Source: Eubacteriales bacterium
GTDB lineage: Bacteria > Bacillota > Clostridia > Lachnospirales > Lachnospiraceae
NCBI GenBank assembly: GCA_030539395.1
Contig: JAUNSC010000030.1
Location: 1-42,506 of the forward strand
Length of the DNA: 42,506 nt
Direction: 5' to 3'
How positions within the stretch are numbered: the first letter of the stretch is position 1; each line of letters opens with the position of its first letter. Below, piece after piece: positions 1 through 42,506 of the stretch. A program made the position numbers and the translations under genes. A model generated the notes under the pieces. It did not search any database, was not told the DNA's origin, and worked only from the letters and a program-made list of their open reading frames with translations.

Positions 1-2133
1 AGAAACTTTGGCGATCGTGATAATAACCGCAGCGGTCAGAAAAATTTTGGTGATCGTGATAATAACCGTGATAATAATCGCAGTCAGAAAAGCTTTGGCG
101 ACAGAGATAACCGCGGACAGAATCGCAGCCAGAGCGGAAGAGGGCTTTCAATTCCGCAGGCAGACCTGGGAAGCAAACCGGTTACAAAAGAGTCCAGAAT
201 CCGTGCAGATAAGGACAAAGATAAATACAATAATAAACATGACAAGTTCGAGCGCCAGGAAAAGGGCCAGGGACGTCAGGGTCAGAAAAATAATAATTTC
301 AGCAAAAACGGAAAAACTGCAGGTAAGTTCATAAAACCGGTAAAACCTGTGGAACAGCCTGTTGAAAAGAAGGAAGATGAAATCAGAAATGTAATCCTTC
401 CGGACAGCATGACAATCCGTGAGCTGGCAGATATTTTGAAAGTGCAGGCAGCGGCTATTGTTAAAAAGCTGTTTCTCCAGGGAACAATGGTAACAGTAAA
501 TCATGAGATTGATTATGATATGGCTGAGGAAATTGCTCTGGACTACAATTGTATTGCAGAACATGAAGTAAAAGTGGATGTTATCGAAGAACTTCTGAAA
601 GAGGAAGAAGAATCAGAGGATACAATGATATCCAGACCGCCTGTTGTCTGCGTTATGGGTCATGTTGATCACGGTAAAACATCTCTTTTGGATGCAATCC
701 GTAATACGCATGTGATTGCTAAAGAAGCCGGCGGTATTACTCAGCATATCGGTGCTTATATGGTTTCTGTTAATGGACAGAAAATTACATTCCTGGATAC
801 ACCGGGACACGAGGCATTTACTGCAATGCGTATGCGTGGTGCAAATGCTACGGATATTGCGATCCTGGTAGTTGCCGCTGATGATGGTGTAATGCCGCAG
901 ACAGTGGAAGCGATCAGCCATGCAAAGGCTGCCGGAACAGAAATTATTGTTGCCATCAATAAGATTGATAAGCCAGGCGCCAATATTGACCGTGTAAAAC
1001 AGGAACTTTCTGAATATGAACTGATTCCGGAAGACTGGGGCGGAAGTACGGTATTTGTACCGGTATCCGCACATACCCATGAAGGTCTTGACAACCTGCT
1101 TGAGATGATCCTGCTGACAGCAGAAGTTGCAGAGCTGAAAGCAAATCCGAACCGTAAGGCAAGAGGTCTGGTAATCGAGGCGGAGCTGGATAAAGGAAAA
1201 GGTCCGGTAGCTACGGTTTTGGTACAGAAAGGTACACTTCGTGTGGGTGATGCTATTGCCGCAGGTGCATGCCATGGTAAAGTGCGTGCTATGATCGATG
1301 ATAAAGGAGCGCGGGTAAAAGAGGCGGGTCCGTCCACTCCGGTAGAAATTTTAGGGCTTTCAGATGTGCCTAACGCCGGAGAAGTATTCGTTGCATGCGA
1401 GAGTGATAAAGATGCAAGAAGCTTTGCGGAAACATTTATCAGCCAGAACAAAGAAAAACTTTTGGAAGAGACAAAATCCAGAATGTCTCTCGATGATCTG
1501 TTTACACAGATTCAGGCCGGCAATCTGAAAGAACTGAACATCATCGTTAAAGCAGATGTTCAGGGGTCTGTTGAAGCGGTAAAACAGAGTCTGCTGAAGC
1601 TGACAAATGAAGAAGTTGCAGTTAAAGTGATTCATGGAGGCGTAGGTGCCATCAATGAATCTGATGTCAGCCTGGCATCTGCATCTAATGCGATTATTAT
1701 CGGATTTAATGTCCGCCCGGACGCTATGGCGAAATCTACGGCGGAAAGAGAAAATGTGGATGTAAGATTATATCGTGTCATTTATGATGCGATTGCCGAC
1801 GTGGAAGGTGCAATGAAGGGCATGCTGGATCCGGTATACGAGGAGAAAGTGATCGGACACGCAGAAGTTCGTCAGACATTCAAGGCCTCCGGCGTGGGAA
1901 CGATTGCAGGTTCTTATATTCTGGATGGTATGTTCCAGCGTAATTGCCTGGTGCGTATCAGCCGGGAAGGAACTCAGATTTATGAAGGTTCTCTTGCTTC
2001 TCTGAAGCGGTTTAAAGATGATGTAAAAGAAGTAAAAGCAGGATATGAATGTGGTCTTGTATTTGAAAAATTCAATGACATTAAGGAATTTGACCAGGTA
2101 GAAGCGTATATTATGGTAGAGGTTCCGAGATAG
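1..2133 (+). CDS. infB: Translation initiation factor IF-2 (5'-truncated by window edge)
   Basis: GTPase that places initiator fMet-tRNA on the 30S subunit and promotes subunit joining. The frame is open from base 1, so the gene begins upstream; 710 residues are visible. The first ~100 visible residues are a charged, Asn/Gln/Arg/Asp-rich linker with repeated FGDRDNNR-like units, typical of the variable IF-2 N-terminal region. An IF2_N-like segment ([13 protein letters not shown]) follows, then the G domain: GHVDHGKT at 658-681, DTPGHE at 796-813, NKID at 958-969, and the C-terminal beta-barrel and fMet-tRNA binding domains. An internal ATG at 349 lies within the linker and is not the natural start of the full protein. 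rbfA begins 9 nt after the stop, as expected for the nusA-infB-rbfA type operon. Identification is very secure. Confidence 0.97.
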
Positions 2134-2142
2134 AGGTAGAGT

Positions 2143-2535
2143 ATGAGAAAGAACAGTATTAAAAACACGCGGGTTAACAGCGAAGTGCAGCGTGAACTGT
2201 CCAATATTATCCGGGGTGAGATTAAGGATCCAAGGATCCATCCCCTCACCTCAGTGGTGATGGTGGAAGTAGCACCTGACTTGAAAACCTGCAAAGCATA
2301 TATCAGCGTGCTGGGTGATGAACAGGCCCGTGAAAGCACGCTGGAGGGCCTTAGAAGTGCAGTGGGATTTATAAGGCGTCAGCTTGCTAAAAATCTCAAT
2401 CTGCGCAACACGCCGGAAATAAGGTTTATAATGGATCAGTCCATAGAATATGGTGCCCATATGTCCAGACTGATCCGTGAAAATCATGTGGAAAGCGCGG
2501 AAAATGAGGAAAAGGATGAGTATGAAGAAGATTAG
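2143..2535 (+). CDS. rbfA: 30S ribosome-binding factor A
   Basis: Small cytoplasmic KH-type ribosome assembly factor needed for late 16S rRNA 5'-end maturation and cold adaptation. The 130-residue length is normal for the family. The sequence shows the typical N-terminus (NSEVQRELSNIIRGEIKDPR), the central V..V.VAPDLKTCKAYISVLG strand region and the LRNTPEIRFIMDQSIEYGAHM segment. The C-terminal tail is acidic (EENEEKDEYEED-like) and probably disordered. It starts 9 nt after infB behind a modest GAGGTAGAG ribosome binding site and overlaps the next gene by 14 nt, so the three are almost certainly cotranscribed and partly translationally coupled. Confidence 0.96.
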   Translation: MRKNSIKNTRVNSEVQRELSNIIRGEIKDPRIHPLTSVVMVEVAPDLKTCKAYISVLGDEQARESTLEGLRSAVGFIRRQLAKNLNLRNTPEIRFIMDQSIEYGAHMSRLIRENHVESAENEEKDEYEED

Positions 2536-3508
2536 TGAAGAATTAAACGGCATCAAAACAGTTGGTATCGCCGGACATATCCGTCCGGACGGTGACTGTG
2601 TCGGCTCTTGTATGGCAGTACGGCTGTATCTGGAAGAAAACTTCCCGCAGCTGGAAAAGGTGGATGTTTATTTAGAGCAAATACCGCAAAGTTTCTATCT
2701 GCTGAAAGGAACGGACAGAATTATCCATGATTGTACACAGGACTATGAGTATGATCTTTTTATTGCCCTGGATTGTGGAGATATTCTGCGGTTGGGAGAT
2801 GCTGCCAGATATTTCAAATCGGCAAAGCATACTATTTGTTATGATCATCATATCAGCAACAGCGGATATGCAGATGAAAATTATATTGTACCGGATAGTT
2901 CTTCCACATCGGAGATATTGTATCATGTCATGGATGATGACAGGATATCACTTGCTGTGGCAGAAGCCTTATATATGGGAATTGTTCATGATACGGGGGT
3001 GTTTCAATATTCCTGTGCAAAACCGGAGACGCTGGAAACGGCGGCGAACCTGCTCCGGAAAGGCGTGAATGGCGGATATATTATTGACACCACGTTTATG
3101 GAGAAGACTTATGTTCAGAATCAGATTCTGGGCAGAGCGCTGCTTGAGAGCATTATGGTCCTGAATGGAACGTGTATAATCAGTGCAGTAAAAAAGAAGG
3201 ACATGAAATTCTATGGCGTAACTCCGGCTGATCTGGATGGCATTGTCAGTCAGCTGAGACTGACGAAAGGCGTAGAAACAGCGCTGTTTTTGTATGAAAC
3301 CGGAAATCAGGAATATAAAGTGAGCATGCGCTCAAAACAGATTGTGGATGTCAGCGTGATCGCCCGGTATTTTGGCGGGGGCGGTCATGTGCGTGCGGCA
3401 GGCTGCACGATGCAGGGATCTTTTCACGATGTAGTGAATAATCTGACAAAACATATTGAAAAGCAGATGAAGGCGGTTTCAGAACAAAATGATTCACGGA
3501 ATAATTAA
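2522..3508 (+). CDS. nrnA: DHH-family bifunctional oligoribonuclease/PAP phosphatase NrnA
   Basis: Predicted Mn2+-dependent phosphoesterase that degrades short RNA oligonucleotides and, in the known family, dephosphorylates pAp. The DHH domain occupies the first ~190 residues, with GHIRPDGD at residues 18-25, a second Asp region (FIALDCGD), YDHHISN giving the DHH motif, and a downstream Asp in GIVHDTGVFQ. The C-terminal DHHA1 domain ends with the glycine-rich substrate motif GGGGHVRAAG. An in-frame ATG lies far upstream at 2477, but it is deep inside rbfA; ATG 2522 (or 2516, two codons earlier) follows the GAGGAAAAGG ribosome binding site and gives the family N-terminus, 328 residues. It overlaps rbfA by 14 nt and truB by 20 nt. 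Placement between rbfA and truB is the standard Firmicutes order. Confidence 0.94.
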   Translation: MKKISEELNGIKTVGIAGHIRPDGDCVGSCMAVRLYLEENFPQLEKVDVYLEQIPQSFYLLKGTDRIIHDCTQDYEYDLFIALDCGDILRLGDAARYFKSAKHTICYDHHISNSGYADENYIVPDSSSTSEILYHVMDDDRISLAVAEALYMGIVHDTGVFQYSCAKPETLETAANLLRKGVNGGYIIDTTFMEKTYVQNQILGRALLESIMVLNGTCIISAVKKKDMKFYGVTPADLDGIVSQLRLTKGVETALFLYETGNQEYKVSMRSKQIVDVSVIARYFGGGGHVRAAGCTMQGSFHDVVNNLTKHIEKQMKAVSEQNDSRNN

Positions 3509-4391
3509 TGTATATAAAGAAAAGGGATATACATCCCATGATGTCGTGGCAAAAATGCGGGGTATTCTGCATCAGAAGAAGATAGGACACACAGGCACGC
3601 TTGATCCGGATGCGGAGGGCGTGCTGCCTGTATGTCTTGGAGCGGGGACAAAGCTTTGCGATATGCTTACTGACAGGGACAAAGAGTACCGGGCCGTGCT
3701 TCTTTTGGGAAAGGCAACCGACACGCAGGATATCAGCGGAACCGTGATATCTTCATCGGAAGAAATACCGGATGAAGATGTTATCCGTCAGGCGGTGATG
3801 AGTTTTACAGGAGAATATGATCAGATTCCGCCAATGTATTCCGCTTTGAAAGTGAATGGCAAAAAGCTGTATGAACTTGCAAGAGAAGGAAAGACTGTAG
3901 AACGGCAGGCACGCAGAGTCTGGATTCATCAGATCGTGATAGAAGAGATTGCGCTGCCCAGAGTAACCATGACGGTGTCATGCTCCAAAGGAACATATAT
4001 CCGTACACTCTGTCATGACATAGGTGAGAAGCTGGGCTGCGGCGGCTGCATGGAATCGCTGCTTCGGACAAAGGCGGGGGTATTTTGCCTGGAGGAAAGC
4101 GTGCGCCTTTCGCAGCTGCAGGAACTTGCCCGAAAGGGAAATATAGAAGAGGCGGTCACTCCGGTAGATGAGATGTTTGTACAGTACCCGCGCTGTCATA
4201 CGACAGAAAAAGCAGACAGACTTTTGTATAATGGGAATGCCCTTGAAATACAGCAGTTTGATGTGAGAGACAGACAGGATATTCCGGAAAAAATCCGGGT
4301 ATATGATTCAAAAGGAAAATTCTGCGGTATTTACATGTATCATGCGGACAGGAAAAAGTACCTGCCGGTAAAAATGTTTCTGGAAGGATAA
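3489..4391 (+). CDS. truB: tRNA pseudouridine(55) synthase TruB
   Basis: Makes pseudouridine at position 55 in the T-loop of tRNAs. The N-terminal segment GIINVYKEKGYTSHDVV and the catalytic motif HTGTLDPDAEGVLPVC are both clear, with the nucleophilic Asp at residue 39. Later family segments are present (YSALKVNGKKLYELAREG; CSKGTYIRTLCHDIGEKLG). The C-terminal ~80 residues form a PUA-like extension (RIRVYDSKGKFCGIY-like region). Length 300 residues is normal. The start codon lies inside the end of nrnA (20-nt overlap), so translation is probably coupled; ribF starts 5 nt after the stop. Confidence 0.97.
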   Translation: MIHGIINVYKEKGYTSHDVVAKMRGILHQKKIGHTGTLDPDAEGVLPVCLGAGTKLCDMLTDRDKEYRAVLLLGKATDTQDISGTVISSSEEIPDEDVIRQAVMSFTGEYDQIPPMYSALKVNGKKLYELAREGKTVERQARRVWIHQIVIEEIALPRVTMTVSCSKGTYIRTLCHDIGEKLGCGGCMESLLRTKAGVFCLEESVRLSQLQELARKGNIEEAVTPVDEMFVQYPRCHTTEKADRLLYNGNALEIQQFDVRDRQDIPEKIRVYDSKGKFCGIYMYHADRKKYLPVKMFLEG

Positions 4392-4396
4392 GTTAC

Positions 4397-5296
4397 ATGA
4401 AATATATAGAAGGTTTAATGGACTATACAATGGACCGGGATACGGCGGTGACTCTGGGAAAGTTTGACGGACTCCACAGAGGGCATCAGCAGCTGATAAA
4501 AAGGATATGTGCACAAAAGACCCGGGGGCTGGAAAGTGTAGTGGTTACTGTCTGGCCGGATCCGTCCGCGAAGGCGCTTCTTACGAAAGGAGAAAAGAAA
4601 GAACGGCTTCGGAAGATGGGGGTACAGTGGTGGATGGACTGTCCTTTTCTGCCTCAGATATCCCACATGGAACCGGAAGAATTTATCAGAGAAATACTTG
4701 TAAAAAGACTGCGCACAAAATATGTCGCAGTTGGCCGTGATTTCCGGTTTGGTTATCAGAGAAAAGGCAGCTGGGAACTGTTGGAAGCCATGAAAGAAGA
4801 GCTGGGATATGAACTGGAAGTTGTGGAAAAAGAAAAATATGAGGGCAGGGAGATCAGCAGTACTTATGTAAAAACAGCCTTGTCTGAAGGCAATATGGAG
4901 CTTGTGAGGGAACTTCTGGGTTATCCCTATACAGTCCAGGGAGAGGTCCTTCATGGGAGACATATCGGAAGAACACTTGGGATGCCCACTACCAATCTGA
5001 TTCCGTCTGTGGGAAAACTTCTTCCGCCAAACGGTGTCTATGCAACAGTGACTCATCTGGACGGAAAGGAAATATACGGTATTACCAATATTGGATATAA
5101 ACCTACGATCGGGGAATATTTCAGAGGAGTGGAGACGTATCTGTTTGATTTTGACGGGGATCTGTATGGGAAAAACATTATGGTGGAACTGCACACATTT
5201 GAGCGCCCCGAGCAGAAGTTTGACGGTATGGAGGCTCTGAAAAATCAGATGCATCGGGATATTGATTTTGGGAAGAAATACTTTGGATGCAAGTGA
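4397..5296 (+). CDS. ribF: Bifunctional riboflavin kinase/FAD synthetase
   Basis: Converts riboflavin to FMN and then FAD. The N-terminal FAD synthetase (nucleotidyltransferase) half shows TLGKFDGLHRGHQQLI at residues 19-34, including the HxGH-like LHRGH, and VGRDFRFGYQRKG. The signature ISSTYVK-type loop follows at about residue 155. The C-terminal riboflavin kinase half shows HGRHIGRTLGMPTTNL with the PTTNL flavin/Mg2+ site, and GVYATVTHLDGK. Length 299 is typical. It starts 5 nt after truB with a GGAAGGA ribosome binding site, and is the last gene before a new promoter for rpsO. Confidence 0.96.
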   Translation: MKYIEGLMDYTMDRDTAVTLGKFDGLHRGHQQLIKRICAQKTRGLESVVVTVWPDPSAKALLTKGEKKERLRKMGVQWWMDCPFLPQISHMEPEEFIREILVKRLRTKYVAVGRDFRFGYQRKGSWELLEAMKEELGYELEVVEKEKYEGREISSTYVKTALSEGNMELVRELLGYPYTVQGEVLHGRHIGRTLGMPTTNLIPSVGKLLPPNGVYATVTHLDGKEIYGITNIGYKPTIGEYFRGVETYLFDFDGDLYGKNIMVELHTFERPEQKFDGMEALKNQMHRDIDFGKKYFGCK

Positions 5297-5303
5297 AAAA
5301 CAG

Positions 5304-5332
5304 TTGACGCTTCAATATCCTTATGTTACAAT
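5304..5332 (+). promoter_or_regulatory. Sigma-A-type promoter for rpsO
   Basis: -35 TTGACG at 5304-5309 and -10 TACAAT at 5327-5332 with a 17-nt spacer, beginning 7 nt after the ribF stop. Transcription should start near 5339, giving a leader of about 85 nt before rpsO. This is one of the clearest promoters in the window. Confidence 0.8.
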
Positions 5333-5338
5333 AATCTG

Positions 5339-5424
5339 GTGTGAATTCAGCCGGTACTCAGGGCTTGGACGACTCCAACCGGTTCTTAGTATCAGGCGAT
5401 TATCAAAAACAAGGAGGAATTATC
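5339..5424 (+). promoter_or_regulatory. Structured rpsO leader (possible S15 autoregulatory RNA)
   Basis: The leader can fold into a bulged hairpin: outer CCGG at 5351-5354 with CCGG at 5379-5382, and an inner stem TTGGA 5365-5369 / TCCAA 5374-5378 closed by a CGAC tetraloop. A competing pairing of TACT(C)AG near 5355 with CTTAGTA near 5385-5391 is also possible. S15 is known to bind and repress its own leader in several bacterial groups using varied structures. The fold is read by eye and the regulatory role is an inference. Confidence 0.45.
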
Positions 5425-5691
5425 ATGATTTCAAAAGAGAAGAAACAGGCAATTATTGCAGAGTATGGCCGTAAGGAAGGCGATACAGGATCACCGGAAG
5501 TACAGATCGCTGTCTTGACAGCAAGAATCCAGGAGCTGACAGCTCATTTAAAGGATCATCCGAAGGATCATCATTCAAGAAGAGGTCTTCTGAAAATGGT
5601 AGGTCAGAGACGTGGTCTTCTGGCATATTTAAAGAAAACTGATATTGAAGGATACCGTGCTTTAATTGAAAAATTAGGAATCAGAAAATAA
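5425..5691 (+). CDS. rpsO: 30S ribosomal protein S15
   Basis: Primary 16S rRNA-binding protein of the platform. The 88-residue product begins [20 protein letters not shown] and contains the conserved [14 protein letters not shown] and [16 protein letters not shown] segments that contact helix 22. The open frame extends upstream to 5341, but the ATG at 5425 is preceded by AAGGAGGAAT at 5411-5420 and gives the exact family length, so it is the start. It has its own promoter and a structured leader, and is followed by a GC-rich hairpin and then pnp, the widely conserved rpsO-pnp order. Confidence 0.98.
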
Positions 5692-5700
5692 TGTGAGAAA

Positions 5701-5721
5701 GGGACGGTTTTGCCGTCCCTT
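5701..5721 (+). terminator. GC-rich hairpin after rpsO (partial terminator or processing site)
   Basis: GGGACGG 5701-5707 pairs with CCGTCCC 5713-5719 around a TTTTG loop, 9 nt after the rpsO stop. Only a short T-rich stretch follows, so read-through into pnp is likely; it may instead protect the rpsO 3' end or serve as a processing site. Confidence 0.45.
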
Positions 5722-5755
5722 CAAATTGGTAAAAATACGGCATAAAGCCGAGACC

Positions 5756-5796
5756 ACTGAAAAGCCAATCGGCGGGAAAACGGTTGGTTTTTCAGT
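5756..5796 (+). promoter_or_regulatory. Long hairpin in the pnp leader
   Basis: A 16-nt arm (5756-5771) pairs along its full length with 5781-5796, allowing G-U pairs, around a 9-nt loop. It ends 41 nt before the pnp ATG. No T-tract follows, arguing against a terminator. In enterobacteria the pnp leader holds an RNase III-cut stem through which PNPase represses itself; a similar role here is inference. Confidence 0.5.
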
Positions 5797-5837
5797 TGTT
5801 TCGGATGTATGTGCCGTCAAAAGAAAAGGAGAAAAAC

Positions 5838-7925
5838 ATGTACAAGACTTATTCCATGGAACTTGCCGGCAGAACACTGCGTGTAGATGTGGGCAGAGTT
5901 GCAAAGCAGGCAAATGGCGCTGCGCTGATGCATTATGGTGATACGGTTGTTCTTTCTACAGCTACCGCATCCGAGAAACCGCGCGAGGGAATTGATTTCT
6001 TTCCGCTGAGTGTTGAGTATGAAGAAAAAATGTACTCGGTAGGAAAAATCCCGGGCGGGTTTAATAAAAGAGAGGGAAAAGCATCTGAGAATGCAATCCT
6101 GACATCCCGTGTTATCGACCGCCCTATGAGACCGTTGTTCCCCAAGGATTACCGCAATGATGTAACACTTAATAACCTGGTTCTTTCTGTTGACCCGGAC
6201 TGTGCTCCGGAGCTGACAGCGATGCTGGGTGCGGCAATCGCCACTGCAATCTCAGATATCCCGTTCGATGGCCCGACATCTACTACCCAGGTTGGACTTG
6301 TTGATGGTGAGTTTGTATTTAACCCGAATGCAGCGCAGAAAGCTGTTTCTGATCTTCAGCTGACAGTTGCTTCAACAAGAGAAAAAGTAATCATGATCGA
6401 AGCCGGTGCAAATGAGGTTCCGGAAGATAAGATGATTGAAGCGATTTTTGCAGCACATGAAGTGAATCAGAAAGTAATCGCATTCATCGACACGATTGTT
6501 GCCGAGTGCGGCAAACCGAAACACAGCTATACAAGCTGTGCAGTTCCTGAAGAACTGTTTGCAGCGATCCGTGAAGTTGTTTCCCCGGAAGAAATGGAAG
6601 TGGCTGTATTTACAGATGAAAAACAGAAACGAGAAGAAAATATCCGTGAGATCAAAGATAAACTGGCAGAGAAATTCGCTGATAACGAAGAATGGCTTGG
6701 TCTGATCGATGAGGCTGTTTACCAGTATCAGAAGAAGACTGTCCGCAAAATGATCCTGAAAGATCACAAACGTCCGGATGGACGTGAGATCACACAGATC
6801 CGTCCGCTGGCAGCAGAAGTTGATCTGATTCCGAGAGTACACGGTTCTGCAATGTTCACGAGAGGACAGACGCAGATTTGTACGATCACCACACTGGCTC
6901 CGTTATCTGAAGCACAGAAACTGGACGGACTGGATGTGACAGAGACAAGCAAACGCTATATGCATCACTACAATTTCCCGAGCTACTCTGTTGGTGAAAC
7001 AAAACCGTCCAGAGGACCGGGACGCCGCGAGATTGGACACGGTGCACTTGCAGAGCGCGCGCTGGTACCGGTGCTTCCCAGTGAAGAGGAATTCCCGTAT
7101 GCAATCCGTACGGTTTCTGAGACATTTGAATCTAACGGTTCCACATCTCAGGCAAGTATCTGCGCATCTACCATGTCTCTTATGGCAGCAGGCGTGCCGA
7201 TCAGGAGTATGGTTGCAGGTATCTCCTGCGGTCTGGTAACAGGCGAGACAGATGATGATTACATTGTCCTGACAGATATTCAGGGTCTGGAAGACTTCTT
7301 TGGCGATATGGACTTTAAGGTGGCAGGTACGAAAAAAGGTATCACTGCTATCCAGATGGATATTAAAATCCACGGTCTGACCCGCCCGATTATCGAAGAG
7401 GCAATCGCAAGAACAAGAGAAGCAAGACTGTATATTATGGATGAGGTAATGGCAAAAGCGATTGAAGAACCGAGAATGAGCGTGAATGAATATGCTCCGA
7501 AGATCCTGCAGATCAACATTGATCCCCAGAAGATCGGTGATGTGGTTGGACAGAGAGGAAAGACCATCAATGCCATTATCGAACAGACAGGTGTAAAGAT
7601 TGACATCACAGATGACGGCGCAGTTTCCATCTGCGGTACAGATAAAGAAGAAATGGCGAAAGCCATGGACATGATCCGCATTATTACCACGGATTTTGAA
7701 GCCGGACAGGTCTTCACAGGTAAGGTGATAAGCATCAAAGAGTTTGGTGCATTCCTTGAGTTCGCTCCGGGAAAAGAGGGCATGGTTCATATATCCAAGA
7801 TCTCGAAAGCACGTATCGACAAAGTGGAAGATGTTCTGAAACTCGGAGATATTGTAAAAGTTGTATGCCTGGGCAAAGACAAAATGGGCAGAATCAGCTT
7901 TAGTATGAAAGATATTGAACAGTAA
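5838..7925 (+). CDS. pnp: Polyribonucleotide nucleotidyltransferase (PNPase)
   Basis: Phosphate-dependent 3'-5' exoribonuclease of mRNA decay, acting as a trimer. Domains in order: first RNase PH domain (MELAGRTLRVDVGRVAKQAN onward), an all-helical linker (~residues 240-310), second RNase PH domain with RPDGREITQIRPL and the active-site FTRGQTQ and SDG/GDMDFKVAGT segments, KH domain (IGDVVGQRGKTINAIIE, GQRG loop) and S1 domain (FTGKVISIKEFGAFLEFAPG). The frame is open upstream to 5784, but ATG 5838 follows AAAGGAG at 5825-5831 and yields the standard N-terminus MYKTYSMELAG; 695 residues is the normal length. Regulation probably involves the leader hairpin. Confidence 0.97.
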   Translation: MYKTYSMELAGRTLRVDVGRVAKQANGAALMHYGDTVVLSTATASEKPREGIDFFPLSVEYEEKMYSVGKIPGGFNKREGKASENAILTSRVIDRPMRPLFPKDYRNDVTLNNLVLSVDPDCAPELTAMLGAAIATAISDIPFDGPTSTTQVGLVDGEFVFNPNAAQKAVSDLQLTVASTREKVIMIEAGANEVPEDKMIEAIFAAHEVNQKVIAFIDTIVAECGKPKHSYTSCAVPEELFAAIREVVSPEEMEVAVFTDEKQKREENIREIKDKLAEKFADNEEWLGLIDEAVYQYQKKTVRKMILKDHKRPDGREITQIRPLAAEVDLIPRVHGSAMFTRGQTQICTITTLAPLSEAQKLDGLDVTETSKRYMHHYNFPSYSVGETKPSRGPGRREIGHGALAERALVPVLPSEEEFPYAIRTVSETFESNGSTSQASICASTMSLMAAGVPIRSMVAGISCGLVTGETDDDYIVLTDIQGLEDFFGDMDFKVAGTKKGITAIQMDIKIHGLTRPIIEEAIARTREARLYIMDEVMAKAIEEPRMSVNEYAPKILQINIDPQKIGDVVGQRGKTINAIIEQTGVKIDITDDGAVSICGTDKEEMAKAMDMIRIITTDFEAGQVFTGKVISIKEFGAFLEFAPGKEGMVHISKISKARIDKVEDVLKLGDIVKVVCLGKDKMGRISFSMKDIEQ

Positions 7926-7935
7926 AAAATAAAGG

Positions 7936-8020
7936 ATACACCCGGGAGGTGTCGGAGATGATTCCGGAAAGCCAATTTGCTTTTCCGGGGAAATTTTCGG
8001 CATGATCCGGGTGTATTTTT
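7936..8020 (+). terminator. Branched intrinsic terminator after pnp
   Basis: Outer stem ATACACCCGG 7936-7945 with CCGGGTGTAT 8007-8016 followed by a T-run to 8020. An inner hairpin CCGGAAA 7964-7970 with TTTCCGG 7982-7988 sits in the loop. The T-run and perfect outer stem support termination of the rpsO-pnp transcript. Confidence 0.75.
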
Positions 8021-8108
8021 GTGCAATAGATTTTTACGGGGTGGAATGCCTGTCATAGCATGGACAGAAAATTCATATGTTGTACCATGATAATATGGGA
8101 GGGATAAT

Positions 8109-9356
8109 ATGAAAAAAAGACGAAAATGTGGTTTACTAAAGAAATGGCTGTGCCTGATAATGGCGGCAGCTCTTTTTTTTCAGATGGTAACAGGTGCAGG
8201 CGCAGAGGAAACAGCGTCAGAAGAGACACAGGCGCAGGAGGGGACGGAAGAAACAGGCATCAGCCAACAGGAAGCCGTTACGCTGCAGGCCCCATCAGCC
8301 CTTTTGATGGAAGCATCCACGGGAACGGTATTGTATGAAAAGGACGCACACACCAGAAGAGCGCCGGCGAGCGTAACTAAAATTATGACGACACTTCTGA
8401 TCTTTGAGGAGCTGGAAAAAGGGAACATTAAGCTGGAAGATGAAGTGGTGACAAGCGCCCATGCAAAATCCATGGGAGGTTCTCAGGTCTTTTTAGAGGA
8501 GGGAGAAAAGCAGACTGTGGACACACTGCTGAAATGTATCCTGGTGTCTTCAGGAAATGATGCTTCTGTAGCGATGGCTGAGTATGTAGCAGGCAGTGAA
8601 CTGGAGTTTGTCAGCAGGATGAATAAAAAGGCGGAAGAACTTGGGATGGAGAATACGCATTTTGAAGACTGCTGCGGGTTGACTGATTCAGATAATCATT
8701 ATACAACGGCCTATGATATAGCGCTTATGTCGCGGGAACTGATTACCCGTTTTCCGCAGGTTCACGATTACACTACTATCTGGATGGAGAATATCACACA
8801 TGTGACACGACAGGGAAGCAGCGAATTTGGTCTGTCAAATACTAACAAGCTTCTGCGCAGCTATGATGGATGCAATGGTCTGAAGACAGGGAGTACCAGT
8901 AAAGCGCTGTTTTGTATCTCTGCCACGGCCAAACGGAATAATATACAGCTGATCAGCGTAATCATGGCGGGATCAGATTCAAAAACACGAAATGCAGATG
9001 CTGCGGCACTTTTGAACTATGGGTTTGGAAAATGCCGTATTTACATAGACAGCGAGCCTGTGCCACTGCCGGAGATCAGGATAAAAAAGGGTCTTGCAGA
9101 AACAGCATCCTGTTATTATGAAACAGAATTTCGATATCTGGATATGGAAGGGCAGAATCTGGAGAAAATAGAGAGAAAGCTGGAATTGGATGTGCAGGCA
9201 AAGGCCCCGGTTAAAAAGGGACAGAGGGCGGGGAGAATCGTGTATCTGCTTGACGGAAAAGAAATCGGAAGCGTTGATATTTTATTCGGGCAGGATGTGG
9301 AGAAAGCGGGTTATATATTTTACCTTAAAAAGGCGTGGGAGGTCTTTGCTGTCTGA
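8109..9356 (+). CDS. D-alanyl-D-alanine carboxypeptidase, DacF/PBP5 type (copy 1)
   Basis: Low-molecular-weight penicillin-binding protein that trims the terminal D-Ala of peptidoglycan stem peptides at the outer membrane face. A signal peptide (basic start, hydrophobic core about residues 12-28, likely cleavage after GAGA) is followed by a Glu/Thr/Gln-rich spacer. The S11 peptidase motifs are complete: SVTK at 88-91 (nucleophile S88), SGN at 148-150 and KTG at 259-261. The C-terminal ~130 residues match the PBP5 beta-rich domain and a last hydrophobic stretch (VEKAGYIFYLKKAWEVF) may tether it. Ribosome binding site GGGAGGG at 8097-8103. A weak promoter (TGGACA 8061-8066, TACCAT 8083-8088) may drive it. 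A second S11 gene lies at 12443. Confidence 0.92.
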   Translation: MKKRRKCGLLKKWLCLIMAAALFFQMVTGAGAEETASEETQAQEGTEETGISQQEAVTLQAPSALLMEASTGTVLYEKDAHTRRAPASVTKIMTTLLIFEELEKGNIKLEDEVVTSAHAKSMGGSQVFLEEGEKQTVDTLLKCILVSSGNDASVAMAEYVAGSELEFVSRMNKKAEELGMENTHFEDCCGLTDSDNHYTTAYDIALMSRELITRFPQVHDYTTIWMENITHVTRQGSSEFGLSNTNKLLRSYDGCNGLKTGSTSKALFCISATAKRNNIQLISVIMAGSDSKTRNADAAALLNYGFGKCRIYIDSEPVPLPEIRIKKGLAETASCYYETEFRYLDMEGQNLEKIERKLELDVQAKAPVKKGQRAGRIVYLLDGKEIGSVDILFGQDVEKAGYIFYLKKAWEVFAV

Positions 9357-9367
9357 GATTATTTTAG

Positions 9368-9396
9368 TTGCCAAATATTTGATATTTTATTATACT
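9368..9396 (+). promoter_or_regulatory. Sigma-A-type promoter for the phosphoesterase-scpAB group
   Basis: -35 TTGCCA 9368-9373, 17-nt AT-rich spacer, -10 TATACT 9391-9396. It sits just after the dacF-like stop and 34 nt before the next ATG. Confidence 0.7.
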
Positions 9397-9429
9397 GGTG
9401 TATGAAAATATATACTTCGGAGAGGCAAA

Positions 9430-10233
9430 ATGAGCAGAATAAAAATGAAGTCTTACCGGATTTCGATATCCGAGAGAAAAGGAAAACCGGAAAAGCCCAT
9501 TCGGATCGCTGTAATAAGTGATCTGCATAACAGACGGTTCGGGGAAGGAAACAATAAGCTTGCATCTGCTATCCTTGGACAATATCCCGATTTGATATTT
9601 TGTATCGGTGATATGACAGTCTGTAAACCGGGCAGAGAGACAAAGCTGGAGGTGGGGATTTCTCTGCTGAAAAGACTTGCATGTGAATGCCCGGTATATT
9701 GTGTCAATGGGAATCATGAATTCCGTTCTAAAATATATCCGGAAACCTATCCGAATATATATTCGAAATGGGTGAACGGTCTTAAAAGGGGCGGAGTCAT
9801 TCTTCTGGAAGATGACAAAACCGAGATTGCATGTAAAGGAACAACGCTTGTACTGCACGGACTGGAACTGCCGATAAAATATTATAAAAAGCGGAGAGCG
9901 GATTTTATGTCTGCGGAAGAAATCAGGGATCATATCGGAGAACCTGAAGAGGACAGGTACAATATTTTGCTGGCGCATAATCCCGATTTTTTTGAAAGTT
10001 ATGCCTTGTGGGGAGCGGATCTTACATTATCCGGGCATCTGCATGGAGGATCGGTGCGGCTTCCCTTTGCAGGAGGCGTAATAAGTCCGCAGCTAAAGCT
10101 TTTTCCGAAGTATGATTATGGGCTGTATGAAAAGTATGCACATAAGATGGTTGTGACTTCGGGACTTGGCACCCACTCCATAGCGATGAGAATTAATAAT
10201 CCTCCGGAAGTGGTTATTCTGGAATTATATTAA
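9430..10233 (+). CDS. Calcineurin-like metallophosphoesterase
   Basis: Predicted dinuclear metal phosphohydrolase of the YkuE/YaeI-like group. All metal-site motifs are visible: SDLHN (D31, H33), GD at 60-61, GNHE at 94-97, a late AHNPDFF His, and SGHLHGG. There is no signal peptide or clear membrane segment, unlike many YkuE proteins, so it is probably cytoplasmic. Substrate is unknown; relatives act on lipid-linked or nucleotide phosphoesters. 267 residues. Ribosome binding site GGAGAGG at 9419-9425. scpA follows 18 nt after the stop, so it probably shares the 9368 promoter with scpA-scpB, though a functional link is not implied. Confidence 0.88.
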   Translation: MSRIKMKSYRISISERKGKPEKPIRIAVISDLHNRRFGEGNNKLASAILGQYPDLIFCIGDMTVCKPGRETKLEVGISLLKRLACECPVYCVNGNHEFRSKIYPETYPNIYSKWVNGLKRGGVILLEDDKTEIACKGTTLVLHGLELPIKYYKKRRADFMSAEEIRDHIGEPEEDRYNILLAHNPDFFESYALWGADLTLSGHLHGGSVRLPFAGGVISPQLKLFPKYDYGLYEKYAHKMVVTSGLGTHSIAMRINNPPEVVILELY

Positions 10234-10251
10234 AGAAAATGAGAAAAGAAT

Positions 10252-11010
10252 ATGGGAATATCTGTAAAATTGCAGGAGTTTGAAGGCCCTCTTGATCTGC
10301 TCCTGCACTTAATTGATAAAAATAAAGTAAATATTTTTGATATACCGATTGTTGAGATTACGGATCAGTATATGGATTATATCCGTGAAATGGAAACCAC
10401 GGATATGGGCGTGATGAGTGAGTTCCTTGTTATGGCGGCAACTCTTTTGGATATAAAATCTAAAATGCTGCTTCCGGCAGAGGTGAATGAGGAGGGGGAA
10501 GAAGAAGACCCCAGACAGGAACTGGTGGAACGTCTTTTAGAATATAAACTGTATAAATACATGTCGTATGAACTCAGGGACAGGCAGGAGAATGCGCAGC
10601 GATGTGCATACAAAGGGGCCAGCATGCCGGGAGAGGTGCTGGCTTATCGTGAGCCGGTGAATACAAAAGAATTGCTGGCAGACGTCAGTCTTTCAAGACT
10701 AAATGCCATATTTCGTGATGTGATGAAACGGCAGGAATCCAGAATCGACCCTGTAAGAAGCACATTCGGCAGAGTGGAAAAAGAAGAGGTGAATCTGGAA
10801 GAGACAATCTCCTATGTGGAGAAATATATCTCCGGACACAAGAAATGCAGTTTCAGGAATCTGCTGAAGAACCAGAAGAGTAAGATGCAGGTAATTATAA
10901 CATTCCTGACGATTCTGGAAATGATGAAGACTGGAAAAATTGAGGTTGAACAGGAAGAGATTTTTTCAGATATATTGATTACAGCAAAACAAAGTGAGGA
11001 AGAGGCATGA
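10252..11010 (+). CDS. scpA: Segregation and condensation protein A
   Basis: Kleisin subunit of the SMC-ScpAB condensin that compacts and separates chromosomes. The signature N-terminus is present (VKLQEFEGPLDLLLHLI), followed by the helical FDIPIVEITDQYM segment and TLLDIKSKMLLP. The C-terminal winged helix that binds the SMC head is in the last ~70 residues (VITFLTILEMMKTGKIEV). Length 252 is typical. Its TGA overlaps the scpB ATG (ATGA at 11007-11010), so the partners are translationally coupled. Confidence 0.96.
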   Translation: MGISVKLQEFEGPLDLLLHLIDKNKVNIFDIPIVEITDQYMDYIREMETTDMGVMSEFLVMAATLLDIKSKMLLPAEVNEEGEEEDPRQELVERLLEYKLYKYMSYELRDRQENAQRCAYKGASMPGEVLAYREPVNTKELLADVSLSRLNAIFRDVMKRQESRIDPVRSTFGRVEKEEVNLEETISYVEKYISGHKKCSFRNLLKNQKSKMQVIITFLTILEMMKTGKIEVEQEEIFSDILITAKQSEEEA

Positions 11011-11570
11011 ATAATTTAGAGGCAGCAGTGGAAGCCATTCTGTTTGCTTCCGGTGATTCTGTTGAGGTTGACAGAATTGCAAAGGCAATTGACCTGGATG
11101 TGAAATCAACCCGTGAACTGCTCAGAAATATGATGAAAAGATATGAAGCGGATGACCGGGGAATACAGATTGTGGAACTGGATGACGCTTTTCAGTTTTC
11201 GACGAAGCCGGAGATGTTTGATTATCTTGTAAAAATTGCGAAACAGCCGAAGAAAGTGGTATTGACAGATGTCGTTCTGGAGACACTTTCTATTATTGCA
11301 TACAAACAGCCGGTCACAAAACTGGAACTGGAAAAAATCCGCGGTGTAAAATGTGATCATGCCGTAAATAAACTGATAGAATATAATCTGGTTAAAGAGC
11401 TGGGGCGGCTGGATGCACCCGGGAGACCGCTTCTGTTCGGTACGACAGAAGAATTTTTAAGAAATTTTGGAGTGCAGTCTCTTGCAGACCTTCCGCCTGT
11501 AAATCTGCTGAAAAAGGAAGATTTTAAAGCGGAAGCAGAAGAAGAAATCAATCTGACACTGAAAGTATAA
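11007..11570 (+). CDS. scpB: Segregation and condensation protein B
   Basis: Winged-helix partner of ScpA in the SMC complex. The N-terminal LEAAVEAILFASGDSVEVD, the middle TDVVLETLSIIAYKQPVTK and the RGVKCDHAVNKLIEYNLV and GRPLLFGTTEEFLRNFG segments are all diagnostic. Length 187 residues is normal. Overlaps scpA by 4 nt. Confidence 0.96.
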   Translation: MNNLEAAVEAILFASGDSVEVDRIAKAIDLDVKSTRELLRNMMKRYEADDRGIQIVELDDAFQFSTKPEMFDYLVKIAKQPKKVVLTDVVLETLSIIAYKQPVTKLELEKIRGVKCDHAVNKLIEYNLVKELGRLDAPGRPLLFGTTEEFLRNFGVQSLADLPPVNLLKKEDFKAEAEEEINLTLKV

Positions 11571-11582
11571 AGGAGATAACTT

Positions 11583-12371
11583 ATGCCGACCACATATGCC
11601 CATGATCTTTTTGGAAAAATGGTGTATCATAAGCTTGAGCCGGAAATACAGCAGATAATTGAACGGCATAAAATGTCATACATTATCGGGCTTCATGGAC
11701 CGGATATTTTGTTTTACACACGGCCTTTTCACCGCAACAGGGTGAATCGGCTGGGATTCAGGCTGCATGGAGAGATTGCCGCAGATTTTTTTGAAAAAGG
11801 AAAGGAGATCTGCCGGGAAAATCAAAATGAGGAAGTGCTTGCATATCTGCTGGGATTTGTGTGTCACTTTATGCTGGACAGTACATGCCATCCCTATATT
11901 TACAAATATATGGAAAAAACGGGGGCGGCCCATGATGAGATAGAGACTGAACTGGACAGGGAGCTGATGCTGAGCACGGGAAAAAACCCTTTCTGGTATC
12001 ATCCGTCCGGTGTTATAAAGAGAGAGGAGGCCAGCATAAAGGCAATATCACAGGTGCTGGAAGGAATGTCTGAAAAAGATATTTCTCATACTCTGGAAGG
12101 AATGAAATTTTACACAAATATGATGGTATGTCATACTGCACTGGAACGGCGCATACTCAGAGGGATTGCCAGAGTAACAGGAATATACTGGCTGTTGCAG
12201 GGAAAAGTCATATTAAAGCGGCCGAGGAAAAAGTGCTCAGAGAGCACGGCGGAGCTAAAGCGGCTTTTTTCACTGGCAGTGCCGGAAACGGTAACTGTTT
12301 TGGAAGGATATTACAGGGCTGTTATAGAGAATCGGGAACTGGATGCCCGGTTTAACAGGAACTATAAATGA
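11583..12371 (+). CDS. Zinc-dependent phospholipase C-like family protein
   Basis: 262-residue protein resembling the Zn_dep_PLPC family common in Clostridia. Visible features are the His near the N-terminus (TTYAHDLFG), the GLHGPDILFY segment, several conserved His residues (FHRNR, RLHGE, FVCHFMLDSTCHPYIY) and a central acidic EIETELDREL stretch. The His/Asp set is consistent with a metal-binding all-helical fold, but no signal peptide is seen, so secreted phospholipase activity is doubtful and the substrate is unknown. Ribosome binding site AAAGGAG lies 12 nt after the scpB stop, making it the probable last gene of that transcript. Confidence 0.75.
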   Translation: MPTTYAHDLFGKMVYHKLEPEIQQIIERHKMSYIIGLHGPDILFYTRPFHRNRVNRLGFRLHGEIAADFFEKGKEICRENQNEEVLAYLLGFVCHFMLDSTCHPYIYKYMEKTGAAHDEIETELDRELMLSTGKNPFWYHPSGVIKREEASIKAISQVLEGMSEKDISHTLEGMKFYTNMMVCHTALERRILRGIARVTGIYWLLQGKVILKRPRKKCSESTAELKRLFSLAVPETVTVLEGYYRAVIENRELDARFNRNYK

Positions 12372-12375
12372 TTTG

Positions 12376-12404
12376 TGAATAAAAGAACAGGTGGAAACAT
12401 ACTT
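12376..12404 (+). promoter_or_regulatory. Possible sigma-G/F-like forespore promoter
   Basis: TGAATA at 12376-12381 and CATACTT at 12398-12404 resemble the sigma-G -35 (TGMATA) and -10 (CATNMTA) elements, with a spacer of 16, shorter than the usual 17-18. No good sigma-A promoter is visible before this carboxypeptidase gene. Speculative. Confidence 0.25.
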
Positions 12405-12442
12405 TTACTATATATTTGGAAACGGGTTTATGAGGTGAAAGT

Positions 12443-13651
12443 ATGGGTAGAAAAATAAAAGGTATTCTGGCGCTGTCTTTGCTGACAGCATTCATCTGGT
12501 GCAGTCCGGTGCAGGCCGGGGAGGTGCCGGATGGACCGGGAGAATTGTACGCCCGCAGTGCTGTTTTGATGGATGGCAGCAGCGGGCGTATTCTTTATGG
12601 AAAAAACGAGAATGAAGTAATGCCGATGGCCAGTACTACTAAAATAATGACATGTATTGTGGCGCTGGAAAATGCGGATCTTCAGGAAAAGGTGGAAATA
12701 TCTGCCAATGCGGCTGCTCAGCCGGAGGTGCATCTTGGGATACGTGAAGGAGAAGCATATAAGCTGGAAAATCTTTTGTATTCCCTGATGCTGGAATCCC
12801 ATAATGACAGTGCTGTAGCTATTGCGGAACATATTGGAGGAAGCGTGGAGGGATTTGCAGACATGATGAACCAGAAAGCCCGGGAGATTGGGTGCAGTAA
12901 TACTCACTTTGTGACACCGAACGGGCTGGATGCGACGGATGGAGGCGGGGATCATGCAACGACGGCAGCGGAGCTTGCCAGAGTAATGGCGTATTGTGTG
13001 AATGAGTCACCTGTGAAGGAGGAATTCCGTCACATCACTCAGACAAGAAGCTGCAGTTTTTCAGACGAATCGGGAGCCAGAAATTTTTCCTGCCAAAACC
13101 ACAATTCATTTTTAGAAATGATGGATGGAGTAATATCCGGGAAAACCGGCTTTACTTCCGCGGCAGGATACTGTTATGTCTGTGCACTGGAGAGTGAGGG
13201 CAGGCTTTTTACGGCTGCAGTGCTGGCATGCGGATGGCCGTATAATCGTACATACAAGTGGTCGGATACAAAAAAACTGATGACTTATGGATTAGAAAAT
13301 TTTGAGAACAAAACAGTCAGTACACCGAAGAAGATGGAAGCCCTTCCTGTAGAGGATGGTCTTGCAGAGGATGGAAATCCATGGCGTGATGTGAATGTGC
13401 CTGTGTGTGCAGTGACAGGAAACGAGGCGGAGATTTCTATTTTAATGCGCAGGGACGAAGAGATAAAAAGCCGGCTGACCATAAGAAAAAGTCTTATGGC
13501 GCCTGTAAAAAAAGGAACAGTTGTAGGGAAGATCAGCTATTTTTGCGGAGATATTTTACTGCGGGAATATCCGGTGGTGACAATGTCGGATATCAGGGCC
13601 CGGCACTTTGAAGACTGGCTTGCCTGGGTGCTGGACAGATATGCACTGTAA
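12443..13651 (+). CDS. D-alanyl-D-alanine carboxypeptidase, DacF type (copy 2)
   Basis: Second S11-family carboxypeptidase, 402 residues. A signal peptide ends near SPVQA-GE (residue 25). Catalytic motifs: STTK at 64-67 (nucleophile S64), SHN at 119-121 and KTG at 234-236. Additional Cys residues (QTRSCSFSDE, FSCQNHN, YCYVCALE, AACG) are not part of the active site and differ from copy 1. The tail (HFEDWLAWVLDRY) could associate with the membrane. Ribosome binding site GAGGTGAAA. In Bacillus, DacF-type proteins act in spore cortex synthesis; a weak sigma-G-like promoter sits upstream, but a sporulation role here is only suggested. It ends an apparent transcription unit before a strong promoter at 13684. 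Confidence 0.92.
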   Translation: MGRKIKGILALSLLTAFIWCSPVQAGEVPDGPGELYARSAVLMDGSSGRILYGKNENEVMPMASTTKIMTCIVALENADLQEKVEISANAAAQPEVHLGIREGEAYKLENLLYSLMLESHNDSAVAIAEHIGGSVEGFADMMNQKAREIGCSNTHFVTPNGLDATDGGGDHATTAAELARVMAYCVNESPVKEEFRHITQTRSCSFSDESGARNFSCQNHNSFLEMMDGVISGKTGFTSAAGYCYVCALESEGRLFTAAVLACGWPYNRTYKWSDTKKLMTYGLENFENKTVSTPKKMEALPVEDGLAEDGNPWRDVNVPVCAVTGNEAEISILMRRDEEIKSRLTIRKSLMAPVKKGTVVGKISYFCGDILLREYPVVTMSDIRARHFEDWLAWVLDRYAL

Positions 13652-13683
13652 CAGAAAAAATTGTCAAAAATAAGACAAAACTC

Positions 13684-13712
13684 TTGATATCGTGGACGAA
13701 ATAAAGTACAAT
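13684..13712 (+). promoter_or_regulatory. Sigma-A-type promoter of the biotin-dependent Na+ pump operon
   Basis: -35 TTGATA 13684-13689, 17-nt spacer, -10 TACAAT 13707-13712. Predicted start near 13719 leaves a leader of about 50 nt before the first carboxyltransferase gene. Confidence 0.75.
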
Positions 13713-13771
13713 GATATACGGCAGATAATTGGTTTCAATTTATCTATTATAGAAAAATGGAGGGCTGAAAA

Positions 13772-15208
13772 ATGAGTAACACAGCACAAAGCTTAGCAGG
13801 CAAAAGAATCGCGTCTTTGCTTGATGAGAACAGTTTTGTTGAGATCGGCGCAGGCGTTACTGCAAGAAACACAGATTTCAACATGGCTAAAGCCGATACT
13901 CCGGCAGACGGTGTCATCACAGGTTATGGTGTGATTGATGGCAATCTGGTGTATGTATACAGTCAGGATGCATCCGTACTGGGCGGTACAATTGGTGAAA
14001 TGCACGCGAAGAAAATTGTTGGCGTCTACGACATGGCACTGAAGATGGGAGCACCGGTGATCGGTCTTATTGATTGTGCGGGCCTTAGACTTCAGGAGGC
14101 AACAGATGCACTGAATGCGTTTGGCGAAATTTACGCAAAACAGGCACTGGCATCCGGCGTTGTACCGCAGATTACAGCAGTATTCGGCACTTGCGGCGGT
14201 GGTCTGGCTGTTGTTCCCGGACTTACAGATTTTACTTTTATGGAAGAAAAAAATGCAAAGCTGTTTGTGAACTCTCCGAATGCGCTGGATGGAAACACAA
14301 AAGAAAAATGTGACACAGCTACAGCAAAATTCCAGAGTGAAGAAGCCGGCCTGGTTGATTTTACAGGTAGTGAAGAGGAAATCTTTGCGGGTATCCGTGA
14401 ACTGGTTTCCATGCTTCCGGCAAACAACGAGGATGATCTGTCCTACGAAGAATGTCAGGACGATCTGAACCGTGTATGTGCTGATCTGGAAAACTGTGTT
14501 GGAGATACATCTATCCTGTTATCACAGATTGCAGATGATAACAATTTTGTTGAGACAAAAGCAGCTTATGCAAAAGAAATGGTTACAGGATTCCTTCGCC
14601 TGAACGGACAGACAGTAGGTGCTGTTGCAAACCGTACAGAAGTTTATGATGCGGAAGGTAAGAAAGCAGAGAGTTATGATGCTGTACTGACAAAGAAAGG
14701 CGCTGTTAAAGCCGCTGAATTTGTTGGGTTCTGTGATGCATTCGGAATTCCGGTGCTGTCTCTGACAAATGTAAAAGGATTCAAGGCAGACATGCATTCT
14801 GAGCGCGGAATTGCAAAAGCAGTTGCAAAGCTTACATATGCTTTTGCAAATGCAACTGTTCCGAAAGTAAATGTAGTGATCGGTGCAGGGTATGGAAGTG
14901 CATTTGTGGCAATGAACAGCAAGTCGATCGGTGCAGATATGACATTTGCATGGCCGACAGCTGAAATCGGTACAATGGATGCAAATCTTGCAGCAAAAAT
15001 CATGTACGCTGATGCAGATATGGCTACTATTAATGAAAAAGCTGCCGAGTATGCAGCACAGCAGACAAGTGCGGTATCTGCAGCAAAGAGAGGATATGTT
15101 GATACGATCATTGAGGCTGCTGATACAAGAAAATATGTGATCGGCGCATTCGAAATGTTATTCACAAAAAGAGAAGATCGCCCGGCGAAAAAACACGGCA
15201 CGGTTTAA
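13772..15208 (+). CDS. Acyl-CoA carboxyltransferase subunit (MmdA/12S-like)
   Basis: 478-residue protein of the acyl-CoA carboxylase beta-type carboxyltransferase fold (crotonase superfamily, two tandem halves). The first half has the glycine-rich CoA/biotin oxyanion segments (YSQDASVLGGTIGEMHAKKI; FGTCGGGLAVVPGL). The second half has GFCDAFGIPVLSLTNVKGF, VVIGAGYGSAFVAMNSKS and AWPTAEIGTMDA. It is closest in style to methylmalonyl-CoA decarboxylase alpha / transcarboxylase 12S and the glutaconyl-CoA decarboxylase alpha group, but slightly shorter than the ~510 residues usual for those. It should move CO2 between an acyl-CoA and the biotin carrier encoded downstream. Ribosome binding site GGAGGG. 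First gene of the operon; the natural acyl-CoA substrate cannot be read from the sequence. Confidence 0.88.
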   Translation: MSNTAQSLAGKRIASLLDENSFVEIGAGVTARNTDFNMAKADTPADGVITGYGVIDGNLVYVYSQDASVLGGTIGEMHAKKIVGVYDMALKMGAPVIGLIDCAGLRLQEATDALNAFGEIYAKQALASGVVPQITAVFGTCGGGLAVVPGLTDFTFMEEKNAKLFVNSPNALDGNTKEKCDTATAKFQSEEAGLVDFTGSEEEIFAGIRELVSMLPANNEDDLSYEECQDDLNRVCADLENCVGDTSILLSQIADDNNFVETKAAYAKEMVTGFLRLNGQTVGAVANRTEVYDAEGKKAESYDAVLTKKGAVKAAEFVGFCDAFGIPVLSLTNVKGFKADMHSERGIAKAVAKLTYAFANATVPKVNVVIGAGYGSAFVAMNSKSIGADMTFAWPTAEIGTMDANLAAKIMYADADMATINEKAAEYAAQQTSAVSAAKRGYVDTIIEAADTRKYVIGAFEMLFTKREDRPAKKHGTV

Positions 15209-15222
15209 GAGAGGTGAATGAT

Positions 15223-16098
15223 ATGAGAAAATTTAAAGGATTATTGTTCTCCGTATCGGTTGCAGCGATGCTGGCAGTATCTCAGGTGCCGGCTCTGGCA
15301 GAGGAAACAGAGACAACAGCACAGGCGACGGAAGCTGTATCAGAGGCAGAAGCGGCAACGGAAGCTGTTTCAGAGGCAGCTGAGGCGGCAGTTGCGGACG
15401 AGTCAGGCTTAACGGCACAGGATCGTCAGGCACTGGAGTCTTATGCGGAAGAAAGTATTAAAACGGTTACTTCCATGTCAGATGAAGAAATGGGAGAAAT
15501 CCTGCATCCGACCTCTATCCTGTCTATCCCGCAGGAAAGCGTGGTTCTCAGTGTTGAGTCATGGCAGGATGCAAAGGAAGAACTTGGAGAATTCACTGCG
15601 GTGAAAGAACATGACATCACCGTGACAGATGATATTATTTCCATCAATTCAACATGCGATTTTGCTAATGGCGAGGGTGTTGTAACTACGACACTGAGCA
15701 GAGATACTCTGGGTATGGAATCCATGTCATTCTCAGAACAGGATTCTTCTCTCGGCAAGGTTATGGTGGAAGCAGCGTTAAATACAGTCATGGGAATCGG
15801 TATCGTATTCCTGACACTGCTGTTCCTGAGTTTCCTGATCGGACAGTTTAAGCATATTTCCAAACTGGAAGAAGCTTTTACAAAGAAATCTGCACCGGCT
15901 CCGGCGGCTCCTGAAGCAGCACCGGCGGTATCTGTACCGGCAGCATCGGCAGCACCGGCAGAGGAAGAGGTTGTCGATGATGGTGAACTGATTGCCGTGA
16001 TTGCAGCGGCAATTGCAGCGGCAGAAGGTACAACCACAGATGGATTTGTAGTTCGGTCTATCAGGAAGAGCAATCGTAATAAATGGCAGAGAGCCTAA
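15223..16098 (+). CDS. OadG/MmdD-like membrane subunit with extracytoplasmic domain
   Basis: 291 residues from ATG 15223, chosen because AGAGAGGTG at ~15208-15216 gives good spacing; a GTG at 15214 is an in-frame alternative. Layout: signal peptide (VAAMLAVSQVPALA), a low-complexity Ala/Glu/Thr stretch (TEAVSEAEAATEAVSEA), an extracytoplasmic domain of about 120 residues, one membrane helix (IGIVFLTLLFLSFLIGQF, about residues 188-205), a Pro/Ala-rich cytoplasmic linker, and a terminal segment with LIAVIAAAIAAAEG and RSIRKSNRNKWQRA. The membrane helix plus Pro/Ala linker matches the gamma/delta subunits (OadG/MmdD) that anchor the carboxyltransferase to the beta pump. The N-terminal extracytoplasmic domain is extra relative to classical ~80-120 residue OadG and was not recognised. 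Confidence 0.75.
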   Translation: MRKFKGLLFSVSVAAMLAVSQVPALAEETETTAQATEAVSEAEAATEAVSEAAEAAVADESGLTAQDRQALESYAEESIKTVTSMSDEEMGEILHPTSILSIPQESVVLSVESWQDAKEELGEFTAVKEHDITVTDDIISINSTCDFANGEGVVTTTLSRDTLGMESMSFSEQDSSLGKVMVEAALNTVMGIGIVFLTLLFLSFLIGQFKHISKLEEAFTKKSAPAPAAPEAAPAVSVPAASAAPAEEEVVDDGELIAVIAAAIAAAEGTTTDGFVVRSIRKSNRNKWQRA

Positions 16099-16122
16099 TA
16101 TCATAATCAGGAGGAAAATGAA

Positions 16123-16497
16123 ATGAAAACTTATACAATTACCGTAAATGGCGTAGCATATGATGTAACCGTAGAAGAGGGTGCAGGCGGCGCAGCAGCA
16201 CCGGCAGCAAAGGCAGCAGCACCGAAGGCAGCTCCTAAAGCAGCACCGGCAGCAGCACCGAAGGCAGCAGGCACCGGCGCAGGCGCAGTAAAAGTGACTG
16301 CTTCTGTACCGGGCAAAGTATTTAAAGTAGAAGCAAGTGTGGGACAGGCAGTAAAAGCCGGAGATCCGATCATTATTCTGGAAGCTATGAAGATGGAAAT
16401 CCCTGTTGTTGCTCCGCAGGACGGAACCGTGGCAAGCATTGATGTTGCAGTTGGCGCTGCTGTAGAAAACGGCGATGTACTGGCATCTCTGAACTAA
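16123..16497 (+). CDS. Biotin carboxyl carrier subunit (MmdC/1.3S-like)
   Basis: 124-residue biotin/lipoyl domain protein. A short N-terminal strand region (MKTYTITVNGVAYDVTVEE) is followed by a flexible Ala/Pro/Lys linker (residues ~22-52) and the biotinyl domain with the biotinylation motif EAMKMEI, biotin on K90. It shuttles the carboxyl group between the carboxyltransferase(s) and the membrane decarboxylase. The Ala/Pro linker is the usual swinging arm of MmdC and OadA C-termini. Lies 24 nt after the OadG-like gene with an AGGAGGAAA ribosome binding site. Confidence 0.94.
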   Translation: MKTYTITVNGVAYDVTVEEGAGGAAAPAAKAAAPKAAPKAAPAAAPKAAGTGAGAVKVTASVPGKVFKVEASVGQAVKAGDPIIILEAMKMEIPVVAPQDGTVASIDVAVGAAVENGDVLASLN

Positions 16498-16540
16498 TAG
16501 AGGACCGTTTTTGTGACACGATAAAACAGGAGGTAAAACA

Positions 16541-17689
16541 ATGTCATACATTACAGATACATTAGGCAATCTGATTCACCAGACAGCGTTTTTTAACCTG
16601 ACTTGGGGAAATTACCTGATGATAGCAGTTGCATGTGTATTTTTGTATCTGGCTATCAAACACGGGTTTGAACCGCTTCTGCTGGTTCCGATTGCATTCG
16701 GTATGCTGTTGGTTAATATTTATCCGGATATTATGGCAAGACCGGAAGATATGTCCAACGGTGTAGGCGGACTTCTTCACTACTTCTATCTGCTGGATGA
16801 GTGGAGTATCTTGCCGTCACTTATTTTCATGGGTGTCGGGGCCATGACGGACTTTGGTCCGCTGATTGCAAATCCCAAGAGCTTTTTACTGGGTGCGGCA
16901 GCTCAGCTTGGTATTTACATGGCATATTTCCTGGCAATTTTCCTTGGCTTTAACGGAAAAGCGGCAGCAGCCATCTCTATTATCGGTGGTGCGGACGGCC
17001 CGACCTCTATCTTCCTTGCAGGTAAGCTGGGACAGACAGAACTGATGGGACCGATTGCAGTGGCAGCATATTCATATATGTCCCTGGTTCCGATTATTCA
17101 GCCGCCTATCATGAAAGCCTTTACTACAGAGGAAGAACGTAAAATTAAGATGGAACAGCTTCGTCCGGTATCCAAACTGGAGAAGATCCTTTTCCCGATC
17201 ATCATTACCATCGTTGTATGTCTGCTTCTGCCGACTACAGCTCCTCTGGTAGGTATGCTGATGCTTGGTAACCTGTTCCGTGAGTCAGGCGTTGTAAAAC
17301 AGCTGACAGAGACAGCATCCAACGCTCTGATGTACATCGTAGTTATCCTGCTGGGTACTTCCGTAGGTGCTTCCACAAGTGCAGAAGCATTCCTGAATAT
17401 GGCAACTATCAAGATCGTAGTTCTCGGTCTGGTGGCATTTGCTTTTGGTACTTTTGGCGGTGTTATGTTTGGTAAGATTATGTGTAAAGCATCCGGCGGA
17501 AAGATTAATCCGCTGATTGGTTCCGCAGGTGTTTCGGCTGTGCCGATGGCAGCCCGTGTATCCCAGAAGGTAGGAGCTGAGGCAGATCCTACAAACTTCC
17601 TGCTGATGCATGCGATGGGACCGAACGTAGCCGGAGTTATTGGTACTGCAGTTGCAGCCGGAACATTTATGGCTATTTTTGGAGTATAA
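16541..17689 (+). CDS. Na+-translocating decarboxylase beta subunit (OadB/MmdB family)
   Basis: 382-residue polytopic membrane protein that decarboxylates carboxybiotin and exports Na+. Family signatures are visible: GGADGPTSIFLAGKLG (conserved Asp of the pore region), PLVGMLMLGNLFRESGV, and the C-terminal SAVPMAARVSQKVGAEADP followed by NFLLMHAMGPNVAGVIGTA. About ten hydrophobic segments are apparent. The N-terminal ~60 residues (LTWGNYLMIAVACVFLYLAI) match the usual first helix. Ribosome binding site AGGAGGT. The partner subunits are the biotin carrier just upstream and the 5S-type carboxyltransferase 16 nt downstream. Confidence 0.94.
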   Translation: MSYITDTLGNLIHQTAFFNLTWGNYLMIAVACVFLYLAIKHGFEPLLLVPIAFGMLLVNIYPDIMARPEDMSNGVGGLLHYFYLLDEWSILPSLIFMGVGAMTDFGPLIANPKSFLLGAAAQLGIYMAYFLAIFLGFNGKAAAAISIIGGADGPTSIFLAGKLGQTELMGPIAVAAYSYMSLVPIIQPPIMKAFTTEEERKIKMEQLRPVSKLEKILFPIIITIVVCLLLPTTAPLVGMLMLGNLFRESGVVKQLTETASNALMYIVVILLGTSVGASTSAEAFLNMATIKIVVLGLVAFAFGTFGGVMFGKIMCKASGGKINPLIGSAGVSAVPMAARVSQKVGAEADPTNFLLMHAMGPNVAGVIGTAVAAGTFMAIFGV

Positions 17690-17705
17690 GGAGGAAACGT
17701 AGAAA

Positions 17706-19118
17706 ATGGCAGAACAAGTTAAGAAACCGATTAAAATTACTGAAACAATCTTACGTGATGCTCATCAGTCTCTGATTGCCACCAGAATGACAACAGAACA
17801 GATGCTCCCGATTGTTGAAAAGCTGGATAAAGTTGGATATCATTCCCTGGAATGCTGGGGCGGAGCTACATTTGATGCTTCTCTTCGTTTCCTGAAAGAA
17901 GATCCGTGGGAGAGACTTCGTAAGATTAAAGATAAAGCGAAAAACACAAAACTGCAGATGCTGTTCCGTGGACAGAATATCCTTGGTTACAGCCAGTATG
18001 CAGATGACGTGGTAGAATATTTCGTTCAGAAATCTATCGCAAACGGTATTGATATCATCCGTATTTTTGACTGTCTGAATGATATCAGAAACCTGCAGAC
18101 TGCAGTTACTGCTGCAAATAAAGAAAAAGGTCATGCACAGGTAGCTCTTTCTTATACATTGGGAGAGGCTTACACACTGGATTACTGGAAAGACATGGCT
18201 AAGAAGATCGAAGACATGGGCGCAAATTCTCTGTGTATTAAAGATATGGCAGGTCTTCTTCTTCCGTATACAGCAACTGAACTGGTACAGGCTCTGAAAG
18301 AAACTGTAAATATTCCGATTCAGCTGCATACACATTACACATCAGGTGTTGCTTCTATGACATATCTGAAAGCAGTAGAAGCTGGTGTGGATGTTATTGA
18401 TACTGCAATGTCTCCGTTTGCACTGGGAACATCCCAGCCGGCAACAGAAGTTATGGTTGAAACCTTCAAAGGTACACCGTATGATACAGGATTTGATCAG
18501 AACCTTCTGGCTGAAATTGCTGACTACTTCAGACCTGTTCGCGATGAGGCTCTGGACAGCGGACTTCTTAATCCGAAGAACCTTGGTGTTAACATCAAGA
18601 CTCTGCTGTACCAGGTACCGGGTGGTATGCTTTCCAACCTGACAAGCCAGCTGAAAGATCTTCATGCAGAAGATAAGTACTATGAAGTTCTGGAAGAGGT
18701 TCCGCGTGTTCGTAAAGACCTTGGTGAGTGCCCGCTGGTTACACCGTCTTCACAGATTGTTGGTACACAGGCAGTTATGAACGTAATCAACGGCGAGCGC
18801 TATAAGATGGTTCCGCAGCAGACAAAAGACGTACTGAGCGGAAAATACGGTGCAACAGTTAAACCGTTTAATGCGGAAGTACAGAAGAAGTGTATCGGTG
18901 ATGCAGAAATCATTACCTGCCGTCCGGCAGATAAGATTGAGCCGCAGCTTGAAAAACTGAAAAAAGAATGTGCACAGTGGACACAGCAGGAAGAAGATGT
19001 TCTTTCTTACGCTCTGTTCCCGCAGGTTGCTACAGATTTCTTCAAATACAGAGAGGCTCAGCAGACAAAAGTAGATGCAACAGTTGCAGATACAAAGAAC
19101 GGAGCATATCCGGTATAA
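17706..19118 (+). CDS. Oxaloacetate decarboxylase alpha / transcarboxylase 5S-type carboxyltransferase
   Basis: 470-residue TIM-barrel carboxyltransferase of the pyruvate carboxylase/OadA/5S family. Metal and catalytic residues are present: RDAHQS with D18, CIKDMAG with K179 (carbamylated Lys in the family), and LHTHYTSG with H208 and H210. The C-terminal half holds the PYC_OADA domain (NPKNLGVNIKTLLYQVPGGM). It has no biotin domain of its own, so it must use the separate carrier encoded at 16123, as in transcarboxylase 5S. It likely transfers CO2 between oxaloacetate/pyruvate and biotin. Ribosome binding site AAGGAGGAAA. Last gene of the operon, ended by the terminator at 19140. Confidence 0.92.
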   Translation: MAEQVKKPIKITETILRDAHQSLIATRMTTEQMLPIVEKLDKVGYHSLECWGGATFDASLRFLKEDPWERLRKIKDKAKNTKLQMLFRGQNILGYSQYADDVVEYFVQKSIANGIDIIRIFDCLNDIRNLQTAVTAANKEKGHAQVALSYTLGEAYTLDYWKDMAKKIEDMGANSLCIKDMAGLLLPYTATELVQALKETVNIPIQLHTHYTSGVASMTYLKAVEAGVDVIDTAMSPFALGTSQPATEVMVETFKGTPYDTGFDQNLLAEIADYFRPVRDEALDSGLLNPKNLGVNIKTLLYQVPGGMLSNLTSQLKDLHAEDKYYEVLEEVPRVRKDLGECPLVTPSSQIVGTQAVMNVINGERYKMVPQQTKDVLSGKYGATVKPFNAEVQKKCIGDAEIITCRPADKIEPQLEKLKKECAQWTQQEEDVLSYALFPQVATDFFKYREAQQTKVDATVADTKNGAYPV

Positions 19119-19139
19119 AACTATAAAATGATTGAAGAA

Positions 19140-19177
19140 CCGCAGATTCTGGATGATTTCAGAATCTGCGGTTTTTT
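19140..19177 (+). terminator. Strong intrinsic terminator of the Na+ pump operon
   Basis: Perfect 12-bp stem CCGCAGATTCTG 19140-19151 with CAGAATCTGCGG 19160-19171, 8-nt loop, followed by six T residues at 19172-19177. Confidence 0.95.
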
Positions 19178-19219
19178 GGATGTCCTGGATGTATCGGTGC
19201 GTTTGGAAATAGAGCATGC

Positions 19220-19248
19220 TTGCAAAAATTCTCCGTCTATATTATGAT
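19220..19248 (+). promoter_or_regulatory. Sigma-A-type promoter for the yhiN-like-cmk-ispH-rpsA group
   Basis: -35 TTGCAA 19220-19225, 17-nt spacer, -10 TATGAT 19243-19248; located between the terminator at 19177 and the ATG at 19282. Confidence 0.7.
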
Positions 19249-19281
19249 TATTGATAGAGTTTTGAAGAAAGGCAGAGAAAA

Positions 19282-20532
19282 ATGAAGAAGATTCTGGTTA
19301 TCGGCGGCGGTGCGGCTGGAATGTTTGCGGCAATTGCGGCAGCGGAAAATGGATGTGAAGTACACCTCTGCGAGAAGAACGAGCGGCTGGGTAAGAAAAT
19401 ATATATCACCGGTAAGGGAAGGTGCAATCTGACAAATGCGTGTGATATGGAAGAGTTATTTGAAAGTGTATGTACAAACCGAAAATTTTTGTACAGTGCG
19501 TTTTATGGATATACAAATCAGGATGTGATCAGCTTTTTTGAAAATCACGGAATGAAAACGAAAATAGAGCGGGGTAACCGGGTATTCCCTGTTTCGGATA
19601 AGTCAGCTGATGTAATTGATGTGCTTCGCAAAGCAATGCAAAGCGCAGGAGTCAAAGTGCATCTGAATATGCAGGTTAAAGAGATTTTGACAGAAAAAAA
19701 TGAAACTGGCTGTAAAGTGGCAGGGATTCGTCTGTCAGATGGGACGGATATGAGGGCGGACGCTGTAATAGTGGCTACCGGCGGACTTTCATATCCCAGT
19801 ACAGGTTCTACGGGTGACGGATACCGGTTTGCACAGGAATGCGGTCATACGGTGACAGAATGTTATCCTTCTCTTGTGCCTTTTAACACAAAAGAGGCAT
19901 TTGTAAAGGAGTTGCAGGGATTGTCACTTCGTAATGTCACACTGTCTGTGTATGATGGAAAAAAGAAGCTGTATGAGGAATTTGGAGAAATGATGTTTAC
20001 CCATTTTGGCGTGACGGGACCGCTTGTATTGACAGCCAGCACTGTTGTGCAGAAAAAGCTTCGCCAGAAAAGTTTAAGACTGATTATTGATTTAAAACCG
20101 GCTTTATCAGATGAGCAGCTCGATATGCGGCTGATCAGAGAATTTGATGAAGGAAAAAATAAGCAATTCAAGAATGTGATCGGAAATTTATTTCCATCGA
20201 AACTAACGCCGGTAATGCTTGAACTTTCAGGAATCAGTCCTGAAAAGAAAGTCAACGAAATTACCAGAGAAGAAAGAGCACAGCTGGTTCATTTGATCAG
20301 GCATTTAGAGTTGACGGCAACGGGACTGCGAGATTATAATGAAGCTATTATAACAAAGGGCGGTATATCAGTAAAAGAAATACAGCCTGCTGCGATGGAA
20401 TCAAAGCTGGTATCGAATCTTTATTTTGCCGGTGAAGTGCTGGATCTTGATGCGGTAACAGGTGGATTTAATCTTCAGATTGCATGGTCGACAGGTTATG
20501 CGGCAGGTTTCCATGCTGCCAATACGATTTAA
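19282..20532 (+). CDS. NAD(P)/FAD-dependent oxidoreductase, HI0933/YhiN family
   Basis: 416-residue flavoprotein. The N-terminal dinucleotide-binding motif VIGGGAAGMFAAIAAAENG is followed by the family signature KKIYITGKGRCNLTN. A second FAD-contact motif (ADAVIVATGGLSYPSTGSTG) and the C-terminal GGISVKEIQPAAMESKL and AGEVLDLDAVTGGFNLQIAWSTG are all characteristic of the HI0933-like group. Its substrate is unknown across the family. It precedes cmk by 39 nt; the order flavoprotein-cmk-ispH-rpsA is common in Clostridia, so it is probably cotranscribed with these housekeeping genes. Confidence 0.9.
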   Translation: MKKILVIGGGAAGMFAAIAAAENGCEVHLCEKNERLGKKIYITGKGRCNLTNACDMEELFESVCTNRKFLYSAFYGYTNQDVISFFENHGMKTKIERGNRVFPVSDKSADVIDVLRKAMQSAGVKVHLNMQVKEILTEKNETGCKVAGIRLSDGTDMRADAVIVATGGLSYPSTGSTGDGYRFAQECGHTVTECYPSLVPFNTKEAFVKELQGLSLRNVTLSVYDGKKKLYEEFGEMMFTHFGVTGPLVLTASTVVQKKLRQKSLRLIIDLKPALSDEQLDMRLIREFDEGKNKQFKNVIGNLFPSKLTPVMLELSGISPEKKVNEITREERAQLVHLIRHLELTATGLRDYNEAIITKGGISVKEIQPAAMESKLVSNLYFAGEVLDLDAVTGGFNLQIAWSTGYAAGFHAANTI

Positions 20533-20571
20533 AACAGCTGATTATTATAAGAAACAGAGCGGGGTAAGAAA

Positions 20572-21237
20572 ATGACATACAATATTGCGATAGATGGACC
20601 GGCAGGAGCAGGAAAGAGCACGATTGCCAGAAGAGTTGCAAAGGAACTTTCTTTCGTATATGTGGATACGGGGGCAATGTATCGGGCAATCGGATTGTTT
20701 TTGATAAGAAATAATACGGATATACGGGATATGGAGCAGGTAAAAAAAGCGCTTTCAAAGGTCAGTATATCCATTGCATATAAAGACGGAGAACAGCAGG
20801 TAATGCTTAACGGAGAAAATGTTTCAGGACTTATCCGCACGGAAGCGGTAGGGAACATGGCATCCGCGGCGGCGGCAATTCCCAGTGTAAGAGAAAAACT
20901 TCTGGATTTGCAAAGAAAGCTTGCCCAAACGAATAATGTGGTTATGGATGGAAGGGATATTGGAACAAATATTCTTCCGGATGCACAGCTAAAAATTTAT
21001 CTTACAGCAAGTGCGGATACAAGAGCGCAAAGACGCTATGATGAATTGTGTAAGAAAGGTATTGCCTGTGATTTTCTGGAGATAAAAGAAGATATTATTA
21101 AGCGGGATGATCAGGATATGCATCGTGCCATTGCACCGCTTTCACAGGCGGAAGATGCGGTTTATCTGGATTCATCGGAGATGACAATCGATGAAGTGAC
21201 AAAGAAAATAAAATCCTTTTATAAAGAACAGGCATAG
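20572..21237 (+). CDS. cmk: (d)CMP kinase
   Basis: Phosphorylates CMP and dCMP. P-loop GPAGAGKST near the N-terminus, the YVDTGAMYRAI CMP-binding segment, VVMDGRDIGTNILPDA (GRDIGT motif) and a lid with DIIKRDDQDMHRAIAPL. 221 residues, normal length. Lies between the flavoprotein gene and ispH in a conserved order. Confidence 0.96.
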   Translation: MTYNIAIDGPAGAGKSTIARRVAKELSFVYVDTGAMYRAIGLFLIRNNTDIRDMEQVKKALSKVSISIAYKDGEQQVMLNGENVSGLIRTEAVGNMASAAAAIPSVREKLLDLQRKLAQTNNVVMDGRDIGTNILPDAQLKIYLTASADTRAQRRYDELCKKGIACDFLEIKEDIIKRDDQDMHRAIAPLSQAEDAVYLDSSEMTIDEVTKKIKSFYKEQA

Positions 21238-21281
21238 ATAGAGGAAAACAGGCATAAAATAGTAGTAATAGGGTAAAAAAT

Positions 21282-22133
21282 ATGGAAGTTATTGTAGCAA
21301 AAACAGCAGGATTTTGTTTTGGCGTCAAAAGAGCTGTAGAAAAGGTTTATGAAGAAGCAGCCGGATCCGACGGACCTATCTATACGTATGGCCCAATTAT
21401 CCACAATGAAGAAGTTGTGAGGGATCTTGAAGAAAAAGGTGTAAGGGTGATAGATGGACCGGATGAGCTGGAGAAGATAAAAGAGGGCACGGTAATTATC
21501 CGCTCTCACGGTGTGGGAAAAGAAATCTACCGCAAAATTGAAGAAAGAGGTCTCAAACTGGTGGATGCAACCTGCCCCTTTGTGCTGAAGATTCACAGGA
21601 TTGCTGAGCGGGAGAGCAAAGCCGGAAAACATATTATAATCATAGGTAATGAAAGCCATCCGGAGGTAGAAGGAATCAAGGGATGGTGTGAGAGTCGGGT
21701 TACAGTTATAGAGACAGAAGAGGAAGCAAATAAGCTTGTAATCAATTTCGGTGAAAAAATTTGTGTTGTTTCCCAAACGACATTTAACAACAATAAATTT
21801 AAAAATCTAGTTGAAATTATTTCTAAAAAGGGTTATGATAGTAATGTTATAAATACGATTTGCAGTGCAACTGACGAAAGGCAAAAAGAAGCTGCGCAAA
21901 TTGCTGCAATAGCCGGTGCTATGATTGTCATAGGCGGCCGACACAGTTCAAATACGCAGAAGCTGTTTGAGCTGTGCAATAAGGAATGCGAAAATACTTA
22001 CTATATTCAGACACTTAGAGACTTGGAGCAAACTATTATACCTCCTGTCGATTGCGTAGGTATTACTGCAGGGGCATCGACCCCCAATCAAATTATTAAG
22101 GAGGTTCAAAAATATGTCAGAGATGAGTTTTGA
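21282..22133 (+). CDS. ispH: 4-hydroxy-3-methylbut-2-enyl diphosphate reductase
   Basis: [4Fe-4S] enzyme for the last step of the MEP isoprenoid pathway, making IPP and DMAPP. The three cluster cysteines are visible at C12 (GFCFGVKRA), C98 (VDATCPFV) and C194 (NTICSATDERQ); the substrate-site His residues H41, H76 and H126 are also present. Length 283 residues is typical of a stand-alone IspH. Its last 20 nt overlap the start of the S1 gene, and a perfect AAGGAGG at 22098-22104 inside ispH serves that gene. In related organisms IspH and S1 occur fused; here they are separate but coupled. Confidence 0.96.
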   Translation: MEVIVAKTAGFCFGVKRAVEKVYEEAAGSDGPIYTYGPIIHNEEVVRDLEEKGVRVIDGPDELEKIKEGTVIIRSHGVGKEIYRKIEERGLKLVDATCPFVLKIHRIAERESKAGKHIIIIGNESHPEVEGIKGWCESRVTVIETEEEANKLVINFGEKICVVSQTTFNNNKFKNLVEIISKKGYDSNVINTICSATDERQKEAAQIAAIAGAMIVIGGRHSSNTQKLFELCNKECENTYYIQTLRDLEQTIIPPVDCVGITAGASTPNQIIKEVQKYVRDEF

Positions 22134-23220
22134 ACAAATGCTGGAAGAATCATTAAAAACAATTCACAAGGGAGAAGTTGTGGAGGGTACAGTCATCGAC
22201 GTAAAGGATGACGAGATCGTCCTGAACATCGGATATAAAGCTGATGGCATTATTTCAAGAAGCGAGTACACAAATGAGCCGAATGTGGATCTGCGTGACC
22301 TGGTAAAGGTTGGCGATACAATGGAAGCGAAAGTACTTCAGGTAAATGACGGCGATGGACAGGTGGCACTTACTTACAAGAGACTTGCTGCTGAAAAAGG
22401 CAATAAGAGACTGGAAGAGGCTTTCAATAATCAGGAAGTTCTGACAGCAACTGTTACACAGGTACTGTCCGGAGGTTTAAGCGTTGTTGTAGATGAAGCG
22501 AGAGTGTTCATTCCGGCAAGTCTTGTATCTGATACTTATGAAAAAAATCTTGAGAAATTTGCAAATCAGGAAATTGAATTTGTTATTACAGAGTTCAATC
22601 CGCGCAGAAGAAGAATTATCGGTGATCGTAAACAGCTTCTGGCTGCTAAAAAAGCAGAACTTCAGAAAGCGTTGTTTGAGAGAATCAATGTGGGCGATGT
22701 GATTGAAGGTGTTGTCAAAAACGTTACAGATTTTGGTGCGTTTATCGATCTGGGCGGAGCAGATGGTCTGCTTCATATTTCAGAGATGTCATGGGGCAGA
22801 GTTGAAAATCCGAAGAAGGTACTTAATGTTGGTGACAAATTGAAAGTTCTTCTGAAAGATATCAATGGCAGTAAAATTGCACTCAGCCTGAAATTTGAAG
22901 ATGAGAATCCGTGGCTGACAGCAGCAGAAAAATATGAAGTGGGAAATGTAGTTACAGGCCGTATTGCAAGAATGACAGACTTCGGTGCATTTGTTGAACT
23001 GGAGCCGGGCGTTGATGCACTGCTTCATGTATCACAGATTTCTCATGAGCATATTGACAAGCCGTCGGATGTTTTAAAAGTTGGTCAGGAAATCGAAGCT
23101 AAAGTCGTTGACTTTAATGGCGAAGAAAAGAAGATCAGTCTGAGCATGAAAGCATTGCAGGCAGCGCCGGAGAAAGAGCCGGCAGCTGAAGAGGAAGTTG
23201 CTGAAGCTCCGGTTGAGTAA
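22114..23220 (+). CDS. rpsA: S1 RNA-binding domain protein (30S ribosomal protein S1-like)
   Basis: 368 residues with four S1 repeats: about 17-85 (GEVVEGTVIDVKDDEIVLNI), 105-165 (ATVTQVLSGGLSVVV), 190-262 (GDVIEGVVKNVTDFGAFIDL) and 275-345 (GNVVTGRIARMTDFGAFVEL). This is shorter than the six-repeat proteobacterial S1 and matches the four-repeat Firmicutes form, which may or may not be a stable ribosome component. The tail is acidic (AAEEEVAEAPVE). Starts inside ispH (20-nt overlap) behind a perfect AAGGAGG. Confidence 0.92.
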   Translation: MSEMSFEQMLEESLKTIHKGEVVEGTVIDVKDDEIVLNIGYKADGIISRSEYTNEPNVDLRDLVKVGDTMEAKVLQVNDGDGQVALTYKRLAAEKGNKRLEEAFNNQEVLTATVTQVLSGGLSVVVDEARVFIPASLVSDTYEKNLEKFANQEIEFVITEFNPRRRRIIGDRKQLLAAKKAELQKALFERINVGDVIEGVVKNVTDFGAFIDLGGADGLLHISEMSWGRVENPKKVLNVGDKLKVLLKDINGSKIALSLKFEDENPWLTAAEKYEVGNVVTGRIARMTDFGAFVELEPGVDALLHVSQISHEHIDKPSDVLKVGQEIEAKVVDFNGEEKKISLSMKALQAAPEKEPAAEEEVAEAPVE

Positions 23221-23260
23221 ATTACAACAAAAGAAGCAGCGGAATATAAGCTGAAAATAG

Positions 23261-23297
23261 ATACCACCGATTACAGAACGTAACCGGTGGTATTTTT
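23261..23297 (+). terminator. Intrinsic terminator after the S1 gene
   Basis: ATACCACCG 23261-23269 pairs with CGGTGGTAT 23285-23293, followed by a T-run to 23297; an extra TTAC/GTAA pairing is possible inside the loop. Separates rpsA from the convergent yprB-like gene. Confidence 0.85.
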
Positions 23298-23340
23298 GGC
23301 TTTTTTCACAGCAGGATCAGATGAAGCAGCCGGGCTATGC

Positions 23341-24402
23341 TCACATTGTCTGGAGGAGATGACTCACATATTTGTGAAGAGCATTTTTATCTGCTGTAAA
23401 TTCTTCTTTGCAGGAAAAGTACAAAAGACGGTCTGAATAATTTTCTTTAAATACAGGCGTAAAAAGCGCTTCATACTGGGGAAGATAAAATCCTTTTCTG
23501 CGGCAGTAACAGTTGGAGGCCTTTGCAGGTTCGCGATATTGTTTATCAACAAAAGATGCAACACTTTTGTGAATAGCCGTATCTTCCAGCGGCAAATAAT
23601 AATAGTTTTTAAAGTCGCTGAAGAAGTGCTTTAAAGGCTGGTGCGTTCCTGAAATCTGCATAGCAAAATAACTTTCGCTGCAGGACAGATAAAACAATTC
23701 TTCACGTAAAGAAAACGATTTAGGAACCGGACCCGGCAGACATCCCCGGACAATAAGGGTATCCTCATCTTCCTCTGCTGCGAGGATACCAAATCCGCCT
23801 TCCAGCAAAGGAAGATAACTTAACATGGGAAGAATGGAAAGCATGCCAAGCAGATCTTCATAATTATGAAGCAAAAGTACACGCAAAAGATCCTCTGAGT
23901 GCGTCCGTGAATAATCATAGTAAACTTTAATGAGTTCACCTCCATTATATGGATCGCGCCGAAACAGTCCCAGATACTCTTCCAGGCTTTTCTGGTTGAG
24001 CGATGAAAGCTGTAGAAGAGGCTTTAAAGGACGGATCATACGGAACAGATCACGGCTGACCAGTCCGGAAAAAATATCCGGCATCTGACAGGTAAGGGAT
24101 TTTTCTTTTATATAGGGAATATCAAAACGTTCCCCATTAAAATGAATGATCTGGGAAAACTGTTTCGCAAAGGATAAAAATGCATGGAGGATTTCCGTCT
24201 CTTCCTGCGGGGTTTGAGCAAACCACTGGGTGATTACCCAGTCAGGTCCCTGAAAATTTACAGTACCAATAAGATACAGGGAAGACGAACGGGCTGTAAA
24301 ACCGGTGGTCTCTATGTCAAAAAAAAGAAGGCCGTATGGATCGCAGTCCTGAAATGGCGTGTTTTCCAGATTAAGATGAGTAGTATATGTTTTTTTTATC
24401 AT
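23341..24402 (-). CDS. YprB-like DEDD exonuclease family protein (RNase H-like fold)
   Basis: 353 residues from ATG at 24402. The exonuclease motifs are recognisable: FFDIETTGF (DxE), HFNGERFDIPYI (second Asp) and HNYEDLLGM (late Asp), matching the ribonuclease-H-like YprB family. The C-terminal half has scattered Cys/Tyr-rich segments and no recognised domain; relatives carry TPR repeats there, not evident here. In-frame ATGs upstream at 24423 and 24456 exist, but the promoter -10 at 24428-24433 places the transcript start near 24421, so 24402, preceded by GAAAGGAAA, is preferred. Nucleic-acid substrate unknown. Convergent with rpsA and divergent from the 3D-domain gene. Confidence 0.82.
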   Translation of the reverse strand: MIKKTYTTHLNLENTPFQDCDPYGLLFFDIETTGFTARSSSLYLIGTVNFQGPDWVITQWFAQTPQEETEILHAFLSFAKQFSQIIHFNGERFDIPYIKEKSLTCQMPDIFSGLVSRDLFRMIRPLKPLLQLSSLNQKSLEEYLGLFRRDPYNGGELIKVYYDYSRTHSEDLLRVLLLHNYEDLLGMLSILPMLSYLPLLEGGFGILAAEEDEDTLIVRGCLPGPVPKSFSLREELFYLSCSESYFAMQISGTHQPLKHFFSDFKNYYYLPLEDTAIHKSVASFVDKQYREPAKASNCYCRRKGFYLPQYEALFTPVFKENYSDRLLYFSCKEEFTADKNALHKYVSHLLQTM

Positions 24403-24427
24403 AGTAAGATATTTCCTTTCCATGCAA

Positions 24428-24456
24428 AGTATAGCGCAGAACAGGCAAAGATGCAA
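24428..24456 (-). promoter_or_regulatory. Sigma-A-type promoter for the yprB-like gene
   Basis: On the minus strand: -35 TTGCAT (24451-24456), 17-nt spacer, -10 TATACT (24428-24433). Start expected near 24421, just upstream of the preferred ATG at 24402. Confidence 0.75.
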
Positions 24457-24478
24457 AAGAAATGTGGAAAAGTTTTAC

Positions 24479-24507
24479 TTGTGGAATATGGAAAAATATG
24501 GTAATAT
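24479..24507 (+). promoter_or_regulatory. Probable promoter for the 3D-domain protein gene
   Basis: -10 TAATAT at 24502-24507 with a weak -35 TTGTGG at 24479-24484, spacer 17. It lies back-to-back with the yprB-like promoter, 22 nt apart. Confidence 0.5.
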
Positions 24508-24522
24508 TATTACATACAAAGG

Positions 24523-24556
24523 GGCGGAGTATTCTAAGGGATACTCCGCCATTTTT
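24523..24556 (+). terminator. Terminator-like hairpin in the leader of the 3D-domain gene
   Basis: Perfect 10-bp stem GGCGGAGTAT 24523-24532 with ATACTCCGCC 24541-24550, 8-nt loop, then an A and five T residues. Because the upstream gene runs the other way, it lies within the 5' leader of the gene at 24584 and could act as an attenuator or mRNA stabiliser. Confidence 0.55.
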
Positions 24557-24583
24557 ATTGGGGATTTTTGGAGGTAAAAGCAT

Positions 24584-25282
24584 ATGAAAGCATTCATGAA
24601 GACTGGTTCTATCTTTCTGATTGTCTGTCTGATGTTTGTAAGCCCGGTTTGCGCGGAAGCTGTGATCGATGCCGATTACAGTGCAGCCATACTTTCTGTC
24701 ATGAGTGAGGGAAATGTACCGGAGGAGCAGATTGTAGAAGCTGTCTCCGATCAGACGATACAGGAAATAGCAATTCAAAAAGAGGTTTATACAACAGATG
24801 TTTTGGCAGTACGTAAGCTGCCGGGAACGACATATGAAGAGATCGCGAAATTGGCGAAATATGCTAAGGTACAGGTGATTGGTGTCTGTGATAACGGGTG
24901 GAGCCGTGTTCAGATGGAAGACGGACAGATTGGTTATGTGTGTAATGAATTTCTTTCGGATATTGTACCTGAGGGCGCTGAGAATATCGGAGAATCCCTG
25001 GGGGTATTTACAGTTACATATTATTGTGCCTGTGAAATCTGCTGCGGATGGTGGTCAGGCAGTCCTACAGCCAGCGGTGCATATCCGGTGGCTGACTGGA
25101 CAGTAGCTGCTGATCCGGAAGTACTTCCGCTGGGAACACATATTTATATCAGCGGACATGAATACTGTGTAGAAGATACGGGAAGCGGTGTGGATGGTCA
25201 GCATGTGGACATTTATGTGACAGATCACGAACTTGCTGTAAACAACGGCATTGGTTATGCGGAAGTATTTGCAAGCAAATAA
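24584..25282 (+). CDS. Secreted SH3-3D domain cell-wall protein
   Basis: 232-residue exported protein. A signal peptide (hydrophobic GSIFLIVCLMFVSPV, cleavage near CAEA) is followed by a bacterial SH3-like domain at about residues 65-125 (VLAVRKLPGTTYEEIAKLAKY to GQIGYVCNEFL) and a C-terminal 3D domain (residues ~140-230). The 3D aspartates are visible in YCVEDTGSGVDGQHVDIYV, with TASGAYP and AADPEVLPLGTHIYI upstream. 3D domains resemble the catalytic barrel of MltA lytic transglycosylases, so peptidoglycan cleavage or remodelling is likely. A Cys-rich stretch (YYCACEICCGWW) at the domain start is typical of clostridial members. Ribosome binding site GGAGG at 24570-24574; ended by a terminator. 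Confidence 0.88.
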   Translation: MKAFMKTGSIFLIVCLMFVSPVCAEAVIDADYSAAILSVMSEGNVPEEQIVEAVSDQTIQEIAIQKEVYTTDVLAVRKLPGTTYEEIAKLAKYAKVQVIGVCDNGWSRVQMEDGQIGYVCNEFLSDIVPEGAENIGESLGVFTVTYYCACEICCGWWSGSPTASGAYPVADWTVAADPEVLPLGTHIYISGHEYCVEDTGSGVDGQHVDIYVTDHELAVNNGIGYAEVFASK

Positions 25283-25292
25283 GAAAAATGTC

Positions 25293-25328
25293 TAACCGTG
25301 TAATTTTTTGTTACGCGGTTAAATTTTT
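25293..25328 (+). terminator. Intrinsic terminator after the 3D-domain gene
   Basis: TAACCGTGTAA 25293-25303 pairs with TTACGCGGTTA 25311-25321 (one G-U pair), 7-nt T-rich loop, followed by a T-run at 25324-25328. Confidence 0.85.
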
Positions 25329-25348
25329 CATAAAACTACTAGACTATT

Positions 25349-25376
25349 TTGACGTTTTATGCGAAAATATTAACAA
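25349..25376 (+). promoter_or_regulatory. Candidate promoter of the NifU-like/GGGtGRT operon
   Basis: A good -35 TTGACG at 25349-25354 is followed after 16 nt by a poor -10 TAACAA at 25371-25376. The weak -10 suggests activator dependence or a wrong assignment. Leader to the ATG at 25444 would be about 60 nt. Confidence 0.35.
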
Positions 25377-25443
25377 GGTACGTGCGGGTATCAGTATGCT
25401 CGGAGTACATAAAAAGACATTAATTATTGAAAGGAGTCTTAAA

Positions 25444-26136
25444 ATGATTTATTCACGCGAAGTAGAAGAAATGTGTCCAGTTGCACAGGGCGTTCATCAT
25501 GGTGCTGCGCCTATTCCTGAAGAAGCAAAATGGGTACAGGCAAAAGAAGTTAAGGATATTTCCGGTTTTACACATGGTGTAGGCTGGTGTGCTCCTCAGC
25601 AGGGTGCATGTAAGCTGTCCCTGAACGTTAAGGAAGGTATCATCCAGGAAGCTCTGGTTGAGACAATCGGATGTTCAGGTATGACTCATTCTGCAGCTAT
25701 GGCTTCTGAGATTCTTCCGGGACTGACTGTTATGGAAGCATTGAATACAGACCTTGTATGTGATGCCATTAACACTGCTATGAGAGAATTGTTCCTTCAG
25801 ATTGTTTACGGACGTTCTCAGTCTGCATTTTCCGAGGATGGACTTGCTGTAGGAGCTGGTCTGGAAGACCTTGGAAAAGGACTTCGTTCTCAGGTTGGTA
25901 CTATGTATGGAACACTGAAAAAAGGACCTCGTTACCTGGAAATGGCAGAAGGCTATGTTACCGGTATTGCGCTTGACGAGGATAACGAAATTATTGGTTA
26001 TCAGTTCGTCAGCCTTGGAAAGATGACTGATTTCATCAAAAAAGGCGATGATCCTAATACTGCATGGGAAAAGGCAAAAGGCCAGTATGGTCGTGTAGCA
26101 GATGCTGTTAAGATTATTGACCCGAGAAAAGAATAA
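25444..26136 (+). CDS. NifU/IscU-like iron-sulfur scaffold family protein
   Basis: 230 residues from ATG 25444, which follows GAAAGGAGTCTT; the frame is open upstream to 25288 but that part overlaps the terminator and has no ribosome binding site. The central region resembles a NifU N-terminal/IscU fold: five cysteines at C11, C49, C56, C77 and C106, with IGCSGMTHSAAMASEIL around C77 and LNTDLVCDAINTAM around C106 matching the second and third IscU ligand positions. Extra N-terminal (~45 residues) and C-terminal (~80 residues, GYVTGIALDEDNEIIGYQFV) segments are not in IscU. No IscS/NifS or SufBCD gene is nearby; the only partner is the GGGtGRT gene 19 nt downstream, so this looks like a dedicated scaffold or carrier. 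Actual cluster binding is unproven. Confidence 0.8.
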   Translation: MIYSREVEEMCPVAQGVHHGAAPIPEEAKWVQAKEVKDISGFTHGVGWCAPQQGACKLSLNVKEGIIQEALVETIGCSGMTHSAAMASEILPGLTVMEALNTDLVCDAINTAMRELFLQIVYGRSQSAFSEDGLAVGAGLEDLGKGLRSQVGTMYGTLKKGPRYLEMAEGYVTGIALDEDNEIIGYQFVSLGKMTDFIKKGDDPNTAWEKAKGQYGRVADAVKIIDPRKE

Positions 26137-26155
26137 TTAGAGGAGGTAACAGGAA

Positions 26156-27166
26156 ATGGCTTTATTTGAATCATATGAGAGACGAATTGACAAAATCAAT
26201 TCTGTTTTAAATAGTTATGGAATTGCTTCCATCGAAGAAGCTGAGAAAATTACAAAAGATGCTGGTTTAAATGTTTATGACCAGATCAAAGGAATTCAGC
26301 CGATCTGTTTTGAAAATGCATGTTGGGCATACATTGTAGGTGCAGCAATCGCAATTAAAAAAGACTGCAGGAGAGCAGCAGATGCAGCAGCAGCAATCGG
26401 TGAAGGATTACAGGCTTTCTGTATCCCGGGATCTGTAGCTGATACACGTAAAGTAGGTCTTGGCCATGGTAATCTGGGAAAAATGCTTCTGGAAGAAGAG
26501 ACAGAGTGTTTCGCATTCCTGGCAGGACATGAGTCTTTCGCAGCAGCAGAAGGTGCTATCGGTATTGCAGAAAAAGCAAACAAGGTTCGTCAGAAACCGC
26601 TTCGCGTTATCCTGAATGGCCTTGGAAAAGATGCTGCACAGATTATTTCTCGTATCAACGGCTTTACATATGTTGAGACAGAGTATGATCCTTACACCAA
26701 TGAAGTAAAAGAAGTTTTCCGTAAATCTTATTCAGAAGGACTTCGTTCAAAAGTTAACTGCTACGGCGCTAACAGCGTTCCGGAAGGTGTTGCAATCATG
26801 TGGAAAGAAGGCGTTGACGTTTCTATCACAGGTAACTCAACAAACCCGACACGTTTCCAGCATCCGGTAGCAGGTACATACAAGAAAGAATGCAATGAGA
26901 AAGGCAAAAAATACTTCTCAGTTGCTTCCGGCGGCGGTACAGGACGTACTCTTCATCCGGATAACATGGCAGCAGGTCCGGCTTCCTATGGTATGACAGA
27001 TACACTGGGACGTATGCACTCTGATGCACAGTTTGCAGGTTCTTCTTCAGTACCGGCTCACGTAGAAATGATGGGTCTGATCGGTGCAGGAAACAACCCG
27101 ATGGTTGGTATGACCGTTGCAGTTGCAGTTGCTGTACAGGAAGCAGCTGACGCTGGCAAGTTCTAA
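26156..27166 (+). CDS. GGGtGRT family protein of unknown function
   Basis: 336-residue cytoplasmic protein named for its motif GGGTGRT, here at residues 259-265 in ASGGGTGRTLHPDNMAAG. It has seven Cys (51, 56, 71, 89, 118, 202, 246) and conserved-looking glycine-rich segments: CIPGSVADTRKVGLGHGNLGKML, FLAGHESFAAAEGAIGIAEKA, ITGNSTNPTRFQHPVAG and MMGLIGAGNNPMVGMTVAVAVAVQ. No known catalytic signature is recognised; the glycine loops could bind nucleotide or another phosphate ligand. It begins 19 nt after the NifU-like gene with a strong AGGAGGT and ends at a strong terminator, making a two-gene operon. The family's biochemical role is, to my knowledge, undescribed. Confidence 0.85.
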   Translation: MALFESYERRIDKINSVLNSYGIASIEEAEKITKDAGLNVYDQIKGIQPICFENACWAYIVGAAIAIKKDCRRAADAAAAIGEGLQAFCIPGSVADTRKVGLGHGNLGKMLLEEETECFAFLAGHESFAAAEGAIGIAEKANKVRQKPLRVILNGLGKDAAQIISRINGFTYVETEYDPYTNEVKEVFRKSYSEGLRSKVNCYGANSVPEGVAIMWKEGVDVSITGNSTNPTRFQHPVAGTYKKECNEKGKKYFSVASGGGTGRTLHPDNMAAGPASYGMTDTLGRMHSDAQFAGSSSVPAHVEMMGLIGAGNNPMVGMTVAVAVAVQEAADAGKF

Positions 27167-27194
27167 TCAAAAAATTCTTTAAAATCAATAGTTT

Positions 27195-27229
27195 GGAGCT
27201 TTTGGGAGTTTCCCGAAGGCTCCTTTTTT
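27195..27229 (+). terminator. Intrinsic terminator after the GGGtGRT gene
   Basis: 13-nt arms 27195-27207 and 27211-27223 pair throughout (two G-U pairs) around a 3-nt loop, followed by six T residues 27224-27229. Confidence 0.9.
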
Positions 27230-27237
27230 CAGCTGAT

Positions 27238-27339
27238 ATGATTTGGCCTTGCGGAAAGTGGAACAGGGACTATAAAGGGATTGATGACTGGCTGATGGCG
27301 AAGTCGATGATGCATATTCTCATTGTCTTCAAAACATAA
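27238..27339 (+). pseudogene. Short remnant resembling a mobile-element primase/DUF3854 segment
   Basis: A 33-codon open stretch contains WNRDYKGIDDWLMAK, which is like the D-YKGIDD-L segment seen in Toprim/DUF3854-type proteins of conjugative elements. There is no ribosome binding site, and the reading stops soon after. Judged a gene scar; the match is by memory of a short motif and is weak. Confidence 0.25.
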
Positions 27340-27366
27340 TTGTGTTGAAGAAAGGAGTGAATCATT

Positions 27367-27513
27367 ATGCCTCTTATAATGCCAATTAAAGAATTACGCA
27401 ATACAACCGAGATTTCCGACCTTGCACATAAAGCGCAGGAACTGTTAAACGGAGCCGAAGCAATAGACGCGGAGGTGGTTTTTGCGGAATTGGAGAAAAA
27501 GCATTTTGGATAA
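27367..27513 (+). pseudogene. Internally deleted Phd/YefM-type antitoxin remnant
   Basis: A 48-codon reading frame with good AAAGGAG ribosome binding site begins MPLIMPIKELRNTTEISDLAHK, the usual N-terminus of clostridial Phd/YefM antitoxins, but the following DNA-binding/toxin-binding core (about 40 residues in intact relatives) is missing. It jumps to DAEVVFAELEKKHFG, which looks like an antitoxin C-terminus. The frame itself is intact, so a short peptide may still be made, but toxin neutralisation is unlikely. It is followed immediately by a toxin fragment. Confidence 0.6.
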
Positions 27514-27610
27514 ATATAAAATTAAGCTTAATCCCAGGGCCGGCAGCAGAAAGGAGGGACAGGATGCGGATCCGGGCAATTTTAACCCTGTGGGAATGAG
27601 GGTAAGATGT
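27506..27610 (+). pseudogene. RelE/ParE-type toxin remnant (N-terminus only)
   Basis: Overlapping the end of the antitoxin remnant, a TTG-started frame reads LDKYKIKLNPRA, matching the first residues of many RelE/ParE toxins (MDKYxIKLxPRA). The sequence then loses similarity (SRKEGQDADPGNF) and continues as an unrelated open frame to 27955 that runs antisense into the MATE gene. The end coordinate is approximate. The 27520-27712 stretch holds no other recognisable gene. Confidence 0.5.
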
Positions 27611-27712
27611 GGCCATTTAAGCCCGCTGATTCCGGAATTTATGGACTTTGAAAGGCTTTCACAGGTTCCGGCAGAACGCGGGATTGCGAAGTTTTCAGAA
27701 TGTTTTATTATT

Positions 27713-29044
27713 TCAATACTTATACGTTGCCCGTTTGCCGATCAGAAACAAAACGGTGACTATCGCTGCCATCAGTTCGGCGGCCACAATGGATATCCAG
27801 ATGCCATCAATGCCCCAAAACAGCGGAAAAATCAGCACTGCGGTTACCTGGAACAGCAGGGTACGCAGAAAAGAGATCAAAGCAGAAATGAGGCCGTTGT
27901 TAAGTGCGGTAAAGAAGGAGGAACCATAAATAGCAATACCCGAAAAAAGAAATGAGAAGGAATAGATCATAAAACCACGTAGTGTCAGATTCATAAGTGC
28001 ATGGTCGTATCCCACAAAAATCATCGCAAGTGGCCTGGCTAATCCTTCTGCAAGTCCAAGCATAATCAACGAGAAGGTGCCGATAATGACAAGGCTTTTT
28101 CTTAGAAGGCTCTTTAGTTCCATATGATTTCCTGCACCATAGTGATAACTGATGACAGGGGCCGTTCCAACGGAATAGCCGATGAAGGCGGCAAGGAAGA
28201 TCATATTTACATACATCAGTACACCATATGCGGCAATCCCATCTTCTCCGGCATACTTCATCAACTGAACATTGTAAAGCATACTGACAATGGACATGGA
28301 AATATTGGACATCAGTTCTGAGGAACCATTGGTGCAGGCTTTGAGCAAAGCCTTTCTGTCATATTTTGTTTTAGTAAGCCGCAAAAGACTGGTATTTGGA
28401 CGGAAGAAGTAAATCAACGGAGTGATACCTCCTACAGCCTGGCTGAATGCGGTGGCGGCTGCTGCACCGATGAGGCCCCATTTGAATATAGCGACAAAAA
28501 GAGCGTCCAATACCATATTGGTAATGCCGGCCGCGATGGTAAAATACAGTCCTAATTGAGGTTTTTCCGCGGTGGCGAAAAAGCTTTGAAATTCGTACTG
28601 AAGCATAAATGCCGGAAGGGTAATTAAAATGATGCGGCCATAGGTTACACAGTTATCCAGCATAAGGCCCTCTGCACCAAGAAGGGCGGCAATGGGCCGG
28701 ATAAACAGAACTCCCAATATGGCGATTATGACACCGCAGACAAGCGTCACATAGATAAACAGCGAAAACAACTGCTTAGCTCTGTCAGGCCTGCCTTCTC
28801 CCATTGTTTTTGCGATGAGAGCGCCTCCGCCGGTTCCGAACATAAAGCCGACGGAACCAAGAATCATGAGAAACGGCATAATGAAATTCACTGCGGCAAA
28901 GGGAGTCTTGCCAACAAAGTTTGAGACAAAGAAGCCATCCACCACGCTGTAAATTGATGTAAAGATCATCATAATGATGGACGGAAATGTGTAGCGTAAT
29001 AGTTTTTTGTGATCGAAATGATCTGATAATTGGATGTTTTTCAT
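27713..29044 (-). CDS. MATE family multidrug efflux transporter
   Basis: 443-residue polytopic membrane protein of the MOP/MATE superfamily, likely exporting drugs or metabolites with Na+ or H+. Twelve hydrophobic segments are apparent in two halves. Typical features include the N-terminal FPSIIMMIFTSIYSVVDGFFVSNFVG, the repeated PAFMLQYEFQSFF region of the first half, and the mid-protein YAGEDGIAAYGVLMYVNMI. It starts 7 nt after the marR-like stop on the same strand, so it is the regulated partner of that gene. The 3' end borders the toxin-antitoxin scar with no terminator seen. Confidence 0.9.
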   Translation of the reverse strand: MKNIQLSDHFDHKKLLRYTFPSIIMMIFTSIYSVVDGFFVSNFVGKTPFAAVNFIMPFLMILGSVGFMFGTGGGALIAKTMGEGRPDRAKQLFSLFIYVTLVCGVIIAILGVLFIRPIAALLGAEGLMLDNCVTYGRIILITLPAFMLQYEFQSFFATAEKPQLGLYFTIAAGITNMVLDALFVAIFKWGLIGAAAATAFSQAVGGITPLIYFFRPNTSLLRLTKTKYDRKALLKACTNGSSELMSNISMSIVSMLYNVQLMKYAGEDGIAAYGVLMYVNMIFLAAFIGYSVGTAPVISYHYGAGNHMELKSLLRKSLVIIGTFSLIMLGLAEGLARPLAMIFVGYDHALMNLTLRGFMIYSFSFLFSGIAIYGSSFFTALNNGLISALISFLRTLLFQVTAVLIFPLFWGIDGIWISIVAAELMAAIVTVLFLIGKRATYKY

Positions 29045-29051
29045 TTTTATT

Positions 29052-29489
29052 CTAAAGCTCCTTGATCTTATCTTTAAAGGAAGTTAAATATCTCTGTGTC
29101 AATTCAAGATACAATTCTTGTTCAGGTTTCGTCCAGGAAGAGAAAATGTCATTTTCAATCTCAATCAGGCGTACTACTGTGTTATTTATTAAATTTTTTC
29201 CTTTAGCCGTAAGGCATACGTTCTTCTTTTTGCCGCTGAATGTTTCCAGATATACGATGTCTTCTGCTTCTAATTTGCGGAGAGCGGAATTGATGGTTTG
29301 CTTGCTCGTGCCGGATAGATTGCAGATATCACTGAGTAAACACTTCTCTCCATTGTTGCAGATGGTATATAAGACCTGCATTGCACTGTCGGACAGACCG
29401 AGCCTTTGGGCAGCCTCATGATAGGCAGCGTCTATTTCGCTTGATAAATGGTTAAATCTTTTTAATTGAACTGTCAGCAATTCCTTCAT
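29052..29489 (-). CDS. MarR family transcriptional regulator
   Basis: 145-residue winged-helix regulator. The DNA-binding region is LSDSAMQVLYTICNNGEKCLLSDICNLSGTSKQTINSALRKLEAEDIVYLE, followed by the wing (GKKKNVCLTAKGKNLI). The helical N- and C-termini fit MarR dimerisation. Ribosome binding site GGAGGT at 29493-29500 region on the minus strand. Its own promoter contains matching palindromic elements, strongly suggesting autorepression and control of the MATE gene 7 nt downstream. Confidence 0.92.
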   Translation of the reverse strand: MKELLTVQLKRFNHLSSEIDAAYHEAAQRLGLSDSAMQVLYTICNNGEKCLLSDICNLSGTSKQTINSALRKLEAEDIVYLETFSGKKKNVCLTAKGKNLINNTVVRLIEIENDIFSSWTKPEQELYLELTQRYLTSFKDKIKEL

Positions 29490-29500
29490 AATATACCTCC

Positions 29501-29551
29501 AAAGTACGAAATCATACTTTTGAATATAGTACGAAATCAGACATATGTCAA
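29501..29551 (-). promoter_or_regulatory. marR-mate promoter with repeated operator
   Basis: Minus-strand -35 TTGACA (29546-29551), 17-nt spacer, -10 TATATT (29523-29528). The 12-mer AGTACGAAATCA occurs at 29503-29514 and again at 29528-29539, 25 nt apart: one copy downstream of the -10 and one between -35 and -10. The first copy is part of a perfect inverted repeat AAAGTA-8-TACTTT (29501-29520). This arrangement is ideal for repression by MarR. Confidence 0.75.
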
Positions 29552-29648
29552 TGGATTATTTAATCGTCTCGATTTTCTTTACAAATAAGTATTTTTCAAA
29601 AAAGTATAGTACAATGGTTTGAGTAAATGAACAAAGGAGGTTGCGCTT

Positions 29649-30011
29649 ATGTCAGAACACAGAGAAGATATCAATCGGCTGGCGCAGGAATTTGAAGGCT
29701 GCCAGAAGATCCTGCTGGCCCTTGGGGATGAGAATCGTCAGCATCTTATGCTGGAAATGATGCGGATGGAGCATTGCGGCGGCGTTCAGGTAGGCACGAT
29801 TACGGAGAGGACACACCTTTCCCGTCCTGCTGTGTCTCACCATATACAGATACTTAAGGATGCCGGTATCTTGAAAATGCGTCGTGAGGGAACTAAAAAT
29901 TATTATTATTTTGATGCCGATACTGAGGCAATGAACCGTCTTTTGCAGATGATTGGACATGCGAAGCGCATTATGGAACAACTGCCGGACAGAAGCGGCA
30001 AAGATTTATAA
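29649..30011 (+). CDS. ArsR family winged-helix regulator
   Basis: 120-residue ArsR/SmtB-type protein. HTH is visible in VGTITERTHLSRPAVSHHIQILKDAGIL followed by the wing RREGTKNYYYFDAD. The classical metal-binding ELCVCDL box is absent; the only Cys are in FEGCQK and MEHCGG. Such Cys-poor members may sense redox, sulfur species or other ligands. Ribosome binding site AAAGGAGG. It precedes the TauE/SafE exporter by 27 nt and likely controls it. Divergent from marR. Confidence 0.87.
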   Translation: MSEHREDINRLAQEFEGCQKILLALGDENRQHLMLEMMRMEHCGGVQVGTITERTHLSRPAVSHHIQILKDAGILKMRREGTKNYYYFDADTEAMNRLLQMIGHAKRIMEQLPDRSGKDL

Positions 30012-30038
30012 AAATGGAAAGGAGATGGGGAATACCTT

Positions 30039-30809
30039 ATGCTGGAAAAAATATTGGTTTGTTTAGCAGCCGGAGCCGGAGCTGGTTTCGGAACCGGTCT
30101 TGCGGGTCTCTCCGCAGCTGCGGTGATTTCGCCGATGCTGATTACATTTCTTCACGTAAATGCCTATGAAGCCGTTGGTATTGCGTTGGCATCGGACGTT
30201 CTTGCTTCGGCGGCATCGGCGTATACCTATAAGAAAAATAAAAATATTGATGTTAAAAATGGGCTGATCATGCTTATTTCCGTTTTGATTTTTACCCTTA
30301 TCGGCAGCTATGCCGCCTCTTTTCTCCCACAGACTACGATGGGTGGATTTTCAATGTTTATGACACTGTTCGCAGGCGTGAAGTTCATTTTCCGGCCAGT
30401 CATGGAGGCGAAGGAAAGCAATAAGAACCGGAGTAAAAAGAAAGCAGCTATACAATCTGTTGTTTGTGGAATGGCGGTCGGGCTGATCTGCGGATTTGTA
30501 GGTGCGGGTGGAGGCATGATGATGCTTCTGGTTCTGGTCAGTGTATTGGGCTATGAACTGAAAACCGCTGTAGGAACAAGTGTATTTATTATGACATTTA
30601 CTGCTTTGACCGGAGCTGTTTCTCATTTTGCAATCGGGGGCGGAGTGACAGATTATTCGATTCTTGTCCTATGCATTATTTTTACGTTAATTGGTGCAAT
30701 GCTCACAGCAAAATTTGCAAATAAAGCTTCGGCAAAGGTTATGAATCGTACTCTTGGATTTGGCCTTGCTGCCATGAGTATCATTATGATTATTATTAAT
30801 TATGTATAA
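30039..30809 (+). CDS. TauE/SafE family membrane exporter
   Basis: 256-residue membrane protein with about eight hydrophobic segments and the two internal repeats of the TauE/SafE (sulfite/organosulfonate exporter) family: the first AAGAGAGFGTGLAGLSAAAVISPML and the second CGFVGAGGGMMMLLVLVSVLGYELKTAVGTSVFIM. The gap between repeats carries a basic loop (ESNKNRSKKKAA) that probably faces the cytoplasm. Substrate cannot be read from sequence; sulfite, sulfonates or other anions are family precedents. Ribosome binding site GGAAAGGAG. Cotranscribed with the ArsR-type gene just upstream. Confidence 0.88.
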   Translation: MLEKILVCLAAGAGAGFGTGLAGLSAAAVISPMLITFLHVNAYEAVGIALASDVLASAASAYTYKKNKNIDVKNGLIMLISVLIFTLIGSYAASFLPQTTMGGFSMFMTLFAGVKFIFRPVMEAKESNKNRSKKKAAIQSVVCGMAVGLICGFVGAGGGMMMLLVLVSVLGYELKTAVGTSVFIMTFTALTGAVSHFAIGGGVTDYSILVLCIIFTLIGAMLTAKFANKASAKVMNRTLGFGLAAMSIIMIIINYV

Positions 30810-30883
30810 TGGGGAATGAAAAATAGATCAGCAGAAACTTTTGATGGAGAGTGATGGAAAACATAGCCATTTAGCCGATTCAT

Positions 30884-31270
30884 ATGGAAAATACAGGATT
30901 GGGCCCACATGGGAGAAGCTTTGATGTATTTCAGGATGGAACGGTGCAGTTCGTTGATGTGTTAGGGCATTCGGCAGGGACAACGGGTGTGCCTATCCAC
31001 AATCAGGGGAAATTTGTCCTGATTACTGCGGATGCCTGTTACAATCGCCAGTCCTGGGAACAGATGTGCCTGCCTGGCATTACGGTAAACAGAGACAAGG
31101 CAGAAGCATCATTTAATGGACAGAGCGGCAGATCTTTTCAAAGCGTGGATGAAGCTCTGCAGATAAACGGTGGTCATTTATGTGCCGGTTTTGTTGAGAA
31201 AAGCTATTTTTACGGAACCCATTCCCTGAAACGTCTGACGCTTATGAAAAATTATTTAATGGTGGCATAA
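30884..31270 (+). pseudogene. Truncated metallo-beta-lactamase-fold hydrolase remnant
   Basis: The frame reads GLGPHGRSFDVFQDGTVQFVDVLGHSAGTTG then KFVLITADACYNRQSWEQM, which matches the C-terminal half of MBL-fold lactonase-like hydrolases, including the late metal-binding His (GHSAG) and Asp (TADAC). The N-terminal half with the HxHxDH zinc motif is missing: upstream bases 30810-30883 hold only short disrupted frames. The last ~45 residues also diverge from the expected helical end and ANHDP motif, so it is damaged at both ends. No convincing ribosome binding site. Confidence 0.6.
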
Positions 31271-31281
31271 AAACTGCCACC
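31261..31281 (+). terminator. Small hairpin after the MBL remnant
   Basis: GGTGGCA 31261-31267 pairs with TGCCACC 31275-31281 around a 7-nt A-rich loop. Only a short T stretch follows (AGCTTTTG), so termination strength is doubtful. The rest of 31282-31428 is AT-rich with no recognised element. Confidence 0.4.
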
Positions 31282-31428
31282 AGCTTTTGCATCTGGGGGC
31301 AGAAAAGATTTTCATTTTTTTAGTTGTCTACTTAACGGGAAGCAGTTCATAACCGGGATTTTATTTTTTTATCGACTTAAACACGCATGTCCATCAATAT
31401 TCAACCTAGGAAATCGATTATGTCAGAA

Positions 31429-32616
31429 TCAGTCCTCACCATATTTAATTCTTGCCACACCGGTATCATAGGCTGCTGCTGCCACAGCCCTGGCCACAGC
31501 AGGACCCACGCGGGGATCAAAGGCTTTCGGAATGATATAATCAGCACACAGTTCTTCGTCAGAAATCAGACCTGCCAAAGCCTGGGCCGCGGCCATTTTC
31601 ATCTCCTCGTTAATGTCTCTGGCCCGCACATCAAAGGCACCGCGAAAAATACCAGGAAACGCCAGCACATTGTTAATCTGGTTGGGATAATCGCTGCGGC
31701 CTGTGGAAACGACTTTTGCGCCGCCTGCCTTGGCGTCATCGGGGAAGATTTCGGGTGTGGGGTTAGCGCAGGCGAAGATAATAGCGTCCTGATTCATGGT
31801 TTTGACCATGTCAGTTGTAACCATACCGGGAGCGGACACGCCAATAAAGACATCAGCCCCTACCAGCATATCGGCGAGAGTACCGGGCTTTCTATCCAGG
31901 TTGGTGACCTGGGCCATCTCTTCTTTGATCCAGTTGAGACCTTCACGGCCAGCGTAAATCGCGCCTTTACGGTCGCACATGGTAATGTGTCGGAAACCGG
32001 CGGAAAGGAGCAGCTTCACGATGGAGATAGCCGCAGCACCGGCACCGGAGGTAACGATCTTCACATCTTCTTTCTCTTTCCCCACCACTTTCAGTGCGTT
32101 GGTGAGACCTGCCAGGGTGATTACGGCAGTGCCATGCTGGTCATCATGGAAGACGGGAATATCGCACCTTTCTTTCAGCTTGCGTTCGATCTCAAAGCAG
32201 CGGGGCGCGGAGATATCCTCCAAATTGATTCCGCCGAAGGAACCGGAGATGTTATATACTGTCTCCACGAATTCGTCCACATCCTTAGTTTTGATGCAAA
32301 GCGGGAAGGCATCAACTCCGCCAAAAGACTTGAAGAGCACGCACTTGCCCTCCATGACTGGCATACCGGCTTCAGGGCCGATATCGCCCAGTCCCAGAAC
32401 AGCAGTGCCGTCAGTGATAACAGCACAGAGGTTGTGACGGCGGGTCAGGTCATAGGACTTCTCAACATCCTTCTGGATTTCGAGGCAGGGCCGTGCTACA
32501 CCGGGGGTATAGGCCAGAGACAGGTCGTCCCTGGTAGCCACAGGTACGGTGGCTACCACTTCAATTTTGCCTTTCCACTCGCTGTGGAGCTGCAGGGATT
32601 CTTTTGCGTAATCCAT
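31429..32616 (-). CDS. NAD(P)-dependent malic enzyme
   Basis: Converts malate to pyruvate and CO2. The 395-residue length matches short bacterial malic enzymes. Motifs: LAYTPGVARPC with the catalytic Tyr, GKCVLFKSFGGVDAFPLCI with the catalytic Lys, DIPVFHDDQHGTAVI with metal-binding Asp residues, and the nucleotide-binding TSGAGAAAISIVKLL. Cofactor preference cannot be fixed by eye. Last gene of a four-gene minus-strand operon, 13 nt after the malate/lactate dehydrogenase-like gene, with AAGGAGG ribosome binding site. Confidence 0.94.
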   Translation of the reverse strand: MDYAKESLQLHSEWKGKIEVVATVPVATRDDLSLAYTPGVARPCLEIQKDVEKSYDLTRRHNLCAVITDGTAVLGLGDIGPEAGMPVMEGKCVLFKSFGGVDAFPLCIKTKDVDEFVETVYNISGSFGGINLEDISAPRCFEIERKLKERCDIPVFHDDQHGTAVITLAGLTNALKVVGKEKEDVKIVTSGAGAAAISIVKLLLSAGFRHITMCDRKGAIYAGREGLNWIKEEMAQVTNLDRKPGTLADMLVGADVFIGVSAPGMVTTDMVKTMNQDAIIFACANPTPEIFPDDAKAGGAKVVSTGRSDYPNQINNVLAFPGIFRGAFDVRARDINEEMKMAAAQALAGLISDEELCADYIIPKAFDPRVGPAVARAVAAAAYDTGVARIKYGED

Positions 32617-32629
32617 TCTTCAATCCTCC

Positions 32630-33739
32630 TTAATCTTCAAACGGGAAGTGGTAATCAAGTCCACATGCGTTACGCAGGGCGATAAACTCCTTCTGAATAG
32701 CTTCACCCACAGGTACACCCTTGTTCTTGCGGTCTTGCCAGGCCAGATATTCCTTCTCTCCGGCAGTGTAAATGTGCTCTGCACCGGGGGCCTTTTCGGA
32801 AGCTCGGAGGCCTCTGCAGATTCCGCCAGCGGTCTTCCGGAAGGTGTCGAGTCCCATGAAAAATTCGGGATTAATGACGAAGAAAAAGTGTCCGAGGTGA
32901 TACATCCTGTTGTTGCCGTTTTCATCCTTCCCGCTGAGTTCTTTCATGAACGGGCCACCGGCCAAAGCAGCAGAGAGAATCTCAACAATGGTGGTAAAGC
33001 CGTAACCCTTGAAGCCGCCGGTTTCCTCGCCGAGACCACCAAGAGGAAGCAGTGCGCATTTGCCTGCACGCATATCCCTGAGAATCTGTCCGGAGTCTGT
33101 CATGGTGTTGCCGTCCTTCGTGACGACCAGGCCAGCGGGGGTGGGTTTCCCGGAGCGTTCATAAAATTCGAGTTTCCCGTTTTGCACGATAGAAGTGGCA
33201 CAGTCAAAATTGAAGGGGAATTCCTCATCTGTGGGAATAGTGAATGTAAAGGGATTCGTACCCATCATAGGCTCTATGCCAAAGGTAGGTGCCACGGAGG
33301 GACGGGCATTGGTACCGGAGATGCCGATCATACCGGCTTTCTCTGCCATGGTTGTCCAGTAGCCGGCAATGCCGTAGTGAGTGGAATTACAGATGGCGCC
33401 TCCTGCCATACCGTAATTTTTCGCTTTTTCAATGAGCATTTCCATCATCCTGTAGCTGGCGACCATGCCCATGCCGTTGTTGGCGTCCATCACAACGGTT
33501 GTGGGGGTTTCCTTAATGATGTCCAGTTTCGTCACCGGAAGCAGCGTACCGTTTTTGATGCGGTCGAGATAGATGGGTTTGAAGCGGTTGCAGCCATGAC
33601 TCTCAATACCGCGGCGGTCAGACTCCAACAAAACGTCCGTGCAGATTCTGGCATCTTCTTCAGGCACACCGTAAGCTTTAAATACGTCGATCATGAAATT
33701 GTTGATCAGTTCCCAAGATATATAAGGTCTTGTTTCCAT
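32630..33739 (-). CDS. Malate/L-lactate dehydrogenase family oxidoreductase (Ldh_2)
   Basis: 369-residue NAD(P)-dependent enzyme of the type-2 malate/lactate dehydrogenase family, unrelated to classical MDH. Visible landmarks are DRRGIESHGCNRF near the N-terminus, ANNGMGMVASYRMMEMLIEKA, NSTHYGIAGYW with the catalytic-site His, and ATSIVQNGKLEFYERSGKP. Substrate could be malate, lactate, sulfolactate, ureidoglycolate or another 2-hydroxy acid; pairing with malic enzyme makes malate plausible. It starts 23 nt after glpK on the minus strand. A 372-codon antisense frame over the same DNA is an overlap artefact. Confidence 0.88.
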   Translation of the reverse strand: METRPYISWELINNFMIDVFKAYGVPEEDARICTDVLLESDRRGIESHGCNRFKPIYLDRIKNGTLLPVTKLDIIKETPTTVVMDANNGMGMVASYRMMEMLIEKAKNYGMAGGAICNSTHYGIAGYWTTMAEKAGMIGISGTNARPSVAPTFGIEPMMGTNPFTFTIPTDEEFPFNFDCATSIVQNGKLEFYERSGKPTPAGLVVTKDGNTMTDSGQILRDMRAGKCALLPLGGLGEETGGFKGYGFTTIVEILSAALAGGPFMKELSGKDENGNNRMYHLGHFFFVINPEFFMGLDTFRKTAGGICRGLRASEKAPGAEHIYTAGEKEYLAWQDRKNKGVPVGEAIQKEFIALRNACGLDYHFPFED

Positions 33740-33762
33740 GTAATTAACCTTCTTTCATTTTA

Positions 33763-35274
<1,512 letters not shown>

Positions 35275-36204
35275 TTATATCCGTTTATTGAGCCAGGTGA
35301 GTATGTCCTTATAAACTTCGTCCCGGTTGATTTCATTGAGCATTTCATGGCGGCCGCCGTCATACAGCTTCATACTCACATCCTGTACACCGGCTTTTTG
35401 GAAGCACTCGTAGGCCTTCTTGACGCCCTTGCCGTAATCGCCAACTGGGTCTGAGCTTCCGCTCATAAAGTAAATCGGCTTATCAGGATCGACCTTGGAG
35501 ATGTTAGACATGTTTGTCACATATTTGACACCCTTTAACATGTCACCGTAGAGACCTGCCCTGGCTGTAAACCCACATAACTCGTCGCCCATATATTTAT
35601 CTACCTGTGCAGTATCTCTCGATAGCCAATCACACGGTGTTCTGGGACGTTCAATCTTCTTGAGGTAGCTGCCCATTGACAAATCGTTAAGCCTGGTGCC
35701 ATCCGAGTCATATCCGTTCTTTTTGATCGTCTTCTTTGCCATCATGTTTCCTACATCGACAATTAGCTTGCCCTGATGGCCGGTTCCGGAAATAATTGCC
35801 ATATCGTACTTGTTCGGATAATCCACGATATAAGTTCTCACCAGGAAGCTCCCCATGGAATGGCCGAACATCACATATTTTATGCCAGGATACCGGGCTG
35901 CCATGATATCATGCAGGCATACGAGGTCTTTAACAACATGGTTCCATCCATCTTCAGGGAAGAACACACCCTTGTCCTTTTCACTGGTGATCGTTTTTCC
36001 GTGACCAAGATGGTCGTTCCCAACGACAACAAAGCCGTTGTTTGCCAGGTATGCCATAAAATCACGGTATCTGTCGATGTGTTCCGCGATGCCGTGTGCG
36101 ATCTGGACGACAGCCCGCACCTGGCCATCTGGTTCGCATTTGAGTGCATGAATCTTGTTTTGGCCTGTTGACGAGTCAAAATAAAAATCTGCGAATCTTG
36201 CCAT
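35275..36204 (-). CDS. Alpha/beta hydrolase, monoacylglycerol lipase-like
   Basis: 309-residue serine hydrolase of the Hydrolase_4 (monoglyceride lipase/lysophospholipase) type. The oxyanion segment QIAHGIAEH, GNDHLGHGKT, nucleophile elbow FGHSMGSF (S116), acid residue in SGSSDPVGDYG and catalytic His in YDGGRHEMLNE are all visible. No signal peptide, so it is probably cytoplasmic. First gene of the operon with glpK, which supports a monoacylglycerol or glycerol-ester substrate. Ribosome binding site AGGAGGG on the minus strand. The promoter at 36275-36303 overlaps a TetR-type operator half. Confidence 0.87.
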   Translation of the reverse strand: MARFADFYFDSSTGQNKIHALKCEPDGQVRAVVQIAHGIAEHIDRYRDFMAYLANNGFVVVGNDHLGHGKTITSEKDKGVFFPEDGWNHVVKDLVCLHDIMAARYPGIKYVMFGHSMGSFLVRTYIVDYPNKYDMAIISGTGHQGKLIVDVGNMMAKKTIKKNGYDSDGTRLNDLSMGSYLKKIERPRTPCDWLSRDTAQVDKYMGDELCGFTARAGLYGDMLKGVKYVTNMSNISKVDPDKPIYFMSGSSDPVGDYGKGVKKAYECFQKAGVQDVSMKLYDGGRHEMLNEINRDEVYKDILTWLNKRI

Positions 36205-36274
36205 TTTTAATCCCTCCTATAAATATTTGCTTCAAATTTCTGTTGAATTTTCACGAATCATCTGCTACAATTTG

Positions 36275-36303
36275 ATTATACATTTATATAACTTTATATT
36301 CAA
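36275..36303 (-). promoter_or_regulatory. Promoter of the lipase-glpK-malate operon
   Basis: Minus strand -35 TTGAAT (36298-36303), 17-nt spacer, perfect -10 TATAAT (36275-36280). One arm of the inverted repeat at 36289-36334 lies within the spacer. Confidence 0.75.
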
Positions 36304-36334
36304 TATTCAGATTTTTTTATTTTGTATAAAGTTA
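36289..36334. promoter_or_regulatory. Paired inverted repeat, probable TetR operator
   Basis: TAACTTTATA at 36289-36298 and its exact inverse TATAAAGTTA at 36325-36334, 26 nt between. One arm is in the operon promoter and the other is just upstream of the tetR gene, so one regulator could control both directions. Confidence 0.5.
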
Positions 36335-36376
36335 AACAGAAGTATAGTTTCTGTATGCTGATGAGGTGAGAATGGA

Positions 36377-36943
36377 ATGGCCGAACGGAGAGATGTGATC
36401 AGAACAAGGCGTATGATAGAGGACGCTTACTACGAGTTGTTATTTCAGAAGAATAATACTCGTATTACCGTAAAGGATATATTGGATGCGGCAGATGTCA
36501 GCCGTGGCACGTTTTACGCGCATTATAAAGATATCCCCGACCTGGCAGAGCACGTTGAAAACACAATCATTACGTCTATGATTGACGCACTGTCCGGTGT
36601 TACGCTTCAGCAGATCATCGCAGATCCCCGCATCCAGGTGGAACGAATATTAAGCGCAATCATGGAACGAAAAAAAAACCTCGTTGCGTTGCTGTCATCT
36701 TTAGATAGTCCGAAAGTAATTCAAATGATGAAAGACTTATTTATTCAGGCGTTGTCTGCGGAAAGACTTGCAAGCACCAAACTTGAAAAAGTGGATATTA
36801 TTGATGCCTGTGTAGCAGGAACACTGTTTGATGCCTGCATGACCTGGGTATTGAACGACAAGGCTCTTTCGAAAGATGATTTGATTGATACAATAAGCGA
36901 TTTTCTTTCTGGCGGGCTTGGTAAAATATATAATAACCAATAA
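36377..36943 (+). CDS. TetR family transcriptional regulator
   Basis: 188-residue regulator. The N-terminal HTH is clear: NTRITVKDILDAADVSRGTFYAHYKDIPDLAEHVE, with the GTFYAHYKD motif typical of TetR/AcrR proteins, and a helical ligand-binding domain follows. Divergent from the lipase-glpK operon with a 172-nt intergenic region holding an inverted repeat, so it most likely represses that operon and itself; the inducer could be a fatty acid, acyl-CoA or glycerol ester. Start ATG 36377 follows GAGGTGAGA. Confidence 0.9.
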   Translation: MAERRDVIRTRRMIEDAYYELLFQKNNTRITVKDILDAADVSRGTFYAHYKDIPDLAEHVENTIITSMIDALSGVTLQQIIADPRIQVERILSAIMERKKNLVALLSSLDSPKVIQMMKDLFIQALSAERLASTKLEKVDIIDACVAGTLFDACMTWVLNDKALSKDDLIDTISDFLSGGLGKIYNNQ

Positions 36944-36995
36944 AGAATTTCCCTGCAGCGTATATTAGGATTACGGTTCTTTTATGTATGGACAG

Positions 36996-37039
36996 AAAAT
37001 GCTCTGGACGATATTTTTGAATCGTCCAGAGCATTTTTT
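36996..37039. terminator. Bidirectional intrinsic terminator between tetR and pgsA
   Basis: 17-nt perfect arms 36996-37012 and 37021-37037 around an 8-nt loop, with T-runs on both strands. It serves the + strand tetR and the converging minus-strand pgsA. The remaining 37040-37172 stretch shows no recognised gene. Confidence 0.92.
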
Positions 37040-37172
37040 ATCGGTGAATGCAGAATTCTCTCGGTACTCAGCCAAAATGAGCAATCAGATAAAGCTGGAT
37101 GAAGGTGTCGTTCCGTGATTCTGTATTTTAGTGCTTCCGGGAATGGTTGTTTTCAACTGGACTATGGGGGAT

Positions 37173-37712
37173 TTACATTGGTCCGCGTAATACATTCCGG
37201 TTCTTCCATAGATAATCTATAAGCGATACAATAGTCAGAATGAGAGCAATCCAGGTAGTGATTCTGGCGATTATGTCAAATGCTCCGCCAAAATCGAGGA
37301 TTAGAAGAATTACCATGAGCATCTGGAATACAGTTTTGAATTTTCCCCAGATGCTCGCTGCGATCACAGTCCCTTTATCAGAAGCTACAAGACGAAAGCC
37401 GCTGATGATGAATTCACGCCCGATGATAATAATCACCATCCATGCCGGGAGTGCATCCTGTTCTACAAGGCAGATCATTGCTGAACAAACGAGAAGCTTA
37501 TCTGCGATTGGGTCCATAAACTTTCCGAAGTCCGTTATCTGATTGTTTTTTCGCGCAATGTATCCGTCCAGCCAGTCAATGGCACTTGCGAGGATAAAGA
37601 CTGCGGCTGCTGCATAATTTCCATTTTTACAGAGATCATCCCATAGCATCAGAAATACAAACAATGGCACCATGCAAACACGTAATATCGTAAGCTTATT
37701 CGGTAAATTCAT
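37173..37712 (-). CDS. pgsA: CDP-diacylglycerol-glycerol-3-phosphate 3-phosphatidyltransferase
   Basis: Makes phosphatidylglycerol phosphate at the membrane. The CDP-alcohol phosphotransferase signature is complete: DWLDGYIARKNNQITDFGKFMDPIADKL, with the four Asp residues of the DG-AR-G-D-D pattern. The protein starts MNLPNKLTILRVCMVPLFVF and has several membrane segments. The frame is open to 37769, but ATG 37712 is 9 nt after AAGGAG and gives the family N-terminus (179 residues); an ATG at 37718 is too close to that site. Ends toward the bidirectional terminator at 36996. Confidence 0.93.
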   Translation of the reverse strand: MNLPNKLTILRVCMVPLFVFLMLWDDLCKNGNYAAAAVFILASAIDWLDGYIARKNNQITDFGKFMDPIADKLLVCSAMICLVEQDALPAWMVIIIIGREFIISGFRLVASDKGTVIAASIWGKFKTVFQMLMVILLILDFGGAFDIIARITTWIALILTIVSLIDYLWKNRNVLRGPM

Positions 37713-37815
37713 CTCCATCCTCTCCTTTGTGTATAAAAATCTGCTATCTTGTTTATTTGTTGGTTTCACATTAGCATAATCAAAGCAGCGGGGTCTTTAG
37801 GCAAACAATAGGAAA

Positions 37816-37834
37816 ATGCCTTATTTTTAGGCAT
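37816..37834 (-). terminator. Small hairpin after the activase gene
   Basis: ATGCCT 37816-37821 with AGGCAT 37829-37834 around a T-rich loop; read on the minus strand it is followed by TTTTCC. A weak candidate terminator for the dehydratase-like cluster. Confidence 0.35.
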
Positions 37835-37874
37835 AATGAGCAGTTTGCCAAGAATGTGTATTTCATATGAACCA

Positions 37875-38836
37875 TTATTTTTCTGCTTTTGGTTTCAATG
37901 CTCCATTATCGCATCGGTTCCCCCATGCGTCGATGAGCACCCCGTTCCGGTATACGCAAATGATCTCGCAGTTATTCGGACATTTTCCACAGTTGATTTC
38001 TCGTGTCTCAAAGACCATATCTTCCACAGAAAAATCAAAGGGTTTTCGTCGGCTGCTTCTGCCTGCCAGAATGGCAATACCCAATGCCCCATCAGATGCC
38101 CGTTTTCATCTACGATGATATTGCAGCCAAGGGCTTTTTTAAACGCTTCCACGACACCTACATTTTTGCTGACCCCGCCCTGAAAGACCACGGGGGAGAG
38201 TATCTTTTTGCCTTTTCCTACGTTGTTCAGATAATTGGCTGCGACCGCCTTGCATAGTCCTGCAATGATGTCTTCCTTTGTGTGTCCCATCTGAATCTTA
38301 TGTACCAGGTCTGACTCTGCGAAAACAGTACAGCGGGCGGCAATCTGCGTTGGATGCTTTGACTGCAGGGCAATTTGCCCGAATTCCTCAACTTCCACAC
38401 CCAGACGCTTGGATTGGCTGGACAAAAAAGCTCCTGTCCCGGCAGCACACAAAGTGTTCATGGCATAATCAACGGCAATGCCGTTCTCTACCAGAATAAT
38501 CTTGGAGTCCTGTCCGCCGATTTCAAGGATGGTACGGACATCCGGGTAGAGGGTGGTAGTGCCAACTGCGTGTGCGGTGATTTCATTTTTTACGATGGTG
38601 GCGCCTACCATGTCACCCACCAGTTTTCTGGCGCTGCCGGTAGTTCCGGTGGCCGTAATACGATAATTTCCCTGGTCAAATTGTTCTTCCAGGAGATGGA
38701 GCAGCTTTTTTGCCGCACCCATCGGGTTTCCTTCCGTCCAGATATAGGAGCTGGCAAGAATATGGTTCTGGTTATCTATGATGACTCCCTTCGTGGATAT
38801 GGAGCCTATGTCAATTCCAAGGTATGCTTCCTGCAT
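37875..38836 (-). pseudogene. Acyl-CoA dehydratase activase (HgdC/BcrA-type ATPase), frameshifted near C-terminus
   Basis: ATP-driven electron activator of the ASKHA fold. The N-terminus GIDIGSISTKGVI, EIGGQDSKII, and both [4Fe-4S] ligand cysteines of the dimer, NTLCAAGTGAF (C130) and AARCTVFAESD (C169), are present. As written, the first frame runs to a stop at 37895 (313 residues) but changes to an unrelated tail after G250 (HLMG). The neighbouring frame continues the family: LGIAILAGRSSRRKPFDFS and INCGKCPNNCEI with extra Cys, ending at 37875. Inserting one C into the CCCC run at 38087-38090 restores a 320-residue protein. It could be a sequencing error, a recent mutation or a slippery run; the ATPase core is intact. 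Starts 2 nt after the dehydratase-like gene. Confidence 0.85.
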
Positions 38837-38838
38837 AA

Positions 38839-39903
38839 TTAAACCGCCTTCTTTCTCATCTGTATCATGTCATAAAATGCCTCCAGCCTTGTATCCAGCC
38901 CAGTGTCACTGGTCTGAGAATCATAAGAAAGGTAGAGGGTGGGGATTTTGTAATCGGAGCTGATGTTCTGCAGAACGGGCATGATATCGATCTCCGGTGT
39001 GCAGCCTGCTGATTTTGCATGGATGATGCCATCAAAACCGTGGGAGGCGTAGTATTTGGCACACCAGATGTTTGCCGTGGAGGTTGGCCCCATCTCATAT
39101 TTGCAGTAGTCTTTGATTTCCACACTTAAGTTTTTACCATGGTAGTGCAGGTTACGGTTTGTCACATTCATCCAGCGGTGTACTTCTACACCCATGTCTG
39201 CAAGCTTTTGTTCCAGATTCAGGTTAGAAAAGGCATCGACAGCAGTATAGTATTCTCCGATGACACCTACCCGAAGCGGGTGTTCCGGCTTATTTACAGG
39301 AATGGCGGAAAACTCTTTTTTGACCGTTTTAAAGGCAGCTTCTATTTCATGTAGATTCTCCGCTGTTTCCATCTCAGCCAGGAACTGATTCCACACCTGC
39401 TTGAAGTCTCCGTGGTGCAGCTCAAAACCGCAGTTTTTATAATATTCCGCTTCAATCTCATCAAGGCAGGATAGCATTTTCAGTGTCTCCACGCCCACCC
39501 GTGTCATTTTTGCCATGGAAGCTTTTGGAGCGATCTTCCGGAGCGCTTTCAGGTAATCCTTCGGATTTCCAGTGGAGTATTCCGAAAGGTTGACAAAGTC
39601 AAATTCATACCCCAGTTCCCGCAGTATCTTTTCCTGTAATTCCCCATAATAGCCAAGGCGGCAAAACCCCAGTGTCATGACCAATGTGTCCGCACCGGCT
39701 TCCAGTGCATCTACCATACTCCCAAGGGAGGTCTTAAAGGGCGTACAGACAGAATCCGGGCTGTAGTGTGAGCCAATCTCCATTGTCCGGTTGGTCATGG
39801 GCGGCTGCATGATATATTCTGCATCCAGTGCCTGCTCCACAAAATATTTGATGCAGAGGTTGTAATGGCTGAACCGTGGGAATGCGACGTGTTTTCGAAC
39901 CAT
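38839..39903 (-). CDS. 2-hydroxyacyl-CoA dehydratase/double-cubane-like Fe-S protein A
   Basis: 354-residue protein related to HgdB/BcrB-type subunits (HGD-D family) and to the acyl-CoA dehydratase activase-related proteins. Likely cluster cysteines lie in SPDSVCTPFK, TLGFCRLGYYGEL and AKSAGCTPEIDIMP; the last resembles the C-terminal substrate/cluster motif of the family. The central region is helical and charged (DFKQVWNQFLAEMETAENL). It starts 1 nt overlapping its partner's stop codon (TAATG), with AAGAAAGGGG upstream, and is followed 2 nt later by the activase. No acyl-CoA transferase or dehydrogenase gene is adjacent, so a classical amino-acid fermentation role is doubtful. Confidence 0.78.
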   Translation of the reverse strand: MVRKHVAFPRFSHYNLCIKYFVEQALDAEYIMQPPMTNRTMEIGSHYSPDSVCTPFKTSLGSMVDALEAGADTLVMTLGFCRLGYYGELQEKILRELGYEFDFVNLSEYSTGNPKDYLKALRKIAPKASMAKMTRVGVETLKMLSCLDEIEAEYYKNCGFELHHGDFKQVWNQFLAEMETAENLHEIEAAFKTVKKEFSAIPVNKPEHPLRVGVIGEYYTAVDAFSNLNLEQKLADMGVEVHRWMNVTNRNLHYHGKNLSVEIKDYCKYEMGPTSTANIWCAKYYASHGFDGIIHAKSAGCTPEIDIMPVLQNISSDYKIPTLYLSYDSQTSDTGLDTRLEAFYDMIQMRKKAV

Positions 39904-40850
39904 TATAATTCCCCTTTCTTAAATTTTAATATGTCCACAAAGCTTTCCAGTCGCGTCTCAATCCCTGCGGTACCATTCTGGGTATCCAGTACAATGATTA
40001 GCACCGGGAGTTCACGGAACTCGCGGGTGATGATGTCGTTTACCATGGAATCAGGACCGCAGGGGAACGCGCTGAGCAGTATGATTCCGTCAATTTTATC
40101 CCGGTGTATTTGCAGGCTCCCGGCAATCTCACGGTTTAATTCCCATTTGAGTGTCGGGGAGACTTTCAGAGACTGCTTCAGGGCTTCCTTCCGGTCAGTG
40201 ATGTCCACACGGATGGGAATGGCGCCCAGCTTTTTCAGGCAGTCCATGACAGGTCTGCCGAAATATGCATCTTCCGCAAGGTAGCTGTGGGCGGCAACGG
40301 CAATTTTCATGCCGTCTGTCTTATAGAGCTGTTCCTCTTTCTTCCATCTGTTTTTCCAGGCGGCGGCTTCCTTTTTCTTTGCGGTTTTGTAGGCATCATT
40401 TGCTTCTTTCTTAGAAAAACCCAGTTCCATCCCAAGGTCAAGAAACGCTTTTTCCTCCGTGAGCTTTTTAGATACTGCGATGTTGTAGCTTAAAAATTTC
40501 TGGCCGGTATAGCGGAAGGTGTTGCAGGATAAGTCATACAGGGATTCAAACCGGGTACACATATTTCGCTGCCTTCCCCAATTGCTGATTCGGGGGACAA
40601 GGATATAATCACATTTCCCGATCAGGGCCAGAATATGACCCAGATAGATCTTGGCAGACAGGCAGCTTTCATCAATGGCGACTTTGGTGCCGAGTTGTAG
40701 AATTTCCTTAGTGGTCGGCCCACTTACGACTATCTCTGCACCAAGGGTTGCAAAAAATGTTTTCCAGAGTACTTCATACCGGGAATACAGAAGGGCATTC
40801 GGCAGCCCAACCGTGATCTTGCCGGTGGTATTTTTGTTATTTTTCTTCAT
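39903..40850 (-). CDS. 2-hydroxyacyl-CoA dehydratase/double-cubane-like Fe-S protein B
   Basis: 315-residue partner of the previous gene. It begins ITVGLPNALLYSRYEVLWKTFF, as in acyl-CoA dehydratase activase-related (DUF2229-like) proteins. Possible cluster cysteines are in AIDESCLSAKIYLGH, LIGKCDYILVP, QRNMCTRFESLYDLSCNTF and SAFPCGPDSM. A Lys/Glu-rich helical insert (AYKTAKKKEAAAWKNRWKKEEQ) separates two halves. Together with protein A and the activase it has the parts of an ATP-dependent low-potential reductase, comparable to HgdABC or the double-cubane cluster protein. The actual substrate is unknown. Ribosome binding site AGAGGTG; 21 nt after the DUF308 gene. Confidence 0.75.
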   Translation of the reverse strand: MKKNNKNTTGKITVGLPNALLYSRYEVLWKTFFATLGAEIVVSGPTTKEILQLGTKVAIDESCLSAKIYLGHILALIGKCDYILVPRISNWGRQRNMCTRFESLYDLSCNTFRYTGQKFLSYNIAVSKKLTEEKAFLDLGMELGFSKKEANDAYKTAKKKEAAAWKNRWKKEEQLYKTDGMKIAVAAHSYLAEDAYFGRPVMDCLKKLGAIPIRVDITDRKEALKQSLKVSPTLKWELNREIAGSLQIHRDKIDGIILLSAFPCGPDSMVNDIITREFRELPVLIIVLDTQNGTAGIETRLESFVDILKFKKGEL

Positions 40851-40871
40851 AGCGATTCACCTCTGTCAGCC

Positions 40872-41435
40872 TCATTGCTGGTATTTTTTTGTCCTGGCAG
40901 CATAGAGAATGGTGCAGAGGTTCAGGATGCCTTCCGCAAGGAGGGAGATGCCCAAAAGCGCTGTAAGGAATACGGCGCTCCCCTGCGGGTGCAGGATCAT
41001 CAGTACCCCAAGCATAACCGTCAGCAGGGCAAACACAAGGATTAACCACCATTTACTTACCCAGAGAGATTTCATATCGATAGAAAGCTGGATCTTGAAC
41101 AGCCCATCTGTCAGGAAGAGGATGCCGAGGATGGTATGGAACAGTGTGAGGACACCAAACGGGTGGAACAGCACGATGAGACCAAGGATGACAAGAAGAA
41201 AGCCAAATGCCAGGTCATACTGGAAAACATACCGATAATGGTCCCTTAAAAAATATCCCAGGATTTTCACAATGCCAAAGACCACCATGATGGCTCCCAG
41301 TGCGTAGCAAAGCGTCACTGTGGATACTCCAGGATTGACCAGTATCAGTATTCCGCAGATGCAGAACAGGACAGACAGGATGATGTATCCCGTCTTTATG
41401 GATTTGATGAATTTGCTGAATGATTCAGATTGCAT
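40872..41435 (-). CDS. DUF308/HdeD-like membrane protein (copy 1)
   Basis: 187-residue integral membrane protein with six hydrophobic segments in three pairs (GYIILSVLFCICGILILV; TVTLCYALGAIMVVFGIVKILGYF; LAFGFLLVILGLIVLF; and others), typical of the DUF308/HdeD family. In Escherichia coli HdeD is linked to acid stress; its biochemical role elsewhere is unknown. A start at 41477 is possible, but ATG 41435 follows AGGGGTGG and gives a more usual N-terminus. It is the first gene of the operon with the two dehydratase-like proteins and the activase. A perfect TATAAT on the minus strand (41467-41472) may be its -10, though no good -35 is seen. Confidence 0.82.
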   Translation of the reverse strand: MQSESFSKFIKSIKTGYIILSVLFCICGILILVNPGVSTVTLCYALGAIMVVFGIVKILGYFLRDHYRYVFQYDLAFGFLLVILGLIVLFHPFGVLTLFHTILGILFLTDGLFKIQLSIDMKSLWVSKWWLILVFALLTVMLGVLMILHPQGSAVFLTALLGISLLAEGILNLCTILYAARTKKYQQ

Positions 41436-41477
41436 ATCAGCCACCCCTTTCTTTTTGGATAGAGGAATTATATCCAT

Positions 41478-41862
41478 GGGGCAAGAAAAAAGATATGGAC
41501 ATTCATGCGGGGGATGACTAAAAAAAACGCATTTTCAGACATTTTTAGGAAAATACCTAAAAAACAGACATAGGGACGGAGAATGTCCATTGAGGGTGTA
41601 TACCGCGGAATTAAAGTGCTTGCCTGGGCTGCTGTCGGTTCATTAATTGCGACCACTGTCGTCTGCGAAGTTCCAATGGTTGCAGCGGCATTTGAATTCA
41701 GTTCTGTGGGGATTAGTGGGTATGTTCTGGCAATCCAAAACAGAAACTGGGCAAACTCAGGTAAAATGTCTGGTTTTTAGATATTCTACCTGAGTTTGCC
41801 CATATTAAAAAGCCCGCCTGGGTTATAGAATACAGACATGAAACAGAAAAGAGGTGAATCCA
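41478..41862. other. Intergenic region between divergent DUF308 genes with repeated motif
   Basis: No supported gene. Contains a palindrome TTTTTAGG 41541-41548 / CCTAAAAA 41555-41562, the 7-mer CAGACAT at 41535-41541, 41564-41570 and 41833-41839 and its inverse ATGTCTG at 41766-41772, and a 16-bp perfect inverted repeat at 41748-41802. A 65-codon frame at 41583-41780 runs through the repeat and lacks a ribosome binding site, so it was not called. Confidence 0.55.
41748..41802. repeat. Perfect 16-bp inverted repeat with 23-nt loop
   Basis: 41748-41763 is the exact inverse complement of 41787-41802. Neither side has a long T-run, so it is not a clear terminator. The loop contains ATGTCTGGTTTTTAGA, related to the motif at 41555-41570. 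Could be an operator, a mobile-element end or an RNA structure. Confidence 0.75.
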
Positions 41863-42435
41863 TTGAAAAAACTTCGTATAGCACGGGATGGCTATATTCT
41901 GATTTCCATCATTTTTTATATAGCAGGTATTATCTACATAGCTGTGTCACCCGTATCGCCTTTAGTGATCTGTATATGCAGCGGAATTATACTGATTGCC
42001 TACGGCATCGTCAAGATTATTGGATATTGTTCCGATGATTTGTATGATCTGGCATTTCAATATGATCTTGCCTGCGGGATACTGCTGATTGTGGTGGGAA
42101 TCATCGCGCTGGGATGTAACTTACGAGTTCAACAGTATCTGTCACCGGCTTTGGGACTTCTAATCCTGGTGGATGCTGTTTTAAAAGTCCAGACATCCAA
42201 GGATGCAAGGAAATTTGGATTAGAAACCTGGAACTGGATATTGACATTCTCAATCATTGCGGGTGTTTTCGGAGTTCTGATTATTGTAAAACCGTTTTCA
42301 GGAATTCGTTCCAGCCATGTTATTGACGGGTGCGGGCTGCTGGTGGAAGGGCTCATGAATCACCTGACGGTCAGGGAAACCGTTAAAATAACGAACGGCG
42401 TTTCATCGCCGGATAAGGAAACAGCAGACAAGTAA
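41863..42435 (+). CDS. DUF308/HdeD-like membrane protein (copy 2)
   Basis: 190-residue paralogue of the 40872 gene, with the same pattern of hydrophobic pairs (GYILISIIFYIAGIIYIAV; LVICICSGIILIAYGIVKIIGYC; YDLAFQYDLACGILLIVVGIIAL). The shared stretch IAYGIVKIIGY / VVFGIVKILGY and FQYDLA in both copies shows common ancestry. Probable start is TTG 41863, 6 nt after AGAGGTG; a GTG at 41854 overlaps that ribosome binding site and is less likely. The tail (GVSSPDKETADK) is hydrophilic. It is transcribed away from copy 1, sharing the repeat-rich intergenic region, and is followed by another gene start at 42491. Confidence 0.8.
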   Translation: MKKLRIARDGYILISIIFYIAGIIYIAVSPVSPLVICICSGIILIAYGIVKIIGYCSDDLYDLAFQYDLACGILLIVVGIIALGCNLRVQQYLSPALGLLILVDAVLKVQTSKDARKFGLETWNWILTFSIIAGVFGVLIIVKPFSGIRSSHVIDGCGLLVEGLMNHLTVRETVKITNGVSSPDKETADK

Positions 42436-42490
42436 GTAAAGTAGACATGCCAAATAAAACAACCGGATAAAATTAAGGAGGAAAATTACC

Positions 42491-42506
42491 ATGGATGTAT
42501 CAACAA
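42491..42506 (+). CDS. Start of an unidentified gene (3'-truncated by window edge)
   Basis: ATG at 42491 follows AAGGAGG at about 42475-42481 with good spacing, 55 nt after the DUF308 stop. Only MDVST is visible, too little to identify. The strong ribosome binding site supports a real gene. Confidence 0.55.

What the first reader, a model, noticed from the sequence alone, without database searches (positions are those of the whole stretch)
25444..27166. Two-gene NifU-like scaffold plus GGGtGRT protein operon: a conserved pair with no known function
A Cys-rich IscU/NifU-like protein (C11, C49, C56, C77, C106) lies 19 nt before a GGGtGRT-family protein with seven Cys and several glycine loops, flanked by terminators on both sides. 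No cysteine desulfurase or Suf/Isc gene is adjacent. This suggests a dedicated Fe-S carrier that matures or feeds one client, the GGGtGRT protein, which could be an unrecognised metalloenzyme. The scaffold also has N- and C-terminal extensions absent from IscU.
Basis: partly seen in the sequence, partly recalled or inferred. Interest (0 to 1): 0.8.

Follow-up and report, generated by a model that had tools for sequence, protein, structure and literature searches.

The report
Likely iron-dependent replacement for enolase
Two neighbouring bacterial genes of unknown function probably encode an iron-dependent enzyme that does the job of enolase, a near-universal step of sugar breakdown, and could explain how some gut bacteria that lack enolase still ferment sugar.

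Summary
A NifU/IscU-like gene (A, 25444-26136) lies 19 nt before a GGGtGRT gene (B, 26156-27166). They are inseparable: 120 of 150 family genomes hold both; the four with one only are cut at contig ends. The scaffold-and-client reading is probably wrong: B has no invariant cysteine, and A has three but lacks two IscU motifs.
Genomic evidence points to enolase. In 11 genomes A-B stands in gap-pgk-tpi(-gpmI)-A-B, where 20 of 20 chosen genomes without the pair have gap-pgk-tpi-gpmI-eno; this arose at least twice. Of 50 enolase-less genomes 31 have A-B, and all 31 keep phosphoglycerate kinase; of the other 19 only 8 do. In print, A-B falls and enolase rises when iron is short, in two phyla.
Best explanation: A-B is a two-subunit, probably Fe-S-dependent enolase unrelated to the classical one. 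It could fill the reported enolase gap of Butyrivibrio and others. No activity has been measured; two fairly complete genomes show glycolysis but neither enzyme.

The parts
25444..26136 (+). Gene A, NifU/IscU-like subunit, 230 aa; invariant C49, C77, C106 (and H44); proposed Fe-S-bearing subunit
26156..27166 (+). Gene B, GGGtGRT family protein (PF14057), 336 aa; Rossmann-like alpha/beta part after a helical N-terminal part; no invariant Cys; proposed substrate-binding/catalytic partner
25340..25369 (+). Promoter-like motif (TAGACT, 17 nt, GAAAAT, with TG one base before the second box) shared upstream of A
   Evidence: motif search on 85 non-redundant upstream regions: 54 score 18 bits or more; log-likelihood 694 against 94-102 in three shuffled sets that had fewer starts
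25430..25436 (+). Ribosome-binding-site-like AAAGGAG of A
   Evidence: read; 9-mer GAAAGGAGT in 56 of 101 upstream regions
26140..26146 (+). Ribosome-binding-site-like GAGGAGG of B
   Evidence: read
27195..27223 (+). Terminator-like hairpin with T run closing the pair
25293..25321 (+). Terminator-like hairpin behind the preceding gene, isolating the pair

Best explanation
A and B form one two-subunit enzyme that converts 2-phosphoglycerate to phosphoenolpyruvate: a second enolase, unrelated in sequence to classical Mg-enolase and dependent on iron. Inferred mechanism: A uses an IscU-type fold and three Cys (C49, C77, C106) to hold a [4Fe-4S] cluster with one iron open to substrate, as in aconitase-type and serine-dehydratase-type hydro-lyases (recalled chemistry); B binds the phosphorylated substrate through its invariant Gly-rich GGGTGRT/His/Asp/Asn region and supplies acid-base groups. 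Cells with both enzymes use A-B when iron is plentiful and fall back on Mg-enolase when iron is short; some lineages have lost Mg-enolase. Shown here: strict pairing, occupation of the eno slot in operons, absence of eno in many genomes with the pair, conserved residues. From print: opposite iron response of the pair and of enolase. Inferred: the activity, the cluster and the division of labour.
For: (1) Operon slot. gap-pgk-tpiA-gpmI-A-B in nine genomes of family f33 (G029, G144, G174, G373, G397, G421, G467, G488, G510; gap lies outside the stretch read for G397; pyk follows in G174 and G397), gap-pgk-tpi-gpmI-A-B in G251 and gap-pgk-tpi-A-B in G271 of the window's own family; all same strand. 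In 20 of 20 genomes without the pair, picked by hand from the top-scoring enolases, the order is gap-pgk-tpi-gpmI-eno. On a tree the pairs of G251 and G271 group with Lachnospiraceae, apart from f33, so the slot was taken at least twice. (2) Enolase loss. TIGR01060 finds no enolase in 25 of 398 phylum genomes and 25 of 150 family genomes, with 14 of 14 controls positive. Thirty-one of these 50 have the pair, and a second profile (PF00113) finds no enolase in any of the 31, including G529 (one contig) and five listed as 100% complete. Phylum sample: 11 of 29 genomes with the pair lack enolase against 14 of 369 without (Fisher p 1e-7); high-quality only, 9 of 27 against 6 of 329 (p 8e-8; genomes are not independent). 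All 31 keep PGK; of the 19 without the pair only 8 do. The 31 fall in seven families. Named examples: Suipraeoptans intestinalis and Butyrivibrio sp. SIG347; 6 of 50 named genomes with the pair have no enolase match and a seventh only a weak one (their completeness is not given). (3) Iron. C. pasteurianum proteome, early/late phase: B up 7.1x/2.2x and A up 2.4-3.7x/1.6-2.9x with iron, enolase up 4.1-4.8x/1.8-4.0x without. B. thetaiotaomicron transcriptome: pair down 11-12.8x, eno row up 2.0-7.7x and the gpmA locus up 15-24x without iron. (4) Expression: codon bias of B and A is like that of rpsA; highly expressed in chicken gut bacteria. (5) Three invariant Cys in A.
Confidence: 0.86

Rival explanations
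1. One reading: A is a dedicated Fe-S scaffold or carrier that matures B, and B is a client metalloenzyme of unknown reaction.
Against: B has no invariant Cys. A lacks PxCGD and LPPVK. It does not explain the enolase slot or the enolase losses.
Confidence: 0.05
2. A-B is a glycolytic enzyme but bypasses PEP, for example turning 2-phosphoglycerate into pyruvate and phosphate, so that it replaces enolase plus pyruvate kinase.
For: Same operon slot and enolase losses as for the best explanation.
Against: pyk directly follows the pair in G174 and G397, which argues for PEP as product.
Confidence: 0.05
3. A variant nested in the best explanation: A-B is an enolase but without an Fe-S cluster; the Cys of A bind zinc or carry sulfur, and the iron response is regulatory only.
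For: SufU, a relative of IscU, is listed as a zinc-dependent sulfurtransferase.
Against: The pair is reduced by iron depletion in two phyla while Mg-enolase rises; the CGD motif of the zinc site (recalled) is absent from A.
Confidence: 0.12
4. The pair is an iron-sulfur store or buffer, which would explain its abundance and iron induction.
For: High expression and strong iron dependence.
Against: Does not explain the operon slot or the enolase losses; 118 of 336 B columns are invariant, with invariant His, Asp and Asn, which looks catalytic.
Confidence: 0.02

Closest known systems
Classical enolase (EC 4.2.1.11; TIGR01060, PF00113)
   Same: Stands in the same place in gap-pgk-tpi-gpmI operons; missing in many genomes that have the pair; proposed same reaction.
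   Different: No sequence match of A or B to enolase profiles; two subunits; falls instead of rising when iron is short; proposed Fe-S instead of two Mg ions.
IscU/NifU Fe-S scaffold (PF01592, TIGR01999)
   Same: Fold of about residues 38-134 of A; C77 aligns with the second Cys of IscU and C106 probably with the third (C63 and C106 of E. coli IscU, numbering recalled).
   Different: Below all family cut-offs; no PxCGD, no LPPVK, C49 three residues before the usual Cys; long N- and C-terminal extensions; obligatory partner B.
SufU Zn-dependent sulfurtransferase (TIGR01994)
   Same: IscU-like fold, no LPPVK.
   Different: Lacks the CGD motif and a SufU score; not tied to sufS except by position in Collinsella.
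[4Fe-4S] hydro-lyases such as aconitase, two-subunit fumarase and L-serine dehydratase (recalled)
   Same: Proposed mode of action: three Cys, one open iron that binds the leaving hydroxyl; two subunits in several of them.
   Different: No sequence relation detected by Pfam or NCBIfam; substrate is 2-phosphoglycerate.

Membership tests
GGGtGRT family (PF14057) | Profile score over the curated cut-off of 27 bits | tested here: met
   628.3 bits over residues 4-330; 13 of 13 members of A3 match
IscU/NifU scaffold | Profile score over cut-off | tested here: not met
   PF01592 19.4 of 22; TIGR01999 19.1 of 192.4; TIGR03419 23.4 of 187.9
IscU/NifU scaffold | IscU fold | tested here: met
IscU/NifU scaffold | Three conserved Cys | tested here: met
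   C49, C77, C106 in 92 of 92 distinct A proteins, but C49 lies three residues before the usual position
IscU/NifU scaffold | PxCGD cluster loop with its Asp | tested here: not met
   APQQGA or close variants in its place in 13 aligned proteins (alignment to IscU)
IscU/NifU scaffold | LPPVK chaperone motif | tested here: not met
   pattern in 0 of 92 A proteins, 17 of 19 IscU/SufU proteins
SufU | TIGR01994 score and CGD motif | tested here: not met
   15.6 of 92.5 bits; no CGD in 13 aligned proteins
Enolase superfamily | Sequence homology to enolase profiles | tested here: not met
   no enolase hit for A or B in Pfam or NCBIfam at E up to 1, nor for 13 B proteins in Pfam
Enolase by function | Takes the place of eno in operons and in enolase-less genomes | tested here: met
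   exceptions G205 and G274
Enolase by function | Conversion of 2-phosphoglycerate to PEP | not testable with these tools
   needs biochemistry or complementation
[4Fe-4S] hydro-lyases | [4Fe-4S] cluster held by three Cys | tested here: inconclusive
   three invariant Cys in A; metal not testable

The most novel reading that the evidence does not exclude
A-B is a [4Fe-4S] enolase, a second and structurally unrelated class of an enzyme taken to be a single universal family, in which an IscU-type fold has become the catalytic cluster subunit. It founds a wider family of IscU-fold hydro-lyases, since divergent pairs with altered GGGTGRT-region residues sit in PrpF/aconitase-like catabolic operons. 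It acts as the iron-replete enolase of many anaerobes and as the only enolase of many enolase-less ones.
Probability: 0.62. Interest if true: 0.97.

Novelty: categorically new. Interest (0 to 1): 0.95.

Why it matters
Enolase is described as one superfamily in all domains of life (PMC12965863, passages read). Fermenting bacteria without it have been an open puzzle: Butyrivibrio proteoclasticus (PMC11187502: substitute still unclear in 2024), Oscillibacter valericigenes (PMC3558957), about half of sequenced Butyrivibrio plus some Prevotella and Lachnospiraceae (PMC6118326, whose search for a complementing gene gave no substantial insight) and Pseudobutyrivibrio xylanivorans (PMC7523725) (passages read). 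A defined two-gene candidate makes that question testable with one assay. It would also tie glycolysis of abundant gut and rumen bacteria to iron, predict an oxygen-labile enolase activity, possibly one insensitive to fluoride, and give a function to a highly expressed protein family of unknown role. Whether these particular published strains carry the pair was not tested here, except that the pair occurs in an enolase-less Butyrivibrio MAG and GGGtGRT proteins are reported from Pseudobutyrivibrio ruminis.

Tried and rejected
Scaffold-client model: rejected for non-conserved Cys in B and missing IscU motifs. Fe-S storage: considered and set low. Second degenerate IscU repeat in the C-terminal part of A: looked plausible by eye, not supported by profile comparison (probability 1.9%). 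Remote kinship of B to S-adenosylmethionine synthetase: weak partial hits (residues 31-113, best E 1.7e-5) in 31 further genomes of 398 look like one orthologous protein; the one fetched was read as MetK by eye; treated as chance. B and phosphofructokinase, MurG or UDP-GlcNAc epimerase folds: weak, tied matches only. Rfam: nothing at gathering threshold in the window. Plasmid (10 records) and phage (6 records) collections hold B at 60-99% identity; four plasmid records were read for context, the unannotated phage records were not pursued. Literature: ten searches; no listing or passage seen links GGGtGRT/NifU-like proteins to enolase. All nine papers naming GGGtGRT were read at the passages. 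Several listings were capped (for example 20 of 32 papers, 20 of 27), and two listed papers that mention enolase (PMC11026938, PMC11257099) could not be opened.

Rows dropped before counts: weak MetK-like matches (60 genomes matched, 29 counted as having the pair); partial and stop-containing copies; redundant upstream regions (101 to 85). Five unlisted negatives in each were inferred from gaps in the printed lists and then confirmed enolase-negative. Of the 373 enolase-positive phylum genomes four are below the family's cut-off, among them G161 and G193 with very weak matches and no pair; I counted them as positive. One search was given 50 of the 80 named loci. The contexts cover 28 of the 29 phylum genomes with the pair (all but the window's), 16 of the 20 enolase-less family genomes with the pair, 4 plasmid records and the 80 named loci. 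The 20 control loci were chosen by hand from the top of the score list.

Full report
Observation. B is a GGGtGRT protein (PF14057, 628 bits); A is IscU/NifU-like only below the family cut-offs. The window belongs to a 3.37 Mb genome in 77 contigs, whose best named relatives are Lachnospiraceae.

Pairing. In an even sample of 199 genomes of the phylum, 10 have B and the same 10 have full-length A. The other 87 genomes hit by the A profile match only within residues 15-107; of 18 such places fetched, 17 gave IscU/SufU-like proteins. Of 80 named loci, 78 have A, whole or cut by the contig start, directly upstream of B; the other two contigs begin 41 and 47 bases before B. In 150 genomes of the family, 122 have B and 122 have A; 120 have both. 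The four with one only (A: G216, G246; B: G234, G296) have that copy cut within a base or two of a contig end. In 44 fetched stretches, some from genomes already counted, 43 show A then B on one strand, and G490 shows a copy that looks broken. The pair is the only conserved unit in the neighbourhood: B clusters in 46 and A in 44 of 49 long loci, the next gene family in 21. It also occurs in Vibrio, Persicobacter, Parabacteroides and Collinsella at 66-78% identity to the window for either protein. Identities of A and B across ten loci correlate at 0.98, without a species-tree control.

Iron and abundance. The pair has been seen before without a function. In B. thetaiotaomicron BT0173-74 fall 11-12.8-fold without iron (PMC10434189, passages). 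In C. pasteurianum both proteins rise with iron (PMC5395762, section 11 read). GGGtGRT is highly expressed in chicken gut bacteria (PMC11204068, passages), and it changes together with a NifU-like protein in two human metaproteome studies (PMC12014591, PMC13041051, passages). Codon bias agrees: of 29 window genes, named by eye, B has the third-lowest effective codon number and second-highest CAI, next to rpsA; A is sixth and seventh (the CAI reference was rpsA, pnp and infB of this window).

The lead. A divergent second pair in G283 prompted a look at other neighbourhoods. In G397 the order is pgk-tpi-gpmI-A-B-pyk, with identities confirmed by NCBIfam. Among 48 context loci this arrangement was found in 11 genomes: nine of family f33, which are all the f33 genomes with the pair in the sample, and G251 and G271 of the window's family; a twelfth locus has only a pyk 7.7 kb away. 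Of the 80 named loci only one has any glycolytic neighbour, a pyk 7.7 kb away. In a control of 20 genomes without the pair, picked by hand from the top enolase scores in 13 families, 20 of 20 have gap-pgk-tpi-gpmI-eno. So A-B stands where eno stands. The tree places the pairs of G251 and G271 within Lachnospiraceae and the f33 pairs in their own clade (both supports 1.0), so the slot was taken at least twice.

Enolase loss. The enolase profile is positive in 14 of 14 control genomes, 373 of 398 phylum genomes and 125 of 150 family genomes. Of the 50 negatives, 31 have the pair: 11 in the phylum sample (G142, G371, G395, G546, G109, G125, G356, G464, G467, G510, G529) and 20 in the family sample. 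A second enolase profile gives no hit in any of the 31 and one sub-threshold hit in a genome without the pair. Twenty-two of the 31 are listed at 95% completeness or more, and G529 is one contig. In the phylum sample 11 of 29 with the pair lack enolase against 14 of 369 without (p 1e-7); among high-quality genomes 9 of 27 against 6 of 329 (p 8e-8). In the family sample alone there is no association (20 of 122 against 5 of 28), since nearly all have the pair. These tests ignore kinship. Glycolysis is kept: PGK in 31 of 31 with the pair, 8 of 19 without. Of those eight, G083, G435 and G482 have contigs that end at or inside gpmI, just where the next gene would be, and G113, G221 and G327 are 60-86% complete; G205 and G274 remain unexplained. 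Within families the swap recurs: in f28, G464 has the pair and no enolase while four others have enolase and no pair; in f107, G356 and G517 differ the same way. Of 50 named genomes with the pair, six have no enolase match, among them Suipraeoptans intestinalis and Butyrivibrio sp. SIG347, and a seventh has only a weak one.

Reciprocal regulation. In C. pasteurianum enolase is 4.1-4.8-fold higher without iron in early phase and 1.8-4.0-fold in late phase, the opposite of B and A; GapA and TPI show no rise without iron. In B. thetaiotaomicron the eno row (BT4570-72) is up 2.0-7.7-fold (P 0.144) and the gpmA locus 15.4-23.9-fold under iron depletion. This resembles the flavodoxin-for-ferredoxin exchange reported in PMC10434189; flavodoxin also rises 14-fold without iron in C. 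pasteurianum.

Interpretation. The only lower-glycolysis step missing between gpmI and pyk is enolase. The simplest reading is that A-B catalyses it and needs iron. Dehydration of 2-phosphoglycerate is chemically like the [4Fe-4S] hydro-lyases, which hold their cluster with three Cys and leave one iron open (recalled); A offers exactly three invariant Cys. B, with no conserved Cys but many invariant polar residues, would bind the substrate. Two divergent pairs lie in catabolic operons: in G283 beside PrpF, an aconitase-family large and small subunit, a thioesterase and a flavoenzyme by profile, in G356 beside PrpF-like and aconitase-like genes read by eye. They keep the three Cys of A and share changes at otherwise invariant sites of B, such as T262I, H288Y and Q292T, with H267 and N270 also altered, as expected for a related hydro-lyase with another substrate.

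Novelty. Ten searches of the open-access library showed no paper that names this pair as an enolase; a 2024 review calls the Butyrivibrio gap open and a 2025 review treats enolase as one superfamily. Subscription papers and preprints were not searchable, some listings were capped, and two listed papers that mention enolase could not be opened. The pair was not looked for in the published enolase-less strains themselves.

Noticed in passing
window 26981-27145 (3' end of B); L105-L119: The last ~50-60 codons of B serve elsewhere as an integration site for several tyrosine recombinases: viral contigs L115-L119 carry only this 3' end followed by an integrase; one contig holds the gene end (L110) and a second 292-bp copy at 91% (L118). 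Of 69 named loci with 1.5 kb or more downstream, 5 have a recombinase 0.2-1.4 kb behind B, and so has L026 with a shorter flank.
   Followed up: partly
L184/L143 (G283) and L179 (G356): Divergent A-B pairs (about 60% identity to the window) in catabolic operons with PrpF-like and aconitase-like genes, in two families.
   Followed up: partly
L183 (G490), 4454-5844: An A-B copy that looks broken: A stops matching near residue 148 and B begins near residue 14 at the same spot in another frame, in a genome with two enolase matches.
   Followed up: no
L103 7800-7991 (Parabacteroides): A 63-aa hydrophobic, membrane-like peptide is annotated between A and B.
   Followed up: no
L104 116-8993 (Collinsella): The pair lies about 2 kb downstream of a sufCBDSU operon, with a transposase between.
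   Followed up: no
window 25340-25369: Extended -10 promoter motif upstream of A in 54 of 85 regions; a GACTATTTTGTC-like core seen in some loci could overlap an operator.
   Followed up: partly
window 27369-27490: Start of a small antitoxin-like reading frame just downstream of the pair, read by eye; not identified by any search.
   Followed up: no
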